Shown one piece after another: positions 1 through 42,439 of a DNA stretch of 42,439 nt. Every line of letters starts with the position of its first letter. Within the stretch, counting starts at the first letter, position 1. This DNA is from Aurantimonas coralicida (GTDB lineage Bacteria > Pseudomonadota > Alphaproteobacteria > Rhizobiales > Rhizobiaceae). A program made the position numbers and the translations under genes. The stretch is from contig DRFF01000144.1 of assembly GCA_011050685.1 (NCBI GenBank), positions 1-42,439 of the forward strand. The letters run 5' to 3'. The notes under the pieces are model-generated. The model saw nothing but the letters and a program-made list of their open reading frames with translations, ran no database searches and was not told the origin of the DNA.

Positions 1-119
1 CAGATGGTCGCGAGCGGTCCGTTGTATGGTTCGCGGGACTCGCCATGCTTCGATACGCAGAGGACGATGTTCAAAACGAAAAGACCTGCGTAAACCCACT
101 GAGGCCACGCCCACTCCAT
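1..119 (-). CDS. Small Trp-rich membrane protein, partial (cut by window edge)
   Basis: The start at 119 shares one base with the stop of the preceding gene (TGATG), so the two are translationally coupled. Thirty-nine codons are visible before the left edge. The protein begins MEWAWPQWVY and has one hydrophobic stretch at about residues 9-23, then a polar KHGESRE segment. Similar very small phage proteins usually have a second membrane segment, which would lie outside the window. It is the most promoter-distal visible gene of the leftward early operon. The function is unknown. Confidence 0.7.
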   Translation of the reverse strand, partial: MEWAWPQWVYAGLFVLNIVLCVSKHGESREPYNGPLATI

Positions 120-286
120 CAGCTTTCTCCTGTGTCTTTAACGGAGCCGGTCGAGCATACCTTGCAGACCACCCGGCGCTTATGGCCGATGAAATCCTTC
201 CCGCAGTGACAGCAACGGCAGAAGTAATTGCCGTTCTCGTGCGAGAAATCTTCGGGCCAATTCCGCTCGGATTCGGGGTCAATCAT
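119..286 (-). CDS. Small zinc-finger protein (55 aa)
   Basis: This 55-residue ORF starts at ATG 286, overlapping the end of the upstream gene by 8 bases, and ends at a TGA that overlaps the next start. Cysteines at residues 23, 25, 26 and 28 and at 41 and 44 form two CxxC knuckles separated by an FIGHKRR segment, as in a compact treble-clef or zinc-ribbon fold. Trp10 and the acidic N-terminus resemble small phage zinc-finger proteins that often sit in early operons. Nucleic-acid or protein binding is inferred from the fold only. Confidence 0.75.
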   Translation of the reverse strand: MIDPESERNWPEDFSHENGNYFCRCCHCGKDFIGHKRRVVCKVCSTGSVKDTGES

Positions 287-461
287 CGCCGGCCTCAGAT
301 CGTTGATAAACGGAGCCGGGCGGTCGATGATCCTGTTCCCATTTCATCCGGTCTTGAAGTGCCTGCTTCGCCTCCTCTGGGTCAGAAGGGCGAGCATCAC
401 CGCACTCGGATTTACACCTACCAGCGAAGCGGCAACCGTAGAAATAGACGCAACGCATCAA
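279..461 (-). CDS. Hypothetical cysteine-rich protein (60 aa)
   Basis: The start at 461 overlaps the upstream stop by 4 bases (ATGA), the spacing seen throughout this operon. Cysteines at residues 4, 10, 16 and 20 could bind one metal ion. The C-terminal half is charged and probably helical. I do not recognise a family. The overlap on both sides supports it as a real coupled gene rather than a chance frame. Confidence 0.6.
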   Translation of the reverse strand: MMRCVYFYGCRFAGRCKSECGDARPSDPEEAKQALQDRMKWEQDHRPPGSVYQRSEAGDD

Positions 462-1234
462 CCCTTCTCCTGAGTGTCAATAACGGACATATCTTGCTCG
501 GCCATCCGGCAGAACAGGCTGCACTCGATATCCGTCTCGTTGGGATAGTCGCCGAGGTCCGGCGGCAACTCAGTCAACGGAAACCGCTCTAGCTGCCGCT
601 CACCGCCTCCATTGGTCCATTCCCGCTTGCAGATAGTGCGCCCTAGTTCCGCCTCGATCTGGGCTGTTTCCTGGAAATCCTCGGGGAAATCGTCCTTGAT
701 CTTGTTCCAGTAGCCGGCCTGGCCCTTGATGCAGCCGATGCAGTTGTTGTTCCGATAGCCCAGGAGGTACATGGCCGGAAGTTCGATGCCCGCCCTCTCG
801 ACCACGGCCTTGCAGTCGCTTCGGGTCAGACCTCGCTCAATCAGGATAGGCCAGAGGTTATGCCCCTCGGCATTGGCCCCCTGGAACTTCGCAACCCGGT
901 CGGTTTCATCGGCCGTGTAGCCCATCACAATCACATCATCCGGCTCTTGAAATTGCTGGCGAACCTTCTTCTTCAGCTCGGTGGTGCAACGGGCGCCCGT
1001 GGGGCCAACCAGGAATCGGGTTTGCCGCCAAACCTCACGGGCCGAGCGGCCGTATTTGTCGTTCCCCAGGATCAGAACTTCCTGGCCAAACCACTTCTCG
1101 CAATCACGCAGGAACCGCATGTTGTCCGGGTGCTCCTCCTTGACTTCGCAATAGGCGATCACGTCCGGGCGGGCCAATTTGGTGGCCACCGCGCTAGGTG
1201 CTCCGCAGCTAAACCAGGAGATGATTCGGGCCAC
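458..1234 (-). CDS. Phage PAPS-reductase-family (adenine nucleotide alpha hydrolase-like) protein
   Basis: The 258-residue product opens with ISWFSCGAPSAVA, a degenerate PP-loop (SxGxxS) typical of the PAPS reductase/ATP pyrophosphatase fold. It continues with an ARCTTELKK segment near residue 81 and a CIGCIKGQAGYWNK segment near residue 165 that is characteristic of the phage branch of the family. True PAPS reductases reduce PAPS to sulfite; phage members are mostly uncharacterised, and relatives such as DndC act in DNA sulfur modification. The P-loop has Cys in place of the usual second Gly. It overlaps its upstream neighbour, the Gp37/Gp68 gene, by one base. The family is clear, the reaction is not. 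Confidence 0.8.
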   Translation of the reverse strand: MARIISWFSCGAPSAVATKLARPDVIAYCEVKEEHPDNMRFLRDCEKWFGQEVLILGNDKYGRSAREVWRQTRFLVGPTGARCTTELKKKVRQQFQEPDDVIVMGYTADETDRVAKFQGANAEGHNLWPILIERGLTRSDCKAVVERAGIELPAMYLLGYRNNNCIGCIKGQAGYWNKIKDDFPEDFQETAQIEAELGRTICKREWTNGGGERQLERFPLTELPPDLGDYPNETDIECSLFCRMAEQDMSVIDTQEKG

Positions 1235-2118
1235 TATTTCGGCTCCTCGCTACTTGGTGCAGAATCCGACCTTGGAAATTCCCGCACCATGAGATCGGCG
1301 GGGATCGGCGCCTTGCGCGACATCTGCTTCATGAAGAACGGCACGCCCGCCTCTCGGCATTGGTCTCTGATCGATCGTGGCCAGGCTGGATCCATGCCCC
1401 GCGCGCGCGGGCCGCTCTCGCCGCCGGCGATGACCCAATGAAGGCAGTCGGCCATCTTGTTCCCAGCGGCGGCACCCACGCCTGCGGTTGATACTTCCCG
1501 CAAGTCAATCGGCCCTAGCAGGGGTTCACACGACAGGAACCGCACTGCTGCCGGCGCGTTCAGCAGATGGGGCATCCGCTCATCCGCGCGGCGCTGGTCC
1601 TCGACCGATGTGCCGAGCCAGATATTTGGGATCGGCCAACGCAGGAGCGAATGACCCTCGAAATTGAAGGTGTGGCCGAACGCACGGGCTTCCGCTTCGA
1701 GCGGGTTTATGGTCCTCGAAAGGCGGAGCACATGCTCGCGCATCCGCTCCGGCCGCTTGGTCAGAACCTGGAAGGTGTGGCGCGGCGAGGCAGCCATCAC
1801 GGCAAAGACCTTATCGATCCAATCATCGGGCACATCCTCATGGAACAGGTCTCCCATGGAGTTCACGAACACCCGTCGCGGCTTGCGCCACTTGAGCGGT
1901 TGGGTAAGACGCTCCTCGAGGAACCGCACCGCGCCGGTCCAGACGGGCCCAGCCTTGGTATCCTGGGTGAGCCCGCTGTAGGGCTTCGTCGTCTTGAGCC
2001 GCGTTCCGGCCATGCGCATGGCATAGCAGTTGGTGCAGCCGGGCGAGACGACCGAGCAGCCGACGACGGGGTTCCAGGTCGCGTCCGTCCACTCGATTTT
2101 GCTGTTTTCGGCCATCAA
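1234..2118 (-). CDS. Phage Gp37/Gp68-like protein (DUF5131)
   Basis: The 294-residue product begins with IEWTDATWNPVVGC followed by CTNCYA, the hallmark opening of the phage Gp37/Gp68 (DUF5131) family. Cys21, Cys28 and Cys31 form a C-x6-C-x2-C cluster reminiscent of radical-SAM enzymes. The WIDKVFAVMAASPRHTFQVLTKRP block and IWLGTSVEDQ block are also family hallmarks. The biochemical role is not established. The gene overlaps the 107-aa gene upstream by 4 bases and the PAPS-reductase-like gene downstream by one base. Co-occurrence with the latter is common in phage early operons. Confidence 0.85.
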   Translation of the reverse strand: MMAENSKIEWTDATWNPVVGCSVVSPGCTNCYAMRMAGTRLKTTKPYSGLTQDTKAGPVWTGAVRFLEERLTQPLKWRKPRRVFVNSMGDLFHEDVPDDWIDKVFAVMAASPRHTFQVLTKRPERMREHVLRLSRTINPLEAEARAFGHTFNFEGHSLLRWPIPNIWLGTSVEDQRRADERMPHLLNAPAAVRFLSCEPLLGPIDLREVSTAGVGAAAGNKMADCLHWVIAGGESGPRARGMDPAWPRSIRDQCREAGVPFFMKQMSRKAPIPADLMVREFPRSDSAPSSEEPK

Positions 2119-2438
2119 TCTTCCGATGGGTCAGATTGTACGAAATGGGACTTCTTTTCGTTGCGCCGGCCGCCCTGGCCAACCCCGGCGCGCGCCGTCG
2201 CCAGCCCCGCGCGCTCGACCTCGGCGCGGTAGCGCTGGGCCAGCAGGCGCAGGGCGCCGTAGTCGAGATCCCCGTCGATGAAATGGCACGCCGCCTCGAG
2301 CGCGCGGTCGGCGGCCCGGACCAGCGCGTCGCTCGCGCGCGGCGGGTCCTGGGTGTCGGATGCCGGGTTCGAGTGATGCCGGCGGCGCGGCGCGCGCAGC
2401 TCGGTCTCGCCAAGCGTCCGCTCCGGAGGCCGGCTCAC
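2115..2438 (-). CDS. Hypothetical phage protein (107 aa)
   Basis: No family is recognised. The protein has a basic, proline-rich N-terminus of about 35 residues, a predicted helical middle (residues 36-85, rich in Ala, Arg and Leu) and a charged tail. ATGA-type overlaps on both sides place it firmly in the early operon. Base and codon use match the neighbours. Confidence 0.6.
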   Translation of the reverse strand: MSRPPERTLGETELRAPRRRHHSNPASDTQDPPRASDALVRAADRALEAACHFIDGDLDYGALRLLAQRYRAEVERAGLATARAGVGQGGRRNEKKSHFVQSDPSED

Positions 2439-2836
2439 GACAACCCCCGGTGCGGCGGGACGTAGCCGCCGAAACCGTCGGACAGCGTAACCGCGACCGT
2501 CGTCTTGGCGTTCTTCTCGCGGCAGTGCTTACAGATCCGATTGTGGATGCCCTCGCTGGGGAAGTCCCCGCGGCAGCGCAGGCAGGCCCGGGGGCGCGCG
2601 TCCGCGCACGGCTCCGGCCTCGGCTTGCTGTATTTGTAGGATTTCTGCCGCGCGCGCCGGGCGCGCATGGCGGCGTTGTAGGCCGGCTTGTCGAGGCGCA
2701 CCCCGATCCGGTTTGCCTTTTGGGCGATCGACCCCAGCGTATGGTCCGGCAGGACGGCGTGGCAGGCCACGGCTCCGCCCGCCGGGAAGAGCTCCCGGAT
2801 GGTGGCCAGCTCCTCGGCCGTGTAGCGCGCGACCAT
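2435..2836 (-). CDS. HTH/zinc-ribbon protein, GcrA- or SANT-like N-terminus
   Basis: The N-terminal 48 residues (YTAEELATIRELFP then LGSIAQKANRIGVRL) match the pattern of SANT/GcrA-type helix-turn-helix domains. A basic linker follows, then a zinc ribbon with Cys85, Cys88, Cys102 and Cys105 (CLRC...CKHC). The combination suggests a small DNA-binding regulator of 133 residues. It sits 3 bases after another HTH gene and overlaps the next gene. GcrA is a methylation-sensitive transcription factor in alphaproteobacteria; a regulatory role is inferred from that resemblance only. Confidence 0.65.
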   Translation of the reverse strand: MVARYTAEELATIRELFPAGGAVACHAVLPDHTLGSIAQKANRIGVRLDKPAYNAAMRARRARQKSYKYSKPRPEPCADARPRACLRCRGDFPSEGIHNRICKHCREKNAKTTVAVTLSDGFGGYVPPHRGLS

Positions 2837-2839
2837 CGC

Positions 2840-3307
2840 TCACGCTCTCTCGCTCAAGCGCCGCCCGCGCGCCAGCTTCGCGCGCACCGCGTCGTGGCTC
2901 TTGCCGACGATGACCGCGAGTTGCCGGTCGCTCAGGTGGCCTTGGCCGCCCGAGCGCGCCAGCCGCAGCACCTCGATTTCGTGGTCCCGCCAATCGTCGC
3001 GCGGCGGCCGGAGCGTTGTTCCACGTGAAACTGTGTCACGGGGTTTCGGCCGCGCGCGCGGCATGCCGGCGAAGCCGTAGTCCCAGCACAGCGCCAGGGC
3101 CCGGCTGGTCCGCGAGCGGCATGTCTTGATTAACCTGCCGCCTGCGTCGCGGACGCGGTGCGGGTTGACGGCCGTTGGCGTCTCCGGGTGCGCGCCCGCA
3201 AGCCGGCCCTGCACCACCGCCCAATAGGCCGGGTTGACCGAGGTGGCGGGGATTTGCTGCGCGCCGGGTTGGCCGGCAGCGGCGCGCGTTTGACGGATTG
3301 CGGTCAT
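2840..3307 (-). CDS. Protein with C-terminal SANT/GcrA-like HTH
   Basis: The C-terminal 50 residues (about 101-150, DDWRDHEIEVLRLA then LSDRQLAVIVGKSHDAVRAK) fit a SANT/Myb-like trihelical DNA-binding domain. The N-terminal two thirds are basic, proline-rich and of unknown fold. The gene overlaps the upstream gene by 4 bases. It is the second of two consecutive early genes carrying a related HTH, so the pair may regulate transcription together; this is inference. Confidence 0.6.
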   Translation of the reverse strand: MTAIRQTRAAAGQPGAQQIPATSVNPAYWAVVQGRLAGAHPETPTAVNPHRVRDAGGRLIKTCRSRTSRALALCWDYGFAGMPRARPKPRDTVSRGTTLRPPRDDWRDHEIEVLRLARSGGQGHLSDRQLAVIVGKSHDAVRAKLARGRRLSERA

Positions 3308-3543
3308 ACCGGCCCTCCGTCGCCGGCGATGAACGGCTCGCCCACCGGATCACCGGCGAGGAGCTGGCGGAAGTGCTGGCACCGGCGCCGGCGGTCCAGG
3401 ACCTCGGCGCGCGCCGGGCAGCGGCCGATGCCGGAGACGTAATCGACACAGGTCTCGGCGAGCGCATCGAGGTCGTCGGTCTCGGCGCCGCAGCCGGGGC
3501 AGGTGAAGGGGGTTCCAGAGGCCAGGGATCGGGGATCAGGCAT
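3304..3543 (-). CDS. Small zinc-binding protein (79 aa)
   Basis: The ATG at 3543 (MPDPRS) is preferred over the upstream ATG at 3585 because it overlaps the preceding stop by only 8 bases. The ATG at 3546, directly before it, is an equal alternative. The product contains CPGCG at residues 15-19 and further cysteines at 32, 42 and 55, consistent with a zinc ribbon with an extra Cys. The function is unknown. Confidence 0.6.
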   Translation of the reverse strand: MPDPRSLASGTPFTCPGCGAETDDLDALAETCVDYVSGIGRCPARAEVLDRRRRCQHFRQLLAGDPVGEPFIAGDGGPV

Positions 3544-4072
3544 CATTGGGCCCGCCAATTGCGCGAGCCGCTTCGTCGGCCGCAAGGACCGCCTCGGGCT
3601 CGCGCCGGACCTTCTCGATGCGTTTGGTGAGGCCGGCGAGCATGGCGTACCGCGTTAAGGCGTCGGCGTTGGCGCGCCGCTCGGCGGCGTTCAATTGCCG
3701 CATGTCGACGAAGCTGAGCCGGTGCCCCATCTTGCCGAGCGCGCGCTTGGCCTCGCGCAGCCCCGCCGTCTCGGCCCACTCGGTCTGCTCGGGCGGCGGC
3801 ACGATCCGGTAACCTTGGCCGCGCACGTTATCGAGCGCTATCTGGTGCTCGCGCAGCAGGGCGCCGCGGAACGGCTCCATCGCGGCGACGAAGGCGAGCT
3901 CGGCCTTCTTGGCGTCCTCGTAGCGCGTCGCCGGTCCCGGCCGGGTGATCTTGAACGCTTCGTAGAGCCAGTCGAAGCCGACCAGGTCGCCGGCCTCGAA
4001 GCCCTGCTCGTGGAACCCGGCCAGCGCTTGGCGCCAGGCCGGATGCAGCTCGATCGGGTTAGCCTCGATCAT
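3536..4072 (-). CDS. Phage early protein with OmpR-type wing-like motif
   Basis: The 178-residue product has an N-terminal part reading WRQALAGFHEQGFEAGDLVGFDWL and a central LLREHQIALDNVRGQGYRI. This resembles the recognition helix and wing (VRGxGYRL) of winged-helix regulators, followed by helical regions. Similar proteins occur in siphophage early operons without a proven role. Its start codon lies 9 bases after the GGAG of the last unit of the pentamer repeat array, so that unit provides the ribosome binding site. A DNA-binding role, possibly at the array just upstream, is speculative. Confidence 0.65.
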   Translation of the reverse strand: MIEANPIELHPAWRQALAGFHEQGFEAGDLVGFDWLYEAFKITRPGPATRYEDAKKAELAFVAAMEPFRGALLREHQIALDNVRGQGYRIVPPPEQTEWAETAGLREAKRALGKMGHRLSFVDMRQLNAAERRANADALTRYAMLAGLTKRIEKVRREPEAVLAADEAARAIGGPNDA

Positions 4073-4815
4073 GATTCAAATCTCCGTGCCTTGCCAAGCC
4101 CCGCCGCGCCTCGCCCCGCCGGACCTTGCCCCGCCATGCCTTGCCGCGCCGAGTGAAATCCGCAAAGTCTCCGTGCCTTGCCGGGCCTGGCCGAGCCGCG
4201 CCCAGCCGAGCTGCGGCTTGCCACGCCGAGCCGGGCCTGGCCACGCGCCGCCGCGCCCTGCCGCGTAAAATTCCTGAAATCTCCGTGCCAAGCCGCGCCC
4301 TGCCTTGCCCAGCCGCTCCGAGCCCAGCAAGGCCAAACCAAGCGGCGCCGCGTGGTATCTGCAAAGTTTCCGTGCCTTGCCCCGCCAGGCCGTGCCCTGC
4401 CAGGCCAGGCCTGGCCCTGCCCCGCCGAGCCGCGTGAAATCCGCAAAGTCTCCGTGCCTCGCCAGGCCAAGCCGCGCCATGCCAAGCTGTGCCGGGCAAT
4501 GCACGGCCACGCCGCGATGAACTCGTGACAATCGTCAAAATCTCCGTGCCGCGCCCCGCCATGCCGCACCCAGCAAAGCCTTGCCCCGCCCGGCCCAGCC
4601 GCGCCGCGCCCAGCAGCGCCACAACCTCGCTAATCATTCAAATCTCCGTGCCAAGCCGTGCCAAGCCGTGCCAAGCCGAGCGGCGCCGGGCCGAGCCTTG
4701 CCAAACCAGGCCGGACCACACCATGCCGCACCGTCGTGAAAATCGCCGAACTCTCCGTGCCTTGCCCTGCCTCGCCCGGCCCAGCCCGGCCGTGCTATGC
4801 AGAGCCGCGCTACAA
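4073..4815 (-). repeat. Eight-unit array of GGCNN pentamer blocks with conserved GGAGA linkers
   Basis: This 743-base stretch holds no credible gene. On the coding (minus) strand it consists of runs of GGCNN pentamers, each run ending in GGCACGGAGA (GGAAA in one) and followed by a linker of about 20 bases with consensus CTTTGCGGATTTCACGCGGC. On the plus strand the TCTCCGTGCC marks (TTTCCGTGCC in one) begin at 4081, 4168, 4280, 4367, 4449, 4541, 4643 and 4752. The last unit places GGAG 9 bases before the ATG at 4072. Long open frames through the block on both strands are by-products of the stop-poor pentamer. Candidate roles are an origin with iterons, a protein-binding array or an RNA-level element. 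Confidence 0.85.
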
Positions 4816-5388
4816 CTAATCATCGCCGGTTACCTCGAAGCGGCCGAAGCGCGGCCGATAGGTGCCCAGGCCGATGTAACGCCCGGCGTCGGTGACGATC
4901 CGGCGGACTTCGGCGGCGTCCAGGATCTTCGGGTCCAAGGCCACGGTGAAGGCGACCCGCCAGGCGCGGAAGATCGGCCGGCAGCGCATTATCCGGGCGC
5001 GCTGGACGACTGCGCTCCTGAGATCGACGAAGCGCTCGTCCGCCCACAGCTTGGCGATAGAGCGTGGGCCGTCGTACTCGAGCCGGTTCTTGTCCTCGAC
5101 CACCATGGTGCCGCGCTGGACCGCCTTGCCGAGCTTGGACAGTTTCGCCGCGTCGCGGATCATCGCGTCCAGGTTGAGGCCGGGGATGTAGGGGCCGAGA
5201 TCGGCGTCGAAATACAGCCCGGCCTCGAACTCCAGGCGGGCCAGATCCATCTTGTCCTCCTCGGTCTTCTTTTTCTTGCCGGTAATCACCTTCATCGCTT
5301 TGGTCAGCGGGTCGAAGGGGTTCACCGTGCGCTCCGACTGCATCAGCAGCGGCGCGGTCCCGGTGATCTCGTAGTGGATGGTCTCCAT
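4816..5388 (-). CDS. Phage protein with RAMP/Cas7-like glycine-rich C-terminus
   Basis: The 190-residue product starts at ATG 5388 behind an AGGA motif. It reads METIHYEITGTAPLLMQS, then LNPF-like NPFDPLTKAMKVITGKKKKT, then YIPGLNLDAMIRDAAKLSKLG. It ends with an ALDPKILDA...YIGLGTYRPRFGRFEV segment. The beta-strand plus GxGxxRPRFGRF pattern resembles the glycine-rich loop of RAMP proteins such as Cas7. Homologous proteins are frequent in siphophages, with no known function. It lies directly upstream of the pentamer array in the same transcript. The RAMP assignment is pattern-based inference. Confidence 0.65.
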   Translation of the reverse strand: METIHYEITGTAPLLMQSERTVNPFDPLTKAMKVITGKKKKTEEDKMDLARLEFEAGLYFDADLGPYIPGLNLDAMIRDAAKLSKLGKAVQRGTMVVEDKNRLEYDGPRSIAKLWADERFVDLRSAVVQRARIMRCRPIFRAWRVAFTVALDPKILDAAEVRRIVTDAGRYIGLGTYRPRFGRFEVTGDD

Positions 5389-5427
5389 GATCGGTCCTTT
5401 CGGTCTAAACGCCCGGCGGTCGGCTCC

Positions 5428-5802
5428 TCACCCTCGGAACCACCCCAGGACCCGCGCCCAGAAGCCCGATGGCGCAGCTCGACGATCCGCCGCCGCCAGG
5501 GTGGACGCTTCGCAGACCTCCTCGAAGTCCCCGCACCAATACTCGCCCCACACTGAGGGCCATTGGGCAGTACCCCTCTTGCCGGCGGTCGGCGCGTGAC
5601 GGTGGCAATGCCCAGGATCGAATTCGACGTCAAAACGGAGAAAGTAACGGCATCCGATACATCTCGGGGCGGGCGCCACAGCTTCCGGCTTCTGACTTCC
5701 GACTTCTGTGCCTGACCATGCGGGCATCTCAAGTTCCTCCAGGCGGTCGATCTGAGCGCTGAGCTCGGCATAGTTGGCGTCCACTTCTTCGGCGCTGATC
5801 AC
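5428..5802 (-). CDS. Cysteine-containing phage early protein (124 aa)
   Basis: The start is a GTG at 5802. Residues 5-25 form a short helical or coiled segment. The core has CIGCRYF (Cys48, Cys51), a GHCHRHAP segment (Cys66) and WPSVWGEYWCGDFE (Cys90), a four-Cys arrangement common in small phage proteins and probably metal-binding. Residues 35-41 (GSQKPEA) are encoded by a short CAGAAG/CGGAAG repeat tract at 5682-5709. The function is unknown. Confidence 0.6.
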   Translation of the reverse strand: MISAEEVDANYAELSAQIDRLEELEMPAWSGTEVGSQKPEAVAPAPRCIGCRYFLRFDVEFDPGHCHRHAPTAGKRGTAQWPSVWGEYWCGDFEEVCEASTLAAADRRAAPSGFWARVLGWFRG

Positions 5803-5833
5803 GTGATTTTTCCTTGCTTGGGCTTCGCCCGGC

Positions 5834-6172
5834 TCATGGCCGGAACCACCGCAACAGGCGCGCGCGCCAGCCGGTACCGAGGCGGTTCAAGGCGCGCGTG
5901 GCTGCGCGATAGACCTCTCTTTCGACCTGCTGGGGCACCAGGGCTTCGCAGGCCGTGCTGCGCCGCGCGCCGGCCTCGGCGCGGCGCAGGCGCTCGGCGG
6001 CCATGTAGGTGGTGATCTTGTCGACGGTCCGCAGCGTCGGGCTGCGGCCGTTTCTCACCTCGACGATGATCGAGCCATCGCCGACGGCGGCCTTGCCAAG
6101 CGCCGTTGGACTTATCCCAGTCTCGTTCACGAAATCGTGAACCTCGGACAAGAACTGTTCTGTATGAGACAT
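5834..6172 (-). CDS. HTH DNA-binding protein, first gene of leftward early operon (Cro-like position)
   Basis: I chose the ATG at 6172 (MSHTEQFLSEVHDFV); in-frame ATGs at 6178 and 6205 are also possible and none has a strong Shine-Dalgarno. Residues 20-57 (ISPTALGKAAVGDGSIIVEVRNGRSPTLRTVDKI) fit an XRE-like helix-turn-helix. The C-terminal third is basic with LLRWF at the end. It is divergent from the putative repressor across a shared operator region and is the first gene behind the strong leftward promoter, the position of a Cro protein. That role is inferred from context. Confidence 0.65.
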   Translation of the reverse strand: MSHTEQFLSEVHDFVNETGISPTALGKAAVGDGSIIVEVRNGRSPTLRTVDKITTYMAAERLRRAEAGARRSTACEALVPQQVEREVYRAATRALNRLGTGWRARLLRWFRP

Positions 6173-6236
6173 TTTCATGATTTTCAGAATCGGACATTTG
6201 TACATGATCTAGCGGTCTGGACCTTGCAGACCACCA

Positions 6237-6265
6237 TATCTATGGGAAATTTCCGAATCTGTCAA
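6237..6265 (-). promoter_or_regulatory. Leftward early promoter (PL-like)
   Basis: On the minus strand TTGACA (6265-6260) is followed by exactly 17 bases and then TAGATA (6242-6237), a good sigma-70-type promoter. The palindrome GGAAATTTCC lies inside the spacer, so a bound repressor would block RNA polymerase. Transcription would start about 6230 and enter the HTH gene at 6172. Confidence 0.75.
6245..6254. promoter_or_regulatory. Operator site 1, GGAAATTTCC palindrome
   Basis: This is a perfect 10-base palindrome, extended on one side to GGAAATTTCCGAA. It lies between the -35 and -10 elements of the leftward promoter. Confidence 0.7.
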
Positions 6266-6281
6266 TCGGAAAAGTCACATT

Positions 6282-6291
6282 GGAAATTTCC
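6282..6291. promoter_or_regulatory. Operator site 2, GGAAATTTCC palindrome
   Basis: This is a second exact copy, 37 bases from site 1 and 26 bases before the repressor start at 6317. A half-site, ATCGGAAAA, lies between them at 6265-6273. The arrangement fits autoregulation of the repressor gene. Confidence 0.65.
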
Positions 6292-6316
6292 GAGGTTCCG
6301 GCGCAGCCTAGGAGCC

Positions 6317-6889
6317 ATGGGAGAGGCGAAGCGTGATATCGAGAATCTCGACGCGACCCGGCGCTTGATCGTTGATCGCGCCGCCAAGTTGGGGAAGACG
6401 CTCGCGGAGTTGACCCGCGCACTCCCCAAGCGCGGCGGCCGACACCGCAATTCCAAATTCATTGACGACTACATTTGGAAGCGCTCGCCCTGGAAGCTCG
6501 ACGAGGACGACCGCCCCGCCATCGCGGCAGAACTCGGCCTCGAGGATTGGGAATTGCTGCCCGTGACCGGGCTAGGCGATCGGGGTGCCGACTACGAACG
6601 CATGCCGGCCACGGCCAAGCCGCACCTGGTCGAGGCGGTGCCCGTGGATCTTGCGGAACTTCTCGGGTGGCTGGCGGAGGAGTTGCAGACTTTGCACCAG
6701 GCTGAGCGCTTGCCCTTGGAGACGCGCGAGCTGGTTACGGCCGCCGCCCAGATGCACGAAGAGATCGGCAAGGTGGCCTCGGAGGCCGAATATCACGAGC
6801 TGGCGAAGCGCGCGCTCCGGCGCCGAGGCTTGTGGCTACAGCGCCAACGTGCGGCCATCCTCACAGGCCGCAGCCAAGCCGGGGCGTAG
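6317..6889 (+). CDS. Putative lysogeny repressor (CI-like, 190 aa)
   Basis: I chose the ATG at 6317 (MGEAKRD), preceded by AGGAG at 6310-6314 with a short spacer. Residues 15-80 contain a probable helix-turn-helix (RRLIVDRAAKLGKTLAELTRAL, then FIDDYIWKRSPWKL and the second helix pair IAAELGLEDWELL). The C-terminal part is helical; no LexA-type peptidase residues are evident. It lies divergent to the leftward early operon beside two GGAAATTTCC sites, which is the position of a phage immunity repressor. The repressor role is inferred from position and HTH. It is followed after 12 bases by a membrane protein gene. Confidence 0.65.
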   Translation: MGEAKRDIENLDATRRLIVDRAAKLGKTLAELTRALPKRGGRHRNSKFIDDYIWKRSPWKLDEDDRPAIAAELGLEDWELLPVTGLGDRGADYERMPATAKPHLVEAVPVDLAELLGWLAEELQTLHQAERLPLETRELVTAAAQMHEEIGKVASEAEYHELAKRALRRRGLWLQRQRAAILTGRSQAGA

Positions 6890-6901
6890 GGACGACTGTC
6901 C

Positions 6902-7663
6902 ATGGGCACGGCATTGTTTTTGGCCGGCTTTGTCGTCCTTCTCGTCGGCGCCATCTCTGTCATCAAGCCACTCACCATATTCAGAATCAGAAGCCGCAAG
7001 GACGGTGCGGTCGTTGCGCTGGCGGGGCTTCTGATGGTTAATTTCGGCGCGTTCTTACACGCCGCGAGCAGCCCGGAGACCGACGTCGCCGCGGTTGACG
7101 ACGCCGCCCTGGTTTCGACGGGCGCCGCGGAAGAGGCTCAGCGGGTGAAAGAAGCCGCGCGCGTCACGGAAGCCGAGCGCGTGGAACAAGCCCGGCGTGT
7201 CGAGGCGGCCAAGCGAGCGAAGGAGGCGGCGCGTCTGAAAGAAGCCGAACGCTTGAAAGAAGCCGCGCGCCTCGCGGAAGCCGAGCGCCTGGAAGAGGCC
7301 AAGCCCGTGAGGGAAGCCCGGGGCGTGAAAGAAGCCAAGCACATCGAAAACTTGGAGATGGAGGCTGAAGAGGCAGCGAAAAAGGCGAAACAAGAACGAG
7401 CGGCTGCGCTGCCCCAGGGGATCGACCTCACACCGGGGGTAAAACGGACTCTGGCCGGGGTCATCGATTCGGGCGGCTATAACTGCCCCTCGGTAACGGT
7501 GGCCTATCCGGACAGGGAGACCAATCGCGGCAGGGCCATTCGCGTGTTTTGCGGCCCGCTCGGCAAAGACCTGCTTTTATGGGAATACCGCGTAACCCGC
7601 CGGCCCAATGGCCTTTACTTGGTCAACCCCTGCGGCTTCTGGAGTTGCAAGCCAGCCAACTGA
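6902..7663 (+). CDS. Membrane-anchored hexapeptide-repeat coiled-coil protein
   Basis: The 253-residue product has two hydrophobic segments (about residues 4-24 and 36-54). A helical region follows with 11 tandem hexapeptides of pattern R(V/L)xEAx at residues 81-146. The last 80 residues form a small domain containing Cys195, Cys217, Cys244 and Cys249. The repeats are encoded by an 18-base tandem repeat at about 7142-7339. It follows the repressor by 12 bases and is probably co-transcribed, so it should be made in the lysogen. Superinfection exclusion or another lysogenic-conversion role is plausible but unproven. I do not recognise the C-terminal domain. Confidence 0.65.
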   Translation: MGTALFLAGFVVLLVGAISVIKPLTIFRIRSRKDGAVVALAGLLMVNFGAFLHAASSPETDVAAVDDAALVSTGAAEEAQRVKEAARVTEAERVEQARRVEAAKRAKEAARLKEAERLKEAARLAEAERLEEAKPVREARGVKEAKHIENLEMEAEEAAKKAKQERAAALPQGIDLTPGVKRTLAGVIDSGGYNCPSVTVAYPDRETNRGRAIRVFCGPLGKDLLLWEYRVTRRPNGLYLVNPCGFWSCKPAN

Positions 7664-7743
7664 GAGGCGCGCCGGCGCCGGCGCGGGTTATCCCCAGCGC
7701 ACCGATGCCCGAATGTTCCTAGCGGATTTTTCCGAAATCGCAC

Positions 7744-7772
7744 TTGACGTTTCGGAAATTTCCCCCTACCCT
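7744..7772 (+). promoter_or_regulatory. Promoter of HNH-excisionase-integrase operon
   Basis: TTGACG (7744-7749) is followed by a 17-base spacer and TACCCT (7767-7772). The -10 is weak, which would suit a regulated promoter. The spacer contains the same GGAAATTTCC palindrome as the leftward promoter, at a near-identical position. Confidence 0.55.
7754..7763. promoter_or_regulatory. Operator site 3, GGAAATTTCC palindrome
   Basis: This is a third exact copy of the operator, with TCGG before it. A degenerate copy lies at 7728-7740. It implies that the same repressor controls the integration operon. Confidence 0.65.
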
Positions 7773-7835
7773 CCCCCTCGCTAATTCACCCGGCGTGGCT
7801 CCCAACCAATCCCAGGCCTACTGCAAGGACCCACC

Positions 7836-8249
7836 ATGTTCGCTCCCGAGTGCCGGCGCCGCCCCACCAAGGCTATCCAGGCGGCCGTACTCAAGCGGCA
7901 GCGGCATCTCTGCAACGCCTGCGGCCGGCCCTTCTCCGAATGCGGGTCGGTCGAATGGGATCACTGGCAGGCCCTGAGCCTGGGCGGGAACAACGGCCCG
8001 GGCAACTGGCAGGCCTTGGGGCGCCCGTGCCACAGGACCAAATCGGCGCGCGATCTTGGCATGAAGGCCAAGGCCGAGCGGATTGCCCGCAAGCTGGCCG
8101 GGGCCTGGCCCAAGGCCGCACGTCCCCTCAAGGGCCGCGGCTTCGACAAGCGGTTTATCCAGCCGCTGATCGGCCGCCCCTATCTCAAGGCCCAGTATAT
8201 CGACGGCTCGGGAGTCGAGCGGGAAAGCAAGCGAAGGAACCCACAATGA
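7836..8249 (+). CDS. HNH endonuclease (phage type)
   Basis: The 137-residue product has a zinc-binding CxxC at residues 26-29 (CNACG), the DH pair at 42-43 (WDHWQALSLGG), an Asn in GPGNW at 57 and the final His in PCHRTKSARD at 66. Together these make a complete HNH motif. The basic C-terminal half probably binds DNA. It is the first gene of the rightward integrase operon, and its stop overlaps the next start by 4 bases. HNH proteins near terminase aid packaging in some phages; here the distance to terminase makes that less certain. Confidence 0.85.
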   Translation: MFAPECRRRPTKAIQAAVLKRQRHLCNACGRPFSECGSVEWDHWQALSLGGNNGPGNWQALGRPCHRTKSARDLGMKAKAERIARKLAGAWPKAARPLKGRGFDKRFIQPLIGRPYLKAQYIDGSGVERESKRRNPQ

Positions 8250-8554
8250 CAATCTCATTCAAGGCCAGCAAGGAGGACGCCGCGATCATCGAGCGGATCG
8301 CCGAGCGCGCTTTCAAGTTCGCCGAAGATGCCGAGATACCGGCCGACAAGCTCGACTTCTTGATGGACGTGACGGCCGCCCATTGCAACGGCTGCCCGCT
8401 TGATCTCGACCGCTTGTTGGCCGGGCCAGACAGCGACTTCACCGATGACGTATTCGGGATTCGGCGTCATCTGAACCGCGAGAGCGGCGAGTTGGAGGAC
8501 TGTTTCCTGCCCCGCTACGCCACGCTGCCGGCGGACAAGGTAGCCGTCGCATGA
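8246..8554 (+). CDS. Hypothetical phage protein, DUF6874-like (102 aa)
   Basis: The ATG at 8246 sits in an ATGA overlap with the HNH stop. The product begins MTISFKASKEDAAIIERIAERA and contains LDFLMDVTAAHCNGCPLDLDRLLA and DVFGIRRHLNRE. This is a conserved pattern I associate with the small phage family DUF6874; the family number is from memory. The function is unknown. The stop overlaps the start of the next gene by 4 bases. Confidence 0.7.
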   Translation: MTISFKASKEDAAIIERIAERAFKFAEDAEIPADKLDFLMDVTAAHCNGCPLDLDRLLAGPDSDFTDDVFGIRRHLNRESGELEDCFLPRYATLPADKVAVA

Positions 8555-8865
8555 CCCCCTCCCCGTCCGGCGGTGACGTATCCACGCCGCCGGCAACCCA
8601 GGCGGCGGGCGCCGCACCTGTGCCGCTACCGGCGTCCGCCGCCGCACTTCCCCCCGCCGTCAGCGCCGAGATCGTCCGCCTGGCCGACGCCGGCATGGGC
8701 CCCGATGCCCTCGGCGCCAAGTTCCGCCTGGCGTATAAGGTCCTCAACCGCATCGTCACGCGCGAGCGCAAGCGCCGCGCCGACGCCTGGGCCAGGGGCG
8801 GGCCCAGCCTCGGCTGGGCCGAGCGGCGGGCGTTCGACGGCGCAGAAATAGATCCCGAAGCCTGA
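8551..8865 (+). CDS. Hypothetical protein with HTH-like C-terminal half (104 aa)
   Basis: The N-terminal 38 residues are a low-complexity Ala/Pro linker. Residues 39-80 (VSAEIVRLADAGMGPDALGAKFRLAYKVLNRIVTRERK) look like a helix-turn-helix followed by a basic helix. ATGA coupling to the gene before and a 6-base gap to the excisionase place it in the integration operon. A DNA-binding accessory role is inferred. Confidence 0.55.
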   Translation: MTPSPSGGDVSTPPATQAAGAAPVPLPASAAALPPAVSAEIVRLADAGMGPDALGAKFRLAYKVLNRIVTRERKRRADAWARGGPSLGWAERRAFDGAEIDPEA

Positions 8866-8871
8866 AACCCG

Positions 8872-9270
8872 ATGACCCCGCGCGCCGTCGAGCTGCTGAC
8901 CATGAAGGACCTGGCCGCCGCCTGGCAGGTCAAGCTATCGACCGCCTACGGCTACGTCGCCGAGGTCGTGCGCGACTTTCCCGAGCGCGAGTGGTATAAC
9001 CCGGGCCGCCGCGGGCGCCGTTTCACGCCCGCCCAGGCCCGTGCCATCACGGAGCAAGTATGGGGTTCACCGTCTACCCACCCGGCACCCGCAAGGGCAA
9101 CCGGCACTGGCTCGCCCGGGTCTATCTCGGAACCGAGGAGTGGGAGTTCGTCCTCGAAGCGGCACGGGACCGCCGAGCTGCGCGATGCCTTGCAGGGGAA
9201 TTCGAGGCCGCCAAGCGCCTCGGTCATCGCGTTCCCGCGCCGGCGCCACCCAAGACCTTCGCCGAGATAG
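8872..9270 (+). CDS. xis: Excisionase-like HTH protein overlapping integrase
   Basis: Residues 1-65 (LLTMKDLAAAWQVKLSTAYGYVAEV... GRRGRRFTPAQARAITEQV) fit a MerR/AlpA-like winged-helix of the type used by phage excisionases. The remaining 67 residues are low-complexity, rich in Ser, Pro and Arg. They are encoded in a second frame over the first 211 bases of the integrase gene. Xis overlapping int is known from lambda. The C-terminal tail may have little function and be shaped by the integrase frame. The assignment rests on fold and position. Confidence 0.6.
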   Translation: MTPRAVELLTMKDLAAAWQVKLSTAYGYVAEVVRDFPEREWYNPGRRGRRFTPAQARAITEQVWGSPSTHPAPARATGTGSPGSISEPRSGSSSSKRHGTAELRDALQGNSRPPSASVIAFPRRRHPRPSPR

Positions 9271-10100
9271 CCGCGCGCTACCGCGCCGCGCGCCGTCCGG
9301 GCCGGGACGAGCGCCGCTACATCGCCCGCCTCGAGGACCTGCTCGGCGCCCGCCCCGTGGCTGATCTCACCGCCGCCGACATCCACGCCGCCGCCCACGT
9401 CCTCTATCCGAACGCCAAGGCCGCCACCAAGAACCGCCAGGTCGTGGCCCCCGCCGCCGCCATCCTCCACTTCGGTTCCGAGAACTGGCCGGCGCTCTGC
9501 CCGTACCTCACCATCCGCCGCCTAAAGGAGGCCGAGCCGGAGCGCCCGCGCCCCTCTCCGCAAGCGGTCGCGGCGCTGTTGCGCGCCGCCGAGGGCGACG
9601 TCGAGGACTGGCTGGTCCTGGTCCTGCACCAGGGCTGGCGCGTCGGCGAGACGCTCTCGCTCAAAGTCCGCCATCTGCGCCTGGCCGATCGCCAGGCCGA
9701 CGTCTGGATCCCCAAGTCGCGCGCCTGGAAGGCGATCGAGCTGCACGCCCGGACCCGGGCCATGCTGCGCCGGCGGGTCAAGAATCTTGATCCCGACGAT
9801 TACGTCTTCCCCTGGCGCCGGCGCCAGCGCCTCTACGACGACCTCAAGCCGGTGTGTGCGGCGGCCGGGGTCTATTTCACCCCGCACATGGCGCGCCGCC
9901 TGTTCGCCGGCGACCTGGACCAGGCCCTGGTCACGGCGCGCGGCATCAAGGACGCCGGCACCTGGCTGTCCGAGAAGTCGATCGCCGCCTACATCGCCAC
10001 CGACGCCCGCCACGCGCGCCGCGTGATCGGCCTGCTGCCGGCGCGCACGGCGGCCAAGACCCGGGGAGGAACCCGGGGCAAGCGCCGTAAATCGAGTTAA
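9060..10100 (+). CDS. int: Tyrosine-family site-specific integrase
   Basis: The 346-residue protein has an N-terminal arm-binding segment (FTVYPPGTRKGNRHWLARVY), a core-binding SAM-like domain (about 65-150) and a catalytic domain. Catalytic residues visible are Arg194 (GWRVGE), Lys219 or Lys224, His276 and Arg279 (HMAR), Trp302 in the usual His/Trp position, and the nucleophile Tyr311 (IAAYIA). It would integrate and, with Xis, excise the phage genome. The tail is basic (KTRGGTRGKRRK). Transcription comes from the operator-bearing promoter at 7744. Three decamer repeats run through its stop codon. Confidence 0.92.
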   Translation: MGFTVYPPGTRKGNRHWLARVYLGTEEWEFVLEAARDRRAARCLAGEFEAAKRLGHRVPAPAPPKTFAEIAARYRAARRPGRDERRYIARLEDLLGARPVADLTAADIHAAAHVLYPNAKAATKNRQVVAPAAAILHFGSENWPALCPYLTIRRLKEAEPERPRPSPQAVAALLRAAEGDVEDWLVLVLHQGWRVGETLSLKVRHLRLADRQADVWIPKSRAWKAIELHARTRAMLRRRVKNLDPDDYVFPWRRRQRLYDDLKPVCAAAGVYFTPHMARRLFAGDLDQALVTARGIKDAGTWLSEKSIAAYIATDARHARRVIGLLPARTAAKTRGGTRGKRRKSS

Positions 10101-10300
10101 ATCAACTTAAATCAACAATGGCGTTCGCCCCGTCCCAGGGTGAGGGGGAGGGTTGATTTTCTTCTCGTTTCCTTCGCGCGGCAGCACTAAGTCCTTGTAA
10201 ATCTTTACAATCGTCCGATCCGCGCGGACCGTCGGATTCCGGCTGGTTCCGCCTGGTTCCGGTTCGTTCCGGGTGTTACCCGGGGAGACCCGGGGAGGAT
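10060..10300. repeat. Repeat-rich region after integrase, candidate attP
   Basis: Three tandem decamers related to TAAATCAACT occupy 10088-10117, with an inverted GTTGATT near 10153. At 10231-10280, TTCC recurs every 10 bases four times and is followed by TACC one step later. The motif ACCCGGGGAGGA occurs near 10060 and again near 10285. Helically phased short repeats beside int resemble integrase arm sites. No core site can be identified without the bacterial junction. No gene is seen in 10101-10386. Confidence 0.45.
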
Positions 10301-10322
10301 GTTCGCGGGCCGTTCCGCGCAC

Positions 10323-10364
10323 AAAAAAAGCGCCCGCCATAGCCCGTTAGGGCGACGGCGGGCG
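10323..10364 (-). terminator. Rho-independent terminator of the late operon
   Basis: On the minus strand an 8-bp GC stem (10331-10338 with 10357-10364), containing an inner 4-bp hairpin, is followed by seven T residues (10329-10323). It lies 22 bases beyond the last late gene and faces the end of the integrase operon. Confidence 0.85.
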
Positions 10365-10386
10365 GGTCGGCAGGTCGTGTACTAGG

Positions 10387-11325
10387 TCAGATGACCGACG
10401 GCGGCGGGTCGAGGAACTCGCCGGCCAGGGCGGCGCGGATCAGGCCGTGGTTGCCCGCGTGGCGGTAGGTGTACCAGTGGTCGGCCCATTTCTTCGGGTT
10501 GTCGCCTTGGAGGTGCCACGTATGGATGGCCCCCCAAAGCTGGACCTCCGGGTCGTCGAGCGCGATGTCGATCCAGTTGTCGGGCGCGCCAGATCCCAGG
10601 CCCCGGAGGCCGTCCAGGCCGATCGGCGCGCCTTGGCCGGAGACCGGCGCGAAGGCGGTGTCGAGCTTGGCGAGGACATCGTCGGCCGCGACCACCAGGT
10701 TGACGAAGCGGATGTGGCTATTTGCCCTCGCGCGGAGGCCCGCGGGCACGGCGAACTCGGCGCCGTTCATGAACACCACGTTTTTCACCGGCAACGCGGT
10801 GTCGGCCCCCAGGGCCTCGATGACGACCCGGGAGCCCAAGGAATGGCACAGGACATCCACCGGCCCGCCGAGGCGGCGCAGCATGACGCTAAGCGCCGGC
10901 CCGGCCGCCTCGGCCAGGTCCCAGGCATAGCGGTAGCGGTTCCAGCGCCCGTGGCGCCAGGCGCCCAGCACCCCGCGCAGGCCCAGCGGCACCGAGTACC
11001 AGCCGAAGCCGAGGCCCGGGCAGCGGCCCTTTGGTTCGGGCCGGTCGAGCTGGCCAACCCTCAAGCGGGCGGGCATGAGGTCGCGGCGCCAGCGGGCGAA
11101 GCTGCCGGCCCCGCCCAAGGGCCCCCGATGGTGCGGGTTATCGCGCGAGCGCGCCCGCGGGTCGTAGCCGAAACCATGGACCAGAACCACCGGCCGGCCG
11201 GTCTCGCCGCCCAGGCGCAGGGCCAGCCAGGCGAAGGCCTCGGGCGCCCAACCGTGGATTACCGGCCGCCCGTCGCGATCGAGCGCGTGGACCCGGCCGT
11301 CCAGGAACGAGACGCCAGGGGTCAT
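10387..11325 (-). CDS. Alpha/beta hydrolase (lipase/esterase-like), last gene of lysis cassette
   Basis: The start at ATG 11325 overlaps the lipoprotein stop by 4 bases. The 312-residue product has an oxyanion-loop HGFG at residues 50-53. Its nucleophile elbow is CHSLGS around Ser162, where Cys replaces the first Gly of GxSxG. Acidic Asp215/216 and His293 (GNHG) are candidate triad members. No signal peptide is evident. It ends the late operon after lysin, holin candidate and lipoprotein, so a role in outer-membrane disruption or another lysis step, analogous to but not homologous with LysB, is possible. A moron function is the alternative. Confidence 0.75.
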   Translation of the reverse strand: MTPGVSFLDGRVHALDRDGRPVIHGWAPEAFAWLALRLGGETGRPVVLVHGFGYDPRARSRDNPHHRGPLGGAGSFARWRRDLMPARLRVGQLDRPEPKGRCPGLGFGWYSVPLGLRGVLGAWRHGRWNRYRYAWDLAEAAGPALSVMLRRLGGPVDVLCHSLGSRVVIEALGADTALPVKNVVFMNGAEFAVPAGLRARANSHIRFVNLVVAADDVLAKLDTAFAPVSGQGAPIGLDGLRGLGSGAPDNWIDIALDDPEVQLWGAIHTWHLQGDNPKKWADHWYTYRHAGNHGLIRAALAGEFLDPPPSVI

Positions 11326-11621
11326 TCGGGCGCCCTCAGAAGCTCGCCCAGCTCGCGCAGCGCGCGGACGTCGTCGGCGGTCACCGGGCGCTCCCACTGG
11401 CCGCCGCAGAGCACGTCGATGGCGCGCTGCTCGGGTTCGTTATTGACCCGGTGATAGGCACCGATCGACATGGCGCAGAGCGAGGCCTTGAGCACTCCGG
11501 CCTCGATATCCTTGGCCTGGCGGGCGTGCTCGATGCCGGCGGTCAGCGCCGCTCGTTGCGCCGTCGAGCAACCGGCGAGCAGAAGCAACGCCGCCAAGGC
11601 GGCGAGGAAAGTTTTTTTCAT
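11322..11621 (-). CDS. Small lipoprotein of the lysis cassette (o-spanin candidate)
   Basis: The 99-residue product has a lipoprotein signal, MKKTFLAALAALLLLAGC, with lipobox LLAGC and Cys18 as the lipidated residue. The mature part is about 80 residues and helical. Its start lies in an ATGA overlap with a 43-residue membrane protein gene. In phage lysis cassettes such a pair could form a spanin; the usual long periplasmic coiled coil is missing, so this is tentative. Confidence 0.65.
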   Translation of the reverse strand: MKKTFLAALAALLLLAGCSTAQRAALTAGIEHARQAKDIEAGVLKASLCAMSIGAYHRVNNEPEQRAIDVLCGGQWERPVTADDVRALRELGELLRAPE

Positions 11622-11749
11622 TCCATACCCCCGGTCACGAACTCGGCCACGGTGGCGAACAGGTCTTGCGCAACCTCGGGCCCGAAGGCCCAGGCCGCGC
11701 CCAGCAGGAACGCACCGGCGAGCACGCCGGCGATCAGCTTGGCTTTCAT
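11618..11749 (-). CDS. Single-membrane-span protein of the lysis cassette (43 aa)
   Basis: ATG 11749 is preceded by AGGAG at a 6-base spacing. The product begins MKAKLIAGVLAGAFLLGAAWAFGP, a single N-terminal hydrophobic helix or signal anchor, followed by an amphipathic stretch ending in GGME. It lies between the SleB lysin and the lipoprotein and is coupled to the latter. It could be a holin partner, antiholin or i-spanin-like element; the sequence does not decide. Confidence 0.65.
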   Translation of the reverse strand: MKAKLIAGVLAGAFLLGAAWAFGPEVAQDLFATVAEFVTGGME

Positions 11750-11758
11750 GGGGAACTC

Positions 11759-12163
11759 CTAGTCGATGCCGCGATAGAAACGGTGACGGCCGATGGTCTC
11801 GTAGCTCTTGCCCCTGGCCCAGCGCGGCCGGACGCCAAGCGCGTGGTAGTGGCGCGCGCCGCCGGTCGGGTCGGGCGCGAGACCATGCGCGGCTTGTAAC
11901 GCGGCGATTACGCAGCGCGCAAAAACCGGGTCCGACAGATCGGCAGTCATCATGGCGAGTTGATTGGCATCGTTGGCGCGTGCGTTGTTCCAGCAGGAGA
12001 AGTGAATCGACTTGAGGCAGGCCGCGGCTAGGCCGCTGCGGGCGCGCTTGGCCCGGTTAACCACGACCCAAGCGACCGCCAGCTTGCCGAGGGCGCTCTC
12101 GCCCCGAGCTTCGCCATAGACCGTGCGCGCCAGTACCTCGATATCGGGTGCGGTGATCTTCAT
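11759..12163 (-). CDS. Endolysin, SleB/CwlJ-type cell wall hydrolase
   Basis: The 134-residue protein carries the SleB/CwlJ (Hydrolase_2) hallmark LARTVYGEARGE at residues 11-22, with Glu18 as the probable catalytic residue. AVAWVVVNRAKR follows, with further conserved elements in ACLKSIHFSCWN and GARHYHALG. Such enzymes cleave the peptidoglycan glycan strand. No signal peptide is present, so release would need a holin, consistent with the membrane protein genes on both sides. It overlaps its upstream neighbour by 5 bases. Confidence 0.85.
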   Translation of the reverse strand: MKITAPDIEVLARTVYGEARGESALGKLAVAWVVVNRAKRARSGLAAACLKSIHFSCWNNARANDANQLAMMTADLSDPVFARCVIAALQAAHGLAPDPTGGARHYHALGVRPRWARGKSYETIGRHRFYRGID

Positions 12164-12396
12164 CCGCCGATCCTCTCCCAGAACGCCGCGGCCAAACCGG
12201 CGAGTGCCAGCACGGTGGCACCGACCCAGCGCAGGACCCTGACCGTGGTGCGGCCGGCGGTCATCTGCTCGACCAGGCAGGCCTGGGTTTTTTCCATCTT
12301 GCCGATGCGCGCGTTGACGCCCTTGAGTTCGGTCTCGATCGCCGCCTTCAGCGCGGCCAGGCCGGCGTGCAGTTCGGCGAGCCCCGGTTCCCCCAT
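12160..12396 (-). CDS. Coiled-coil protein with C-terminal membrane span (holin candidate)
   Basis: The 78-residue product has a helical, coiled-coil-like first 50 residues (LAELHAGLAALKAAIETELKG...) and a single hydrophobic segment at about 55-73 (VLRWVGATVLALAGLAAAFW). This layout resembles hemolysin XhlA-type phage proteins. It overlaps the lysin start by 4 bases, which supports a holin role. Confidence 0.65.
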   Translation of the reverse strand: MGEPGLAELHAGLAALKAAIETELKGVNARIGKMEKTQACLVEQMTAGRTTVRVLRWVGATVLALAGLAAAFWERIGG

Positions 12397-12407
12397 GCCC
12401 GTCCCCG

Positions 12408-12760
12408 TTACAGCGCCATGTCGCGGCGCGGCGGCGGCACGGGCGCGGTCTTGTGGCGCCAGCCGTCGCCGGCGCCGACCAGGCAGGCCGTGCCGCCGGG
12501 CGCGGTCACGGTGATGGTCCAGGTGCCGGTTTCCGGGTTCTCGAAAACCTCGACCAGCGCGCCGGCCGAGGAGACGCCCCAGGCGCTTACCGCCTCGCCG
12601 TACTTGCTTGCCAGGTGCTCGACGACCTTGTGGCGCAGATCGCAGACCGTTTGTTCGCCCCGGGCCGGGCCCGAAAACGCAAGCGCCGCCCCCGCTGCCA
12701 GTAATGCGGCGGCAAGAATCAACGAAGCCGCCCGCAGGCGGCTCAGGGAAAATTTCGCAT
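12408..12760 (-). CDS. Secreted protein of unknown function, apparently read by a -1 frameshift
   Basis: A strong AGGGGAGAG lies 3 bases before ATG 12760, but that frame stops after five codons (MRNFP). Slipping back one base on the in-phase heptamer A AAT TTT gives MRNFSLSRLRAASLILAAAL, a good signal peptide. The conserved-looking EQTVCDLRHKVVEHLASKYGEAV... WTITVTAPGGTACLV domain then runs to 12408. The mature domain resembles a widespread alphaproteobacterial secreted protein. The frame can also be entered at a GTG at 12827 or a TTG within the leader, but neither has such a ribosome binding site. A missing T in the sequence is the simple alternative. Confidence 0.6.
12724..12760 (-). promoter_or_regulatory. 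Putative -1 ribosomal frameshift signal
   Basis: The heptamer AAATTTT is in phase as X XXY YYZ four codons into the ORF. It is followed after 5 bases (CCCTG) by a 7-bp hairpin, AGCCGCC-TGCG-GGCGGCT. The in-frame stop TGA lies within this spacer. Confidence 0.55.
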
Positions 12761-12774
12761 GATCTCTCCCCTGG

Positions 12775-12831
12775 TTAGGGTTGGGTGACGATCTCGAAGA
12801 AGGTGACGGTCCAGTCGATGGTCCCACTCAT
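12775..12831 (-). CDS. Possible 18-aa leader-like ORF
   Basis: ATG 12831 overlaps the LamG gene stop by 4 bases and encodes MSGTIDWTVTFFEIVTQP. The only support is the coupled overlap and the otherwise unexplained space. It could be a coupling peptide for the frameshifted gene downstream. Confidence 0.35.
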   Translation of the reverse strand: MSGTIDWTVTFFEIVTQP

Positions 12832-13571
12832 TGACGCGGAAAGGCTTCTGTCGGAACGGTGTAGCCACTGTCGCTGGCGTAACGGGCGACGCCGACCGTG
12901 TACCGGAGGTCGTCGATATGCCCATCAAAATCAGTGCCGACCTCGAGCACCCGCGTTGAATCATGCAAGGTGGTGGCCTGAGTATGTTTCGCGAGGAAAA
13001 CTCCGTCGCGATAAATTCTAATTACACCGCCAGAATCCCGGTCGCTCGCGACGTGATACCACTGGTCGACATTCCAAGTGAGTGTCCCCGAAAGCAGCGT
13101 CGAGGTTGTCGTGTTGCCAGTCGTCGAAGTCCGCAAACTGATTTGAGTTCCAGTCGCATGTGTCCCAAATGAAATGGAGCGCTGCACACTTGACCACTGT
13201 TCTAAAAAGACGACGTTTACACCAGGCACGGACGCTGGGCGAAGCCAGGCATCGATCGTGTATTCACCCGACCCTATGGCAAAATCCGCATCGTCATCCC
13301 AGTGAACCGCATCCCCGTCGCCATCCAACAAAAGCGAGGCGCTGCCCCATTTTTGCTGCGCCTGGTCGAGTTGCGCATTCTCGATGAAGGAATTTAACAC
13401 GGCCGCGTTGTCGCTTTCGTCGGCTGTGATGGTCGCCCCGTCGACGCCGTTGAAACCGAGCAATAACTTAACGCTGGCAAAGTCGGGGTCGGTGACCGGC
13501 GGGTTTCCGGGAATAGCCTGGCCCCGCGCTTTCGCCGCTGAAAAGCCAGCCAAGTTGGTCAATCGCAGCAT
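12828..13571 (-). CDS. LamG/concanavalin A-like tail fibre or appendage protein
   Basis: The 247-residue protein contains a laminin-G-like jelly-roll domain from about residue 33: VKLLLGFNGVDGAT, GSASLLLDGDGDAVHW, YTIDAWLRPAS, WYHVASDRDSGGVIRIYRDG and HIDDLRYTVGVARY. This is the typical order of LamG_3 strands. Such domains bind carbohydrates and are common in phage tail appendages. It is the last fibre-type gene before the lysis cassette, so host-surface recognition is the likely job. Confidence 0.8.
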   Translation of the reverse strand: MLRLTNLAGFSAAKARGQAIPGNPPVTDPDFASVKLLLGFNGVDGATITADESDNAAVLNSFIENAQLDQAQQKWGSASLLLDGDGDAVHWDDDADFAIGSGEYTIDAWLRPASVPGVNVVFLEQWSSVQRSISFGTHATGTQISLRTSTTGNTTTSTLLSGTLTWNVDQWYHVASDRDSGGVIRIYRDGVFLAKHTQATTLHDSTRVLEVGTDFDGHIDDLRYTVGVARYASDSGYTVPTEAFPRQ

Positions 13572-13580
13572 GCCGGTCTC

Positions 13581-14786
13581 TTAATCATCTGTGAGCGCGT
13601 TGGTGGAATAGAACAGCTTGATCCCGTGCATTCGCGCGTCGACGTCCAAATCGTCCGCGGCGTCCGCGACCACGCGAGCAAGGTTGAAATAGACGGTGTC
13701 GCCGGCGGCGATTGCCCCTGCCGCCGTGACCGCTGCGCTCTCCGCTGTTTTGTGCTCGGAATCAGCCGCGCTCGCGTCTTTGGTCACAACGACCTCGGTG
13801 CCAAATACAACGTCGACCGTCTCGCCGTCCCCAACCGCCACCCCGCTCAAGCCCCAGGCGACGCCATCGAGGCCCCCTGTTTGGCCGCCCGCGTGGGAAT
13901 ACATTGCCTCGTAGGTGAAGGTTCCAAGGTCCCACGACTTCGGCATGGAGATCGAAAATTGCGCGTTCTGTTTGGTGGCTGTCTCGAAGGGCAGGTATGT
14001 GATGTTCGGGCGACCGGCCGTAAGCTCAACCGTCGTCAGCCCGCCCTGAGTGATATGGTCGCCGGCGCCCGCAGTCACCGTCGGCTGCAGGGCCGCGGCT
14101 GGCATCCAGATCGTTTGGCGGCCGACGCCTGCCTCGGGCACCCAGCCGCCGCCGCGCCGCACCAGCACGTCGCCGTCAGCCGGGCCCGGGGTGCCATAGT
14201 CGACATCGCCGACATCGTCGAGGGTGGCCGGGGCCGGACCCGTGGGGCCCGTGAGGTTGGCGATCTGCGCCCAGCCGGGCGTGCCCTGGTTCTCGTAGAC
14301 ATCGCCGTTGGCGGTGTCGAGATACAGGTCGTTTTCATTCCCGAGAGAGGAGGACGGCACGCCCGAGCCGGTGAACCAGCGGGCGGCGTCGGGCAGCAAC
14401 TTGGCGATCTCGGCGCCGCCGGGATCGAAGGCGGTGGCCGATTCGAAGTCGGTGAGAACTAAGAAGATGCCGTCGCCCGGTTCGAAAAAGACATCGTTCT
14501 CGAAATACTGCGTGAGCGGCGCCCAGTCGCCGCGGAAGACGAAGGCGGCGGTCGGCAGGGTGAACGGACCGAACTTGCTGCCGTCGGCCATGTTGACGGT
14601 CATCGAGGCGCCCGTGACCGAGATCGAGGAGATCTCCACCGGCGTCGGCGGGTTGGTCTCCAGGGTATCGAGCCGCTCGTCCACATTGTCGAAGTTCTGG
14701 TCGATCTCGGCGGGTATGAGGTTCGAGCCCTTGCCCGGACCCCAGGAACCGGCGGTGCGGAAGATGAGGCCGGAGGTGTGTCCCAT
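13581..14786 (-). CDS. Tail fibre protein with C-terminal beta-rich domain
   Basis: ATG 14786 is preceded by GGAG at 13 bases. The 401-residue protein has an N-terminal attachment part, a beta-rich repeat area containing FRGDWAPLTQYFENDVFFEPGDGIFLVLTD, and a collagen-like LTGPTGPAP linker near residue 180. The C-terminal domain starts with TIWMPAAALQP and includes FSISMPKSWDLGTFT and VYFNLARVVADAADDL. That C-terminal domain recurs at the ends of fibres in marine and alphaproteobacterial phages. It probably binds the host receptor. Confidence 0.8.
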   Translation of the reverse strand: MGHTSGLIFRTAGSWGPGKGSNLIPAEIDQNFDNVDERLDTLETNPPTPVEISSISVTGASMTVNMADGSKFGPFTLPTAAFVFRGDWAPLTQYFENDVFFEPGDGIFLVLTDFESATAFDPGGAEIAKLLPDAARWFTGSGVPSSSLGNENDLYLDTANGDVYENQGTPGWAQIANLTGPTGPAPATLDDVGDVDYGTPGPADGDVLVRRGGGWVPEAGVGRQTIWMPAAALQPTVTAGAGDHITQGGLTTVELTAGRPNITYLPFETATKQNAQFSISMPKSWDLGTFTYEAMYSHAGGQTGGLDGVAWGLSGVAVGDGETVDVVFGTEVVVTKDASAADSEHKTAESAAVTAAGAIAAGDTVYFNLARVVADAADDLDVDARMHGIKLFYSTNALTDD

Positions 14787-14804
14787 GTCCGAATGAGCTC
14801 CTGG

Positions 14805-15545
14805 TTATGGTGCCGGCGCGATTGCCACGACGGTTACGATCTCCGAATTGCCGGTGAACGGCGAAAACCGCGTGGCCGGCAAGGTTCCCGGTCCGGTGAA
14901 AACCCCCTCGGAGGCGTTAAACAGCATCATGCCGTGATCGAATGTGCCGTCGGACCTGAATCGGTAGCGCTTGAACCACACCGGATTCGGCGGTTCGGGG
15001 TAATTTTGCTGGAGGAAGAATTTGTTGTTGGTGTCCACGAAACCGAGGATCAGAGGCAATTCCGGTTGGATGAACATCGGCAGGGAGTCGGGGAACTCGC
15101 CCACCGGGATGTGGTTGATCGTCAGCGCAGCTATTGGACTGGCGGCGGCCCGTCTGACGGCGGACGCGCATCCGGCCATCCCCTTGTCCGAGCTTTGCGT
15201 GAAGGTCCATAGGTCGGGATCGCCGGCCTCCTTGAATCGGTAGAAGGCGCTTTGCGTATAAAACGGGCTGAAGGTCGTATGGAAGAGCTCGTTCCAACCC
15301 GCCGGCGGCGAGATCGTGGTCACCCCGCCGGCCGAGACATGGGCCAGAAGCATGTCGCCGATTATGGCCGGAAAGCCTTGGACGGACCCCCAGGTGAAAT
15401 CCAGGTCCAGGGGGAGGGCTACGTTGGACTCCGTACAGGTGCCACCGGCGATCGCGGGTCTTTGAGTAGGCGGCGGCGGTGGGGGAGGGGCCGCGCTCCA
15501 CGACACGTTGACGATGTTCTGCCAGGGATCGAGGCGGACAGGCAT
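14805..15545 (-). CDS. Tail appendage protein, beta-rich with polyproline linker
   Basis: The 246-residue product has a short N-terminal part, an eight-proline linker at about 20-27, and a beta-rich domain with DMLLAHVSAGGVTTISPPAGW and FYRFKEAGDPDLWTF. That wording resembles phage and bacterial surface beta-sandwich domains. It lies between tail tip and fibre genes. The specific family is not recognised; an adhesion or fibre-chaperone role is inferred from context. Confidence 0.65.
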   Translation of the reverse strand: MPVRLDPWQNIVNVSWSAAPPPPPPPTQRPAIAGGTCTESNVALPLDLDFTWGSVQGFPAIIGDMLLAHVSAGGVTTISPPAGWNELFHTTFSPFYTQSAFYRFKEAGDPDLWTFTQSSDKGMAGCASAVRRAAASPIAALTINHIPVGEFPDSLPMFIQPELPLILGFVDTNNKFFLQQNYPEPPNPVWFKRYRFRSDGTFDHGMMLFNASEGVFTGPGTLPATRFSPFTGNSEIVTVVAIAPAP

Positions 15546-15549
15546 CTGT

Positions 15550-15930
15550 TCAGTTATTGAGTACGAAGGTCCGGATCACGCCGTCCGGGCCTTGGAAGGA
15601 GATCCGGTCGATGCGCTCCACGTCGACGAAGTCGTTGGCGTCGAGCGGATTGCTGACCCGCACGATCGTGGTCAGGCGCCCGGTCTCGGTGAAGATCAGG
15701 CCGAGCGCCGCATCGTCCGCCTCGGCCTCGTCGCCCGACGGCAGGATGTTGATGGTCGGTTGCGTGAAACCGCCGCCGCTGGTGAACTGAAACGCGCTAG
15801 GCTTGCCCCAGCGCAGCAACGCCTCGCCGCTCGCGCCCGGCGGCCGGCGCCGCGGGATGCGCCGCACCAGCGCCGCCTGCCTCCCGAAGAAGCCGCTCAA
15901 GATGAAGGCGCGCTTGACGGTGAAGGTCAC
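15550..15930 (-). CDS. Hypothetical tail tip protein (126 aa)
   Basis: No family is recognised. The protein has a basic N-terminus with RRIPRRRPPG and a beta-rich C-terminal half ending RISFQGPDGVIRTFVLNN. It overlaps the large tail gene by 4 bases and precedes the fibre genes, so a tail-tip or fibre-attachment role is likely. Confidence 0.6.
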   Translation of the reverse strand: MTFTVKRAFILSGFFGRQAALVRRIPRRRPPGASGEALLRWGKPSAFQFTSGGGFTQPTINILPSGDEAEADDAALGLIFTETGRLTTIVRVSNPLDANDFVDVERIDRISFQGPDGVIRTFVLNN

Positions 15931-17705
15931 GTCGCCTCCAGGTCGATGGTCTTGGGCACCGCCAGCCCGGTCACCGTGACGTCGATCGTGTGCGCGAACG
16001 GCCCGCCATCGAGCGGCACCAGGGACAGGTCAACCTCGGTGAAGGCCTCGTTGAGCGCCTCGATGGCGACCGCGAGCGAGGTGAAGCCCTGGTCCAGGAC
16101 CGCCTCCTGGGCGTCCTGGCCGTCGAAGACCTGCAAGCTGAGGATCGAGCGCGCCGGCGTCATGCGCAGGAGGTCCACGCCATCGTCGGCGGCACCGTCA
16201 TTGGGCGGCCCCTGATCGTCGTAATCGGTGTAGCCGACCTCCCCCGCGACCGCCAAGACGATGGCGCCGCTCCGGGTCTGATAGCCGTCCTCGACGTAAC
16301 CGTCCTCGACATAGTCCGGCGACCCCGCCGCCGCCGAGACGCTGGTCCCCTGACCCACGGTGCAGGCGATGGTGACCTCGGCGGAAAACTGCCCGCTGTC
16401 GCCCTCGATGCCGAGAACGTAGGAGACCACCTTGCCGGTCGCCTCGCCGCCGGGCAGGCGGGCATCGACGACGCGGGCGCTCAGCCGGCACGAGAGGTCG
16501 AGCGCCTCTGCCCAGGTCGTCTCGAACCCGATCTCGACCGCCCGCGCCCGCTCCAGCAGCTCGGCCCGGGCGCGCGCGATCAGATGTTCCAGGCTTTGCT
16601 TGCCCCGATCCGTCACGAAGTAGCTGTTGCGGCGGACATCGCCGATCGGCGTGGTAAAGCCGGCGCTGCCCTGATCGTCGATCGCCTCGGCAATCTCGAA
16701 GGAGCTGAGATCGAGCGCGAGGACCTCGGCATCGCCGACGTCGGTCAGCATCTCCTGGGTGTCGGCCTCGAGCTCGAAGACCACGCGTTCGGAGCGCGAG
16801 CGCTCGGCCTCGAATTCGACGGTGAAGGTCGGCGCGAAGGTCCACAAAGGGAACTTCACGAGCGAGCGTCCCATGGTCACCGGCTGGAATATCTGGTTGA
16901 TCCAGACGCCTTCGCCGCGCAGGACCTTGGATGCGCCGACCCGCCAGCCGGCGCCGATGCGGGCGCCCGGATCGGGCCAGTCGCCCTCCAGGCCCTCGCC
17001 GGTGTAGCTCGTGATGACGTGGCCGGCCGAGGTGCCGGCGGCGACGAAGGCGGCGATCAGGCTTTGACGTAAATCCACGGAACCGGCACCGGCCTGGTCC
17101 CAGAGCACCTCGGCCTCGACCCGGATCCGGCGCGCCGGGGGTTGCAGGGGCGCCGCCTCGAGCGAGGAATAGAACACCGTCGCGTCGCCCGGCGCGCCGA
17201 AGTCGAGGGTGCCGTCCTCGCCGGCGTTGACGTCCGAGGCGGTGACCGCGTGGGTCGTGCGGTCGATGTGCCAGCGCGCGGCCCGCGCTTCCAGCACCGC
17301 ATCGGGATCGTCGCGGCGCTCCGGCTCGATCCAGACCGGATCCCAGAATGGCGCGACCTTGAGCGCCGCCGCGGCCGCGTCCTTCCTAGCGTCGAAGTCG
17401 GCCGGTCGGGCCAGGAATTCCAACGTCACCGTCTCGCCCGCCAATCGCTGCGGCAGGCCGAGCAGGCGGCCGAAGAACAGCGGCACCACCCCCGGCGTCG
17501 CTGCGGTGTCGAAGGATATCCAGGCCCAACGCTTGCGCCCGGCTCCAAGGAGGCCGACGCGCGGGTTGGCGATCTCGACCTCGGCCTTGGCGAACTCGCC
17601 CTCCTCGTGCCGTATGGTCAGGCGGAAGACCTGCTCGTCTTCGACCTCGTGCTCGACCCCGAAAGTGGTCTCCGAGGCATCGACCCAGGCGAAGTAGAGG
17701 GTCAT
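15927..17705 (-). CDS. Tail tip/hub-like protein (592 aa)
   Basis: The long beta-rich product begins MTLYFAWVDASETTFGVEHE, contains a DEQVFRLTIRHEEGEFAKAEVEIANP block typical of the first hub domain of tail tip proteins (phage T4 gp27-like fold), and a later GKVVSYVLGIEGDSGQFSAEVTIACTVG strand block. A short duplicated YVEDGYVEDGY occurs near residue 465. It follows the tape measure and two small genes, the position of central tail tip proteins. The enzymatic function is not apparent. The hub role is inferred from fold pattern and order. Confidence 0.7.
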   Translation of the reverse strand: MTLYFAWVDASETTFGVEHEVEDEQVFRLTIRHEEGEFAKAEVEIANPRVGLLGAGRKRWAWISFDTAATPGVVPLFFGRLLGLPQRLAGETVTLEFLARPADFDARKDAAAAALKVAPFWDPVWIEPERRDDPDAVLEARAARWHIDRTTHAVTASDVNAGEDGTLDFGAPGDATVFYSSLEAAPLQPPARRIRVEAEVLWDQAGAGSVDLRQSLIAAFVAAGTSAGHVITSYTGEGLEGDWPDPGARIGAGWRVGASKVLRGEGVWINQIFQPVTMGRSLVKFPLWTFAPTFTVEFEAERSRSERVVFELEADTQEMLTDVGDAEVLALDLSSFEIAEAIDDQGSAGFTTPIGDVRRNSYFVTDRGKQSLEHLIARARAELLERARAVEIGFETTWAEALDLSCRLSARVVDARLPGGEATGKVVSYVLGIEGDSGQFSAEVTIACTVGQGTSVSAAAGSPDYVEDGYVEDGYQTRSGAIVLAVAGEVGYTDYDDQGPPNDGAADDGVDLLRMTPARSILSLQVFDGQDAQEAVLDQGFTSLAVAIEALNEAFTEVDLSLVPLDGGPFAHTIDVTVTGLAVPKTIDLEAT

Positions 17706-17710
17706 ATCTC

Positions 17711-17875
17711 CTAGAACCGCTCGAAAATCGGCAAGTGGATTTCAAGCCGCCCAAGACAAAGCCAGCGCTCGCTCTCATGAAAGACCCATCCCCATTTTCT
17801 GCGCTCCGGGAACAAGATCGTCATCACTTCAAGCCGACGCCACGGCGGCGCGGATGGTGGAAAAGCAATAAACAT
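17711..17875 (-). CDS. Hypothetical small protein (54 aa)
   Basis: The ATG at 17875 is preferred to the one at 17926, which would overlap the HAD gene. The product reads MFIAFPPSAPPWRRLEVMTI and ends GRLEIHLPIFERF, with several Trp residues. It fills an otherwise empty gap, and a GAGGG motif lies just upstream. No family is recognised. Confidence 0.5.
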   Translation of the reverse strand: MFIAFPPSAPPWRRLEVMTILFPERRKWGWVFHESERWLCLGRLEIHLPIFERF

Positions 17876-17895
17876 TTGTTCATCACCCTCGACGG

Positions 17896-18192
17896 TTAGG
17901 CGCAGTCGAAGAAGTCCTCGGGGCACACCACTGGCATGCTTCCGGCCGGCCGGATGGTCGGGCGGTCGTCGACCGCCTTATCAGGCTTGCCGATACACGC
18001 GATCGGGCGCAGCCCGTATTTCTTCGCGAAGTCCCGGACGTAGTCAGTGCCGCACGCGGACCAGAGCACCACCTCCCGGCCGCGCGCGATCAAGGCCTCG
18101 ACGGCTGCGATGCGTTCGGGCAGGCCCGAGCCCCCCTTATGGGGGGAATCCGTCAGCGTGCCGTCGATGTCGATGAAGATCGGCAGGGGCAT
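17896..18192 (-). CDS. HAD-superfamily phosphatase-like protein (98 aa)
   Basis: The ATG at 18192 shares one base with the stop of the upstream tail gene. The product begins MPLPIFIDIDGTLTDSP, carrying HAD motif I (DxDGTLT). It continues with VVLWSACGTDYVRDFAKKYGL (motif II, Ser) and CIGKPDKAVDDRPTI (motifs III and IV, Lys and DD). The short length and lack of a cap resemble phage phosphatases of the polynucleotide-kinase-associated type. The substrate is unknown. Its location between tail genes suggests a late-expressed moron. Confidence 0.8.
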   Translation of the reverse strand: MPLPIFIDIDGTLTDSPHKGGSGLPERIAAVEALIARGREVVLWSACGTDYVRDFAKKYGLRPIACIGKPDKAVDDRPTIRPAGSMPVVCPEDFFDCA

Positions 18193-18617
18193 CAGACCTC
18201 CTCCAAGTCCAGCGACCAGCCGATCACGGCGCCCCATTCGTCGCGCTCGAGGGTCCAGTCGACCACCAGCATGGTGAGCCGCGGCCGATAGACCGTGAAG
18301 CTGCCGTTGACCACGCTCGAGCCGGGCACCACGGTCCGGCCCGGGGAGCCGCCACTGGTCGGATAGGACAGCTTGGTCAGGGCATCGACCGTGACCGACT
18401 GGCCGCGCCAGATGGAATCGAAGGCCGGCGGTTCCTGGTCCGAGCCGGTGATCGCGAGCGCATATTTCCGGAACGAGGACTCGGTCACGTCGACCAGGGC
18501 GCCGTTGACCGTGCGCCGCAGGCTGCCGCCGTCGATCGGGCGCAGGTTCTCGCGCAGGCCCCGCGCCGAGAAGTCGGGTATGCCGATGCCGGTCAGGACG
18601 AGATCGGTATCCGACAC
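18192..18617 (-). CDS. Tail protein following tape measure (141 aa)
   Basis: The 141-residue beta-rich product (MSDTDLVLTGIGIPDFSARGL... RPRLTMLVVDWTLERDEWGAVIGWSLDLEEV) follows the tape measure gene by 4 bases. Proteins at this position in siphophages are usually distal tail components. The GIPDFSARGL motif is common in alphaproteobacterial phage tail proteins, though I cannot name a family. Confidence 0.65.
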   Translation of the reverse strand: MSDTDLVLTGIGIPDFSARGLRENLRPIDGGSLRRTVNGALVDVTESSFRKYALAITGSDQEPPAFDSIWRGQSVTVDALTKLSYPTSGGSPGRTVVPGSSVVNGSFTVYRPRLTMLVVDWTLERDEWGAVIGWSLDLEEV

Positions 18618-18621
18618 GGGC

Positions 18622-20904
18622 TCACAGCCTCCTGGGTGGCCGGCCGGCGCTGGCGCGCGCCTGGCTCAAGGCAACGCGGCCGAGCGCCTCGGCGACCTCC
18701 TGGTCGGCCCGCGCCGGGAAGCTCTGGCCATCGAGGACGATGGTGAACGGAGTCCCGGCCTTGCCCGCCGGGGCCAGCGCCGGCACGTTGACGGGGCCGC
18801 CGGCCGCGAAGACGGGGATCGGCATGAGCGGCAAAGTGAGCGATCGGGCGATGCCCTCCGCCAAGCCGCCGCCGGAGAACTTGGGCAGGCGCATGGAGTT
18901 GAGGGCCGCGAAGAGGTTGGCGCCGTAGTGCCGCACCGCCCGGGCCTGGATGACGAACTCCTTATCGGACAGCCGCGCCAGGATCGAGTCCGAGGTCGGC
19001 GTGCCCGGCCCGCGCACCGCGCCGCCGCCGGCCAGGACCGGCACCCCGGCGCCCGACGCGCTGCCGCCGCCCGAGAGGCCGAGCGCCTCCCTGGCGGCCT
19101 TGAAGGCGCGCCTTGCCAAGGAAATCAGACTGCTCAGGAGGCTTTTGATGGTCGCCACGGCGCCGCGGAACGCAGCTACCAGGCGCTCGGCCGCGGCGTC
19201 GGCGAAGCCGCCCAGGACGTCGGCCAGATCGCCCCAGAGCCCGGTGATGAAGGTCCAGGCGGCTTGGGCAGCGGCCGTGATGTCGTCCCAGAAGACGACG
19301 ATCGCAACGACGGCCGCCGCCAGCCCGGCGACGATGAGCGCGGGGATGGCGCCGATGGCGAGCAGTGCCGCGGAGAGCACGCCGGCGGCGGCGGCAATGA
19401 CGCCGATTGCGTTAACGACCAAGCTGCCGACGGCGGCGAACGCCACGAAACCCGCGGCCACCAGGCCGACCACGGACGCGAGCGCGGTAAAGATGCCGAG
19501 CAGTTGCGCGACCACGGCGGCGATCAGGAGTTGCCGGCCGGTGAGATCGGTCCCGAAAACATCGTTCAGCGCCCCGGCGACGAAGTCGGCGGCCTCGACC
19601 AGCGCCTCGAACGCCGGCACGATGACATCGTCGAAGGCGGCCTTAACGTCCTGGGCGAAGGCGATCACGGCGTCGCGCGCCTCGAGAATGAACGCGCCAC
19701 TCTCGCTCACATCGACATCGCGGAACTGGATGGCAGCCACCAGGTCCTCGACCAGCGAGATCGCCTGCCTAATTTTACCTTCGGAAAACGCTACGATGGC
19801 ATCGCGGTTGCGTCGGAGCGCCGCGGTGAAAGCGTCCGCGGCACGGCTCAAATCCTCATTGAAGATCAAGCCGATCTCGTCGGTCAGGCCTTTGAGGACC
19901 CCGCTGCCGACGAGCGAGACCACGGCCCTGTTCAAAGCATCGATCGTATCGCGGCCGGATTTGAAATCTCTCTCCGAGAAGACCACGCCGAGTCTCTCGG
20001 CCTCGTCGCCCAGGTTCCGGATGCCGGCGGCGGTCTGGTTGAAGAACGGGGCGGCGAGCCGCGCATTGCGCGTCCCGGTGATGTCGATCAGGGATTTCAC
20101 CTTCTCGACCCCGGCGGGCACGCCAGCGAAGGCGTTAGCAAACTCGAGGATCTGGCCGACCAGCGGCTTCATGTTGCCGGTAGCGTCCAGGGCCGTGATG
20201 CCGGCACCTTTCAGCGCGCGCGCGGCCAGGGTGCCCGTGGCGTCGACATCGATTAAGCCCTTGGCGGTGCCGGCGAGTTCCTTGCTCATATCGCGCACCG
20301 TGACCCCGAACTGATCGTAGGCCTCCCGGGCACGGTCCGTCAGATCGCCCGTCTTCTTGGTGGCTTTGCCGGCCTTGCGCTCCTCCTCCGCCAGCTCGCC
20401 GAGCCCCTGGTTGAAGCGGGTGAGTATGTTCAGGAACTTTTCCTGGGAGATCCCCGACTGTTCGGCGGCGAAGACCAGGCGGCCCAGTTCGGTGACCGTC
20501 AGGCCCACGCCCTGCGCGGTCTTGCCGGCGGCATCCGCCGCCGCCGCCCCGGACTTGGCCAATTTGAAGAGCGCCGCCGCGGCCGCCAGGCCGGCGGCAC
20601 CGACGAGCGCCAGGTTGCGCCCGATGCGCACCAGGCCCTGGCGCAGCGCCCGGCCGCGCCGGGCCATGTTGCGGAAGGAATCGCCGACCCGCTTGCCCGC
20701 CGCGCGCAATAGAAGCATCCGGTTCTTGAGCCGGTTGACCGCGGCCGACAGGCGCTTGCCCGGGCCCTCGAATTCCTTGGCGGATTTCTTCAGGAGCGCG
20801 AAGGCCTTCTCGCCGACCTTGCCGATCTTGGCGAGCTCCTCCTCGATGTCCTTGCCGCCGTCGAGGGCGATGCGCTGCTTGAGGGTGGTTCGGGATTTGG
20901 CCAT
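18622..20904 (-). CDS. Tape measure protein (760 aa)
   Basis: The N-terminus is helical and charged. A short Ala-rich hydrophobic segment follows at about 90-115 (LALVGAAGLAAAAALFKLAKSG), then a long helical region. A hydrophobic block of several segments spans about 460-543. A Gly-rich C-terminal part contains DSILARLSDKEFVIQARAVRHYG, a hallmark of tape measure C-termini. Length sets tail length: at the usual 0.15 nm per residue the tail would be near 110 nm. It lies downstream of tail tube and chaperone genes, as expected. Confidence 0.9.
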   Translation of the reverse strand: MAKSRTTLKQRIALDGGKDIEEELAKIGKVGEKAFALLKKSAKEFEGPGKRLSAAVNRLKNRMLLLRAAGKRVGDSFRNMARRGRALRQGLVRIGRNLALVGAAGLAAAAALFKLAKSGAAAADAAGKTAQGVGLTVTELGRLVFAAEQSGISQEKFLNILTRFNQGLGELAEEERKAGKATKKTGDLTDRAREAYDQFGVTVRDMSKELAGTAKGLIDVDATGTLAARALKGAGITALDATGNMKPLVGQILEFANAFAGVPAGVEKVKSLIDITGTRNARLAAPFFNQTAAGIRNLGDEAERLGVVFSERDFKSGRDTIDALNRAVVSLVGSGVLKGLTDEIGLIFNEDLSRAADAFTAALRRNRDAIVAFSEGKIRQAISLVEDLVAAIQFRDVDVSESGAFILEARDAVIAFAQDVKAAFDDVIVPAFEALVEAADFVAGALNDVFGTDLTGRQLLIAAVVAQLLGIFTALASVVGLVAAGFVAFAAVGSLVVNAIGVIAAAAGVLSAALLAIGAIPALIVAGLAAAVVAIVVFWDDITAAAQAAWTFITGLWGDLADVLGGFADAAAERLVAAFRGAVATIKSLLSSLISLARRAFKAAREALGLSGGGSASGAGVPVLAGGGAVRGPGTPTSDSILARLSDKEFVIQARAVRHYGANLFAALNSMRLPKFSGGGLAEGIARSLTLPLMPIPVFAAGGPVNVPALAPAGKAGTPFTIVLDGQSFPARADQEVAEALGRVALSQARASAGRPPRRL

Positions 20905-20907
20905 GGC

Positions 20908-21576
20908 TCAGATTCCTTTCCCGATCTTCCGGACGTAGATCTCGGCGAGACGCCCCGCCGCCTTGTCGATGATCTTGCGCACCGAAAACTTCTTCGGCAC
21001 CACGATGGAGCTGACGCCCAGAAACAGCGGCACCGTGCGCAGGACCGTGCGCCCGGTGGCCGTGCCATCGGCACCCCGGCGCAACGCCGCGAGCGAGACC
21101 TTGGGCCGCGCCTTGTTCGCCTGGCTGCGGGTAAGCGCCGCGCGCGCGCCGAGCAGCGGCCGGCGGCCGCCGCGATCGAGGAACGTCAAGGGGCCGATCC
21201 GTTGGGCGAAGCGTTTGGCGGTCATCCGATCGCGCCCGATCTTCTTCGGCGTCCCTTCGAGCGGGATCCACAGTCGGGGCTTGCCGCGTATCGTCGCCCC
21301 GCTCTCGAAGACCTCGGCGTAGGGCACCTTGCTGAAGATGAAGGCGGCCGCGTCGATCGAGACCTTGGGCCGGCGCGGGAAGGTATCGACCCGGAGCGCG
21401 TTCTGGAACCGCTTGGAGAAGCCGGCGCGCGCGATGTCGGCACGCGCTCCGACCTTTATCGTCGCGCCCGCCTCCTCGATAGCGGCCGTCGCCGCCTCGG
21501 CCATGGGCCGTTTCATCTCGGCCATGGCCTCCTCGAACTCGCCCTTGGCCGCGCGGTAGAGAACTTTGAAGGTCAT
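20908..21576 (-). CDS. Minor tail protein, DUF6441-like (222 aa)
   Basis: The 222-residue basic protein (FKVLYRAAKGEFEEAMAEM... KVPYAEVFESGATIRGKPRLWIPLEG... PLFLGVSSIVVPKKFSVRKII) matches the pattern of a phage protein family found next to tape measure genes, which I recall as DUF6441. It overlaps the 63-residue gene upstream by 4 bases. It probably takes part in tail assembly or structure; the exact role is unknown. Confidence 0.7.
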   Translation of the reverse strand: MTFKVLYRAAKGEFEEAMAEMKRPMAEAATAAIEEAGATIKVGARADIARAGFSKRFQNALRVDTFPRRPKVSIDAAAFIFSKVPYAEVFESGATIRGKPRLWIPLEGTPKKIGRDRMTAKRFAQRIGPLTFLDRGGRRPLLGARAALTRSQANKARPKVSLAALRRGADGTATGRTVLRTVPLFLGVSSIVVPKKFSVRKIIDKAAGRLAEIYVRKIGKGI

Positions 21577-21764
21577 GGTTTCGACACATCCATGTCGAGA
21601 AGAATGGCCTTGACTGTCGGGTCGGCCGCCGCGGATCGGACATCTGCGATTAGCTCGGGCATGGGCTTCTTTCCCACGATGATTCGCAACTCGCAGCCGC
21701 GGCCAAAGGGGCGGAGGTTTTTGATCCGATCGGCGGGTATGCGCTCGTGTCGCTTATGCATCAT
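21573..21764 (-). CDS. Hypothetical small protein in tail module (63 aa)
   Basis: ATG 21764 stands 5 bases after a GGAGG Shine-Dalgarno. The product (MMHKRHERIPADRIKNLRPF... LIADVRSAAADPTVKAILLDM) is basic at the N-terminus and mixed alpha/beta afterwards. It is coupled to the next gene by a 4-base overlap. No family is recognised. Confidence 0.65.
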   Translation of the reverse strand: MMHKRHERIPADRIKNLRPFGRGCELRIIVGKKPMPELIADVRSAAADPTVKAILLDMDVSKP

Positions 21765-21776
21765 CGTTACCTCCGG

Positions 21777-22095
21777 TCATCCGTCCTCCGCGCCCGGTGG
21801 CCGGTCCTTGGCCAGGTCTCTGACCAGCCTCTTGAGTTTCTTCGGGTCGCCGCGCGCCGCCATGGCGTCGAGGTTCAGGCGTTCGGCCAGCTCGCGCCGG
21901 CGCCGGCGGTCGGCGAGGAACAGGAAGGCGTGGACCCGGCGCGGCGTGTAGTCCCCGGCGTTCGGGTGGCCGATCTCGATCAGCGCTTCAACCGCTTCCG
22001 CGATCTCGAAGCCCGCTTCTTGCCAGATGGGGCTGCGCCTGGTTTGTCGTCCTCGACCCCGAACAAGACGCCGAGCCGGGCCAGCCGCTCGGCGA
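21777..22095 (-). CDS. Tail assembly chaperone extension, -1 frame (gpT-like)
   Basis: After the stop of the 147-residue chaperone, an open -1 frame encodes SPIWQEAGFEIAEAVEALIE, then GHPNAGDYTPRRVHAFLFLADRRRRRELAERLNLDAM, ending at 21777. It has no ATG near its beginning, so it is best explained as the T part of a G-T frameshift product as in lambda. The in-phase heptamer C CCT TTC (22100-22094) is a plausible slip site and the -1 frame is open from there. Proteins of this type bridge tape measure and tail tube during assembly. Confidence 0.6.
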
Positions 22096-22423
22096 AAGGG
22101 CCGAGGCCACCCGGCATGGTCAGGCGCAAGATCGCGTCGAGGAAGGCGATCTGCACCTCGACCCCGAGGCGCCGCGCCACGTCCTCCGCGGCGTTGTCGC
22201 CGGGCGCCCCGGTGCCGGCCGCGATGATCGCGACCACGATGTCGGGGCCCAGATCGATCAGGTGCTCGGGCTTGTCCAGCTTCCCCGTGAACAGCTTGCT
22301 CAGCTCGGGGAACCGCCGGAGCAGGTCGGCGATGCCGTGCACCGAGACGCCGTAGACCGCGACGTCCTTATCGCCGACCGGGACCGTCTCGACCGCCGGC
22401 GCGATGTCTATGAGGCCGACCAT
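21980..22423 (-). CDS. Tail assembly chaperone (gpG-like, 147 aa)
   Basis: The start shares one base with the tail tube gene stop. The product (MVGLIDIAPAVETVPVGDKDVAVYGVSVHGIADLLRRFPELSKLF) has the pattern of siphophage pre-tape-measure chaperones. Residues 100-125 contain LRLTMPGGLGPFAERLARLG, and the C-terminus is lysine/arginine-rich. Position between tail tube and tape measure and the overlapping -1 frame fit lambda gpG and gpGT. Confidence 0.75.
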   Translation of the reverse strand: MVGLIDIAPAVETVPVGDKDVAVYGVSVHGIADLLRRFPELSKLFTGKLDKPEHLIDLGPDIVVAIIAAGTGAPGDNAAEDVARRLGVEVQIAFLDAILRLTMPGGLGPFAERLARLGVLFGVEDDKPGAAPSGKKRASRSRKRLKR

Positions 22424-22935
22424 CAGATAAGCTCGATCGAGACGACGCCCTTGAGAATGGTGTAGTTCTCGATGTCGGGCGGCGTGTCGCCGGCGGTGCC
22501 CGGGTCCGCGAAAGTGATGATGCCGAACTTGCCGGCCACCGCCAGGACCTCGCCGGTCGCCTCGAACGTCGCGAACTCCTCGGAGATCAGGTTAAACGCC
22601 GACGAGGGGGTGAATTCGACACGGTTGAAGTTGGCGGTGATCTTGCGGCCGACGTCGTTGGTGCCGACGACGCGCACCTTGGCCGCGATCACGGTGTTGG
22701 ACAGGATGTCGATCTCTTTCTCGCCGGCGGTATTGGTCGAAACGACGCCGCCGATCGCGAGCGCCAGATTGTCCGCCACCAGCTCGTCCATGACGATGCG
22801 CAGCGTGCCGCTGGTCTTGAGGGGCACGGTCTTGTCTTTCTTCTGCACGCCTTCTTGACTGGTGAAGTGCTCGCGCGTCTCGACTTCCGGGTCGAACTCG
22901 ACTTCGGGGCAGTTGCCCAGGAGACGGAATGCCAT
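22423..22935 (-). CDS. Major tail tube protein
   Basis: The 170-residue product (MAFRLLGNCPEVEFDPEVETREHF... LRIVMDELVADNLALAIGG... GRKITANFNRVEFTPSSAFNLI... FATFEATGEVLAVAGKF) has the beta-rich layout and DELVADNLALA-type motif of siphophage tail tube proteins. It forms the hexameric rings of the tail. The long leader upstream contains a stable hairpin, consistent with high expression. The chaperone genes follow immediately. Confidence 0.85.
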   Translation of the reverse strand: MAFRLLGNCPEVEFDPEVETREHFTSQEGVQKKDKTVPLKTSGTLRIVMDELVADNLALAIGGVVSTNTAGEKEIDILSNTVIAAKVRVVGTNDVGRKITANFNRVEFTPSSAFNLISEEFATFEATGEVLAVAGKFGIITFADPGTAGDTPPDIENYTILKGVVSIELI

Positions 22936-23069
22936 GACGGGGTTTCCTCTTCTCGCTAGTTGGGGTGGCCGAGCGGGCTGTCTTGGGGTTGGCGCGGCCG
23001 GCCAAGACCAACCCCGCGCCGGGGCCGGTGCCGGTTACGCGTCGGCGGAAGGCTACAAATGCTCGACGG
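22936..23069 (-). promoter_or_regulatory. Intergenic hairpin before tail tube gene
   Basis: No gene is seen. On the minus strand an 8-bp inverted repeat GGGGTTGG ... CCAACCCC encloses the self-complementary GGCCGGCC. It lies between the tail terminator and tail tube genes, about 40 bases before the tube gene start. There is no T-run, so it is more likely an mRNA-stabilising or processing hairpin than a full terminator. Confidence 0.5.
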
Positions 23070-23510
23070 TTACAGTTCGGCGGGCTTAAGCGGATAGACG
23101 AAGGTGAAGACGATTCCCATCTCGCCGATAATCTGGCGGCCGCGCTGAAGGCTGACCGCTAAGGCCTCATAGCGGATCTCGCCGTTGGTGGTGACCAGGT
23201 TGCCAAGCGCGGTGTCGTTGAGCACCGCCTTGAGCAGCCGCGCGCGCCATCTGTTCAATTCGCTGCCGACGTCCTCGGGCACCTCGCCCAACAGGATGTG
23301 AACGTGCGGTGTCATGGCGATCATGTTGGGCGCGTTCGCCGGGCGAGCGCGACCGAAGGGGGAATCGTCGGCCTCCTCGTCGCCGTCCATCATCTGCAGC
23401 GCCGGGAAATTCCCGTCGTCGGCTACTTGCAGGTTGCGCTCTACCGTGGCCGCGCCGACGGTCTTCAGGACCGCCAGCAACCGCACCAGGATGTCTTCAC
23501 GCCGATCCAT
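23070..23510 (-). CDS. Tail terminator protein (gpU-like)
   Basis: The 146-residue product (MDRREDILVRLLAVLKTVGAATVERN... HVHILLGEVPEDVGSELNRWRARLLKAVLNDTAL... GEMGIVFTFVYPL) has the helix-strand pattern of tail terminator proteins of the lambda gpU/minor tail class. It sits between the connector-like gene and the tail tube gene, the conserved position. Its start shares one base with the preceding stop. Confidence 0.75.
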   Translation of the reverse strand: MDRREDILVRLLAVLKTVGAATVERNLQVADDGNFPALQMMDGDEEADDSPFGRARPANAPNMIAMTPHVHILLGEVPEDVGSELNRWRARLLKAVLNDTALGNLVTTNGEIRYEALAVSLQRGRQIIGEMGIVFTFVYPLKPAEL

Positions 23511-23842
23511 TACGCATCCTCGATCAGGATCAGGCGCAGCTCGCGGGCGTTGCTTGTCGGCGCGGTGGCGAGCACCCGGTAGCGGACGCCGCCGAACGTG
23601 ACCTCGGCCTTGACCAGGTCCTCGCGCCCGAAGCCGGCGGGCGCCAAGTCGGCCAGTTGCAGGTCGACCGCCGGCCGCACCGTCGGCACCACGACGCCGG
23701 AGTCGCCCGCTTCCTCGACCTCGACGATGTGGTTGAGGACGTCGAGCGTCAGCGGCAATCGCCCGACCGGAGTCAAGACCGCCTCGACGCCGAATATCTC
23801 ATAGGCCGGCGCGTCGAGCAGGCCGGCGAAATCTATTGTCAT
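23510..23842 (-). CDS. Head-tail connector protein (gpFII-like)
   Basis: The 110-residue product starts MTIDFAGLLDAPAYEIFGVEAVLTP and ends YRVLATAPTSNARELRLILIEDA. This small beta-barrel pattern matches lambda FII/Gifsy-2 type head-tail joining proteins. It overlaps the upstream gene by 4 bases and precedes the tail terminator, as in lambda. Confidence 0.75.
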   Translation of the reverse strand: MTIDFAGLLDAPAYEIFGVEAVLTPVGRLPLTLDVLNHIVEVEEAGDSGVVVPTVRPAVDLQLADLAPAGFGREDLVKAEVTFGGVRYRVLATAPTSNARELRLILIEDA

Positions 23843-24222
23843 CTCAAGAGACTCGCATGCAGGTCGAACAGCCCGTGCGGACCGGTCCAGTCGTCGCCGG
23901 CCTCGGTCACCTCGAGCTCGTAGTACTTCCGCCCCGGCGTCAGGTCCTTGGTATCGGCCTTGAGCATGGGCACGCGGACCCGGTTGTCGACCGCCTCGGG
24001 GCCGGTGAGGACCGTGATGACATCGGTCAGCGCCTTGGTGAAATGCGGCGTGTCGGTCACCGCATCGGCAACGGCGAAACGGATCGCGGTCGCCGCGCTC
24101 AAGTCCACCGGCTTGGTCAGGTCCGGTTCGCCGGGGTCGAGCGGGTCCTCGTCGTAGAGCAGGAAGTCCAACGGCCGCCCGTCGCCGGCATGGTAGTCGA
24201 TCGCCACCGCCTTATCAGACAT
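23839..24222 (-). CDS. Small beta-rich structural protein, BppU-N-terminal-like (127 aa)
   Basis: ATG 24222 (MSDKAVAIDYHAG) overlaps the upstream stop by 8 bases. The product contains DLSAATAIRFAVADAVTDTP, VLTGPEAVDNRVRVPML and TKDLTPGRKYYELEVTEAGDD. This is an Ig-like beta-sandwich pattern seen in phage structural proteins such as the N-terminal domain of baseplate BppU. It follows the large beta-propeller protein and may serve as its attachment or partner; this is inferred. Confidence 0.65.
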   Translation of the reverse strand: MSDKAVAIDYHAGDGRPLDFLLYDEDPLDPGEPDLTKPVDLSAATAIRFAVADAVTDTPHFTKALTDVITVLTGPEAVDNRVRVPMLKADTKDLTPGRKYYELEVTEAGDDWTGPHGLFDLHASLLR

Positions 24223-26719
24223 CGCGCACTCCCGTGACCGTGATCGTGATCGGCCGGATCGCGTTAAGGGCGCCCGGCCGGAAGCCGACCGCGGACGCAA
24301 CCAGCGGCCGGATGGCGAGGATCTCGATCGGCACCGCCGCGGCGATAACCACGGCCCCGGCACCCAGTTGATTAAGCGCGGCGAGCAGGCTCGCGGCGGT
24401 GCCGACCAGAACTTGCGCCCCGGTCCCGGTTTGGACCAGCAGGGCGAAGGTCGACGCGGCCGCCCCGGACGGCGCCATGCCGCCGACGGCCGAGGTGACC
24501 GGCGGCGCCAGCAAGTTCGCGCCGGCGCCGGTAAAGCCCGCCGCCACCGACCCCGTGGCCGCCTGGCGCGGCGCCGCCAGGAGACTCGTGGCGCCGCCGC
24601 TGGGTTGCAGGACCGCGACGGCGGAGGTGACCGGTGCCACCAGCAGGCTGGCGGCGCTGCCGATGAAAATTACTGCGCCCGTGGCCGCCTGGGCCGGCGG
24701 CGCGAAGACGATCGCCGCCGCGCCCACCGGCGCCATGCCGCCCACGGCATCTTGCAGCAACGCCGCGAGCAGGCTCGTGGCCGGGCCGGCGAAGGTTTCG
24801 GCGCCGAGGGCCGCCTGGGCCGGGGCGGCAAAGGCCGACGCCGCAGCCCCCGCCGGCGCCATGCCGCCCACGGCGGCCTGCACCGGCGCGGCGAGCAGGC
24901 TGGTGGCGGTACCGATGAACGCTTCCACCGAGGTTCCGGCAGCGGCTTGCAAGAGCTCGGCGAAGGCCGAGGCGGCCGTGCCGGCAAAGATCACCGCGCC
25001 CAGGCCGCTCTGGGCCGGCGGCGCGAAGACCGACGCGGCGGCGCCCACCGGCGCCATGCCCCCCACGGCGCCTTGCAATAGCGCCGCCAAGAGGCTGGCG
25101 GCGCCGGCGGCGAAGCGTTCCGCGCCGAGCGCGCTCTGCACCGGCGGCGCCAGCAGGCTCGCGCCCAGGCCGGCCGGTGCCATGCCGCCGGTGGCCGCGG
25201 TGACCGGCGACGCCAGGGTCTGGGCGGCAGCGCCGGGGAAACGTTCCGCGCCTACGGCACTCTGCGCCGGGGCGGCAAAGGCCGAGGCGGCGGCGCCGTC
25301 GAAGCGCTCGACCCCGATCGCCGACTGCGCGAAGGCCGCCAGCAGGGTGGCGCCGGCGCCGGGGATGCCCTCGCCCCCGGCGGCGGCCTGGGCCGGCGGC
25401 GCCAGGACCGTGGATGCGACCGCGGCGGGCGCCATGCCGCCGGTGGCGGCGGTGGCCGGCGGTGCCAGGACCGAGGACCCCACGGCGGCCGGTTGCATGC
25501 CGCCGCTGGCGGCCTGGTTGAGCGGCTGGAAAATCTGCGCGCCGGCACCGCTGGGCGGGGCGCCGACGATGCTGTCCTCATCATACTTGACCGTCCCGGC
25601 GTCGTCGATGATGTGGGCGAGCTTGGTGCCGGAGCGGTCGTAGGTGCGGTTGCTTACGTGATTAATAGTGCCTACGAAGGTGCTGGCCGGCGTGGTCCAG
25701 GTGTCGCTGTCGGCGTCGTCTGCGGAGTAGAGGTCGGAATTATCAGCACGCGCCGCCAGCATATGTTGAGTGCTGCCGTCGAGACCAAGACAAGCAACTA
25801 TAGAAGAATTAACAAGACGGACATCCTCAGCACTGCTTGTACCGTCCCATATTTCAGAAGCTGTAAAACTACTAGGATCGGTCGCCGCGTCAAATTCTAT
25901 TACCTGTAGGCCGTTTGTGGTTGTCACAAAGCCAATGCGGACTTTTGTCGTGCCAGCACGGTCAAAAGAAATACCATGAGTGAAAAGGTAAGGATTATCA
26001 CTACCAGACCCCATGACTCGATCAGTTTGTAGAACATCTGTACCACTTAATGCTCTTTCTCGTATATTTCTTGTCGCCCCTAAGTCGTCGGCCCAAACAA
26101 TAAAGCTATAATCGTCATATGCCTCCCCGCTCGACGCGCTCAGCACGATCCTCGGCCCGGTCATGTCGCGCTCGACGCCGAGATCTTTCAGCGTGACGAC
26201 CGCCGACCAGGTTTCGCCCCGGTTCGCGCTGGTCGAGACGCTCAGGCCAACCCGCTCGAAGGGGTTGCCCATGACCTTGTCCATGACCTTCTGGTAGACC
26301 ACCACGATATCGCCGTCCGAGCGCACCACCAGATCGCAGGCGTCCGCCAAGCCGTCCGGCGCGCCGTCGATCAGGATGTCCCGGTCGGAGGCCCCGTCGA
26401 TGGCGTCCCAGGTGTCGCCGGACATATCGAAGCGGCCATACATAACATTATCGTTAGTGCCCTGGCCCGCAATATGTAGTTTGTCCCCATCTTGATATGC
26501 GTTAATAGATAAGACAGTTGACCCAAATGCCGGCCGATTTACTGAGTCTTGTTCGGTGAAACTGATCGTCGGATCAGTCGCTTTGTGGGCTTCAACAGAA
26601 CTCTTAACAATGCTGTCCATCAAAATTGTGTAGAAGGCACTTTCCGAAGACTTGAATGGACCATGGTAGGAGTTCTGTTGCCCAACGATAGTCGAGGAAA
26701 TCGTGACCGGCAGCGCCAT
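24215..26719 (-). CDS. Beta-propeller (sialidase-like) protein with about 19 Ala-rich 21-residue repeats
   Basis: The 834-residue product has two parts. Residues 1-390 are beta-rich with Asp-box-like STSANRGETWS at 162-172 and DNSDLYSADDADSDTW at 326-341, suggesting a sialidase-fold or six-bladed propeller. Residues 391-791 are about 19 copies of a 21-residue unit of type AAASxFAAPAQxAxGGMAPxG, followed by a C-terminal hydrophobic beta segment. It lies between head and neck genes, not with the tail fibres, so it could be a head or neck appendage. Binding of host glycan is plausible; enzymatic residues are not evident. Confidence 0.7.
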   Translation of the reverse strand: MALPVTISSTIVGQQNSYHGPFKSSESAFYTILMDSIVKSSVEAHKATDPTISFTEQDSVNRPAFGSTVLSINAYQDGDKLHIAGQGTNDNVMYGRFDMSGDTWDAIDGASDRDILIDGAPDGLADACDLVVRSDGDIVVVYQKVMDKVMGNPFERVGLSVSTSANRGETWSAVVTLKDLGVERDMTGPRIVLSASSGEAYDDYSFIVWADDLGATRNIRERALSGTDVLQTDRVMGSGSDNPYLFTHGISFDRAGTTKVRIGFVTTTNGLQVIEFDAATDPSSFTASEIWDGTSSAEDVRLVNSSIVACLGLDGSTQHMLAARADNSDLYSADDADSDTWTTPASTFVGTINHVSNRTYDRSGTKLAHIIDDAGTVKYDEDSIVGAPPSGAGAQIFQPLNQAASGGMQPAAVGSSVLAPPATAATGGMAPAAVASTVLAPPAQAAAGGEGIPGAGATLLAAFAQSAIGVERFDGAAASAFAAPAQSAVGAERFPGAAAQTLASPVTAATGGMAPAGLGASLLAPPVQSALGAERFAAGAASLLAALLQGAVGGMAPVGAAASVFAPPAQSGLGAVIFAGTAASAFAELLQAAAGTSVEAFIGTATSLLAAPVQAAVGGMAPAGAAASAFAAPAQAALGAETFAGPATSLLAALLQDAVGGMAPVGAAAIVFAPPAQAATGAVIFIGSAASLLVAPVTSAVAVLQPSGGATSLLAAPRQAATGSVAAGFTGAGANLLAPPVTSAVGGMAPSGAAASTFALLVQTGTGAQVLVGTAASLLAALNQLGAGAVVIAAAVPIEILAIRPLVASAVGFRPGALNAIRPITITVTGVRDV
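24349..25549 (-). repeat. Tandem 63-bp coding repeats
   Basis: About 19 imperfect copies of a 63-base unit encode the Ala-rich 21-residue repeats of the preceding feature. Two alternating sub-types are visible, one ending GGMAP(V/A)G and one ending GA(E/V)xFxG. Confidence 0.8.
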
Positions 26720-27552
26720 CAGACCACGCCCCCACCGACGCCGACGAACGTGCTGTCGGGCAGCAGCGCCTTCCAGTTGCTCACCGTGTACCAGGGCTGA
26801 TCAAGAAGCTGCTGACGCACCCCCTGCCCGGTCGCCTCCAGGTGCTTCCAGTTCCACACCGGCTCCGGCTCCACGCTGTCGTCGAACTTCGTGGCGTAGG
26901 GCTGAACCATGTGTGCCACCTTGGCCGCGACCTTGTGCATCGCCGCGTCCATCGCAACGCACTCCGCATCGGTCAGCCAGGTGAACACCACTTCGGTAAT
27001 AGCCCAGGTGAAACTGCCGTGGGCCTGCTTGAGCTTCGCCCGGTCGTTGGCCCTCAGCACGTCCTCGGCCCCGATGAGAACACGCGCCCTCGGCCCGCCG
27101 TCGTCCAGCGAAGCCACGATCTCGGCGTAGCGCGACATGACGGGCAGGATGCCCGCTGCCTGCACCGCCGCCTCGATCTTCGCCGTCTCAGTCTGGTCCT
27201 TGGTCGCCTGTACCCAGGTCGACGTATCTAGCGACACCACGGAAAGGCCGGGCACCTGTTTCTCCAAGCACTCGGCCAGCCAGCCAAAGGCCGAGCCGAC
27301 GAGCAGTATCCGGTCGCTCGCGGTCAACCCGAGCCCGGCCACGAGGATCTTCGCCCGGTTCTCGCAGAACCCGAGCATCATGGCCCGGCCATGGCCGAGG
27401 CGTACTTCCTTGCGCTCATCGAAGCGGGACATGACGGACATGAAGCCCGGGTCGGTCTCGCGCCACACCTGACCCCGGATCAGCCAGATGCCGGACGCGA
27501 CGTTGTACTGCCCGTCGTTCGCCGTGGGGTCGTTGGCGTCTACGATAGGCAC
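26719..27552 (-). CDS. SAM-dependent methyltransferase-like protein (277 aa)
   Basis: A class I methyltransferase-like Rossmann segment is visible: ILLVGSAFGWLAECLE (motif I, about residues 82-97), then VVSLDTSTWVQ with an acidic residue at the end of strand 2, and a later ITEVVFTWLTDAECVAM block. The C-terminus is Trp-rich and ends with VGVGGG. The stop overlaps the start of the beta-propeller gene by one base, linking the two. The target is unknown; it may belong functionally with the FkbM, sulfotransferase and glycosyltransferase genes just upstream. Confidence 0.6.
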   Translation of the reverse strand: MPIVDANDPTANDGQYNVASGIWLIRGQVWRETDPGFMSVMSRFDERKEVRLGHGRAMMLGFCENRAKILVAGLGLTASDRILLVGSAFGWLAECLEKQVPGLSVVSLDTSTWVQATKDQTETAKIEAAVQAAGILPVMSRYAEIVASLDDGGPRARVLIGAEDVLRANDRAKLKQAHGSFTWAITEVVFTWLTDAECVAMDAAMHKVAAKVAHMVQPYATKFDDSVEPEPVWNWKHLEATGQGVRQQLLDQPWYTVSNWKALLPDSTFVGVGGGVV

Positions 27553-27555
27553 GGC

Positions 27556-27717
27556 TTAGACCCACATCTGCATCACGCAGCCCCAGTCCACGCCGAACCA
27601 AGCGCGCGCGATGGCGCCCATCGTGTCGCAGATCGCCTCGGTGGCGTAGAGGTCGACGCCGGTCACCGTCACCCCGTCCGGCCGCCATGCGAGAGTGACC
27701 AGCAACCAGCGGGTCAT
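27556..27717 (-). CDS. Hypothetical small protein (53 aa)
   Basis: ATG 27717 follows a perfect GGAGG Shine-Dalgarno at 27727-27731. The product (MTRWLLVTLAWRPDGVTVTG... WGCVMQMWV) is short, Trp-rich and has two Cys. It fits between its neighbours with gaps of 3 and 10 bases. No family is recognised. Confidence 0.65.
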   Translation of the reverse strand: MTRWLLVTLAWRPDGVTVTGVDLYATEAICDTMGAIARAWFGVDWGCVMQMWV

Positions 27718-27727
27718 CGCATGCCTC

Positions 27728-28735
27728 CTAGGTCGCCGTCGGTCCCTGGGGCTGGGTCGCGGTCCAGGCGGTGATCGAGATCACGGCGCCCGAGACGAAG
27801 GCGTCGGTGTTGAACTCGAAGTCGAAGGTCCCCGCGGTCAGCCCGGCGCTGCCGTCGATGTGGTCGTTGAGCGGCGTGTCGGCGACGCTCGAGGAGGACG
27901 CGCGGCAATGAGTCACGCTGCCGGTCGCATCGGCCGAGGCGTCGTCGGTGATCGCCGCGGCCGTCGCCAAGGCGCCCGGCGCAGCGTCCCCGGCCGCGCC
28001 GAAGGCCACGGCCGAGCAGGTGAGCGTCGCCAGGTTGGCGCCGGTCAGCGCCGCGTTCGGGTCGACCGGCTGGGTGCCGTCGCGGCACTGGATCACCGCC
28101 CCGAGCGAGCCTTCGTCGAGCAGCACCCGGGCGGCGTCCAGGCCGGCGATGGCGAACTCCACCGACACGTTGGTGTTGAGCGCCATCAGTTGGCTCGGCA
28201 CGCCCAGGTGATCGGTCTCGTTCGGCCACAAGGTATCCGCCGGCGGGATCGGGTCCGCCCCGGGGCCGGCCTTGCCGATCTCACGCAGGTGGCCGAGAGC
28301 GCGCTCCTCCGACTCGCCGGCATAGACGTTCCACCGGGCTGGCTTGATGCCGTGGCGGGTGATGCGCCGCCCGACCGGCTGCGAGCCCAGGATCACCGTG
28401 CCGATCTTGCCCGGGATATGGATGCCGTTCGGATCGATCGCCAGCTTCTCGGCCAGCAGGTCGGCGAAGACCTTGTCGTCGCGCGGTGTGAAGCGGTCCT
28501 TGGCCTCGCGCTCGAAATCGGCCAGCGCGTCGGGGCCGATCTGGCGCTTGAACTTGGCCAGCAGATGCGCGAACTCGTCCTTGAAGTCGGCATTGTCGAA
28601 GTTCTGCAAAGCCCACTCCCGCCCGGCGATCGCGACCTTGGGGTTGTTCTTCGAGAACCGGCTCGGCAGCAAGAAGTGCCCAGCCCAAATCCCCGCCGCC
28701 TTGTCCAGAGTTGCGGTCTTCAACGTTCGTGTCAT
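27728..28735 (-). CDS. Two-domain phage structural protein (335 aa)
   Basis: Residues 1-200 form a charged, helical N-terminal domain beginning MTRTLKTATLDKAAGIWAGH. From about residue 205, LLDEGSLGAVIQCRDGTQPV... LATLTCSAVAFGAA... ITDDASADATGSVTHCRA is the pattern of a small phage structural domain that usually occurs alone and is common near head genes. The start overlaps the glycosyltransferase stop by 4 bases. A virion component, perhaps the acceptor of the nearby modifying enzymes, is suggested by the coupling but is unproven. Confidence 0.6.
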   Translation of the reverse strand: MTRTLKTATLDKAAGIWAGHFLLPSRFSKNNPKVAIAGREWALQNFDNADFKDEFAHLLAKFKRQIGPDALADFEREAKDRFTPRDDKVFADLLAEKLAIDPNGIHIPGKIGTVILGSQPVGRRITRHGIKPARWNVYAGESEERALGHLREIGKAGPGADPIPPADTLWPNETDHLGVPSQLMALNTNVSVEFAIAGLDAARVLLDEGSLGAVIQCRDGTQPVDPNAALTGANLATLTCSAVAFGAAGDAAPGALATAAAITDDASADATGSVTHCRASSSSVADTPLNDHIDGSAGLTAGTFDFEFNTDAFVSGAVISITAWTATQPQGPTAT

Positions 28736-29547
28736 GGTTCGATTCTCCTATTCTGACTTCTGTCTTCTGTCTTCTGACCTCTGGAGCAAAGCGCCCCGCG
28801 CAACGCCCGCTCGACCTCGGCCGGCGCGATCGCCGCCATGGCCGCCGCGCAGTGCCGGCACGGCCGCCACTGGCCGCAGGCGGTGCCGCAGGCGGCGATG
28901 TTGACGTGGCCCGGGTAGCCCGTGGTCTCGGGGTCGGTGTGGCCGCCGAAGATCACCACCGCGCTCACGCCCAAAGCGGCCGCAGCGTGGTGCAGGCCGC
29001 CCTCGGGCAGCACCGCGGCACGGGCCCGGGCGAGGACCGCAGCGGCCAGCCGGAAGCTCGGCGTCTCGAGACGGCGCGCGCCCGGCAGCGGCCGGGTCCC
29101 GGCCGGGCCGAGCTGCACCGGGGTGAGATCACCGATGCGCGTCGCCAGGTCGACCCAGCGGTCCCAGCCCCATTGCTTGTTCGGGTTGGCGGCCGGCATC
29201 AAGTTGGGCTCGACCACGACGAAGGACCCGAGCCCCGCTGTCGCTCGTCCGGCGAAGTCCCGCTCGGCCGGATCGAGCGCGAGGGCGCCGGGATGGTCGC
29301 GCGCGCGCCAGTCGGTGAAGTCAGCCCCGGCTGCCCGGCTCAGGCTCTTGAGGTACGGCCGCGCGCCCGGGCCGCTGACCACCTGGCCGGCGGCCGCCGC
29401 GCGCGGCGCGGCGATGTAGTCGAGGCCGCGCCACAGGTCCGACCAGCGCGGCAGGCCCTGACGGTCGACGATGTGGACCGCACCGCCGCGGCGCGCGGCC
29501 TCGGCACGCGCCTGACCGGCCGCCATGATCTCATCACCGTAACTCAC
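28732..29547 (-). CDS. Glycosyltransferase family 9-like (heptosyltransferase-type) protein
   Basis: The GTG at 29547 overlaps the sulfotransferase stop by one base (TAGTG). The GT-B donor-side signature is visible: LARARAAVLPEGGLHHAAAALGVSAVVIFGGHTDPETTGYPGHVNI at about 170-215, as in ADP-heptose transferases. An earlier VVEPN...NKQWGWDRWVDLATRI stretch is also typical. Length (271) is shorter than full heptosyltransferases (about 320-350), with the N-terminal domain reduced. The last residues come from a CAGAAGA-type repeat tract. A glycosyl transfer role is well supported; donor and acceptor are unknown. Confidence 0.8.
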   Translation of the reverse strand: MSYGDEIMAAGQARAEAARRGGAVHIVDRQGLPRWSDLWRGLDYIAAPRAAAAGQVVSGPGARPYLKSLSRAAGADFTDWRARDHPGALALDPAERDFAGRATAGLGSFVVVEPNLMPAANPNKQWGWDRWVDLATRIGDLTPVQLGPAGTRPLPGARRLETPSFRLAAAVLARARAAVLPEGGLHHAAAALGVSAVVIFGGHTDPETTGYPGHVNIAACGTACGQWRPCRHCAAAMAAIAPAEVERALRGALCSRGQKTEDRSQNRRIEP

Positions 29548-30233
29548 TATCGGGCCACCCCCGGGCCTTCATGCCAGAGCCGGGCATCGACGAAGTCGGC
29601 CACCGCTTCGGGACGCCAGGTCAGGCCCAGGCCCTCGACCACCGGCTTCATGCGTGCCTGGTCTGCGAAGACATCGCGGTCCGGCCAGACCTCGACCACG
29701 CCCTCGACGCCCGCTTTCAGCTCCTCCAGGTGGGCCAGATAGTCCTGTGCCCAACGCTTCCAACGTGCCCAGTCGTAGCCCAGGCGGCGCGCCATGGGCT
29801 CGGCGCGCAGCGCACTGGCGACGACCCCGTCGCGCCGGCGCCGGACCACGAGCCAGCGCGCCTCGGGAAACGCCGCCGCCCACTGGCGCCAGACCAATGC
29901 GAGTTTGGCGTCCTTGAACAGCCACGGCTGGCCGGGCGGCAGGCCGAGCTCGTGGACCATGCCGGACACCAGCTGGCGCCACAGATCGGGCGCGACCAGC
30001 GGAGGCATGGCTAGGCTCGGCAGCGGGTCGAGGCCGAGCGGGTCGACGCCACCCAGCGCCAGATACGGCTTGACGAAGCGGTCCTTCAGCGCCTCATTCT
30101 CGAAGCCGCCCTTGCGGTTCCAAGGGCTGGGCGGAGTGGTGTCGCCGGTCCAGGCGCCGCAAAGAGCCAGAATCCCGGCCACCAGCGAGGTGCCGCTGCG
30201 CGGCAGGCCGGTGACGAAAATCGGATTAGCCAT
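29547..30233 (-). CDS. Sulfotransferase-family protein
   Basis: The 228-residue product begins MANPIFVTGLPRSGTSLVAG, the PAPS 5'-phosphosulfate-binding loop. It contains ARWLVVRRRRDGVVASALR, corresponding to the 3'-phosphate-binding region with the family RxxxDxxxS pattern. Such enzymes transfer sulfate from PAPS to sugars or other acceptors. It overlaps the FkbM gene by 8 bases. Sulfotransferases are rare in phage late operons. A role in modifying virion glycans is inferred from context. Confidence 0.85.
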   Translation of the reverse strand: MANPIFVTGLPRSGTSLVAGILALCGAWTGDTTPPSPWNRKGGFENEALKDRFVKPYLALGGVDPLGLDPLPSLAMPPLVAPDLWRQLVSGMVHELGLPPGQPWLFKDAKLALVWRQWAAAFPEARWLVVRRRRDGVVASALRAEPMARRLGYDWARWKRWAQDYLAHLEELKAGVEGVVEVWPDRDVFADQARMKPVVEGLGLTWRPEAVADFVDARLWHEGPGVAR

Positions 30234-30969
30234 CCCAGGAGAAGATGTAGTCGCCCTGGATGACCTTGCGTAAGCGCGCGCCCAGGCCCTCGAGAAAGTC
30301 GATCGCTTGCTTCGCCGTGACCCCGTAGCGCTCCTCCATGCCGGTCTCCGGCTTCTGCTCGACGATCAGGCAGGGCCGGCAGCGCTTGAGCGTCTCGACC
30401 GCGCCCTGGAGCACCCAGAGCTCATATCCCTCGCAGTCGATCTTGATGAAGTCGACATCGGCCAGTTCGAAGTCGTCGAGCCGGCGCAGCTCCGCCACCA
30501 CCCCTTCGGCGGCGTCCGCGTCATAGCCGGGGACGTGGACGGTCGCCCGCAGGCTCGAGCGTTCCGCCGCCGGGTCGACCCCGGTGTCGCCCGAGGAGCC
30601 CGGCGTGCGGGTCTTGAGCAGCACGGTGCCGGGCTCGGCACCGAGGGCGAAGGGCAGCAGGCTCGCGTTCTCGGCGCCGGCCATATTCTCGCGCCAGCAG
30701 GCCGCGTGCTCGGGCATGGGCTCGAAGCCGACCACGTTGCCGAAGTCGCGCGCCATCACCCAGGACCACAAGCCCACATGGGCGCCGACGTCGACGGCCG
30801 TGCGCCAACTCTTCGTGAACGGCCGGCAGGCGCTGTACTTGTGGTACTGGTAGGTCAGGCGGGTCTCGCCGCCGGGGCCGGCCTCGCGGGCGCGGACCTG
30901 GTTCATCCATTGCTGCAGGTGCTCTTCGCCATCGGGCAGCCACCAGCCGCCGGCCTCGAATCTGATCAT
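30226..30969 (-). CDS. FkbM-family SAM-dependent methyltransferase
   Basis: The 247-residue product has motif I AVDVGAHVGLWSWVMA (about 59-74), an FEPMPEHAACWREN motif II and DVDFIKIDCEGYELWVLQGA, the FkbM signature around residue 165. FkbM enzymes O-methylate sugars, commonly on surface polysaccharides and glycolipids. The start overlaps the stop of the DUF115/GT gene by 4 bases. The cluster suggests methylation of a sugar added by the neighbouring transferases. Confidence 0.88.
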   Translation of the reverse strand: MIRFEAGGWWLPDGEEHLQQWMNQVRAREAGPGGETRLTYQYHKYSACRPFTKSWRTAVDVGAHVGLWSWVMARDFGNVVGFEPMPEHAACWRENMAGAENASLLPFALGAEPGTVLLKTRTPGSSGDTGVDPAAERSSLRATVHVPGYDADAAEGVVAELRRLDDFELADVDFIKIDCEGYELWVLQGAVETLKRCRPCLIVEQKPETGMEERYGVTAKQAIDFLEGLGARLRKVIQGDYIFSWDG

Positions 30970-32420
30970 GCCGCGTGCTCCCGCAACTCAGCCGGACCGA
31001 GCGCGCGCCAGGCATCGCCGGCGCGGATCTCGTCCAGGGTCCATTGGTTCGCCGCCATCACCTCGGCCCAGCGCCGGCGCCCGTCCGGCCGCGGTGGATC
31101 CAGGACCGCGCGCAAGTCGGTGGCCGCCAGCGGGCGCGCCGCGCACGGCCCGGTGACGATCGCCGGCACCCCGGCGCAGAGCGCCTCGACGGCAGCGTTG
31201 GAGACATAGGTGACCAGGCACCAGGCGCCGGCCAGGTCGTCGGCCAAGGGCGCCAGATCGGCGCAGGCGCGCGGGCGCACCCGGAGCCGCCGCGGTGTCA
31301 AAGCCTCGAGCGCCGCGGTCACGTGGGCCGTCCAGGCCGCCGCGTCGAAGCCGAACAAACGCGCGAAGCCGGCGTCGGGCGGGCAGACCAGCACATGGTC
31401 GCCGCTTTCGCGCCAGGGCTTGATTTCGACCCCGAGGGCCTCGAGACGCTCCGGCGCACCACGCGGCCAGAGGCTGTCGCGGCCGTCGTGCTGGAAGCCG
31501 TCTCGGGTGACCCGGTAATAGCCCTGGCGCCCGAAATAAGCGTGGTCGGCGTAGTACCAGGTCCGCCCCTCGGCGCGCGCCTGGGCGATCAGGCCCCAGC
31601 GCCGCGGCGAGCCGAACAGCGCGATCGGCCCCGGGCGCAGGATGTCGGCCGCCTCGACCGCGCCGCCGCAGCCCGCCGCCCAGGCCGCGGCGAAGCGCGG
31701 GCTGCTATGCTCGCGATTTACCGCATAGGCGGTCGGGGTTTCGTTGCCCGGGAGGATCTCTGCGCGCGACCCCATCTCTTCTTCCTCTTCCGCAAGGACC
31801 GCGTCCAACGTCACGATCGGCCAGAGGTCCCAATGGCTCCCCGGGCTGGCGTTCAAGACCTCGACGCCGAGGTCGATAAGCGGCTGGACCGTGGTCGCCA
31901 AGTCGACCAGCTGCTCGTCCCAGCAGCCCGGCTTCGGCGCCTGCTTGTGCGGTGCGTGGTGATGGGCCCGGCCCTCGGAGTCGCGCCCCCCGTCGGCGCC
32001 CAGCAGCACGATCCGCTTGGCGCCCAAGAGGACGGCCAGGTTGATCGCGGCCTGCAGCGAGGTGCGCCGGACGCTGAGCGCGCGCGGGTCTGTGCTGATC
32101 GCGACCCCGCCGGCTTTGCCCGGAATCGGCGGGGCGACCTGGCGCAGGTGCAGCAGCCCGTCCCAGTCGATCGCGTCCGTGACCGTGACCACGCGCCCGC
32201 GCCACGCCTTCTCCAGCGCCGCCCGGTGCTCGTAGAGCCAGGGCCGGTCCGCCGAGCACAGGTAGTCGGCGAAGGGGTGGGCGATGTAGCTGGAATTGAC
32301 GGCGATCACGCGCCGACCCGCCAGGCGCTGAGCCCCTTGGCCCGCGAGCGACGGCCCGCCGCCCAAAATGAACACGGTCTCGCCCGGCCACGCCGGCGGG
32401 ACCGACCACTCGGTTGCCAT
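30966..32420 (-). CDS. DUF115/MptE-like domain fused to glycosyltransferase-like domain
   Basis: Residues 15-215 begin VFILGGGPSLAGQGAQRL and include AVNSSYIAHPFADYLCSAD and GAKRIVLLGADGG, the pattern of DUF115 (6-hydroxymethylpterin pyrophosphokinase MptE-like, also found in motility-associated glycosylation proteins). An acidic linker EEEEE follows. Residues 250-484 look like a GT-B or polysaccharide-type transferase half, with LADDLAGAWCLVTYVSNAAVEALCAGVPAIVTG near 395-435. It is the first gene of the modification cassette and starts 74 bases after the capsid gene, behind a hairpin. A glycosylation role is inferred. Confidence 0.7.
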   Translation of the reverse strand: MATEWSVPPAWPGETVFILGGGPSLAGQGAQRLAGRRVIAVNSSYIAHPFADYLCSADRPWLYEHRAALEKAWRGRVVTVTDAIDWDGLLHLRQVAPPIPGKAGGVAISTDPRALSVRRTSLQAAINLAVLLGAKRIVLLGADGGRDSEGRAHHHAPHKQAPKPGCWDEQLVDLATTVQPLIDLGVEVLNASPGSHWDLWPIVTLDAVLAEEEEEMGSRAEILPGNETPTAYAVNREHSSPRFAAAWAAGCGGAVEAADILRPGPIALFGSPRRWGLIAQARAEGRTWYYADHAYFGRQGYYRVTRDGFQHDGRDSLWPRGAPERLEALGVEIKPWRESGDHVLVCPPDAGFARLFGFDAAAWTAHVTAALEALTPRRLRVRPRACADLAPLADDLAGAWCLVTYVSNAAVEALCAGVPAIVTGPCAARPLAATDLRAVLDPPRPDGRRRWAEVMAANQWTLDEIRAGDAWRALGPAELREHAA

Positions 32421-32436
32421 GGTGCCTTCGGGTCAA

Positions 32437-32471
32437 ATGCCGAAGGGGCCCCGGCGGGGCCCCTCGGCATC
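32437..32471 (-). terminator. Hairpin after major capsid gene
   Basis: A long GC stem is formed by ATGCCGAAGGGGCCCC and GGGGCCCCTCGGCAT with a 3-base loop and one bulge. On the minus strand it is followed by TTTG only, so termination would be partial. It would allow high capsid expression with reduced read-through into the modification cassette. Confidence 0.6.
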
Positions 32472-32494
32472 GGTCACCGTGATCGCTAGGCCGA

Positions 32495-33511
32495 TCAGGT
32501 ACGCTTGCCCGGGACCAGGGACTGCGGCCGCGTGCAGAGATTGAGCGTGTTCATCTGCACTTCGAGCTCGACGCCCTTGTCGTTCGGCATCGGGAACTGC
32601 TTGGCCGTGAGCCGGCGGCCGAGCGTGTTCACCGTCTCGACGTAATCCGCCGGCGCGAAGTAGGTCCGAAACAAGTTGGGCACGCCGACCGGGAAGATGT
32701 GCGCCTTGTCGGTGTCGACGAAGTCCGTCGTGCCGACCTTGCCGCGATAGTTCTGCCAGACGATCCCGCCGAACTCGAAGGACCCGAACGACTGCCCGCC
32801 GTCGACGTAGCCGGTCCGCAGCTCCTTGGCCTCTGTTTGACGCAGGAACGTCTCGCGCACCTCCGTGTTCGCGATCAAGTCGTCGTAGAAATTGTCGCCG
32901 GTGAAGGCGTGAACGCCGGTGAACGGTACGCCCTCGAGGATGCCCGCGATCTGCCGGATGACTTTGCCGCAGGCCCTGCGCAGCGCGCCCGCGGCGGGAC
33001 TCGCGTTGTCCAGATCGAAGTTGATCTCGGTTTCCTGGGTCACGCCGAACAGCTCGAACAGGTTCAGCGTCGTATTGTCGGCGTAGGTGACGATCCCCTT
33101 GACTGCGCCGATGCGCGAGAACTCCTGGGTCGCCTCGAGCGACTGCGAGTGGACCGCGACACGCTCCGAGACCTGGCCCATGACCGACTCGAGCGCGGTT
33201 TCGGACCCCCATTGGCGCACGCCCTGGACCTCCTCGGCCATGATCGCGTCGTCGATCTCGAAATGCGGGACCACCACGCTGCGTAAGTTCCGCTTGCGCT
33301 TGTCGATCGTCGTACCCGGGCCGCCGCGCGGGGTGGGCGCGACCAGGACCAGGATGCCATCGCGCTCCTCGAGCGCGATAGAGGTCGCCGGAACGCCGCT
33401 CTCCACGAACAAGTTCATGCTCCCGATCAGGCCGGGAACGAACTTGAGCTTGTTGATTGCGTCCGTCAGTGGGACGAGGCTGAAGGCGTCGTCCGTGAAG
33501 ATGTCGAGCAT
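32495..33511 (-). CDS. Major capsid protein (lambda gpE family)
   Basis: ATG 33511 follows AAGGA. The 338-residue protein matches the phage major capsid protein E pattern: MLDIFTDDAFSLVPLTDAINKLKF, TTSIALEERDG-like TSIALEERDGILVLVAP, RNLRSVVVPHFEIDDAIMAEEVQGVRQWGSE and FTGVHAFTGDNFYDDLIAN. HIFPVGVPNLFRTYFAPADYVETVNTLG lies near the C-terminus. It forms the icosahedral shell (HK97 fold). It follows the decoration protein gene, as in lambda. Confidence 0.95.
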   Translation of the reverse strand: MLDIFTDDAFSLVPLTDAINKLKFVPGLIGSMNLFVESGVPATSIALEERDGILVLVAPTPRGGPGTTIDKRKRNLRSVVVPHFEIDDAIMAEEVQGVRQWGSETALESVMGQVSERVAVHSQSLEATQEFSRIGAVKGIVTYADNTTLNLFELFGVTQETEINFDLDNASPAAGALRRACGKVIRQIAGILEGVPFTGVHAFTGDNFYDDLIANTEVRETFLRQTEAKELRTGYVDGGQSFGSFEFGGIVWQNYRGKVGTTDFVDTDKAHIFPVGVPNLFRTYFAPADYVETVNTLGRRLTAKQFPMPNDKGVELEVQMNTLNLCTRPQSLVPGKRT

Positions 33512-33571
33512 GATTCCTTACTCCGTTTCTCGCCGGCCGACGCCGGGGGACACTTGGCGCGCGGTGTCGAG

Positions 33572-33958
33572 CTAGCGCGCGATGATGAAGAGCTTGGCGA
33601 GGCTGGCGTTGACCGCCGCCTTCTCCCCGCCGGCCGTCGATTCGGCCGGATAGGTCAGGAGGTTGTTGTTGACCTCCGCGAGGCGCGCGATGTACGCGGC
33701 CGCGACATCCGCGTCCGCTCCGGTGGCGCTCGCGTCGATCGCGTCGATCACGATGCCGGCAACCTCGGTCTGAACGTCGCCGGCGGACGTCAGGTTGCCG
33801 TCGGCGGCGATCAGCTTGCCGGCGCCGTCCTTCTGGACGACCTCGCCGACCTTGAGCTTCTGCCCCTTGAGGACGGTGCCGTTGTCGCGCGAGATACCGC
33901 CCGGTCCCTCGGACAGGATGAATTCCGCCGTGTGGCGGGCTTCGGTTTTAACGAGCAT
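33572..33958 (-). CDS. Head decoration protein (lambda gpD family)
   Basis: A strong GGAGG lies 7 bases before ATG 33958. The 128-residue product (EARHTAEFILSEGPGGISRDNGTVL... GQKLKVGEVVQK... TEVAGIVIDAIDAS... AEVNNNLLTYP) matches the HDPD family. Trimers of this protein stabilise the expanded capsid. It is directly upstream of the major capsid gene. Confidence 0.92.
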   Translation of the reverse strand: MLVKTEARHTAEFILSEGPGGISRDNGTVLKGQKLKVGEVVQKDGAGKLIAADGNLTSAGDVQTEVAGIVIDAIDASATGADADVAAAYIARLAEVNNNLLTYPAESTAGGEKAAVNASLAKLFIIAR

Positions 33959-33974
33959 GATGGTTCCTCCGATT

Positions 33975-34004
33975 CAAGCCCCGCGCGATCTCGCGCGGGG
34001 CTTG
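33975..34004 (-). promoter_or_regulatory. Perfect 14-bp hairpin before decoration gene
   Basis: CAAGCCCCGCGCGA and its exact complement are separated by 2 bases. No T-run follows. It lies between the scaffold candidate and the decoration gene and may stabilise the abundant capsid mRNA or attenuate transcription. Confidence 0.6.
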
Positions 34005-34025
34005 GATTACGCAAAAGGGGTCGGG

Positions 34026-34529
34026 TTACGCCGGGGTCCCGGGTGAGAAACGCGCGTTGGTGCGCGCCACGGCCTTGTCCCACAGCGCCGCCGTGGTGCG
34101 ACCCGAATCCGGGCCGGTGTGCCCGGCGATCTCGGCGGCCGAGGAGGCGCTGGCGCGCTGCCCGAGCAGCGTCTTGCGCACGTCGGCGACGGAGACGTTC
34201 TTGGCGATGAACTCGGCCGCCAGTTCCGCCTTGCCGGCAAGCGTGCAGAGGTCGGCCACCTCGCGGGCGTAGCCGCGCAATTCGCGCGCCGCCTTGCGCT
34301 CCGCCTTGGCGGCCAGACGCCGGGCGTCTTTCTTGGAGAACGGCTCGTCCTCGTCGTCGTCGTCCTCGTCGTCCTCGTCCTCGTCTTCCTCCTGCGCCTT
34401 CGCAGCCTCGGCTTCGGCGGCCTCGGCTTCGGCGGCGGCCTTCATCTCGTCTTCGTCTTCCTCGGCCTTGGCGTCGTCATCGTCGGCCCGCTTGCCGCGC
34501 AGGCCGATCCCTGCGAGTGGGTTTCGCAT
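34026..34529 (-). CDS. Acidic assembly/scaffold candidate (167 aa)
   Basis: AGGAAG precedes ATG 34529. Residues 17-62 are almost entirely Asp, Glu, Ala and Lys, followed by a basic helix and RELRGYAREVADLCTLAGKAELAAEFIAKNVSVADVRKTLLGQ. The latter segment normally forms the C-terminus of phage S49 head proteases. In lambda the scaffold Nu3 is nested in the protease C-terminus; here that part seems to be a separate gene. The capsid scaffold role is inferred from position and composition. Confidence 0.65.
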   Translation of the reverse strand: MRNPLAGIGLRGKRADDDDAKAEEDEDEMKAAAEAEAAEAEAAKAQEEDEDEDDEDDDDEDEPFSKKDARRLAAKAERKAARELRGYAREVADLCTLAGKAELAAEFIAKNVSVADVRKTLLGQRASASSAAEIAGHTGPDSGRTTAALWDKAVARTNARFSPGTPA

Positions 34530-34552
34530 CGTGCTTCCTTTCGTTTTCGGGT

Positions 34553-35485
34553 TCAGCCCGTGGGGAGCAGGGCCACAGTCTCCGCGCGCGCCAGGCGCGC
34601 CGCGAATTCGTCGATAACTTCGTCCTCGGAGGCGACCGCATCGATCAGCCCGGCGGTCTCGCCCGCCGCGCCCATGAAGACGCGGGCCTCGGTATCAAGC
34701 ACCGCGGCCGCGGTCATCCCGCGGTTGCGCGCTACCTTGCCCGCGAACAGGTTGCGGATCTCGTCGACTTCGGCTTGGAATCCCGCCTCCACGCCCTCGG
34801 GCAAGGGCTCGAAGGGGTGGCCGTCGACCTTGTGGGCGCCGGCATGGATCAACGTCACCGTCAGCCCCTCGATGTCGAGGGCGCGGGACATATCGACGTG
34901 CACCATGACGACGCCGATCGAGCCGGTGTCGGCGGTCGGCGGCGCGATCACCACGTTCGCAGCGGACGCCAGCCAGTAGGCGGCGCTGGTCGCCATCTCG
35001 TTGACCAGGGCCCAGATCGGTTTCGCCTCGCGCGCCAGGAAGATCGCCTCGGCGGCGCCGTCGGCGCCGAAGACCTCGCCGCCCGGGGAATCGAAGTCGA
35101 GCAGGGTGCCCTTCACCGCCGGGTCTTCGGCGGCGGCGAGCACCTTGAGCTTGATCGCGTTGTAGCCGGTCATGCCCGAGTGCGGGTTCAGGTGGCCGAA
35201 GCGGTGCACCAATTCGCCTTCGATGGGAATGTGCGCGATGCCCGTCGACTCGTCGAAAGCGAACAGTCGGCCGCCTCGCTCGCTGCCATCGCACTCGTGG
35301 TCGTCAAACGCAGCCGCCGGCGGCGAGAGCGGCGCGGCAAGGTCGAGCGCCACGCCGGATGCGTCCAGGACCCGCGCGATGCCGAGGCGCGGCGCGATCG
35401 CGCCGAGCACGGCCAACGCGCCGCGTTCGCTGATAAGATGCGGCTTGCCAAGCAGGCGCCGCGACCAGAACGGAAGGTGGGTCAT
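34553..35485 (-). CDS. Head maturation protease, S49 family (lambda gpC-like)
   Basis: The 310-residue product shows the SppA-type elements FDSPGGEV (131-138), EMATSAAYWLAS with nucleophile Ser167, and TGSIGVV (188-193). AGAHKVDGHPFEPL carries the general base Lys219. It cleaves scaffold and portal or capsid termini during head maturation. Its start overlaps the portal stop by 4 bases. It ends soon after the protease core, without the usual C-terminal scaffold region, which appears as the next gene. Confidence 0.92.
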   Translation of the reverse strand: MTHLPFWSRRLLGKPHLISERGALAVLGAIAPRLGIARVLDASGVALDLAAPLSPPAAAFDDHECDGSERGGRLFAFDESTGIAHIPIEGELVHRFGHLNPHSGMTGYNAIKLKVLAAAEDPAVKGTLLDFDSPGGEVFGADGAAEAIFLAREAKPIWALVNEMATSAAYWLASAANVVIAPPTADTGSIGVVMVHVDMSRALDIEGLTVTLIHAGAHKVDGHPFEPLPEGVEAGFQAEVDEIRNLFAGKVARNRGMTAAAVLDTEARVFMGAAGETAGLIDAVASEDEVIDEFAARLARAETVALLPTG

Positions 35486-37062
35486 TCTTCCTCACCTTCC
35501 TTTTCCTCGGGCGCGTCTTCCGGCGGGTTGAGGACGGCGGCTTCCTCGGTCGGATCGGGCAGCGCCGAGCCCGCAGGCTTGGCTTGGGTCGCGCCGGTCA
35601 GGCTGACCGCACTCGGATCGGAATCGAGCACCAGGCCGAGGCCGTCGCCGCGTTTCTTGTCCTCGGCAATCTCGCGGTCGATCTCCTCGATGTCGTCACC
35701 GCGCGCGGCGATGACCCGCGCCCGGCTGGTCATGCCGGCGCGGATCTCGCGGACCGCGGCTTTCTGTTCCTTCTCCGGGTCGACCCATTGCCAGCCCTGG
35801 CCGATCCACTGGACCCGCTGATAGGCGCCGCGGTCGGCCAGGAAGTCGCTGGCGTCGATGACGCCCGCGAGCGCCGCCTGTTCGAGCCAGAGCCGCCAGA
35901 CCGGGCGGTTGAGTTGGCGGACCGGCGTGGCCTGCTGGAACTGCTCGATACCGCGGCGGAATTCCAGGAGGCCGGCGCGGATCGAGGAGAAGTTGACGTC
36001 CGAGAGATCGCCGGTCGCCTGTTCGTAGGTGACCCCGGCGCCGGCGGCGGCCGCGCGCAAGTTCCACTTCATGAAGGGATCGTAGGTCGTGCCGACTTCC
36101 GCCGGGGCGGCGAACGTGATCTCGGACCCGGCGGGCAGTATCGACATCAAGCCGGGCTCAAACGCCGGAGCCTCCCAGCCATCCTTGTCGGGCGCGCGCT
36201 CCACCAGCGGGACGTGGTCGACGTCCAGCCCCGGCGTGATGAAGCCGGCGAACAGCGCCGTCACTTTTTTGCGCACCAGCTCGGCGTCCTCATACTGGTC
36301 GAGGTCATGGAGACGCGCGAGCACGGCGGCGAGGCGCGGCGCGCCGCGCACCTGGCCCGGACGCTGGCGCTCGAAGACGTGCAGGATCTCGGCCGCCGGC
36401 ACCCGCTCGAGCTCCAGGCCGCGCGGCCGTGCGCTGAGGAACTCGCCCGGGTGCTCCCGATACATATGGTACGCGACGCGGCGGCCCTGGGCGTCGAACT
36501 CGACGCCGGCGATGACGATGTTCCGTCCCGGAAGCAAGCGGTTCTCGAATAGCGGGACGTGGTCGGCCTCGATGACCTGAAGCTGTAGCGGCACCTCCGG
36601 CCCCTCACCCAGGCGGCGCGGGCGGAGCCGGACGAAGGTCTCGCCGGATTCGAAGAGCCCACGCACGACCAGCGCCTGTTGCGCGTAGAAATTGCCCACG
36701 CCTTCCGTGTCCGACTCATCGGTCCAGTCGAGCCAGGCCGCATGCAGGGTCTCGCGCACCGCCTCTCTGGGGTGTTTGGACTTCGGCTTGATGCCGGTCC
36801 CGATCGCGTTGGCGACGAAAGAACTGATGATCTGGCCGGCCCAGGGGTTCTTGCGGATCTGGTCGCGCGCGCGGTTGCGCAGCGTGGCGACGTGGCCGAT
36901 CAGCGCCGTGTTGACGCCCGACGACGTGGCCAGCCAGCTGCTCTGCCGCCGGCTGGTGCCGGCGCCCGCGTCGTAGGCCGGAAGCGGCTTGGAGGCACTG
37001 GCGCCTGGTTGGAATCCGGGCTTGAACGTGACCCGCCCGATGTAGCAGTTGGGGTTCATCAC
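35482..37062 (-). CDS. Portal protein (lambda gpB family)
   Basis: The 526-residue product has family elements LATSSGVNTALIGHVATLRNRARDQIRKNPWAGQIISSFVANAIGTGI near the N-terminus, GNFYAQQALVVRGLFESGETFVRL and LQVIEADHVP. GVEFDAQGRRVAYHMY and LSDVNFSSIRAGLLEFRRGIEQFQ follow. It forms the dodecameric portal for DNA entry and tail attachment. The C-terminus is Glu-rich. It overlaps gpW by 4 bases. Confidence 0.94.
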   Translation of the reverse strand: MMNPNCYIGRVTFKPGFQPGASASKPLPAYDAGAGTSRRQSSWLATSSGVNTALIGHVATLRNRARDQIRKNPWAGQIISSFVANAIGTGIKPKSKHPREAVRETLHAAWLDWTDESDTEGVGNFYAQQALVVRGLFESGETFVRLRPRRLGEGPEVPLQLQVIEADHVPLFENRLLPGRNIVIAGVEFDAQGRRVAYHMYREHPGEFLSARPRGLELERVPAAEILHVFERQRPGQVRGAPRLAAVLARLHDLDQYEDAELVRKKVTALFAGFITPGLDVDHVPLVERAPDKDGWEAPAFEPGLMSILPAGSEITFAAPAEVGTTYDPFMKWNLRAAAAGAGVTYEQATGDLSDVNFSSIRAGLLEFRRGIEQFQQATPVRQLNRPVWRLWLEQAALAGVIDASDFLADRGAYQRVQWIGQGWQWVDPEKEQKAAVREIRAGMTSRARVIAARGDDIEEIDREIAEDKKRGDGLGLVLDSDPSAVSLTGATQAKPAGSALPDPTEEAAVLNPPEDAPEEKEGEEE

Positions 37063-37274
37063 CAGCCCTTGTTGAGTTGCGGATAGATGCCCTTGGTGGT
37101 CTCCGTGCCCTCGAGCTCGGCGATCTCTCGGGCCAGCGCTTCGAGCCGGCGCGCCATTTCCTCGGCGGTGCGGTAGGTCACCTGCTTGTCGCCCTCGCGC
37201 AACGACAGCACGCCCGAATCGAGCGCCGCCTGGAGATCGTCGCGACGGGTCTTGAGTTGGGCCAGAGTCGCCAT
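37059..37274 (-). CDS. gpW-like head-tail joining protein
   Basis: The 71-residue product (MATLAQLKTRRDDLQAALDSGVL... DKQVTYRTAEEMARRLEALAREIAELEG) matches the gpW pattern of two helices with a beta hairpin. gpW plugs the portal and is needed for tail attachment. It lies between the terminase large subunit and portal genes, exactly as in lambda. Confidence 0.85.
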   Translation of the reverse strand: MATLAQLKTRRDDLQAALDSGVLSLREGDKQVTYRTAEEMARRLEALAREIAELEGTETTKGIYPQLNKGW

Positions 37275-37285
37275 GAGCTCCCCCC

Positions 37286-39370
37286 TCAGTTCATCCAGCG
37301 CGAGCGCGTGGAGGTGGCGGCGTCCGCCGGGTCGCGGCCGGGTTCGGGTGCGGGCGTCTTCTCGCCAGCCTTGGCGGCCGCGGCCACCGGCGTCGGTGCC
37401 CAGAGTTCGGCCAGGTCGCGCTGGACCTGGTCCGGCGGCGCGCCGCGCTCCTGCGCGATGCGGGCCCAGTCCTCACGGCTCAGGTTGTCGAGGCGCAGGT
37501 GCGCGGCCAGGGCCCGGGCGCCGACGAAGATGTCCAGCTGCTCGTTGGCCTGGCCCTTGATCTTGCGCCACTCGCGGCGCAGACCGCCCTTGACCTCGAC
37601 CTGCACGATGTATTCAGCGGTCAGTTGCTTGAAGAATTCCAGGTCGCAGGCGTCCGGGTAGTGCAGGCAGCCGAGCGGCCAGTTGCCGTCCTCGTCCGGC
37701 CCCTCGATGGTCTTGCGCGCGGCGGCATAGAGCCAGGATTTCAGCGACCAGGTACCGGTCGGCCAGAGCATGACGCCGCGCGCGAGGCGCTTGCCGCGAA
37801 ACGACACGCTCATGCGCTTGGGCGTGCCGATCGGCGGGTGCAGGTGGCCGCCGCGGCCGTCGAGCGCGTAGACCCGCTCGCGCTTGCGGCAGAACAGATA
37901 GACCATGTTGGAGAGATACCCGGCGTCGACCCCGAAGGCCTCGACCGGCCAGCGGCGGCCCTGCCAGTCCTCGTATTCGCGCGCCACCACCTTGTCGAGC
38001 CCGGCCCAGGTCTCGACTTGCGCCGGGTCGCCCAGGATCACGCCCTTGTCGACCAGCCAGGCGGTCATGCCGATGCCCCAGGCGTAGATGCCATATTCGA
38101 TGCGGTTGATCTGGACGTCGGCCATGCCGGTCAGCACCAGGCCGCCGGGCGGTATCTTGCCGAGCGGATAGGGCTCGACGCGCGCCACCAGCTTCTCGAA
38201 GTCCGGCGCCTCGCCGCTCTCCTCGTATGGCTCGCCGAGGACTTGCTGCGTGAAGGTCTTTTCCTTGAAGGGGTCGCCCTTCGACTCGAGGCGCTCGGCG
38301 ACGATCTCGTCCCAATCGGTAAAGGGACTGTACGCTTGCCAGATCGCAAAGCCCGGTTGCCGGCCGTTGCTGGCGCGCGCTCGATAGCGCTCGAGGTCTT
38401 TCGGCTCGATAACCGGGCCCGGCACGTCCGTCGCCTCGCCGTCCTCGTCATCGTCGACGTAAGTCTTCACCCATGCCCCGGCCGCGACCATGGCGCGCTT
38501 GTCGTGGTGCTCGATCACGCAGCCATTGGCGGCGCAGACGAAATGGGCGCCGAACGGCGGGCGCTTCTTCTTCCATTTGAGATTTTCAAACCGGAGAGTC
38601 TGGAACGTGCCGCACTGAGGGCAGGGAACATAATAGCGGCGCTGATCGGATCGCTCATATTTCGCCGAGATCCGACAGCTGCCCGTGAGGTCCGGCGTCG
38701 ACGAATAATAGCGCTTCTGGCCGCGGAGCGACCACGCGGTCAAGCGCTTCTCGACTTGGGCCAGCGGATCCCCGCGGTTGCCGGCGTCCTGCGGCCAGCC
38801 CGAGATCTCCTCGGCGATAAGAACGCGCGCGGAGATCATCTGCAGCCCGACCGAACTATTCGCCCCGACCAGCTGGGCGAACCCGCCGGCGAACCGCTTG
38901 AAAGCCATGGTCGAGCCGGACTCGTCCCGGCTCCGTTGCGCGCGCACCTTGGAGCGTAGCGCCGGCGTCGTTTCGATCGTCGGCGTCAGTTTGACTCGGT
39001 CGTACTTGACCGCCTCGTCGATCGTCGGAAGCACGATGACGACGGGACAGGGCTGTCGATCGACCAAATAGCCGAACAGGTTGACTCCGATCTCGGTGCC
39101 GCCGATCTGGTGACTCTTCTTGAAGATTACGTCGCGACATGGATCCTTGAACGAGAGACACTCCATCGGCTCGACAGCGTAGGGAACAAGGTCGTTCTTC
39201 CACTCGCCGGGATAGGGTGATCCGCTTTCCGGCGACACGATCCGGCTGGCCTCGGCCCACTCGGCGACGCTCAGCACCGGCGGCGGGTCGATCGCCGGCG
39301 CGAAGACGCGGGCGAAGACGGCACCGCCGGCGACGATGCCGGCCCAAGCCTTAGACCTCGGCGAACGCAA
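37286..39370 (-). CDS. Terminase large subunit (GpA family)
   Basis: No ATG is suitably placed; a TTG at 39370 overlapping the small subunit by 20 bases gives 694 residues, the normal size. Walker A-like KKSHQIGGTE is at 84-93 and Walker B VLIAEE at 183-188. A zinc site is formed by Cys250, 253, 279 and 284. Nuclease carboxylates are seen at Asp418 (GMADVQ), Asp482 (GVDAGY) and in YPDACD. It packages DNA into proheads and cuts the concatemer. The GpA type suggests cos-style packaging. The start is the uncertain part. Confidence 0.92.
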   Translation of the reverse strand: MRSPRSKAWAGIVAGGAVFARVFAPAIDPPPVLSVAEWAEASRIVSPESGSPYPGEWKNDLVPYAVEPMECLSFKDPCRDVIFKKSHQIGGTEIGVNLFGYLVDRQPCPVVIVLPTIDEAVKYDRVKLTPTIETTPALRSKVRAQRSRDESGSTMAFKRFAGGFAQLVGANSSVGLQMISARVLIAEEISGWPQDAGNRGDPLAQVEKRLTAWSLRGQKRYYSSTPDLTGSCRISAKYERSDQRRYYVPCPQCGTFQTLRFENLKWKKKRPPFGAHFVCAANGCVIEHHDKRAMVAAGAWVKTYVDDDEDGEATDVPGPVIEPKDLERYRARASNGRQPGFAIWQAYSPFTDWDEIVAERLESKGDPFKEKTFTQQVLGEPYEESGEAPDFEKLVARVEPYPLGKIPPGGLVLTGMADVQINRIEYGIYAWGIGMTAWLVDKGVILGDPAQVETWAGLDKVVAREYEDWQGRRWPVEAFGVDAGYLSNMVYLFCRKRERVYALDGRGGHLHPPIGTPKRMSVSFRGKRLARGVMLWPTGTWSLKSWLYAAARKTIEGPDEDGNWPLGCLHYPDACDLEFFKQLTAEYIVQVEVKGGLRREWRKIKGQANEQLDIFVGARALAAHLRLDNLSREDWARIAQERGAPPDQVQRDLAELWAPTPVAAAAKAGEKTPAPEPGRDPADAATSTRSRWMN

Positions 39371-40004
39371 TGGCTTTATCCTGCGCCTCGTCCGACCGGG
39401 CGGACGCCCGAAGGGTGGCCGCCAGGCCGGCCAGGACGCGGCGGTGCTCGCCCTCAAGCAAGAGCGCGATCTCCCGCGGAGAGTCCATCGCAGCCAGACG
39501 GTCGGACAACTGCGAGCCGAGCTCGAGGAGCTCGCGCTGCAGGACGGTCCCGGCCTCGAAGATCGCGTCCTCGATCTCTTGGCGCACGACCAAGAGACCG
39601 CGTTTTTCGTCGAGATCGATCCGCGCCCGCTGGGCGAGCACCGTCTCGCGGACCGCTTTCGCCACCGCATAGCTCGGCGCCTCGGCTTCCTTTCTCGCCT
39701 TGTTCGTGACCGTTGCATCGCCGCCGCCGGCGGGTGCCAGATCCTCGCCGGCGGGCGCCGGCGCACTCTCACCCAACAGCCGTCCGCCGTGACTCCCCGA
39801 ACGCGCCTGGTTGATGTTCGCCAACCGGTGTCGGCGCAGCGCCTCGGGGTCGACCTTCGGGCCGACCTCGTCGCCCTGGTTGAGCTCCGGGAAGTCTTTG
39901 AGGTAGCGACTGACCGTCGAGGGGTTGATATCCAGAGCGCGCGCAGCCGCTCGGACGCCCACGATCTCCGCAGCCGTGTCGGCGATCGGCGTCTCGATGC
40001 TCAT
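39351..40004 (-). CDS. Terminase small subunit-like HTH protein
   Basis: ATG 40004 (MSIETPIADTAAEIVGV) is chosen over an upstream ATG at 40064. Residues 15-50 (VRAAARALDINPSTVSRYLKDFPELN) form a helix-turn-helix as in Nu1-type small terminases. A long helical part with ARIDLDEKRGLLVVRQEIEDAIFEAGTVLQRELLELG follows, typical of the family. It would recognise the packaging site, probably in the non-coding 40005-40187 just upstream. Confidence 0.8.
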   Translation of the reverse strand: MSIETPIADTAAEIVGVRAAARALDINPSTVSRYLKDFPELNQGDEVGPKVDPEALRRHRLANINQARSGSHGGRLLGESAPAPAGEDLAPAGGGDATVTNKARKEAEAPSYAVAKAVRETVLAQRARIDLDEKRGLLVVRQEIEDAIFEAGTVLQRELLELGSQLSDRLAAMDSPREIALLLEGEHRRVLAGLAATLRASARSDEAQDKAIAFAEV

Positions 40005-40187
40005 GGCGACACAGCCTCGTCTGTTGACCCCCCCCGCTGTCTGCGTAAGGACCGCTTGACGCACTCGCGTCGGTTCCCGGGGCCAGGAAATATCCGGAGC
40101 GGGGCGGCCCGGCGTGTACGCCCGCCGCCGGGCTTTTTCCCGCCCCTCGGCGCCTCGAACTACGGCGCGTCCGGCGCCTTCAAACCA
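40005..40187. other. Intergenic region upstream of terminase, cos candidate
   Basis: No gene is seen. It contains a run of eight C residues (40028-40035) and a GC hairpin with 8-bp arms (40107-40114 and 40126-40133). The hairpin is followed on the plus strand by TTTTT (40134-40138), so it resembles a plus-strand terminator. In lambda-type phages cos lies immediately before the small terminase gene, but no cos sequence is identifiable from this window alone. Confidence 0.4.
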
Positions 40188-40943
40188 TCAAAGATTAAAA
40201 TCGAGCTCCTCGACGAAATCCCCGAGATCCATCCCCTCGAGCTCCGCGTTGAGCCCGCCGGCGGGCGCCGCCGGGCCCGCGTTGGCCGGACCCAATCCAC
40301 CAAAGATGTTCTTGTGTTCCTGGGGTCGCATCTTGGCGGCCACGGCGAGCTCCGGACTTTGCCAAATCTCGTCGGCGATGCCGGCGAGCAGCGCGACGAC
40401 GGCCGGGTCCCAGGTGCAATGAAGATACTCGAAACGCGGATTCTTGTTCAGATTCATGCTTGTGAGGATCGCGATCTCGGCATCGGCGCCCATGACCAGG
40501 CCCCATTTCGCATGTGTCCGCGTGACCCGGACCGCGCCGGGCCCGAAATTCCGGATCACCTCGTCGACCGCGTCGGCCCCGCCCTTGCGCGTCAGAAACG
40601 AATAGTCGATGAGCAGGCGAAACTCACGAATCCTTCCCTGCGCACACCAACCGCCGAGGAACGCCGCATCGGCAGAGGCGGCCGTCCAGGTGGCCACCGT
40701 CAGCGTGGCCGGGCCGGTCAGGTCGAGCACCGCGTCGAGCAAGTCGACGAAAGAGAACTGCCCCTTGGTAAACCCGAAAACGTCGAGCCCGTTCTCGAGG
40801 CCGGCGATCGCATCGCGCGCCGCCGGCGTCGCCAGCTGGCGCGTGACCTTTTTCGGCCGGCGCTTGGTCGCGACCGCAGCCCTAGAGCTCAGGTCATTGA
40901 GCGATTTCTTGGATTCGGAGTTCGCCGGCTTCTGCGGTTTCAA
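40188..40943 (-). CDS. Phospholipase D-like phage protein
   Basis: The only sensible start is TTG 40943, preceded by AGGCGGG and overlapping the methyltransferase by 50 bases; the start is uncertain. After a basic N-terminus the product contains TLTVATWTAASADAAFL, IREFRLLIDYSFL and VTRTHAKWGLVMGADAEIAILTSMNLNKN, a single PLD-like HxK(x)n...N motif. Such proteins are found near phage terminases and resemble nuclease-type PLD domains. The HKD Asp is not obvious, so catalysis is uncertain. The C-terminus is flexible with GGLGPANAGPAAPAGG. Confidence 0.7.
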   Translation of the reverse strand: MKPQKPANSESKKSLNDLSSRAAVATKRRPKKVTRQLATPAARDAIAGLENGLDVFGFTKGQFSFVDLLDAVLDLTGPATLTVATWTAASADAAFLGGWCAQGRIREFRLLIDYSFLTRKGGADAVDEVIRNFGPGAVRVTRTHAKWGLVMGADAEIAILTSMNLNKNPRFEYLHCTWDPAVVALLAGIADEIWQSPELAVAAKMRPQEHKNIFGGLGPANAGPAAPAGGLNAELEGMDLGDFVEELDFNL

Positions 40944-42246
40944 TCTCGGCCCGCCTTTCGATCGCCACTTCCTCGAAGGTCCGGCCGTCGCCCTCGAGCA
41001 TCGCGGCCGCGGCGACGAAGTCCTGCCAGCGTTGCACGATGACATCGACATAGGCCGGATCGATCTCGAGCCCCAGGCACCGCCGGCCTTCCATTTCGGC
41101 CGCGATGATGGTGGTTCCGCTTCCCAGGAAAGGGTCGTAGACCTCGGCGCCCGGCGTCGAATTGTTGACGATGGGACGGCGCATGCACTCGACCGGCTTC
41201 TGAGTCCCATGGCCGGTCTCGGATTTCATGTGCTCGATAAACCAGACCGTCGACTGTTTATGCCCGCCATTCCAGGCGCCGGTCTCGCCCTTCTTAACGG
41301 CGTAGGCCGAGAGCTCATGCTCCTGCGAAAAACGCCAGCGGTCCTCTTGGTCGGGCTTTTGCGCATAGACCGCGGTCTCGTGCTGCCAGTTGTAGTGACC
41401 CCGCGAAATTACCGGCCGGGTCTTGATCCAAACGATCTGTGCCCGAGCCTCAAAGCCGCAAGCCCGGAGACTGTCAAACACCACTGGCGCAGCGAGACCA
41501 CCATGCCAAACGTAGGCGACCGAGCCGGGGAACAGCGCCCATGCCTGTCGCCAATCCGCCCGATCATCATTGCTGACACTCCCGACGGCGGCATCCTCCG
41601 AGCTAATCCCCGCCTTCTTTCGCCAGCCTGGATCATACTCGACCCCATAGGGAGGATCGGTGACCATCAGGTGCGGCTTGGCCCGGCCGAGCAGCCGCGC
41701 GACATGCGCCGGCACCGTCGCATCGCCACAAAAGACACGATGACGCCCCAGCAGCCAGAGATCGCCAGGTCGAGCGACAGGAAACGCCGGCGGCCCGGGT
41801 GCCTCGTCGGCGGGCGTCTCACCCTCGCTCGCCTCTTGCGATGCCGTGAGCGCCAGGATCTCCTCGGCAGCGAACCCGGTCAAGTCGAGATCGAAGCCGA
41901 AGGCCTCCAGGTCCACGAGCTCGGCGGCAAGCATTTCCTCGTCCCAACCGGCATTAAGCGCGATCTTATTGTCGGCGAGAGCATAGGCGCGCCGTTGCGC
42001 CTCAGATAGGTGCCCCAGCTGAATGCACGGGATCTTCTCGATGCCCAGGAGAAGCGCCGCCAAAACGCGCCCGTGACCCGCAATAATTCCGCCGGCGCCA
42101 TCGATCAGGACCGGATTCGTCCAGCCGAACTCCTGGATGGACGCCGCGATCTGCGCGACCTGGGCGTCGTCATGCGTCCGCGCATTCCGAGCATAGGGAA
42201 CCAGCGTCGCGACGGAGTGATATTCGATGCGCAGCGCGCCGGTCAT
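40894..42246 (-). CDS. ParB-domain DNA methyltransferase (beta class)
   Basis: ATG 42246 (MTGALRIEYHSV) is preceded by AGGTGG; an upstream ATG at 42354 is less likely. Residues 1-130 form a ParB/Srx-type domain with GGIIAGHGRVLAAL at 52-65 and ALADNKIALNAGW. Residues 155-450 form a DNA methyltransferase with DPPY (197-200) before DPFLGSGTT (371-379), the beta-class motif order. It would methylate adenine N6 or cytosine N4, protecting phage DNA or marking it. It is the first visible late-strand gene, just before PLD and terminase. Confidence 0.9.
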   Translation of the reverse strand: MTGALRIEYHSVATLVPYARNARTHDDAQVAQIAASIQEFGWTNPVLIDGAGGIIAGHGRVLAALLLGIEKIPCIQLGHLSEAQRRAYALADNKIALNAGWDEEMLAAELVDLEAFGFDLDLTGFAAEEILALTASQEASEGETPADEAPGPPAFPVARPGDLWLLGRHRVFCGDATVPAHVARLLGRAKPHLMVTDPPYGVEYDPGWRKKAGISSEDAAVGSVSNDDRADWRQAWALFPGSVAYVWHGGLAAPVVFDSLRACGFEARAQIVWIKTRPVISRGHYNWQHETAVYAQKPDQEDRWRFSQEHELSAYAVKKGETGAWNGGHKQSTVWFIEHMKSETGHGTQKPVECMRRPIVNNSTPGAEVYDPFLGSGTTIIAAEMEGRRCLGLEIDPAYVDVIVQRWQDFVAAAAMLEGDGRTFEEVAIERRAEIETAEAGELRIQEIAQ

Positions 42247-42291
42247 CCACCTGTGACCCCTCGAGGTTGGCGTCGGCAACCGGGAAAGCGC

Positions 42292-42311
42292 CCGGAACAA
42301 TCCGGAACAAT
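42292..42311. repeat. Tandem CCGGAACAAT decamers
   Basis: Two exact copies of CCGGAACAAT are followed by CCGGGAAGC, 46-65 bases upstream of the ParB-methyltransferase start. The pattern could be a binding site for a regulator or for the ParB domain itself. The rest of 42247-42439 shows nothing I can assign. Confidence 0.5.
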
Positions 42312-42439
42312 CCGGGAAGCGTTGCACAACGGTCGCCCGCAATAGGCGACGCAAGTTGGCGCGGCGATTCGATTACAGCCGGCCAGGTCCGAGGGCTCGG
42401 GCCGTCTAACCCCTGCGGCCTGGGCAGGGATATTGCGCC

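Follow-up and report, generated by a model that had tools for sequence, protein, structure and literature searches.

Phages carry a CRISPR-like system termed Viral Interference Programmable Repeat (VIPR), which was reported in a preprint of April 2026 as a weapon against competing phages and as a programmable means of DNA recognition that predates CRISPR (PMC13142463). According to that text, the system consists of Vipr, a RAMP homologue, vrRNAs containing 9-16 YNNGG repeats and an invariable tail, and accessory genes named vap. The transcript yields vrRNAs of ~100 nt that are bound by Vipr and recognize double-stranded DNA through their NN pairs, skipping one base of the target after each pair (NNxNNx...). 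This pairing keeps the target gene from being transcribed; the gene usually belongs to a competing phage or prophage, and some guides are aimed at other VIPR systems. In VIPR type II, the SUSP1 clade, the tail is reported to be structured (pseudoknotted). A search of open-licence PMC text did not reveal any further papers on VIPR. A preliminary description of the locus studied here knew of no described class that fits its form, a statement that was fair before April 2026 but has been overtaken by the preprint.

The window, a 42,439-nucleotide stretch from Aurantimonas coralicida (contig DRFF01000144.1), also encodes an integrase, a terminase and a portal, and its sequence indicates that the locus is part of a phage. 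We conclude, with a probability of roughly 0.96, that positions 4073-4815 and their flanks form a genuine VIPR locus, comprising vipr, an array of eight putative vrRNA guides, and vap, all on one strand. The assignment to the VIPR class rests on the homology of the predicted Vipr and Vap proteins, the RAMP fold modelled for Vipr, the GGY/NN code, the shared 3' closing, and the linkage of arrays to vipr in relatives. Features in common with described VIPR systems are a predicted Vipr-family RAMP, a GGY/NN pentamer tract, an invariable 3' closing and an adjoining vap.

The stretch at 4073-4815 contains, on the minus strand, eight runs of GGC/T-NN pentamers between genes for a 190-aa and a 178-aa protein. 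The preliminary description had placed eight GGCNN-type units here, and its reading holds, with the array on the same (minus) strand as both flanking genes. Counting the closing GGCAC, the units contain 10 (unit 1, 4752-4806), 17 (unit 2, 4643-4732), 15 (unit 3, 4541-4620), 12 (unit 4, 4449-4513), 12 (unit 5, 4367-4431), 13 (unit 6, 4280-4349), 18 (unit 7, 4168-4262) and 13 pentamers (unit 8, 4081-4150). Units 2 and 7 exceed the reported range of 9-16. Seven of the eight close with GGCACGGAGA, in which GGCAC is followed by GGAGA; unit 5 closes with GGCACGGAAA, which has GGAAA at that place. Linkers of 17-27 bases separate the units. Excluding the closing pentamers, 88/102 pentamers start with GGC or GGT, while the other 14 depart from GGY. 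The entropy of pentamer positions 4 and 5 was 1.98 and 1.95 bits, compared with 0.70, 0.08 and 0.44 bits for positions 1-3; thus GGY is conserved and NN is nearly random.

The pentamer runs are not due to chance. The eight runs scored 6-15, and the remainder of the window peaked at 4. In 300 dinucleotide shuffles of the array stretch, runs scoring ≥6 averaged 0.00 (at most 1 per shuffle), and in 20 shuffles of the whole window the top run scored 3-4. The region 3000-6500 gave no Rfam match at E ≤ 1. Long open reading frames crossing the array (192, 166 and 151 aa) were considered and taken as by-products of the GGCNN repeats.

A CRISPR array, with identical repeats and unique spacers of similar length, was considered and set aside: the closings are spaced 82-112 bases apart, and the variation sits inside each pentamer. 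VIPR fits the array better. When the eight units are aligned at their 3' ends, the guide parts are unrelated, with a mean identity of 27.6% compared with 25.3% expected from composition. The closing sequences and linkers are alike across units, the invariance residing in the closing sequence while the linkers vary. Growth of the array by duplication, as previously suggested, is thus consistent with the closings and linkers but not with the guide parts, whose lack of relatedness means that simple copying of whole units is not seen.

The gene on one side of the array (4816-5388, minus strand) encodes the 190-aa protein. It did not match any Pfam family at E ≤ 0.01, but matched phrog_4652, and homologues are present in 130 phage records. 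A phmmer search against solved structures returned PDB 36pp, 'SUSP1 Vipr protein', with E = 1.5e-32, the runner-up having E = 0.32. A profile of 18 relatives, the SUSP1 protein itself included, gave E = 5e-77 for 36pp and no other match at E ≤ 0.1. The structure model built from the 18 sequences had a mean pLDDT of 90.9, and a Foldseek search with it gave 672 matches at E ≤ 10, of which 51 had E ≤ 0.001 (best E = 8.5e-6). The best 50 of the 672 all bear titles of CRISPR complexes or of Csm3, from types III, IV-A and VII; normalized to query length, their TM-scores are modest (0.43-0.57). The structure library ends at 2026-04-08, and 36pp was absent among the Foldseek matches listed. The predicted fold thus matches Cas7/Csm3-type RAMPs of CRISPR systems, and the sequence searches and model together identify the protein as a RAMP homologue of the Vipr family. 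In a Vipr tree of 41 rows, it had no supported sister group.

The gene on the other side (3536-4072, minus strand) encodes the 178-aa protein, a putative Vap that matches phrog_5926 and is homologous to the gene directly after vipr in Escherichia phage SUSP1 and Pseudomonas phages Medea1 and LESphi2. The SUSP1 gene is presumed to be vap1 by its position. A tblastn search of the phage collection found Medea1 (2e-22) and LESphi2 (2e-20) and did not reach SUSP1 at 1e-5; phmmer in a set of only 8 proteins gave 8e-30, 6e-27 and 1e-10 for Medea1, LESphi2 and SUSP1, respectively. PADLOC-DB (2023) contained no family for either the 190-aa or the 178-aa protein at E ≤ 0.1. The GGAG of the last tail stands 9 bases 5' of the ATG of the 178-aa gene, in agreement with the preliminary description, in which the adjoining unit supplies the Shine-Dalgarno sequence of this gene; the GGAGA of unit 8 is its apparent Shine-Dalgarno. 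The repetition of this leader at 4643 was likewise borne out, the repeat lying in the tail of unit 2.

Elsewhere in the window, same-strand neighbours encode a phosphoadenosine-phosphosulfate-reductase-like protein (458-1234, phrog_424) and a DUF5131 protein (1234-2118, PF07505). Farther away lie genes for a protein matching a PHROG annotated as sialyltransferase (30966-32420, phrog_4603) and for a protein that combines ParB-like and DNA-methyltransferase parts (40894-42354).

The best 80 of 314 Vipr relatives in viral contigs (one being this phage) and 23 in genome contigs were examined, giving 103 close loci with 95 distinct vipr DNA sequences. A search of genome contigs for close relatives with the single protein gave no match. 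Among whole genomes, a Vipr match was found in 2/297 of the window's family (its own genome and one weak match, E = 2.6e-4) and in 3/289 of its class. A vap-profile match lay downstream on the same strand at all 80 viral loci, this phage being one of them and its protein being part of the profile. Sense GGY runs (score ≥6) numbered 115 within 2.5 kb of vipr (382 kb), compared with 0 farther out (955 kb); antisense runs numbered 2 and 1, respectively. At least one sense run was present at 65/80 viral loci, and none reached the threshold at the other 15. Similar arrays beside the same gene in relatives, for which the preliminary description had proposed a search, are thus present. Its view of a structured non-coding array, with an RNA-level function among its options, is likewise supported.

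The tandem units, half-turn spacing and position beside early genes would also suit a protein-binding DNA array, such as replication origin iterons or a partition or filament nucleation site, recognized by one of the neighbouring proteins. The strand bias in relatives argues against this, as do the near-random NN positions, which a binding site would conserve. GC skew showed no clear turning point at the array at 2-kb resolution, speaking against the replication origin proposed earlier, and helical phasing of the DNA as the purpose of the array was not supported either. In addition, the SUSP1 relative of the flanking RAMP homologue binds RNA of this kind, according to the preprint (PMC13142463). 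We therefore regard a DNA-binding array as very improbable compared with a VIPR guide array.

The position of the array between vipr and vap is rare, occurring in 4/103 close loci including this phage. Among the viral loci there are three of 80 (this phage, L171, with 8 runs, and L205 and L235 with 1 each), and among the genome loci one of 23 (L278, 2 runs), where 9/23 had no vap match and so could not be judged. The eight runs of the window exceed those of any of the 102 other close Vipr loci (next L282, with 6), and in bases within runs L244, with 450, comes near the 480 of this phage. The array is not a record, because 4/120 viral loci from the first pattern search contain 9-10 GGY runs, counted anywhere in the locus (L018, 10; L078, L036 and L029, 9). 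The short first pattern gave mostly single sites among the matches listed, and a longer pattern gave 4 loci. The occurrence of GGAGA in the arrays of L044, L049, L063 and L020 was considered as a shared motif and rejected, being a product of having searched for GGAGA.

Several relatives showed other arrangements. In L265 (G587), whose Vipr is more distant (33% identical), the guides of the array after vipr are joined by very short GGACTTCG connectors, perhaps corresponding to the staggered arrays mentioned in the preprint (PMC13142463). In L280 and L283-L288, from Methylobacterium, Microvirga, Brevundimonas and a Caulobacteraceae MAG, 18-39 bases separate the end of the vipr match from the first run. 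A vap of the window's family was not found at these loci, which may contain another accessory gene.

The tails of the window are short, and seven of the eight fold no better than shuffled sequences (z -0.61 to 0.42). No consensus fold was found among the eight by prediction without pseudoknots. In the same shuffle test, the LESphi2 tail gave z = -2.85 and the SUSP1 tail z = -0.34; because the SUSP1 tail, reported to be structured, also failed, the test is weak and does not establish the absence of a tail fold. Given these tails and the lack of a supported sister group in the tree, the locus is placed in VIPR without a type.

The loci printed from relatives end in GGGCTG, GGACT, GGATT or tRNA-like tails, and share the GGY/NN tract. 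This comparison bears on the possibility that the array is an RNA regulator without targets, such as a decoy that attracts ribosomes or a CsrA-type protein through the repeated ACGGAGA. GGAG is present in 7/8 closings, and their ACGGA resembles CsrA sites. However, the GGAGA closing is not common to the relatives, whereas the GGY/NN tract is, and a decoy would not need such a tract. Decoy ribosome sites, suggested in the preliminary description, thus lack support as the purpose of the array, and a non-targeting regulator of this type seems hardly credible beside a set of VIPR guides.

Tails resembling a tRNA acceptor stem and T-arm (GGTTCGANTCC) occur near vipr in L133, L134, L135, L136/L235, L233, L234 and L241, L136 and L235 probably being the same phage. 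The loci with such tails are Gordonia and Mycobacterium phage Vipr loci and some other viral ones. Of the GGTTCGANTCC motif, 18 copies were found in the 528 kb that lie within 2.5 kb of vipr and 2 in the remaining 1,260 kb; two of the 18 (L276 and L289) look like ordinary tRNA or chance occurrences. ARAGORN called a gene in 3/16 loci scanned. Guides with tRNA-like tails may be trimmed by tRNA-processing enzymes.

The code was examined with 70 distinct guides of relatives (9-20 pentamers, this phage left out) against 3.8 Mb on both strands. With a skip of one base, 13/70 guides had targets at ≤2 mismatches, compared with 0/70 for skips of 0 and of 2 bases and 0/70 for permuted guides. At ≤3 mismatches the numbers were 19 for skip 1 and 3 each for skips 0 and 2, and at ≤4 mismatches 29, 18 and 15. 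A skip of 3 was uninformative, because each array matches itself. For 12 of the 13 matched guides, the base skipped in the target is the third of a codon in the longest frame. The 13 matched guides are not independent, since three lie at one place in L180 and three at nearly one place in L209, and many of the loci are related. The relatives thus independently reproduce the published one-base-skip code, as well as the location of the skipped base at the codon wobble position. Guides of the L209 and L228 loci match, with 1 mismatch, inside the vipr genes of other phages (L184 and L183), in line with the remark in the preprint on guides against other VIPR systems (PMC13142463). Several other targets are in long frames that we would guess, from their sequence, to be tape-measure genes.

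No target was detected for the guides of the window itself. Scanning viral contigs for exact matches to the first 10 NN pairs of units 7, 5 and 8 gave 0 targets, and gapped scans with all eight guides over 275 fetched sequences (3.5 Mb of partly overlapping loci, window included) remained near background. Within the window, the best places were at background, giving no sign of self-targeting. The eight guides also had no convincing target in 774 kb of integrase-bearing contigs of the own genome and same-genus phage-gene stretches. Unit 2 was the only guide to exceed its permutations there: its best match, in a same-genus stretch, had 24/32 bases in agreement, compared with a maximum of 23 in 20 permuted guides; it is of low complexity and, with eight guides tested, is unconvincing. 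The top two candidate targets, of unit 2 in L170 and unit 7 in L288, were rejected on codon-by-codon reading. These results say little about the real targets, because they cover only ~8% of the own genome.

Exact matches to GGCNNGGCNNGGCNCGGAGA in the 4.86-Mb own assembly numbered 8, of which 7 lie in the array, the pattern not fitting unit 5; the eighth stands alone on contig C79. One pattern search and one DNA search of this assembly revealed no second copy of the array, the DNA search returning the window alone. The same phage and array are present in IMGVR_UViG_3300005253_000354, where six differences in 13,955 bases leave an identity of 99.96%. This sister contig has units 1-7 without change and an identical Vipr. 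Four of the six differences (4048, 4058, 4083 and 4088) are crowded into 41 bases where the last tail adjoins the beginning of vap, and the last closing sequence is GGGACGGGGA in the sister, resembling a degenerate end repeat. An assembly artefact of low-complexity reads, raised in the preliminary description as an objection, is unlikely because this second record holds the same array, though its reads are possibly not independent of those of the window.

These observations bear on whether the locus is a VIPR array past its function, with decaying guides that no longer have targets. Such decay would account for the targets not found, the 14/102 pentamers departing from GGY, and the changed last closing with its cluster of differences in the sister contig. 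On the other side, vipr and vap are open reading frames, Vipr and units 1-7 are the same in both contigs, and targets of natural guides may lie outside the DNA searched. We consider decay unlikely.

By analogy with the system described in the preprint (PMC13142463), the array transcript would give rise to vrRNAs of ~100 nt that are bound by Vipr, and their NN pairs would pair with double-stranded DNA at a one-base skip and prevent the target gene from being transcribed. The eight units may each specify a different target through the 9-17 NN pairs that precede the invariant AC. Co-transcription of the array with vipr and vap is probable, and its last tail may double as the ribosome-binding site for vap. 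We tentatively suggest, as a doubtful extension, that the loading or trimming of guide RNA by Vipr sets the amount of Vap through this last closing, forming a feedback between guide supply and accessory protein, and that the tails represent a class in which the guides end with no folded handle.

Comparison of the locus with SUSP1 VIPR, based on PDB 36pp and the preprint (PMC13142463), shows a shared Vipr homologue (35% identical), a homologue of the gene after vipr, and GGY/NN pentamer guides with an invariable 3' end. The arrangement differs: in SUSP1 one vrRNA precedes the genes and three follow them, whereas the window contains eight between vipr and vap. The SUSP1 tail is predicted to be structured, whereas the tails here are short and no consensus fold is predicted for them. 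The Pseudomonas phages Medea1 and LESphi2 contain Vipr proteins ~50% and 42% identical to that of the window, a Vap homologue, and pentamer runs near vipr. Unlike in the window, their vap overlaps vipr and the runs lie outside the vipr-vap pair, and the tails of LESphi2 begin with GGGCT, one of them folding well. CRISPR arrays with class 1 RAMP effectors resemble the locus in that an array of guides adjoins a RAMP-fold protein, but in the window the guide information is carried two bases at a time within pentamers, without a repeat-spacer structure. The locus, whose array was found from raw sequence without prior knowledge of its kind, adds a Vipr lineage with eight guides inside the operon. 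It belongs to a known kind of system, of which it is a long example, and is less usual in the place of the array inside the vipr-vap operon and in its short tails.
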